Of a stretch of 20,078 bases of DNA, positions 1 to 20,078 are shown one piece after another (the first letter of the stretch is position 1; every line of letters begins with the position of its first letter). A model generated the notes under the pieces. It was not told the DNA's origin. It did not search any database and saw only the letters and a program-made list of their open reading frames with translations. Origin of the DNA: a virus; the IMG/VR virus record IMGVR_UViG_3300027754_000542, positions 1 to 20,078 of that record; one strand, given 5' to 3'. Both the position numbers and the translations under genes were made by a program.

Positions 1-65
1 TTTGGTGCATCCGGATCTTTTGCTTGTTTAGTTACTAAATTTAATACTGAATCAATTAGTGCCAT
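1..65 (-). CDS. Partial CDS, N-terminus of unknown protein
   Basis: The minus strand opens an ATG frame at 65 that stays open to the left edge, so only about 21 N-terminal residues are visible (MALIDSVLNLVTKQAKDPDA, then K). A good Shine-Dalgarno sequence, AAGGAG, lies on the minus strand at 77-72, six bases before the ATG, which supports a real start. The fragment is too short to name. It sits just downstream of the spanin-like genes, separated by 37 bases rather than by an overlap, so it may have its own promoter; a weak TAAATA motif is present in the gap. The function is unknown; the reading frame itself is fairly secure because of the ribosome binding site. Confidence 0.6.
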   Translation of the reverse strand, partial: MALIDSVLNLVTKQAKDPDAP

Positions 66-82
66 AGTTCGCTCCTTACACT

Positions 83-88
83 TATTTA
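83..88 (-). promoter_or_regulatory. Possible T4-like late promoter core (TAAATA)
   Basis: Minus-strand ATTAAATAA lies 17 bases before the ATG at 65, in one of the few true intergenic gaps of this strand. T4 late promoters are TATAAATA-like. In an AT-rich genome this 6-mer is common by chance, so the support is only its position and its recurrence in two other gaps. Confidence 0.25.
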
Positions 89-102
89 ATCATATACCTA
101 TA

Positions 103-372
103 TTATAATCCAAACCACCCTTTTGATGGTGGCTCAATTTTAATTGGCTTTGTGTTGTTTTGTAATTGTTGCAACAACATGATACCGGTCGCTCTTGTTC
201 CTGGATCATGACTCTTAGTCATTTCAACTAATGCTAAAATTCTTGATGCTTCAAGCATAGCATTATCTCTTGAAATGGATTTTTGTGCATCTAGATAAAG
301 AGCATATTCATCCACACTTGTACTTGCACATCCTGCAAATAATACAACTGTTAGAATTAATATAAACTTCAT
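103..372 (-). CDS. Small phage lipoprotein beside spanin-like genes
   Basis: This is an 89-residue protein with a short charged N-terminus, a hydrophobic segment at residues 3-13 and the lipobox LFAGC (11-15). Cleavage by signal peptidase II and lipidation at Cys15 are expected, so the mature protein should be anchored in a membrane of a Gram-negative host. The mature part is mostly helical in appearance (residues 20-75) and ends in a Pro/Gly-rich tail (PPSKGWFGL). Its ATG overlaps the TGA of the preceding lipoprotein gene as ATGA, suggesting coupled translation. It is the third gene of an inner-membrane protein / lipoprotein / lipoprotein series that looks like a lysis set. A second outer-membrane spanin or a lysis-accessory lipoprotein is possible. 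The lipoprotein nature is clear; the role is inferred from position only. Confidence 0.75.
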   Translation of the reverse strand: MKFILILTVVLFAGCASTSVDEYALYLDAQKSISRDNAMLEASRILALVEMTKSHDPGTRATGIMLLQQLQNNTKPIKIEPPSKGWFGL

Positions 373-659
373 TTAACGCTTTCGTATATTTTCTTTTGAT
401 CGTTGTACCATTCTTGCCACCCTTCTACCTTAGCGGCACATTCATAATACATACCATAATTTTGCACTATTACTCTTAACATTTCTGTAATAGCAACTTT
501 ATCGCCTTCTACTTTCTTTAAGTTTTCGCATTTTTCAACTAATGCTTTAGGCACATCTGGAAACTTTTGTCTCACAGGAACTGTTGTGGAACACGCAACA
601 AGAAATAATACTAGTAGTAATGAAATAAGAAATACGGCTAATATTGATGGCAATCTCAT
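369..659 (-). CDS. Probable o-spanin (Rz1-like outer-membrane lipoprotein)
   Basis: This is a 96-residue lipoprotein precursor with a hydrophobic segment at residues 6-21 and the lipobox LVAC (20-23), so Cys23 is the likely lipidated residue. The mature chain begins with a Pro-containing stretch (VPVRQKFPDVPKAL) and has two further cysteines (44, 74) and an aromatic C-terminal region (WQEWYNDQKKIYE). Outer-membrane spanins are short lipoproteins encoded next to, or embedded in, an inner-membrane spanin gene. They join the inner spanin across the periplasm to fuse the membranes at the end of lysis. Here the ATG overlaps the TGA of the transmembrane/coiled-coil gene (ATGA), as spanin pairs often do. 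The family resemblance is general rather than a recognised signature, so the call rests on architecture and order. Confidence 0.65.
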   Translation of the reverse strand: MRLPSILAVFLISLLLVLFLVACSTTVPVRQKFPDVPKALVEKCENLKKVEGDKVAITEMLRVIVQNYGMYYECAAKVEGWQEWYNDQKKIYESVK

Positions 660-1147
660 TTCTTAGTTCCTTCCGCGGCTTTATTCATTTCCACAGCCTG
701 ATTATGAACATCAATAATTTCTTTAGGAACTGGACATTGTTCAATATATTTGATGATTTCTTCTTTCTTTATAACTTCTCGGTCCAAATACTGTGTAATG
801 TATTCAGTTTTACCTTTAATAACTTTGGTCTTTTCAACAACTTTTTGCTCTATGACTGTATTTGTTTCTTGTGATTGTTTTTCAGCTATTGCAATTTTAG
901 CTTCAACATCAGCAACCTTTGCTCGCCATGACATTTCTACATCATAACCGCCACGTAGCCACACACCTAACACAAGTAAAATAATTCCAATAGGTTGTAA
1001 TATTTTTACATAATTTCCGTAAAACGGAATTAATTTACCAACCCACCCGGCAAGTACTCCTGTGAGTCCAATAGCAATAATAACCCAGTAGATCCAATTT
1101 AACATGGCATCAGGAATTAAACTAACTGCCCATTGAAACTGCCACAT
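656..1147 (-). CDS. Probable i-spanin: two membrane segments plus periplasmic coiled coil
   Basis: This is a 163-residue protein with two hydrophobic segments, about residues 17-36 and 49-66. They are followed by a long charged helical region (about 72-135) rich in Val/Lys/Glu that should form a coiled coil, and a C-terminal CPVPKEIIDVHNQAV block (138-152) like the tail of Rz-type inner spanins in other phages. Inner spanins (Rz type) span the periplasm and act with an outer-membrane lipoprotein in the last step of lysis. The usual form has one N-terminal anchor; here there are two, so N- and C-termini would lie on the same side of the membrane. A fused holin-like part is an alternative reading of the first segment. 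The start overlaps the upstream TAA as TAATG, and the end overlaps the o-spanin start. Confidence 0.65.
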   Translation of the reverse strand: MWQFQWAVSLIPDAMLNWIYWVIIAIGLTGVLAGWVGKLIPFYGNYVKILQPIGIILLVLGVWLRGGYDVEMSWRAKVADVEAKIAIAEKQSQETNTVIEQKVVEKTKVIKGKTEYITQYLDREVIKKEEIIKYIEQCPVPKEIIDVHNQAVEMNKAAEGTKK

Positions 1148-1881
1148 TATGCTCTCTCCAATGCTACGGCGTATCCGTTATTTTCAAATACAAATGTATT
1201 GTCAATTTTTGTAATATTGTAATCACCAATGAACTTAGTTAAGAATAGAATCTCACTTACATCTTTTGACTCCATTTTAAGTTTACCCGGTATATTATTA
1301 TACACTTCTTCTTTACTACCAAAGTCTTTTATTTTCATTTTAATAGACTCTGAAAACATTTTTTCAAATCTAATGTCATCTTCTAGTACATCAATGTTTT
1401 CAATAAAACTTCTATTAAAGAAATTTGAGAAGTTATTCATTTCGTTGTTAGCAACACGGTCGTCATATTCATTAGTGTTTGTTGGAATAGCTTGCTCTAA
1501 CGTGTCTTCATCAGCTGGTAAACTTTTAAAACTCTTATAATATCTAAATTTAAATCTTTCTAATCCAGCTAGTCTACCAATACCATCAACTAGTTCCATA
1601 ATTTGTTTTGGAACATGTCTATTACGCTCCATCTCAACAAACACTTTATGTTTGCCGTTGCTTGTTGGTCCACTAGTTGAATCTGCGTCTAACACAAACT
1701 CATAACCCATCTCTAAAAATCTAGCAAGATCATCAGCCGGTGCTTTGTCGTCTACTGTAAAACTTAAAACAACCATGTCGCCATCTTCGCCAATTTTTGA
1801 CTTATAGCTGTCAATGTCAAATATATGACTTACAAGGTATTTTAAATCACCTGCTTGAAGTTCTTCGTTTAACTGTTGCAT
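1147..1881 (-). CDS. Unrecognised 244-residue phage protein
   Basis: I do not recognise this protein. It is soluble in appearance, acidic, and has no signal peptide, membrane segment or nucleotide-binding motif. The N-terminal half (about 11-130) has alternating strand/helix character with conserved-looking stretches such as GYEFVLDADSTSG (about 59-71) and MELVDGIGRLAGLERFKFRY (about 95-114). The middle is Asn/Asp-rich and looks like a linker, and the C-terminal part is helical with a final strand pair. Its ATG overlaps the stop of the preceding gene as TAATG, and its own stop overlaps the i-spanin start in the same way, so it is expressed between an Ala/Pro-tailed protein and the lysis genes. 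A virion or assembly role is plausible from position, but the sequence shows nothing decisive. Confidence 0.8.
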   Translation of the reverse strand: MQQLNEELQAGDLKYLVSHIFDIDSYKSKIGEDGDMVVLSFTVDDKAPADDLARFLEMGYEFVLDADSTSGPTSNGKHKVFVEMERNRHVPKQIMELVDGIGRLAGLERFKFRYYKSFKSLPADEDTLEQAIPTNTNEYDDRVANNEMNNFSNFFNRSFIENIDVLEDDIRFEKMFSESIKMKIKDFGSKEEVYNNIPGKLKMESKDVSEILFLTKFIGDYNITKIDNTFVFENNGYAVALERA

Positions 1882-2435
1882 TATACTGGTGCTCCGCCTG
1901 CTGGGGGCGCTGCCGGAGCCGCTGTTGGTGCTGCCGGAGCCGCTGTTGGTGCTGCCGCACCACCTGCGCCTGCTTCTTTCTTAGTAGGCTCTTTACTTTG
2001 TCTTTCTTCTCTAATACGATCCATGTATCCGTTAAAAATATCAAATACTAATTTTTTAGGCATCATAATACCAACTACCCAAACTGGCTTAGTATCTAGT
2101 TTACCTTTCTTTGTGCCTGGACGTAGGTCATCAGGATCACGTATTTTTCTAGGTTCAACAATGTTTGTTTTTTCGTAATGTACTTTGCAACCTAAATCTG
2201 TTAATCTTTTTGCCGCAACTGGATCGGGCATTTTATCATAAGGCCACATGAACTCAGCTGTTACCCAATGTCTGTCAACTTTTGGTCCGCTTGCTAGTTC
2301 ACCGTCCTTCCAATTTTTATATACGTACATATCCATCTCATCCATAACTCTTTCAAAATCTTTTAAGATTGCCAAGCTGGAGTTGTTTGTGTATATGCTC
2401 TGTACGTTTTTGATGACTTCTAAAATATCACGCAT
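1881..2435 (-). CDS. Unrecognised phage protein with Ala/Pro-rich C-terminal tail
   Basis: This is a 184-residue protein with two distinct parts. Residues 1-145 form a folded-looking domain with mixed helices and strands (RDILEVIKNVQSIYTNN; VWVVGIMMPKKLVFDIFNGY). Residues about 153-184 are a low-complexity Gly/Ala/Pro/Thr tail built on the heptad APTAAPA. The tail is encoded by a perfect 21-base tandem duplication whose high G+C differs sharply from the AT-rich surroundings. I cannot name the family. The gene is the first of a coupled minus-strand run leading to the lysis genes, has an AGGA ribosome binding site eight bases before the ATG, and lies 26 bases downstream of a CTAAATAA late-promoter-like motif. 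A virion protein with a flexible linker tail is one possibility. Confidence 0.8.
   Translation of the reverse strand: MRDILEVIKNVQSIYTNNSSLAILKDFERVMDEMDMYVYKNWKDGELASGPKVDRHWVTAEFMWPYDKMPDPVAAKRLTDLGCKVHYEKTNIVEPRKIRDPDDLRPGTKKGKLDTKPVWVVGIMMPKKLVFDIFNGYMDRIREERQSKEPTKKEAGAGGAAAPTAAPAAPTAAPAAPPAGGAPV
1909..1957 (-). repeat. 21-bp tandem repeat coding for an Ala/Pro tail
   Basis: Two identical 21-base units (plus strand gctgccggagccgctgttgg + t) occupy 1909-1929 and 1930-1950, and a third partial unit reaches 1957. They are in frame and encode a seven-residue Ala/Pro/Thr repeat. The G+C content is visibly higher than in the flanks. The copy number could change by slippage without breaking the frame. 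Confidence 0.9.
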
Positions 2436-2462
2436 GGAATGGGTCCTGTATTAATACTCAGT

Positions 2463-2468
2463 TATTTA
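2463..2468 (-). promoter_or_regulatory. Possible T4-like late promoter core (CTAAATAA)
   Basis: The minus-strand CTAAATAA at 2469-2462 lies 26 bases before the ATG at 2435, in the divergent gap between this gene and phoH. It resembles the T4 late -10 element TATAAATA and would give a leader of about 20 bases that still holds the AGGA ribosome binding site. The support is position and similarity only. Confidence 0.35.
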
Positions 2469-2514
2469 GCTTGAAAAAGTCTATGTAGTATATGTTTACT
2501 TTTTGTTCAAAACG

Positions 2515-2522
2515 TTAAATAT
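2515..2522 (+). promoter_or_regulatory. Possible late-type promoter core for phoH (TTAAATAT)
   Basis: The plus-strand TTAAATAT ends five bases before a long hairpin in the phoH leader. No convincing sigma70 -35/-10 pair was found in the gap. If this were a T4-like late element, the transcript would begin at or next to the first base of the hairpin. The match is weak (6 of 8 to TATAAATA). Confidence 0.25.
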
Positions 2523-2526
2523 CTTT

Positions 2527-2571
2527 GTAGGACGAACGGTAGTTATCGGGCGGTCACTACGGTCGTTCTAC
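2527..2571 (+). promoter_or_regulatory. Hairpin in the phoH 5' leader
   Basis: Outer arms GTAGGACGA (2527-2535) and TCGTTCTAC (2563-2571) pair over nine positions with one G-U. Inner arms GTAGT (2539-2543) and ACTAC (2556-2560) pair over five. The loop is about 12 bases and GC-rich. No T-run follows on either strand, so it does not look like an intrinsic terminator. It ends 13 bases before the AGGAGA ribosome binding site of phoH (2584-2589). A 5' stabilising stem or a translational control element is possible. Confidence 0.6.
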
Positions 2572-2598
2572 ATTCCCCAATGTAGGAGACATTAAACA

Positions 2599-3315
2599 AT
2601 GAGTAAGCAAAGAGTGAAAAAACGTTTTACGTCAGAAGTTAACGTGTTAGATTTTCAATCATATCTTCCGCAGAAAAAGCAGAGAGTAAGTCTGTATGCG
2701 CGAAGCCCAAACCAGCAAACATACCTCCAAAAGTTACAGGATGAAACCAAAAGTATCGTCTTGGCTATTGGCCCAGCAGGCACAGGTAAAACCATGCTAG
2801 CCGTGCAAAATGGTATCAAGCAGTTTCAGGAAGGTTTAGTTGATAAAATCATTGTTACAAGACCCGCCGTCAGTGTAGACGAGGATCTAGGATTTTTACC
2901 AGGTACGCTAAATGAAAAGATGGCACCCTGGACAAGACCTATATTCGACGTACTAGGAGAGTATTATCAAACCAAAGACATCGCTAAGATGTTGGAAGAA
3001 GGAGTGATAGAAATAAGTCCACTAGCCTATATGCGTGGACGTACATTTAAGAATGCCTATATTATTGCAGATGAAATGCAAAACGCCACAGTTAATCAAA
3101 TGAAAATGCTACTGACCCGATTGGGAGAAGGGTCTAAGATGGTAGTGACAGGAGATTTGGCGCAAGCAGATCGTGTCAATGACAATGGATTAGTGAACTT
3201 TTGTGGTCTGTTGACCAGCAAAACACTAAAACACATTGACATCGTGCAATTTGACCACAAAGATATTGAACGTCACAATGCAGTCAAGGAGGTGTTATCG
3301 CTGTACGGTGATTAA
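2599..3315 (+). CDS. phoH: PhoH-like ATPase
   Basis: This 238-residue PhoH-family P-loop ATPase has Walker A GPAGTGKT at residues 58-65, the family stretch RPAVSVDEDLGFLPG at 88-102, a Walker B IIADEMQN at 155-162 and TGDLAQAD at 184-191. The N-terminal 50 residues are basic and variable. PhoH proteins resemble the helicase-like C-terminal ATPase domain of bacterial PhoH; they are widespread in marine phages, with no settled role. The ATG at 2599 is preceded by AGGAGA nine bases upstream, which fixes the start. It is the only plus-strand gene of the window, divergent from the 184-residue gene across a 163-base gap and convergent with dCMP deaminase. Its leader contains a large hairpin, and a terminator follows 15 bases after its stop. 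Confidence 0.95.
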   Translation: MSKQRVKKRFTSEVNVLDFQSYLPQKKQRVSLYARSPNQQTYLQKLQDETKSIVLAIGPAGTGKTMLAVQNGIKQFQEGLVDKIIVTRPAVSVDEDLGFLPGTLNEKMAPWTRPIFDVLGEYYQTKDIAKMLEEGVIEISPLAYMRGRTFKNAYIIADEMQNATVNQMKMLLTRLGEGSKMVVTGDLAQADRVNDNGLVNFCGLLTSKTLKHIDIVQFDHKDIERHNAVKEVLSLYGD

Positions 3316-3330
3316 ACCAACGTCAAAAGG

Positions 3331-3356
3331 ATAGGGGTGTTGTTGCCCCTATTTTT
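3331..3356 (+). terminator. Intrinsic terminator of phoH
   Basis: A perfect seven-base-pair stem, ATAGGGG (3331-3337) with CCCCTAT (3346-3352), encloses an eight-base loop and is followed on the plus strand by a T-rich run (3352-3356). It lies between the convergent ends of phoH and dCMP deaminase. On the minus strand the stem is followed only by CCTTTTG, so termination in that direction would be weaker. Confidence 0.85.
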
Positions 3357-3783
3357 ATATCTGCGTTACTTGAATACCTGACTTTTCAAGAAACGTGACG
3401 CCACTAGTATCCCTATAACTGTTCCTATATAAAACACTGCCAATACCACTTTGGTAGATAAGTTTGGCACAGTCCAAACATGGAGCATGGGTAATAAACA
3501 TAGTAGCACCCAAACCAGATTCGTTAGATTTAGCCAATTTCGCAATGGCGTTAGTTTCAGCATGAAGCACCTCTGGTTTAGTTTTTAATGTATAATCGCC
3601 GTCTTGTGTCCAAACTTTGTCTTCACAATCGTTGTCCCAACCGCTGGGCATACCGTTGTATCCAATAGATATTATTCTATCATCCTTGACCACAATAGCA
3701 CCCACATGAAGTCTACGTGCTGAACTTAACTGTGCAAATCGTTCAGCCACATCCATGTATGCGTCAATAAATTTATCTTTCAT
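3355..3783 (-). CDS. cd: Deoxycytidylate (dCMP) deaminase
   Basis: This 142-residue zinc-dependent deaminase converts dCMP to dUMP, feeding dTMP synthesis for phage DNA. The catalytic HAE motif is at residues 74-76 (H74 zinc ligand, E76 general acid/base) and PCLDC is at 101-105 (C102 and C105 zinc ligands). An extra block between residues 48 and 70 (GWDNDCEDKVW) precedes HAE, as in T4-type dCMP deaminases. The length is somewhat shorter than T4 Cd. The ATG lies inside the end of the DUF2452-like gene (11-base overlap), so it is the last gene of the clamp loader-ferredoxin operon. Its stop lies three bases beyond the convergent terminator hairpin. The call to the dCMP/cytidine deaminase superfamily is secure; dCMP as substrate is inferred from the T4-like family. 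Confidence 0.92.
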   Translation of the reverse strand: MKDKFIDAYMDVAERFAQLSSARRLHVGAIVVKDDRIISIGYNGMPSGWDNDCEDKVWTQDGDYTLKTKPEVLHAETNAIAKLAKSNESGLGATMFITHAPCLDCAKLIYQSGIGSVLYRNSYRDTSGVTFLEKSGIQVTQI

Positions 3784-4249
3784 ATATTTCCATCCAAGTA
3801 TGGTCGCCCATGTATTTTACCTTAGTTTGATAAACATAGTCAATTGGTGGACCACTGCTCCAATCTGTTGGACCATGGTGCGTTAATATCATTTGTTGTT
3901 TTCTACTATCCCAAGCTAACCAATAACATTGTCCCATTACAATTTGAAATTGATACTCTGCGGCATGAACTGCATCAGTAACATCTAATCTGCGTTTGAT
4001 ATCATCTGCTTGTTTTTGTAAAACTGTGACTAGTTCCATAATACGATCATATTCCTGCTGGGCATACATCCTAGCATGATTAATCATTATGTCTTTTTGT
4101 TTGGTAACTGGTATTAGATCAAATTTAGGTCCACCGGCTTCTGTTGGATACGGAGTTACATTCCTATTAAAAAATGGAATGATACTGCCGTCTACATTTG
4201 CATCAAAACTATTTCTGCCCTTGGCAACATTAGATTTTTCTTCGTCCAT
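3773..4249 (-). CDS. DUF2452-like (C1orf50-like) conserved protein
   Basis: This 158-residue soluble protein has no known function. The central part resembles the DUF2452 family, whose human member is C1orf50: a PYPTEAGGPKFDLIPV segment (33-48), a long helix MYAQQEYDRIMELVTVLQKQ (61-80) continuing as ADDIKRRLDV, then AAEYQF (96-101), a YWL strand (109-111) and the end segment GPTDWSSGPP (126-135) before YMGDHTWMEI (146-155). The family call is from memory of the pattern and is moderate. The first 30 residues look disordered. The gene is coupled to the ferredoxin stop (TAATG) and overlaps dCMP deaminase by 11 bases, so it is made together with the ferredoxin and the clamp loader, probably early. 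There are no cysteines in a metal-binding pattern and no nucleotide-binding loop. Confidence 0.75.
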   Translation of the reverse strand: MDEEKSNVAKGRNSFDANVDGSIIPFFNRNVTPYPTEAGGPKFDLIPVTKQKDIMINHARMYAQQEYDRIMELVTVLQKQADDIKRRLDVTDAVHAAEYQFQIVMGQCYWLAWDSRKQQMILTHHGPTDWSSGPPIDYVYQTKVKYMGDHTWMEIYER

Positions 4250-4572
4250 TATTCTTCTAATAGAGTAATTTTATTTGGCTTGTTTTTCCATTCTTCAGCG
4301 TCTGGCAATGCTGATTTCTTTTTTGTTATAACGGGCCATTTTTTACTTAACCTAGTGTTAATTTCAGTCCAAAACACTATATTGGTATTTACATCGTTGT
4401 CTGCTACAATAGCATCAACAGGGCATTCTGGAACGCACACTCCACAGTCAATACATTCATCTGGATTAATTACTAAAAAATTTGGACCTTCATAAAAGCA
4501 ATCAACGGGACATACTTCAACGCAATCAGTATGTTTACATTTGATACAATTTTCAGTCACTAGATAAGTCAT
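4249..4572 (-). CDS. fdxA: FdxA-type 7Fe ferredoxin ([3Fe-4S][4Fe-4S])
   Basis: This 107-residue ferredoxin of the Azotobacter FdI/FdxA family is full length. Cysteines are at 9, 12, 17, 21, 25, 40, 43, 46 and 50. By the known family assignment, 9/17/50 bind the 3Fe-4S cluster, 21/40/43/46 bind the 4Fe-4S cluster, and 12 and 25 are the conserved free cysteines. The family-specific [19 protein letters not shown] region and the C-terminal LPDAEEW helix region are both present, so it is not a truncated 2[4Fe-4S] form. It would carry single electrons in the host cytoplasm. The ATG overlaps the clamp-loader TGA (ATGA), and the stop overlaps the next start (TAATG). The close match to proteobacterial FdxA suggests acquisition from a host; its electron partner is not identifiable here. 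Confidence 0.95.
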
Positions 4573-5483
4573 AGATGTGATAACCTAATTAAAGTTGCCG
4601 CTAAGTTAATTTCTGCATCGCTAACCAGTGTATGGTCAACTAGCCCTTGTTTAATAATTAAAACTGCTTTCTCTTGTTTTGCATCATCACCAAATAGTGT
4701 AATGTTATCATAGAGCCATCTGTAAATATCTTCCATTTCCTCTGGACGTGCTTGACTACAAATCAACTTACGTGCTTCGCTAATCTTGCCAGCTTTAAAC
4801 AAGCTAACCATTTCAATTTTATAGTCAGCTTCCCCAGTGTCACCTTTTTCTGGAGTGTGCAATTTACCATCCATACTGTTCATTTGAACTGTATTAATAC
4901 ACTTACGCAAGTCTGGATATGTTGCTTTGACAAATGTGTCCAATGTGTCAAGATCAAAGTCAATGTTTTCTTCTACAAGGATAGTTGCAACACGGGCAGT
5001 AAATTCTGTAATGTCAACTTTCTCTATGTGGAAGCCTTGACAACGACTGTGCAATGCTGGAATAATTCTGTTGGGATAGTTGCACGTAAGGATAAAACGG
5101 GAAGTATGATGATACTCTTCCATAACACCACGCAATGCCGCTTGTGCGTTTGGACTTAGATAATCAGCCTCGTCAAGTAGTACAACTTTAAAATCACCAA
5201 ACGGAATCATTTGTATAAAGTTGATAATTTTATCTCTAACTGTGTCAACGTTATTTTCTCGACTAGCGTTAATTTCTAAAATATCAAGATAATTAATTTC
5301 CAATTGATTAAACAATATTTTTGCCAGCGTGGTCTTTCCAATACCAGCACTGCCACTAAACAGCAAGTGGGGAATGGTTCCGTCTTTGATCCATTTTTCA
5401 ATTTGATGTTTTTGATGTGCATCTCTAAACACATAGCCGTCTATAGTGTTAGGACGATATTTTTCTACCCATAGTTCTTTCAT
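4569..5483 (-). CDS. 44: Sliding-clamp loader ATPase subunit (T4 gp44-like)
   Basis: This 304-residue AAA+ clamp-loader subunit is the phage counterpart of RFC small subunits and T4 gp44. It has the N-terminal WVEKYRP motif (5-11), Walker [10 protein letters not shown] (44-52), Walker B VVLLDEAD (100-107), sensor 1 TCN (133-135), the SRC motif (146-148) that provides the arginine finger, and sensor 2 with PDLRKCIN (190-197). The C-terminal third is the helical collar domain. With a gp62-type partner, not found in this window, it loads the gp45 sliding clamp onto primer-template DNA. It is the first gene of a four-gene operon, with AGGA about seven bases before the ATG and a fully consensus sigma70 promoter 38 bases upstream. 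Confidence 0.96.
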
Positions 5484-5520
5484 TTTATTTCCTAAAAAGT
5501 CTGTCAGTTTTCATTATGTT

Positions 5521-5549
5521 ATTATACAGAAAAAAATAGGGCCTGTCAA
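5521..5549 (-). promoter_or_regulatory. Consensus sigma70 promoter of the clamp loader-ferredoxin operon
   Basis: On the minus strand TTGACA (5549-5544) and TATAAT (5526-5521) are separated by exactly 17 bases; both boxes match the bacterial sigma70 consensus fully. Transcription would start near 5514 and give a leader of about 30 bases with AGGA before the clamp-loader ATG at 5483. The -35 box lies in the loop and first stem base of the terminator of the preceding operon. Confidence 0.9.
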
Positions 5550-5558
5550 TGGCCCTAT
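5530..5558 (-). terminator. Intrinsic terminator after the GroES-like gene
   Basis: On the minus strand the stem ATAGGGCC (5558-5551) pairs perfectly with GGCCCTAT (5543-5536) around a seven-base loop ATTGACA and is followed by a run of Ts (5535-5530). It lies 20 bases after the stop of the co-chaperonin gene and closes the cassette that begins at the DnaE-like gene. Confidence 0.93.
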
Positions 5559-5578
5559 GCAAATGATTTTGCCGTTAA

Positions 5579-5920
5579 TTACATTTTTGGAATATAAACA
5601 TCGTTAGGTCTTTCGTCTGACTGCATCATAATTGATTTGTTTTCAACTCGTCTAATAATGATTTCATCACCGTTTTCGTCCTCAACTGTAATGCCTCTAG
5701 TCCAACGACCGTGTTCCACGTAGATCCAATCACCAACATTAACATCTTGTTGTTCTGGACCAATGGCCCAAACACGACCCCAACGTGGTTTAACACCTTC
5801 ACTTTTGCCGTTTTGACTTGGAATAAAAATTCCTGATGCAGTAGTTATTGCTTCAAACTCCATGTCAGTAACAAGTACGTTGTCACGGATTGGTTTTATT
5901 TTGCCTTTTACAACGTTCAT
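5579..5920 (-). CDS. GroES-like co-chaperonin (Cpn10 family, T4 gp31 role)
   Basis: This is a 113-residue Cpn10-fold protein. The start IKPIRDNVLVTD (8-19) matches the first strand of GroES. Residues 22-36 (FEAITTASGIFIPSQ) correspond to the mobile loop that contacts GroEL, with the hydrophobic IFIP anchor. GRVWAIGP (48-55) and VNVGDWIYV (60-68) are the core barrel strands. T4-like phages use their own co-chaperonin (gp31) with host GroEL to fold the major capsid protein, and this protein probably does the same. An insertion near residues 37-47 and the C-terminal tail after residue 100 differ from bacterial GroES. Its ATG overlaps the stop of the preceding small gene (TAATG), and the gene is followed by a strong terminator, so it ends its operon. 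Confidence 0.85.
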   Translation of the reverse strand: MNVVKGKIKPIRDNVLVTDMEFEAITTASGIFIPSQNGKSEGVKPRWGRVWAIGPEQQDVNVGDWIYVEHGRWTRGITVEDENGDEIIIRRVENKSIMMQSDERPNDVYIPKM

Positions 5921-6138
5921 TATTCACCTTTGTTTGGTTTGCCTGTAAAATACTCGCTAACAACATCTTCACGTTTGCGAATAATCTTTCCACCTGGACC
6001 TAGTTCATCACCACGAGCATTAACTCTAGCATTGCCTACTGCCAATGTTAATTCGTTTTGATTTCTAAGTTTTTCCATATCAACTTCTCTACCGTTAGCA
6101 CTACGATAAACAGTTCTTTGTTGTTCTTTCATTGCCAT
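5920..6138 (-). CDS. Unrecognised 72-residue phage protein
   Basis: This is a small, highly charged protein with no membrane segment. The N-terminal half has a helix-like VDMEKLRNQNELTLAVG stretch (19-35); the middle NARVNARGDELGPGGKIIRK (36-55) is the most distinctive part and looks like a short conserved motif. I know no function for it. The ribosome binding site CAGGAG lies seven bases before the ATG at 6138, giving a clear start. It lies 26 bases after the DnaE-like gene and is coupled by a TAATG overlap to the GroES-like gene, so it is made from the same transcript. The basic Arg/Lys-rich composition would fit binding to nucleic acid or to a partner protein, but this is speculation. Confidence 0.82.
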   Translation of the reverse strand: MAMKEQQRTVYRSANGREVDMEKLRNQNELTLAVGNARVNARGDELGPGGKIIRKREDVVSEYFTGKPNKGE

Positions 6139-6164
6139 ATTAATCTCCTGGATTATGTATATAC

Positions 6165-6674
6165 TTATCTTAAGAAGTCCTGCCAGTCTAAATTATATTT
6201 TAACGGGTCTATCTTATGGACTCCAATCAAATATAGTACATAACTAGCCACACTACTGCCACGACCTACACCCCATAGTATCTTATTGTCTCTACAATAG
6301 TCTACGAAATATTTAAGCCAACGAAGCAAATCCATCATGTTTCTTCGCTGAAATTCTAGTAATTCTTCGCCAACTCTCTGTAGTTGATCTTGATCCTTAC
6401 ACTGATCCAACACCCACTTGGCAATGTCCATTGTTTTGTATTCTTGGGGCATTAGCCAATCATTTTGACAAGCGGAGTCAAAATCACTGATGGAAATGTC
6501 ATAAAACGATTCATCAATGTGTTTTAGCTGTATGTTTGAGGTTTCTGCAAGAGCCCGTGTTTCTTTATTGTTTTCGCAGAAAATTTGATCTAGATATTGG
6601 GATTTACCTTTGTACAATAAATCTACAATATCAAAAGATGTGTATACTATGTTACCGTATTTGTCAGATGTCAT
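6165..6674 (-). CDS. Stand-alone DnaE (Pol III alpha)-like fragment protein
   Basis: This is a 169-residue protein whose second half matches the start of the polymerase (palm) domain of C-family DNA polymerase III alpha. It shows a helix LLEFQRRNMMDLLRWLKYFV (105-124), VDYCRDNKILWGVGRGSSVA (124-143, compare the family's GPGRGS core) and IDPLKYNLDWQDFL (155-168). In full polymerases the next residues lead to the catalytic PDxDxD motif; here the protein stops with DFLR, so the catalytic aspartates are missing and no continuation was seen after the stop. The N-terminal 60 residues begin DKYGNIVYTSFDIVDLL, which looks like a genuine N-terminus. There is no good ribosome binding site before the ATG. 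It is the first gene of a three-gene cassette. A regulatory or accessory role in replication is possible; polymerase activity is unlikely. Confidence 0.8.
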   Translation of the reverse strand: MTSDKYGNIVYTSFDIVDLLYKGKSQYLDQIFCENNKETRALAETSNIQLKHIDESFYDISISDFDSACQNDWLMPQEYKTMDIAKWVLDQCKDQDQLQRVGEELLEFQRRNMMDLLRWLKYFVDYCRDNKILWGVGRGSSVASYVLYLIGVHKIDPLKYNLDWQDFLR

Positions 6675-6698
6675 ACAAGTATTTTAACTGACTTGTAT
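6673..6698 (-). repeat. 8-bp inverted repeat around the -10 box and start codon
   Basis: ATACAAGT (6673-6680) and ACTTGTAT (6691-6698) are perfect inverted copies separated by ten bases. The spacer contains the -10 box TAAAAT (minus strand, 6686-6681), and the arm nearest the gene includes the first two bases of the ATG at 6674. It could be an operator or, in a read-through RNA, a hairpin that hides the start codon. Confidence 0.85.
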
Positions 6699-6709
6699 TA
6701 AATTGTCAA
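6681..6709 (-). promoter_or_regulatory. Near-consensus sigma70 promoter for the DnaE-like/GroES cassette
   Basis: On the minus strand TTGACA (6709-6704) and TAAAAT (6686-6681) are separated by 17 bases: a full -35 and a five-of-six -10 match. The promoter lies within the last codons and stop of the 78-residue gene. The expected start falls at about 6674, the A of the ATG of the DnaE-like gene, which would make the transcript leaderless or nearly so. Confidence 0.8.
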
Positions 6710-6920
6710 GATCTTTATTACGTTTTTGGTTTTGTTGCTCCCAGGCTCTTGCATGCCTGGCCTTTAACTCTTCCCTATGCATTTCAATAAACAATCCAAT
6801 TTGATTTCTTATATTGGGATTGTTGACCATCCAATACTTTTTACTCAAATCTTGAATTTTACTTTCAAGTTCTGAATCTTTAAGTTCGGATAAGTTGTCA
6901 ACTAGGGGATTAATTACCAT
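6684..6920 (-). CDS. Unrecognised 78-residue helical phage protein
   Basis: This small, charged, almost entirely helical protein has two predicted helices, about residues 9-29 (SELKDSELESKIQDLSKKYW) and 34-72. They are separated by NNPNI, giving a likely helical hairpin. It has no signal peptide or membrane segment. I do not recognise a named family. Its ATG overlaps the stop of the tail protein gene as TAATG, so it is translated with the structural genes. Its last codons contain the -35 box and spacer of the promoter for the next cassette, and its stop overlaps the -10 box. It may be a small virion-assembly or chaperone-like factor, judged only from its place at the end of the structural module. 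Confidence 0.78.
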   Translation of the reverse strand: MVINPLVDNLSELKDSELESKIQDLSKKYWMVNNPNIRNQIGLFIEMHREELKARHARAWEQQNQKRNKDLDNLIQVS

Positions 6921-7489
6921 TATGTAAATTCACCTAAGTATTTCAAATAAACAGTAGTTCCAGCATTATAAGTCCATGCTTCAACTACACGAAAAGCACC
7001 GTTTATGTTTAGAGTAAATGGACTTGGAAATGCCGCACCATCACCAGATTTTAAAATTGCTCCACCAGCTTCGGTAGAAAATACTACAGTTCTTGCACTA
7101 ACAGTGTCGCTTTTTAAATGCAATCTAATTCTAGCATACAAATCGCTTGCTGGCCAATTGGTAAATTGTAAAGTTGCATTTCCAGCAAGGGTGTAAATTT
7201 GTAGTGGGCCGTTTTCAAGATCAATACTTGTAGTGGTACTGATAGTTCCGTTATTTCTAACAGATCCATACACTTGATTCATTTCAGCATTTTCAATCAT
7301 GTTACCATTGAAATTGTTATCAGTGTTCAATTTGGCGGCGGTGGTCTGTAAGGTTGTGATTTCAGACTTGGCTGTGTTCAACCCTGTTTTGATATTTGTA
7401 AAATTATCTCTAAAGCCTTGACTGTTGTTGTCTTGCCCAGCAATTGGGAACGCTCCGTCGATATTTGTTGTTGTTATTGCACTGGTCAT
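6920..7489 (-). CDS. Putative phage tail/baseplate protein (189 residues)
   Basis: This is a 189-residue protein with a short N-terminal module ending SQGFRDNFTNIKTGLNTAK (about 23-41). That segment resembles the FxxNFxxL attachment-like segment at the start of the two fibre-like genes upstream. A coiled-coil-like stretch (residues 35-55) leads to a beta-rich C-terminal part with Thr/Asn/Gly-rich strands (about 80-189), as in fibre knobs and baseplate decorations. There are no cysteines or enzymatic motifs. The ATG overlaps the TGA of the 786-residue gene (ATGA). The call of virion structural protein is inferred from composition and neighbours; which particle part it belongs to cannot be told from the sequence. 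Confidence 0.7.
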   Translation of the reverse strand: MTSAITTTNIDGAFPIAGQDNNSQGFRDNFTNIKTGLNTAKSEITTLQTTAAKLNTDNNFNGNMIENAEMNQVYGSVRNNGTISTTTSIDLENGPLQIYTLAGNATLQFTNWPASDLYARIRLHLKSDTVSARTVVFSTEAGGAILKSGDGAAFPSPFTLNINGAFRVVEAWTYNAGTTVYLKYLGEFT

Positions 7490-9846
7490 ATGGTTACCCT
7501 GTCATCTTTAAATACTAGATATTTATCGTCACCCGAACCGGTCACGGAATCTATTATATATCTGTCTACTGTATAGTCTAAATCTTTAAAATCAAAGCCG
7601 CTATACTTGATGTTTAATAAAATATCTGCACTAGTTCCGGGTTTACAGTAGCATATTGGCACTGCTAGTACAAATCCAAGTTCTTGTTTAGATTCGTCTT
7701 GGATACTGCGCATCCACAGAGGCAAATAATTACGTTCTGTTGAGCCTACTGTGGCTAACTGTTTTCTCCATAAACTAATTGAGCTTGGAAAACGCTTGGT
7801 TGGATTACTATCACTGACCAACAAATTAGTTTGATCTATGGTTATTCTATTATCTGGTCTAGGGGCAAACGGTTCAGTTCGTTCTAATAGTGCTGGATTT
7901 TCACGCCCAGCCCATAAAGAGTTGCTAGAATCAACTGTGATTTTTTTTGGATCCTTTGCTAGTCCTTTTAAACTTGAACTTAGATATGTTTTACCTTTTT
8001 CTAAAGGATCTATCATTTCAACATAAATGATTTCGTAAACCACATCGTTAGTACCAGTGATTTTTGCCTTGGCAACTTTGATATCACCAAACACAAATCG
8101 TTTCTTTTTATGATTCAATCCCATAGCTGAAACATATTGTCCAGCAGTTTTTGTTTCTATACCACTATACACGGTCATGGTCAAATCACGCTGTATACCA
8201 AAGTTAAGATCGTTGGGTCTGTAAATACTACTTGCTGGAAAAGTGTTACTGTTATTTAAAAATGTGTTTAACTTGCTACGTTTTTCTCTAGTCATGAATG
8301 TTCGTGCTACAATATTACTGTACAATCTATCATTAGGTGTATCAACATCTAAAATAAACTTCCTAGTAATACTGCTGTAACCAAACTGATCTTGTGCTTT
8401 GATTGTAAATGTATATTTTTTATCAATGCTAGTAGTTCCACCATCAAATGTTTGATTAGTGTACGGACCATCTGAGAATGTAACAATACCAGGAGTATTT
8501 AAAGTTCCGTATTGATTTACTTTTCCAGTAATTTCACCATCTAACTGTAAAGTTAATCCTGGTGGCAAACTGCCACTCAGTAATGAATACACAACTGTTG
8601 CGCCTTCAATAATGCTTGTGGCACTTACTCTTAAATTGCTAATAAAGTTTGCATCAATTACTCCAAGATATTCGGCACTGTCCCAAGTTAGTACACTATC
8701 AACTGCACCCAATGTTCTAAGTGTAAAGGTACGTTTTGCATAGGCTATTTCGTTGTTGAGTCCATAGCGTGTGGCTGTTACAGTAAATTTGTAAGTTTCA
8801 GTGACTGTGGGTTGATAGGGAATGACACCGAATAATTCTGATGTAACTAGGTCTAATGTTAGTCCTGGTGGTAGTGCGCTGGCCGTAGTATCTGGATTTA
8901 CGGTATCCAATGTGTAGACAATTGGGCCTAATTCAACAGCATCATAACAATCTAAAACGATTGTCAAATAGTTATTTGCTCTTTGTAGGCCTAAATTTTC
9001 AGGAGTTAACCAAACAGGATTATGTAGGTATGAACCATCAACAGTAAATACACCACTGGATGCAAATGCTATTGTATTGTCTGCACGTAGGTAATCTTCA
9101 CCAACAACGTATATTTTAAATTTACGTTTACTGACAGTGTCACCATCGCTAACTGACACAATGAATTCATAATTTCTGTTTAATTTTTTAGGTGCTTTGG
9201 CTGGTATAAAATAATCATAAAACACACTGTCGTAGCCAAAACTCTCGTAGCCGTTATCTGCACGTACACCAAAGTCATATCCAGCAACGTCAAATAAATC
9301 ATTGCCGTAATTGCCATTACCAACAATGGACTCTGATATGGCAAATAATGGTTTGATTAGGCCAACAATTTTACCATCTTCAGTTAATGTTAGTCCTGGT
9401 GGTAAATCACCATCGCCACTGGAAATAAAATATTTTAAAACTTGTCCAGCAGTAGTATCAGTATCTGTAACACTTATTTGAAAATTAACAAAACTTGAAT
9501 CTAAAACAAAATATAAACTATTTGTTCCTACAGGTAATGCGCCTTCACTAGTATTAAAAACTGGAACATCTGCACCTTCTACAGTGATCTTAAAGGTTCT
9601 GTCAGATATTTGATTGTTCAGTGTTGCTCTAATACAAAAGTTAAATTCAGTGGTTCTTGGAACTTCAAACGGTGTTCCCACAATTTTAGCATTAACTATA
9701 CGTAGGCCAGTGGGTAACTGTCCTGATATTACCCTAAACTGTGCAGATGTAAAACTGGTAGGCAGTGATAAATCAATGATAGATCCTTCTTGTATAGTTC
9801 CAAAACTATATCCAGAGAGTTGATTCCAAAGATTTACTGTGGCCAT
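7486..9846 (-). CDS. Large virion protein with four Ig-like (He_PIG) repeats
   Basis: This is a 786-residue protein with at least four putative-Ig (He_PIG/cadherin-like) repeats, each marked by an LPxGLxx core followed by a G-x-I/L-x-G strand: QLPTGLRI (43-50), DLPPGLTL (147-154), ALPPGLTL (324-331) and SLPPGLTL (426-433). Between them are Asp-rich turns such as VTDTDTT that could bind calcium. From about residue 507 a different C-terminal domain begins (RTFMTREKRSKLNTFL) and continues to the end without Ig-like motifs; it may anchor the protein to the particle. Ig-like domains on phage tails often give weak adhesion to cell surfaces. It lies between fibre-like genes and starts six bases after the preceding stop. 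The role as a baseplate or tail-surface protein is inferred. Confidence 0.8.
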   Translation of the reverse strand: MATVNLWNQLSGYSFGTIQEGSIIDLSLPTSFTSAQFRVISGQLPTGLRIVNAKIVGTPFEVPRTTEFNFCIRATLNNQISDRTFKITVEGADVPVFNTSEGALPVGTNSLYFVLDSSFVNFQISVTDTDTTAGQVLKYFISSGDGDLPPGLTLTEDGKIVGLIKPLFAISESIVGNGNYGNDLFDVAGYDFGVRADNGYESFGYDSVFYDYFIPAKAPKKLNRNYEFIVSVSDGDTVSKRKFKIYVVGEDYLRADNTIAFASSGVFTVDGSYLHNPVWLTPENLGLQRANNYLTIVLDCYDAVELGPIVYTLDTVNPDTTASALPPGLTLDLVTSELFGVIPYQPTVTETYKFTVTATRYGLNNEIAYAKRTFTLRTLGAVDSVLTWDSAEYLGVIDANFISNLRVSATSIIEGATVVYSLLSGSLPPGLTLQLDGEITGKVNQYGTLNTPGIVTFSDGPYTNQTFDGGTTSIDKKYTFTIKAQDQFGYSSITRKFILDVDTPNDRLYSNIVARTFMTREKRSKLNTFLNNSNTFPASSIYRPNDLNFGIQRDLTMTVYSGIETKTAGQYVSAMGLNHKKKRFVFGDIKVAKAKITGTNDVVYEIIYVEMIDPLEKGKTYLSSSLKGLAKDPKKITVDSSNSLWAGRENPALLERTEPFAPRPDNRITIDQTNLLVSDSNPTKRFPSSISLWRKQLATVGSTERNYLPLWMRSIQDESKQELGFVLAVPICYCKPGTSADILLNIKYSGFDFKDLDYTVDRYIIDSVTGSGDDKYLVFKDDRVTI

Positions 9847-9852
9847 AATTTT

Positions 9853-11604
9853 TTATGTTATTCCTGTTCCGTTGATGTACCATACGCCAGCTGAGCTGGT
9901 GCCGCTGACCTTGACTGCTGTGGCCATACCGTTTGCGGCCAGTGTTCTTGAGCCTGTGCTTGTGCCACCCGCCAATCTCAGTGTGTCTGTGGCAATAGCA
10001 ATAGTGGCTGTGGTAGCACTTGGTCCTGCTATGAATGTTATAGTGGTTCCTATGGGATAGGCCACTGAACTTGCTGCTGGGATGGTTATTGTCTGACCTG
10101 TGGTTGTTATATAAATGTGTTTACCGGCATCAGCTAAGGTCAATGTGCCTGTGCCTGTGACTGTGCTTACCGGCATACCCAAGTATCCAATACTTGAGGC
10201 TGTGGTTGTTGCAGTTGGTGCCGCAACCTTATCAATCTTAACTCCGCCAGTACCAGATGGTGCAATTACAATATCTTCGTTACTGTTAAGGCCAGTTAAA
10301 TTATTTTGGAACAGTTGCAAACTTCCAGTACTAATAGGCACAGTACTGGTTACTGCTGTTGAACTTACAGTTAATTTAGGTAAAATTCCACTACCTACTC
10401 CAGCTATAGAAAATGTTAGTTTACCAGGCATAGAACTACTTGTTGCAGTACCGTCTACAGATGCTGTAATTGAAGAAGATCCTAATGTTGTTGATCCATT
10501 GTAACCGTTAAACACAATATTATGTAAAACATCGCCATTTTGTACAATGCTAGGTGTTAATAGTCCACCTCGCGCCCTAGTAAATGTTGTACCGCCGTTA
10601 TATGATGCAGTGTCGTGTGCAGTAAATACTACTACAGGTGATAAGGTTGTTGATTGTGTTGTAACAACAAGTTGCCCGCTACCACTTTCACCACCAATAC
10701 CCGCACCAAAAATGCTCAATCCTTTAGACTGTATCCCACCAATAACGTTTAAAAGTCCTGAACCATTAAAGTCAATATCAATATTTTCGTTACTTGATAG
10801 TCCTATAATAAGATTATCTTTTATTCTAATTCTTTGATTAGTAAATTCATTAGTAACGGTTAAATTAGTGGAATTCAGTGTAGTTGATGTTAGCGAAGTT
10901 AGTCCAGATATTGTTGTACCAGCACTGCCTAAACTAATAGCAGTTGATCCTATAGTCAAAGAACTATTGAGTAGTTTAGCATTTGCAATACTGCCAGCAA
11001 GCATGGTATTGGTAACTGTACCTGTGTCAGTTGTGTATACACCATTCGTTACACTGCCTGCACTACCAGTTACGTTTCCAGTAACATTGCCAGTAACATT
11101 GCCAGTTACATTACCAACTAGTGAAGATCCAGCAGAGCCAGTTACAATGCCAGTAACATTACCAGTTAACGTACCAGTTAATGTTGTAGCAGTCAAGTTG
11201 CCAGTAACATTTACTTTACCAGTGCCTGCTGGATCAATATTAATATCTTCGTTACTGTTAAGACTGGTTATATTGTTTTGGAATAAACGTAAACTACCGT
11301 TAGTAAGTTCTTGTGGAGCAGCCGCAATGGTCAGTGTGCCAGTGTTAGCATCAGTTATCAATGAAATATTTGCACCAGCAACAATGGTAAGAGCCTCATT
11401 GACACCAGTTGATCTAATTGTGCTTTGACCGCTGACCGCAACTGATCCAAAATAGCCAATGCTAGTTCCGCCAGTTGTAGTGCCGTCTCCGATATATAAT
11501 TTTTTATTGTCTGTATTGTACAGCAACTCACCAGCAATAGGAGTGTTTGGGCCACTAAGTGCTTGTCGTTGTGTATCAGTACCGCGTCTAATTTGTAATG
11601 CCAT
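9853..11604 (-). CDS. Tail-fibre-like protein with Mtd-type N-terminal domain
   Basis: This is a 583-residue protein. Residues 1-50 (LQIRRGTDTQRQAL then GELLYNTDNKKLYIGDGTTT) match the small N-terminal domain found in the phage major tropism determinant and many tail fibres. The body is Gly/Thr/Ser/Asn-rich and repetitive. A NSNEDI-type unit occurs three times (twice with LFQNN..LNSNEDI before an x-GTG turn, once as LSSNENIDIDFNGSG), and a run of GNVTG pentapeptides lies at about residues 132-175. There is no enzymatic motif. The C-terminus ends in a short aromatic strand (WYINGTGIT), a common end for trimeric fibre tips. A role in host recognition is likely but not shown. A GGGG-type ribosome binding site lies in the 16-base gap upstream. 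The repeats make this gene a probable site of recombination. Confidence 0.78.
   Translation of the reverse strand: MALQIRRGTDTQRQALSGPNTPIAGELLYNTDNKKLYIGDGTTTGGTSIGYFGSVAVSGQSTIRSTGVNEALTIVAGANISLITDANTGTLTIAAAPQELTNGSLRLFQNNITSLNSNEDINIDPAGTGKVNVTGNLTATTLTGTLTGNVTGIVTGSAGSSLVGNVTGNVTGNVTGNVTGSAGSVTNGVYTTDTGTVTNTMLAGSIANAKLLNSSLTIGSTAISLGSAGTTISGLTSLTSTTLNSTNLTVTNEFTNQRIRIKDNLIIGLSSNENIDIDFNGSGLLNVIGGIQSKGLSIFGAGIGGESGSGQLVVTTQSTTLSPVVVFTAHDTASYNGGTTFTRARGGLLTPSIVQNGDVLHNIVFNGYNGSTTLGSSSITASVDGTATSSSMPGKLTFSIAGVGSGILPKLTVSSTAVTSTVPISTGSLQLFQNNLTGLNSNEDIVIAPSGTGGVKIDKVAAPTATTTASSIGYLGMPVSTVTGTGTLTLADAGKHIYITTTGQTITIPAASSVAYPIGTTITFIAGPSATTATIAIATDTLRLAGGTSTGSRTLAANGMATAVKVSGTSSAGVWYINGTGIT
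10271..10323 (-). repeat. Copy A of a 53-bp direct repeat in the fibre gene
   Basis: The plus-strand segment beginning atatcttcgttactgttaag recurs with a few changes at 11243-11295, and a more diverged third copy of the encoded motif lies near 10769-10812. Each copy encodes an LFQNN..LNSNEDI unit. Confidence 0.85.
11061..11220 (-). repeat. GNVTG pentapeptide-coding repeat tract
   Basis: Imperfect 12-15 base units around the plus-strand core ccagtaacattg recur many times here, coding for GNVTG/GIVTG/GTLTG units with two GSAGS interruptions. A shorter tract of the same type lies in the giant structural gene near 14335-14480. Confidence 0.85.
11243..11295 (-). repeat. Copy B of the 53-bp direct repeat
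   Basis: This is the partner of 10271-10323: it shares atatcttcgttactgttaag exactly and stays similar to the end of the unit, about 970 bases apart in the same orientation and frame. Recombination between the copies would remove about 324 residues in frame. Confidence 0.85.
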
Positions 11605-11620
11605 TTTTATCCCCTAATCC

Positions 11621-12076
11621 TTAAAATGACCCAAGGTCAATCATTCCTGTATACGTATTTGGCAGTGTGTAAGTGCCGTAATCAACACCACTGGTAGCAC
11701 TCATTGTTCTAATGTCAATGCCCCAAACCGTTGCTCTAATATCTCCGGACCCAACAATGTTGTTGCCGTTTAAATTTAAATTGCCGCCCAAACTTGGACT
11801 TGTTTCACTGGATAAATTTCCTGATCCGTTAATGGTAACGGATGTTCCATTGGAACTTAGCGTGATGTTTGATCCGCCAATTAATGATTTAAACTGTAAA
11901 CTGGTGCCGGATTTTTGTGCAAAAATGCCACTGCCTGTGCCCAAGTTGGCTGCGGCTGTTGTATCAGTGGTGTTTAACAGGTTAAAATTGGCATTTACTT
12001 TTTCAAAGGCCGTGCGTAGATCATCACCTAAGCCGTCATTTGCGTAATTTCCTAAGTTTATTGTTTGTATGGGCAT
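11621..12076 (-). CDS. Small fibre-like structural protein (151 residues)
   Basis: This is a 151-residue protein that opens with INLGNYANDGLGDDLRTAFE (5-24) and KVNANFNLLN (25-34). The start has the same N-terminal module as the 583-residue gene upstream (INVGVADKGNGDPIRVAFSK, then ANDNFAEL). That module is common at the N-terminus of marine phage structural proteins and is probably an attachment or trimerisation segment. The rest is Gly/Ser/Asn/Thr-rich with short strands, including a LGGNLNLNGNNIVGSGDI segment typical of beta-structured fibres. It ends in YTGMIDLGSF. It may be a minor fibre or the attachment stub of a fibre. It follows a 31-base gap with a TAAATA motif. Confidence 0.72.
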   Translation of the reverse strand: MPIQTINLGNYANDGLGDDLRTAFEKVNANFNLLNTTDTTAAANLGTGSGIFAQKSGTSLQFKSLIGGSNITLSSNGTSVTINGSGNLSSETSPSLGGNLNLNGNNIVGSGDIRATVWGIDIRTMSATSGVDYGTYTLPNTYTGMIDLGSF

Positions 12077-12093
12077 ATTTTATCTCTCTAGTA

Positions 12094-12099
12094 TATTTA
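12094..12099 (-). promoter_or_regulatory. Possible late promoter core (GTAAATATA)
   Basis: Minus-strand TAAATA lies 17 bases before the ATG at 12076, in a 31-base gap inside an otherwise coupled structural operon. It resembles T4 late elements only in its core and may be chance. Confidence 0.2.
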
Positions 12100-12107
12100 C
12101 CGTTTTA

Positions 12108-13859
12108 TTAGTAACTGCTTCCTAACGCCACACGACGCCATGTATTGGTTGCTATGCAGATATAAAAGTAATTGGAATCGTAACTGGTTTGTCCAGCTAC
12201 ACCGTACGCATTTGATGCTTTGGTACCATTGGGAGTCAATGGATTATCAAGTTGCGTCCATGTTGAACCATTATACGCTAAGAAATGTTTATTACTATAA
12301 TCATAAATTATCCTACCCTCTATCCCAGCTGGATAGTTATTTTTGACAGCGTTACCAATTGTAAATGTCAAATTGTTTGCGGGAGTGGTGCCGCCAAGAT
12401 CAGCACCAGCAATAGTAACAGTGTCGCCCACAGCATAACCAGTGCCGTATTGTTGATTTCCGCCATTGTAGTAAATACCCACATTAATGTATGTTGTACT
12501 GCTTCCATTATAATAAACAGTTACTTGAAAGATAGCACCACTGCCGCGGCCACTGGTACTCAATTGTGTGAGTCCCACGACAGGATGGGTTGTTCCAACT
12601 GCTGTTCCAGATATGGAGCCAAACGTACTGGTCAGTAATGATCCTGAATAATATTGATTAGTGATCCACAGATAATTACTTGGTGCAAGCTGAGTAAAGT
12701 TCATAACCTCTAAAGTGTATATAGAAACTGTTCCTGAATTGCTACCAATAACTGCATTACCAACAGCATCTGCAATACTACTACCAGTAGGCAATGTTAA
12801 ATTACCATCCTCACCAAATGTCCATCTACGTAGAGTTGAGTCTGATAAGTTGATGTCAATGTTGATGTTGTTTTCACTGCGGATATCGCCTGGAATGGTT
12901 AGATTACCATTCATGAAGTTCCAGTCTCCCTCCGGAGTACCAATAGTGATACCGGATAAAGTTGTACCAACATAATTTAGTATCGGGAAGGTGTTATTAC
13001 CTGTACCCATAATAGTTACATTTTGTCCTTGATCGGCGTTGGCTACTAACTTTAGACCTGTGAGCCCATTCTGACTGTATCGGGAGATTGTACCACCGGA
13101 CAAGTTTATATCTCCAGGGACTACTAAATTGCCATCTTCACCAAACTGCCATCTGCGCAGAGTCGAGTCTGCAAGGTTGATTTCAATGTCAATGTTGCCG
13201 TCACTGCGTATATTACCTCCACCACTTGGCCATTTCAAATCACCAGGCAATGTTAAACTGCCATCTGTGGCAAACTCCCAATCCTTTCGAGTACCGGTAG
13301 CATTTGCAGTTAATCTCACACCGTATTCGGTTGAAGACAAAAGCGCCTCGCCACCTATGATGCCGATATCACCGCCTTGAAAGCCAATAGACACTCCGTC
13401 ATCTGCTGGGAAAGTTACATATGGTCCTGCACCACCTACAACTAATGCTACCTGATGAGCACCGTTGACCAAACTGCTGAAGCTGGTTGGTATAGTAGGC
13501 TTGCCAGTTAGGTCGGCATAGGCACCGGTAGTAGCCACTGTAGCAAATGTGGGCTTGTTTAGTATAACTCCCATGCCACTTGCCGCAGTCCAATTGCTTT
13601 GTACCTGTGCCGCTGGTATAGTTGGTGCGCCACTCAATACTGAATATGGAATTCTACCGTTGATACCATCAACTAACAGCGTACTGTCGTCTGCAAACAC
13701 ACTGCCAATAACATCAGTAGTGATAATACTACCACCCGTGTTGTTGCTCAGTATGTTGTACAGTTCAGCAAAGTTGTCATTGGCCTTGCTGAAAGCTACA
13801 CGTATTGGATCTCCGTTGCCCTTGTCTGCTACACCAACATTTATAATTTGTCTAGTCAT
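12108..13859 (-). CDS. Tail-fibre-like protein with WxFGxDGNLxxPGDI repeats
   Basis: This is a 583-residue protein. The N-terminal module INVGVADKGNGDPIRVAFSK (5-24) then ANDNFAELYN is shared with the next gene. Four related units follow in the middle: DWEFATDGSLTLPGDL, RRWQFGEDGNLVVPGDI, DWNFMNGNLTIPGDI and RRWTFGEDGNLTLP, two of which carry an INLxDSTL block. This suggests a repetitive beta-structured shaft. The C-terminal end contains EGRIIYDYSNKHFLAYNGST and the terminal YFYICIATNTWRRVAL motif, a pattern frequently seen at the tips of marine phage fibre proteins and possibly a receptor or carbohydrate-binding end. The ATG overlaps the stop of the giant gene (TAATG). It is probably a tail fibre or baseplate-attached fibre. 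Confidence 0.78.
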   Translation of the reverse strand: MTRQIINVGVADKGNGDPIRVAFSKANDNFAELYNILSNNTGGSIITTDVIGSVFADDSTLLVDGINGRIPYSVLSGAPTIPAAQVQSNWTAASGMGVILNKPTFATVATTGAYADLTGKPTIPTSFSSLVNGAHQVALVVGGAGPYVTFPADDGVSIGFQGGDIGIIGGEALLSSTEYGVRLTANATGTRKDWEFATDGSLTLPGDLKWPSGGGNIRSDGNIDIEINLADSTLRRWQFGEDGNLVVPGDINLSGGTISRYSQNGLTGLKLVANADQGQNVTIMGTGNNTFPILNYVGTTLSGITIGTPEGDWNFMNGNLTIPGDIRSENNINIDINLSDSTLRRWTFGEDGNLTLPTGSSIADAVGNAVIGSNSGTVSIYTLEVMNFTQLAPSNYLWITNQYYSGSLLTSTFGSISGTAVGTTHPVVGLTQLSTSGRGSGAIFQVTVYYNGSSTTYINVGIYYNGGNQQYGTGYAVGDTVTIAGADLGGTTPANNLTFTIGNAVKNNYPAGIEGRIIYDYSNKHFLAYNGSTWTQLDNPLTPNGTKASNAYGVAGQTSYDSNYFYICIATNTWRRVALGSSY

Positions 13860-16800
13860 TATAGTCTCCCTACTGCCACTTCAATTATGCCTTTATTGGG
13901 ATCCAGCTTATCACCAACAGCTTTGCCAATAATTGTTCCAACTTGCGGATTCATTGCCTTGCAAGCGTATCCTGGAATAGATGATGTTGAGATCAAATCA
14001 CCCTTCTTGATAATTCCCAGTACCTTAACTGGCACACGACCTTGTAGCGCAACACATGCTCTTACACCCGTTAGTTCACTGTTCATGACATATGCTGGAT
14101 TAGTTGTTACTACACCAGCAACACGGCTATCACTGCCAATTGTTGTAGTTGTAACTTCAGCCGCACCCCCAAATATCAACACAGTGCCTGGTTCGTATTC
14201 TGCATCTGCACTATAGTATTCTGCCAAGTCAGCGTAGGTTGCTTGGAATGTACCATTTAACGTCCAAGCACCAGTTATACTACCAGCTGTACCTGCCCCA
14301 CCAGTTGTTATACTGGTTGTTGTGATAGCCCCGTTAACTGGCCCAGTTACTGATCCAGTTACTGATCCAGTAAATGTAGCGTCAGTGCCGTTACTGCCGT
14401 TATCAAGAACTCTAGTTCCATCAGTGGCTAAAATATCACCTTTTAAATTGCCAGTGACATTGCCAGTGACATTTGAAGTAACTGTTGAAGCAAATTCCCA
14501 ATCACCAGTAAATAATCCAACTCGTGTAGCAGTGCCAGTGCCAGTGCCAACTCCAGTTGCTGTAAACACAGTGCCAGCAGTACCTGGGCTTCCACCAATG
14601 TCTGCCCAAGTTGTGCCACTAGCACTAACAATTTTATATCGTTTACCAATAATAAAACTGCCAGCAGTAATCGTTGGGCTTGTGCCAGTGTGTAAAGAAT
14701 CACTAAACAGTGTACCGCTTATTGCGTTAATAGATCCTGATTCTAAAGTTATCTTACTAGCACCTTTCAAAGTCCAAGCGCCAGTTAAGTCTCCACTAGT
14801 ACCCGCGGCGCTTGTTGTTATAGCAGTTGCAGTAACAGCGCCAGTTAGTGTACTGGCACCAGTTACTTCTAATGTTGCTGGCGTTCCTGTGATACCAATT
14901 TTTGTATTACCAGCGATCTCAAGAGTGTTTTTAATACTTGTTGTGCCAGCAGCCGTTGTTCCATTTGAACTTAAAAAGTTAAATGGTGTACCGCTAGCTA
15001 TTGGACTGTAGAATTCTACATGTGTTGAGTTAGTATCAATGATCTTAAATCCGTCAACTTTTAACTGTTGCACGTCAACTGATCCATCACCTGCAGATTT
15101 AATTATGCTACTACCAACTCCAGTGGTTGTTATTGGTGTAATATTATAACTTTGTGTTGCTGGCGCAGTAAATGACAATGTTACATTTGATCCAGCAGTA
15201 ACAGTACTGCTTGAAAAACCAATAACTAATGTATTAGTGCCACTGGTATACGAAGTTACAGTTGCTCCCGCTGGTATATTTGCTCCAGTAACACCTTGTC
15301 CAGCAGATAAATTGCCAATGCCTATAATGTTAGCTGGCAGTAGTGTAATACTTAATGTTGTTAAACCTGCCCCAGCGCCCCAACTTGCACCAGTACCAGT
15401 TGCAACAATTTGATTTGCTGTGGCAACTGTTAATAAACCAGCACTTGAGAATGTTGTGTCAAGACCTTTTAACAATGCCGCACTTGTGGTAACTTGTTGT
15501 GGATAAGTTGCACCACCGCTTAGATTGCCCATTAATGAATCATGGTCTAGATTGGCCATTTCAATTCTAGCAACACCACCATTTTTAATGCCAACCCATC
15601 CATTGATATCCACTTCAAAGTTAGCACTATCAAAACTTGCAACACCACTAACAGCTTGAATAGTGTCAAGTAGTGTGGCAGTACCAGTACCTTCTCCTGG
15701 ACCAATAGCTTGGAATACTGTGCCATTATTACTTGACGTAATTGCACCAGCATCAGTCCACTGTTGGGAAGTTGTTGTGCCTTGCGATAATATTCTATAT
15801 CGTTTGCCAGTTACAAACGACCCAGCTGTCACAGTAGTTGCTGTTGGTGTGGTACTAGTTGCTGAAGCAAAATTTAAAGCCAACTTGCTTTGACTAACTG
15901 CTGCCAAATTGTTTACATCAGCGTTAATAATAGTACCAGCAACAATTTGATAGTTGACCTGTGCTTCACTTAGGCCAACCACTGCCGCTCCAATGGAGTG
16001 TGTTGCGGCAGTGCCACCAAACATCCTTCCATTATTAGTGCTACCAGTTAGTGTTGAAATTCTAGTTACAGTATCAAATCTTTCAACACCACCTCCACTG
16101 GTTTTTGCACCGTAGTAGAAAATCTCGCTGTCAATCTGAATGTATCCAGATGTTGGGAATCCCACAGCACTGACTACTACAATACCACCGTTAACATCTA
16201 CCTGTGGTGTGACGCTGGTTGTAATCGCTGTTAATAATGTTGTTGCATTTGTACTGGTCAATGTAGCACTGATGTCACCAGTAATGCTTGCACTTACGCT
16301 GGTTGTGCCAGTGCCAGTAAATGCTAATATGTCTGCTTTAGCCGGAGTAAACAACTCAACGTCTTTACAATCATCTAACGTATCAACAGTTAATATTTGA
16401 GTATCAACATATGTTTTTGTTGTAGCATCAGTGCCGCTTAACGGTGCTCCCACGTTGGTCAGTTTGAATCCGCCCAGCTTGAGATCTGCTGTTGCTTCCA
16501 ACGTGCCAGCACGATCTAGAAATCCTGGACCAATTGGCGTTATGGCTAAACTAGCCAGTGGAATACCTGCTCGGTTTAATCCTAAACGTCTATCAATATA
16601 CCCACCAACAGCATTTTCCGTTGGCACAGCATCGTCAGCCATGTCAATAAATTCTGGATCTGCTGAAAACTCTCTAATTTCTCGACCAGTGGCAAGTCCC
16701 AGGCTACTAATACCAGTTAAACCAATACTAGCATTAATACTAACGCTTCCTGTACCTTGATCAACTGTAAAGAATTTACCAACACGGAAAAACCCGTTTT

Positions 16801-19800
16801 GATCAGTACTGATCCAGAATACACGACCCTGTGTTCTGTCAACACACTCAACAGCAGTACCACCTGGTGTACCACCCCGCCCATAAATTTTACTTGGGAA
16901 GTTTGATGCATTGTAGCCACCACTGCCTACATCCAAAAAGTCATGCCCAGTACAGCGACATGTACTAATGTTAACTAAAATTTCAGCTGATTCACCAGCC
17001 ATGATACCTGCAAACAATGAGAAAGAATCAGTTTTTAAGTTAGTATTTGTTTTTGCAGCCAGACCAGTATTCAAACCAGTTAATGACGGGCTGTTGATGT
17101 CAGAATAATTTTCAAAAGTTATATAGGCATAATTTTCTGAAACACCCATATCATAGTATTTTAATACCTTATGTACTTTACCATCCCATGCAAATAACAT
17201 TTGACCAGTATTAAGTCTATCAGTTTCTGCTGAGGTGATTCTAGCTACTGCGGCACGTTTATCTCTTAATTTTGAACCTAAAGTTTTATCGTAATAAATT
17301 GTTCCTTGTACAGCACTAGTGGCGTTTCCGCTACTGTTTGCATAGGTAAATGATGTTGCACTTACATATGTAACAGCCACACTGGCTATATTGAACGCGG
17401 AATCAGCGCCAGTAACTGAAACGAGGTCACCAGTTTGTAGACCATGTGATTGTGCAGTTACCACTGTGGTCACATTAGATGTGCGAACAAGCGATGTTGT
17501 TGCTACACTGCTTCTATGAATCACCTCACCAACTACTACTGTAGATCCAGCATCTGACCCAGAGTTAGCATATGTAAATGTTGTGTCTGTTAATTTGGTA
17601 ATACTAACATTTGTAGCATCAAATCCAGTTCCAGTAACATCAATACTTACTATGTCGCCAGTAATTAATCCATGGCTTCTTGTTGTTGTTGCTGTTGATA
17701 CGTTACTTGTTCTGCTAATACTTGTTACTGGTATAGCATCTTTCTTACTTGGAACTAAAATACTAACAGTACCAGTTGCCGCAGTTGTTGTAACAGTAGA
17801 GGCATCAGACACTGCGTATGTAAATGTTGTAGTTGTTGGAACTGATAGTACCAGTACTTGATCTACATCATAAAAATCAGTAGCACTGTCAACACTAACA
17901 CGCTCGCCCACTCTTAATCCGTGCGCGGCATTTGTAGTAATGGTTGCAATGTTACTTGCTCTTGCCGCAAATGTTATAACACTAGTTGTTGAATTTAAAT
18001 TCAACAAGTTCTGTTGCTTGACCTGCATTATAATATATCGATAATCTTGGTCAATTCTAATCTGTGCTTCTTTAATTGGTGTTACTGTGCCAGTGGCACT
18101 GACTGAACTTATTGTTCCAGTACCAACAGTTGTATATGTAAATGTAGTCGTTGTTGGGACTGTTAAAATTGTGGCGCCAGTAATATTGAATGCAGTATTG
18201 CTACATTCAACTGTAACAAATTTACCAGCAATTAATCCATGTAATGAACTTGTTGTTACAGTGGCTGTGGATCCAGTTCTTGCAACTGTACTAATTGTAC
18301 TTGGATCAGAATTTTGTAGTGCCCCAGCAATTGAATTTGTGCTTGAATATTCAACAGCCCTGTAAACTGCTGGAACTGTTGTTGACGGATCACCTGTAAA
18401 TGTTAAAGCAGTACTTGGTCTAATAGGGTTAGTTTCAGTTACGTCGTAAAATCTAAAAGATTTCTTTGCTCTAATAGTCACCACTTGATTATGTGAACAA
18501 GCAGCCAGTAGTCCGCCTGCACCTAACAAGGTTGTTAAGTTAACACGTATAACAGTGCCTACAGATAACCCTAAACTTACCGATACATCATCGCATCTTT
18601 GTACATTATATTTCCCAATGCCAACAGTTGAACCGTGATTAATTTCAATCTCACTTTCAACTGGTATAGTATACCCAAATCCGTAAACTAAAAATGATGT
18701 ATTATTAACATCAGCAGTATTAACATATATCCCACTCTTATAAATTTTACCTACTTGAATTAAATTGTCACCTAAACTGATTGTGTCTGGAACTTCTAAT
18801 GGGTCACCGCCTTCAGCAACAAGACCATATACACCGTGTGCAGTGGATCCATTTAGTGAGCGAATTTGTGCACCGTTCTTAGCATAAAATGCTGTGTGGC
18901 AATAGTATGTGAATACTGAAACGGTTTCAACTAACCCTTTATTTGTACCAACAAGACCGTAACCTAGATCGTTAATTTGCGTAAAGTCATTGCTTAACAT
19001 TGACGTATTACCAGCACCAATTACTGTAATATTAGTAGGTAAAGATGCTAATACGGTTGACCCAAGTGGACTTGTTGATGACATCAGCAATTGATATTTT
19101 GCATACACTTTTGCCGGCGCACTAGTAACCCCAGTTGTTATGATTGGAATCAGTGTGCTAGTTATTAATGTGTTAATTCTTGTTAAAGCACCTCCTTCGC
19201 CAGGATTTACTAAATCCTTAGTTTGCGTGTATTCAGTTTGATACAATGTAACAGTGGTATTGGCAATGATATCACGTGCAACTAGTCTAATATAGTCAAA
19301 CGATGCTAGGCATATTGCTTTTAATGCGTTGGGTAAATGTAACTGTCTTCCATAATAATAACTGAACGCTGTTTTAAGCATTTCAATATTGCCTTGAAAA
19401 GCAATATCATGGACCATAGCATCAATAATATATTTTGTATCTCTTCTACTCTTTTCTGATTTGTAAACTAGCGTTGGATTATCAAGAGCAATTTTAGCCA
19501 TAACTTGTGCGGCAATAAAATCTCTATTTCGTTTTAGTAATGATGCGGCTAGTGGATAGCTACTGCCACTTCCATCACCAATAACAGCATCAATCCTATA
19601 ACGATTTGCGCCTATCTGGAAGAAACATGGTACTAGGGGTTTACGCTCCATGTTGGTCACAATAATATGTGTAGTGTCAACTTTGCTTGTTACACTTGCT
19701 GTCAAGTTTCCTGTAAAGCCATCAACAAATTGTCCACCTCTAAAGGATTGTTTATTCACTGATTGACTAAAACTTGAACTTTGTTGGCAATACGGACTCT

Positions 19801-20078
19801 TACTTAACACTTGACTTTCTGGATCAAGCACCATCATAAATCCGCCATGGCCTTGTACACATATTTGTCTTATAATATTACTGTCACCACATAAAAACAC
19901 ATCCATGTCTTTATTATTTTTTGGTGGGTTGTAAACGGACCCTACATCATTTTTTTGTAAAATTGCCTTGATTGTACTAATCTGTGATGCTATACGAGCA
20001 CTGGATCCGGTTTCACCTGGATTAGATGCATCTTTAGTTTGTACTTCAGTTCCACGTTTTGTCGACAGTGTGGTATTG
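13859..20078 (-). CDS. Giant virion structural protein, 5' end outside the window
   Basis: The reading frame is open from the right edge to 13859: 2,072 codons are visible, and the start lies outside. An in-frame ATG at 19906 is not the start, because 57 upstream codons (RGTEVQTKDASNPGE and others) read on as protein. Parts in order: a non-repetitive domain to about 18450 with CVQGHGGFMMVLDPE, RGGQFVDGFTGN and NDFTQINDLGYGLVGTNKG, a pattern of marine T4-like structural proteins; four tandem 70-residue SHGL repeats (17295-18294); a conserved region with GHDFLDVGSGGYNASNFP and NGFFRVGKFFTVDQGTG (about 16650-17000); a low-complexity fibre region with two GKRY modules and GNVTG units; and a C-terminal 127-residue YADLAEYY domain resembling autoprocessing/chaperone ends of fibres. 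It is probably a baseplate or fibre protein; the exact part is unknown. Confidence 0.85.
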   Translation of the reverse strand, partial: NTTLSTKRGTEVQTKDASNPGETGSSARIASQISTIKAILQKNDVGSVYNPPKNNKDMDVFLCGDSNIIRQICVQGHGGFMMVLDPESQVLSKSPYCQQSSSFSQSVNKQSFRGGQFVDGFTGNLTASVTSKVDTTHIIVTNMERKPLVPCFFQIGANRYRIDAVIGDGSGSSYPLAASLLKRNRDFIAAQVMAKIALDNPTLVYKSEKSRRDTKYIIDAMVHDIAFQGNIEMLKTAFSYYYGRQLHLPNALKAICLASFDYIRLVARDIIANTTVTLYQTEYTQTKDLVNPGEGGALTRINTLITSTLIPIITTGVTSAPAKVYAKYQLLMSSTSPLGSTVLASLPTNITVIGAGNTSMLSNDFTQINDLGYGLVGTNKGLVETVSVFTYYCHTAFYAKNGAQIRSLNGSTAHGVYGLVAEGGDPLEVPDTISLGDNLIQVGKIYKSGIYVNTADVNNTSFLVYGFGYTIPVESEIEINHGSTVGIGKYNVQRCDDVSVSLGLSVGTVIRVNLTTLLGAGGLLAACSHNQVVTIRAKKSFRFYDVTETNPIRPSTALTFTGDPSTTVPAVYRAVEYSSTNSIAGALQNSDPSTISTVARTGSTATVTTSSLHGLIAGKFVTVECSNTAFNITGATILTVPTTTTFTYTTVGTGTISSVSATGTVTPIKEAQIRIDQDYRYIIMQVKQQNLLNLNSTTSVITFAARASNIATITTNAAHGLRVGERVSVDSATDFYDVDQVLVLSVPTTTTFTYAVSDASTVTTTAATGTVSILVPSKKDAIPVTSISRTSNVSTATTTRSHGLITGDIVSIDVTGTGFDATNVSITKLTDTTFTYANSGSDAGSTVVVGEVIHRSSVATTSLVRTSNVTTVVTAQSHGLQTGDLVSVTGADSAFNIASVAVTYVSATSFTYANSSGNATSAVQGTIYYDKTLGSKLRDKRAAVARITSAETDRLNTGQMLFAWDGKVHKVLKYYDMGVSENYAYITFENYSDINSPSLTGLNTGLAAKTNTNLKTDSFSLFAGIMAGESAEILVNISTCRCTGHDFLDVGSGGYNASNFPSKIYGRGGTPGGTAVECVDRTQGRVFWISTDQNGFFRVGKFFTVDQGTGSVSINASIGLTGISSLGLATGREIREFSADPEFIDMADDAVPTENAVGGYIDRRLGLNRAGIPLASLAITPIGPGFLDRAGTLEATADLKLGGFKLTNVGAPLSGTDATTKTYVDTQILTVDTLDDCKDVELFTPAKADILAFTGTGTTSVSASITGDISATLTSTNATTLLTAITTSVTPQVDVNGGIVVVSAVGFPTSGYIQIDSEIFYYGAKTSGGGVERFDTVTRISTLTGSTNNGRMFGGTAATHSIGAAVVGLSEAQVNYQIVAGTIINADVNNLAAVSQSKLALNFASATSTTPTATTVTAGSFVTGKRYRILSQGTTTSQQWTDAGAITSSNNGTVFQAIGPGEGTGTATLLDTIQAVSGVASFDSANFEVDINGWVGIKNGGVARIEMANLDHDSLMGNLSGGATYPQQVTTSAALLKGLDTTFSSAGLLTVATANQIVATGTGASWGAGAGLTTLSITLLPANIIGIGNLSAGQGVTGANIPAGATVTSYTSGTNTLVIGFSSSTVTAGSNVTLSFTAPATQSYNITPITTTGVGSSIIKSAGDGSVDVQQLKVDGFKIIDTNSTHVEFYSPIASGTPFNFLSSNGTTAAGTTSIKNTLEIAGNTKIGITGTPATLEVTGASTLTGAVTATAITTSAAGTSGDLTGAWTLKGASKITLESGSINAISGTLFSDSLHTGTSPTITAGSFIIGKRYKIVSASGTTWADIGGSPGTAGTVFTATGVGTGTGTATRVGLFTGDWEFASTVTSNVTGNVTGNLKGDILATDGTRVLDNGSNGTDATFTGSVTGSVTGPVNGAITTTSITTGGAGTAGSITGAWTLNGTFQATYADLAEYYSADAEYEPGTVLIFGGAAEVTTTTIGSDSRVAGVVTTNPAYVMNSELTGVRACVALQGRVPVKVLGIIKKGDLISTSSIPGYACKAMNPQVGTIIGKAVGDKLDPNKGIIEVAVGRL
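14511..14670 (-). repeat. GKRY module, copy 2
   Basis: This encodes TAGSFIIGKRYKIVSASGTT, then a W-A-D-I-G segment, GTVFTATG and a GTGTGTATR end. It is a second copy of the module at 15664-15840 in the same gene. Such modules recur in marine phage fibre proteins. Confidence 0.75.
15664..15840 (-). repeat. GKRY module, copy 1
   Basis: This encodes TAGSFVTGKRYRILSQGTTT, then QQWTDAG, GTVFQAIG and GTGTATLL, about 55 residues, parallel in layout to 14511-14670. The two copies have diverged enough that they are recognisable mainly at protein level. Confidence 0.75.
17295..18294 (-). repeat. Four tandem 70-residue SHGL repeats in the giant protein
   Basis: Each unit reads R-x-S-N-V-x-T-x-T-T-x-x-S/A-H-G-L, then a G-D/E-x-V-S-V strand, a TTFTYA block and a G-T-V end. 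Copies are at about 18294-18079, 17985-17774, 17733-17521 and 17510-17295, with a 32-residue insertion between the first and second. The units look like small beta domains stacked along a fibre. Confidence 0.85.

Follow-up and report, generated by a model that had tools for sequence, protein, structure and literature searches.

A conserved sigma70-type promoter in the coding end of a small phage gene, with a predicted leaderless DnaE-like mRNA and a possible hairpin on read-through RNA

RNA hairpins block translation of the phage T4 genes e (lysozyme), soc, 49 and I-TevI on transcripts that were initiated upstream (PMC3014915, PMC2988022). For e and I-TevI, the RNA from the late promoter has a ribosome-binding site, and it is this site that the hairpin hides (PMC3014915, PMC2988022). 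Leaderless mRNAs such as that of lambda cI have a 5'-terminal AUG and no Shine-Dalgarno sequence (PMC9031893), and in Deinococcus-Thermus the -10 box is found directly beside the ORF for leaderless expression (PMC12340547).

The locus described here precedes a DnaE-like gene in a window of 20,078 nt (the whole stretch analysed, positions 1 to 20,078 of IMG/VR virus record IMGVR_UViG_3300027754_000542). It resembles the four T4 genes in that a promoter lies close before the start codon, in that the 5' arm of an inverted repeat would be present only on RNA begun upstream, and in that the gene is located downstream of other transcription units. Unlike e and I-TevI, it has no Shine-Dalgarno sequence to hide, its promoter is of the sigma70 type and its local RNA is predicted to be leaderless; unlike in T4, the sequence and position of the hairpin differ between relatives. 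A predicted 5'-terminal AUG without a Shine-Dalgarno sequence is shared with lambda cI, but here the promoter lies within the end of another gene's coding sequence, and several genes of these phages share the layout. The -10 box adjoins the ORF as in Deinococcus-Thermus, whereas the phage site keeps a full -35 box with 17-nt spacing, and its -35 box and half of its -10 box are in coding sequence.

Layout of the site and its neighbourhood

All promoter and repeat elements of the site were read from the letters of the window and are located on the minus strand. The features are as follows:

6920-6684, minus: gene of 78 aa, with the promoter in its last eight codons and stop codon
6709-6704, minus: -35 hexamer TTGACA, within the codons CTT GAC AAT (Leu-Asp-Asn) of the upstream ORF
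between the two hexamers, minus: spacer ATTTAATACAAGTCAGT, 17 nt
6698-6691, minus: 5' arm of the inverted repeat, ATACAAGT, within Ile-Gln-Val codons
6686-6681, minus: -10 hexamer TAAAAT, its TAA being the stop codon of the upstream ORF
6680-6675, minus: discriminator ACTTGT, 6 nt, belonging to the 3' arm
6680-6673, minus: 3' arm of the inverted repeat, ACTTGTAT, taking in the AT of the ATG
6674-6672, minus: ATG of the DnaE-like gene, 6 nt 3' of the -10 box
6674, minus: inferred transcription start at the A of the ATG, placed by spacing
6674-6165, minus: DnaE-like gene of 169 aa, phrog_11127, PF07733 over residues 86-168
5558-5536, minus: intrinsic terminator ATAGGGCC-ATTGACA-GGCCCTAT-TTTTTT, ending the DnaE-like/72-aa/GroES-like unit
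5549-5521, minus: clamp-loader promoter TTGACA-17-TATAAT, which shares sequence with the terminator of the DnaE-like operon

On the minus strand AAAGATC is followed by TTGACA, ATTTAATACAAGTCAGT, TAAAAT, ACTTGT and ATG ACA, with the C of CTT preceding TTGACA, and the -35 box and spacer read as codons CTT GAC AAT TTA ATA CAA GTC AGT of the 78-aa ORF. Promoter, stop codon, inverted repeat and start codon are packed into 38 bp. The hexamer pair has 11 of 12 consensus bases at a 17-nt spacing, as in sigma70-type promoters, and the pattern TTGACA-N16-18-TANAAT occurs twice in the window (0.17 expected from shuffles), the second copy (5549-5521) being the clamp-loader promoter. The inverted repeat is a perfect match of 8 bp with a 10-nt loop, flanks the -10 box and is the only copy in the window, even with three mismatches allowed. 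A reading made earlier from the sequence alone had named this repeat, a TTGACA-17-TAAAAT promoter, an RNA start at or next to the A of the ATG at 6674 and the lack of a visible ribosome binding site. The repeat and promoter were confirmed in the window, and the present analysis adds that the -35 box and the 5' arm lie within the end of the upstream 78-aa ORF (6920-6684). No Shine-Dalgarno sequence was found before the DnaE-like ATG in the window, no terminator between the upstream structural gene and this ATG, and no Rfam match within window positions 6000-7500. An 8-bp repeat by itself is unremarkable in AT-rich DNA; the site stands above chance because the promoter is present in 163 of 163 relatives retrieved by protein similarity (best 80 loci per query) and because its -35 codons are synonymously frozen (see below).

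The DnaE-like gene matches phrog_11127 (7.7e-41) and PF07733. Its product (6165-6674) is a stand-alone protein of about 169 aa in the relatives seen and stops at an FLR/FLN motif, presumably before the region that holds the catalytic aspartates of DnaE. No Pfam or PHROG match was obtained for the 78-aa protein, and no tblastn match among annotated phages. The DnaE-like gene, a small gene and a GroES-like gene (where annotated) occur in the same order in the jumbo phages MIJ3, Atu_ph07, SCTP-2, Phosso and Vibrio 2.275, a clamp-loader-type gene being next in most of them; the TTGAC/-10 promoter at the DnaE-like gene is missing in all five. In Vibrio phage 2.275 (L113, 2538-2876) the protein upstream of the DnaE-like gene resembles the 78-aa family by eye, without the C-terminal LDxLI motif and without the promoter.

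Several further features of the window were recorded. At the clamp-loader promoter, terminator and promoter form one fused element (5558-5521, minus strand), which separates the GroES-like gene from the clamp loader: TTGACA makes up the terminator loop and inner stem, and the T-run is the promoter spacer, as in AAAGGGTC-TTGACA-GACCCTTT...TATAAT. Eight distinct versions of this element were seen (window, L275, L278, L280, L289, L170, L195 and L051), with stems that differ yet remain complementary. A promoter-like GTGACA-16-TAAAAT at 18771-18744 (minus strand), within a 2015-aa ORF, matches the DnaE promoter at 89% identity over 27 nt. A 107-aa ORF at 4249-4572 (minus strand), located in a phage operon, has two cysteine clusters and looks by eye like a 4Fe-4S ferredoxin. 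The T4-type late promoter TATAAATA was rejected: the window has no exact copy of it, and copies with one mismatch are rarer than in shuffled sequence.

Promoter conservation and the leaderless start

Relatives were retrieved by alignments of the DnaE-like protein, which carry no promoter information, and also by the upstream protein. The 163 DnaE-retrieved loci (111 after clustering at 85% identity) are the best 80 per query, and more distant ones may differ. Within this best-80 set, TTGAC-N18-TAANNT was present in 163 of 163 loci, the -10 box being TAAAAT in 105, TAAACT in 34, TAATAT in 22 and another sequence in two; its second base is invariably A and its sixth T. The upstream ORF stops with TAA in 140 of 140 non-redundant relatives from the same best 80 loci per query, and its codons under the -35 box are CTT for Leu in 139/140 and GAC for Asp in 140/140. 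Both codons are kept in the relatives at <72% identity (64/64 each). For contrast, all six Leu codons occur at the next Leu, and other Asp residues are encoded by GAC in 23%. Codon freezing rules out TTGACA as a by-product of the protein motif LDxLI. In L063 the Leu under the -35 box is replaced by Ile with codon ATT, by which TTGACA is kept, and L252 (upstream of 2501) has a second, noncoding promoter copy in tandem, which follows the upstream stop codon and precedes the ATG by the usual distance. The site is almost certainly a host sigma70-type promoter embedded in the 3' end of the upstream small gene, in its final eight codons and its stop codon.

The gap between the -10 box and the ATG is 5-8 nt in 163 of 163 loci and exactly 6 nt in 138 of them (best 80 per query), which places the start codon at the expected +1 and, across the family, supports the RNA start proposed earlier for 6674. 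A GGAG, GAGG or AGGA at -16 to -4 was found before none of 141 non-redundant DnaE-like starts but, in the same phages, before 74 of 93 clamp-loader starts, so that the missing ribosome binding site extends to the relatives. The arrangement also recurs at other genes. Downstream of 85 other promoters of these phages the first ORF of at least 40 codons starts 5-8 nt after the -10 box in 16 cases, exactly 6 nt after it in 10, and 9-13 nt after it in one; a second, leadered group of ORFs forms a broad class at about 22-31 nt. The pattern TTGAC-N18-TAWNWT-N5-8-ATG was counted about 40 to 47 times in 12 long contigs, the DnaE site included, compared with four times in the reversed control, and 19 of 30 such sites examined open an ORF of at least 40 codons. 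RNA structure is avoided downstream of the DnaE-like AUG in the relatives, from +9 to +26. The invariant promoter in the 163 loci, the frozen codons, the lack of a Shine-Dalgarno sequence and the excess of ORFs at 6 nt together make a conserved leaderless sigma70-type promoter well supported. Judged from sequence, the DnaE-like mRNA is very probably leaderless, its predicted first nucleotide being the A of the AUG.

Dense clusters of TTGACA-17-TATAAT, resembling early regions, are found in the long contigs G001 and G005 (the records behind L050 and L144), for example at 9.5-19.4 kb of G001. The upstream small gene and promoter are also present in L098 and L105, where a different short ORF takes the place of the DnaE-like gene; both loci were found by the promoter pattern itself and are for that reason not independent evidence for its conservation.

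Inverted repeats and the read-through RNA

The sequence of the arms is not conserved: L004-L010, at 70% protein identity, carry AGCTGTAT or AGCAGTAT instead of ACTTGTAT. Pairing of the 6-nt spacer between -10 box and AUG with the sequence upstream is more extensive for native than for swapped spacers. A clear excess of runs of at least five pairs was seen in only three of 23 registers tested, registers 1, 5 and 6 (z=3.0, 3.5 and 5.9; together 22 sequences against 3.9 expected), under permutation and swap nulls that leave shared ancestry partly in. These registers give loop lengths of 10, 6 and 3 nt about the -10 box; one of the other 20 reached z=3.1, without any long run. In the register of the window, ATACAAGT/ACTTGTAT of the window and L033 is changed on both sides to ATTAAAGTA/TACTTTAAT in L055 and to ATAAATGTAT/ATACATTTAT in L195, and is partly compensated in L238. 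Other registers are represented by GTCAAC-taaaat-GTTGAC (L133), TCAACTA-ata-TAGTTGA (L065) and TCAGCTA-aaa-TAGCTGA (L038), and a further hairpin class, TAGGC-tatgc-GCCTA, has the AUG in the loop. Where the codons of this AUG-loop hairpin are lost (L052, L065, L090), another hairpin class is present. Repeats of at least 6 bp in the three registers are isolated on the DnaE tree (12 rows, 12 changes), which was built with FastTree and has weak support in many places. The covariation check proposed in the sequence-only reading gave a divided answer, the original arm sequence being lost in L004-L010 while compensated versions recur independently.

Only the relatives nearest the window show the excess. 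For the retrieval sets the labels freshwater (sets S1 and S2, nearest the window) and marine (set S3) are used as inferred shorthand. Arms are compensated in a minority of the freshwater-set relatives, a strong excess over the null, and not in the marine set. Read-through RNA of the freshwater sets folds more stably with native than with permuted spacers (mean percentile 0.142, p=5e-14, n=81; at <72% identity 0.173, p=6e-7, n=36), and repeats of at least 6 bp number 11 against 2.8 expected. In the marine set, where the promoter is kept, structure is not in excess (p=0.14); the promoter can therefore do without the hairpin. Spacer hairpins were also considered as a genome-wide feature and rejected, since 85 non-redundant other promoters show no excess of repeats in the -35/-10 spacer (3.85 compared with 3.63, p=0.34). 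Selection for structure in the freshwater lineage is probable.

In every hairpin class the 5' arm is upstream of the inferred local RNA start, and in the window it is upstream of the -10 box (6698-6691). Provided that transcription begins at the position given by the spacing, these hairpins could fold on read-through RNA only. For the window, the AUG is predicted to be free with a probability of 0.02 in read-through RNA and of 0.80 in leaderless RNA. Across relatives the probability of an unpaired AUG in read-through RNA is 0.307, compared with 0.267 with shuffled spacers (p=0.45), and in some hairpin classes the AUG is in the loop or directly after the stem. These values give no sign of selection on pairing of the AUG itself. 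The earlier proposal that read-through RNA hides the AUG stands as far as the placement of the arms is concerned and is not supported for the hiding of the AUG. Since the AUG is buried no more than with shuffled spacers, any selected structure would be structure beside the AUG, not pairing of the AUG. The analogy with T4 gene e, drawn in the same reading, fits the placement of the arms; the classes with the AUG in the loop or after the stem, and the marine set without excess structure, speak against hiding of the AUG in the form first proposed.

A stem at or beside an AUG hinders 30S binding. A mechanism can be proposed in which the local promoter would yield a leaderless mRNA that is translated through recognition of its 5'-terminal AUG without a Shine-Dalgarno sequence, while the same AUG would also be carried by any read-through RNA from the structural genes. 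In the freshwater lineage, the window included, the unconstrained bases that separate the AUG from the -10 box may be tuned to pair with a 5' arm present on read-through RNA only. Ribosome start on that RNA would then be hindered unless the upstream gene is being translated, as translation would melt the stem, and the local promoter would be left in control of dose and timing. That the structure blocks translation of read-through RNA is conceivable, at somewhat less than even odds. The full switch between two transcripts, with the AUG open on the leaderless local mRNA and shut on the read-through mRNA by a rapidly re-evolving hairpin, is more tentative still. Overall the hairpin idea is a plausible hypothesis, which the comparison of sequences supports better than a single window could.

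Alternative readings and biological meaning

The promoter could be real and the mRNA leaderless while the palindromes have no function, having arisen by template-switch (quasi-palindrome) mutation that copies the fixed upstream coding sequence into free bases. Such an origin is favoured by the diversity of registers and sequences, by the absence of a long repeat from most relatives and by the isolated occurrences on the tree; the spacer is, moreover, the one stretch free of constraint. Its main difficulty is that the excess is restricted to freshwater relatives, with none in marine ones of the same layout; the presence of another hairpin class in L052, L065 and L090, which lack the codons of the AUG-loop hairpin, also speaks against it. 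On balance this origin is rather unlikely, though it is a serious competitor and the most probable of the alternatives. The sequence-only reading had itself offered the palindrome as a repressor operator over the -10 box. As worked out here, a repressor dimer of phage or host origin would bind it and silence the promoter at a later stage of infection. In favour are the symmetry that registers 1, 5 and 6 show about the -10 box and some long, operator-like sites such as ATGTCAAC-N6-GTTGACAT in L156, but half-sites 3, 6 or 10 nt apart, or 5 nt apart around the AUG in other members, are ill-suited to one dimer, and the dyad occurs once in the window and once per contig, contigs of 105, 66 and 55 kb included. 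An operator is disfavoured by this varied geometry and single occurrence and is unlikely; a regulon of such operators was rejected, as no second copy of the dyad was found, the geometry is not constant and the dyad does not recur at other promoters.

Translation mainly by coupling on long transcripts would make the promoter minor and the missing Shine-Dalgarno sequence a matter of reinitiation 9 nt after the stop codon, in keeping with stop-to-start gaps of 8-11 nt in the relatives; it does not account for the freezing of CTT GAC, for the constant 17-nt distance to TAANNT or for the noncoding promoter copy of L252, and is the least probable of the three. Promoters of the N4 hairpin type, taken with their generally known features, were also compared, some members having a 7-bp stem and a 3-nt loop; they were rejected, as loops of 6 and 10 nt and an invariant -35 box do not fit. 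The best explanation as a whole, with a probability of roughly 0.6, remains a promoter in the coding end of the upstream gene, a leaderless mRNA and a hairpin acting against translation start on read-through RNA.

Leaderless genes become a predicted class in these phages, recognisable by a gap of exactly 6 nt between -10 box and start codon, and a broad family of uncultured phages has a promoter fixed at the DNA level within the codons and the stop codon of a gene. The two-transcript switch, if true, would combine hairpin gating of the T4 type with leaderless initiation, the function of the hairpin being kept while its sequence and register turn over. Should the hairpin part hold, it would give the phage a compact way to count only one of two transcript classes, and would be a case of RNA structure maintained despite shifting sequence and position, of a kind that ordinary covariation searches would miss.
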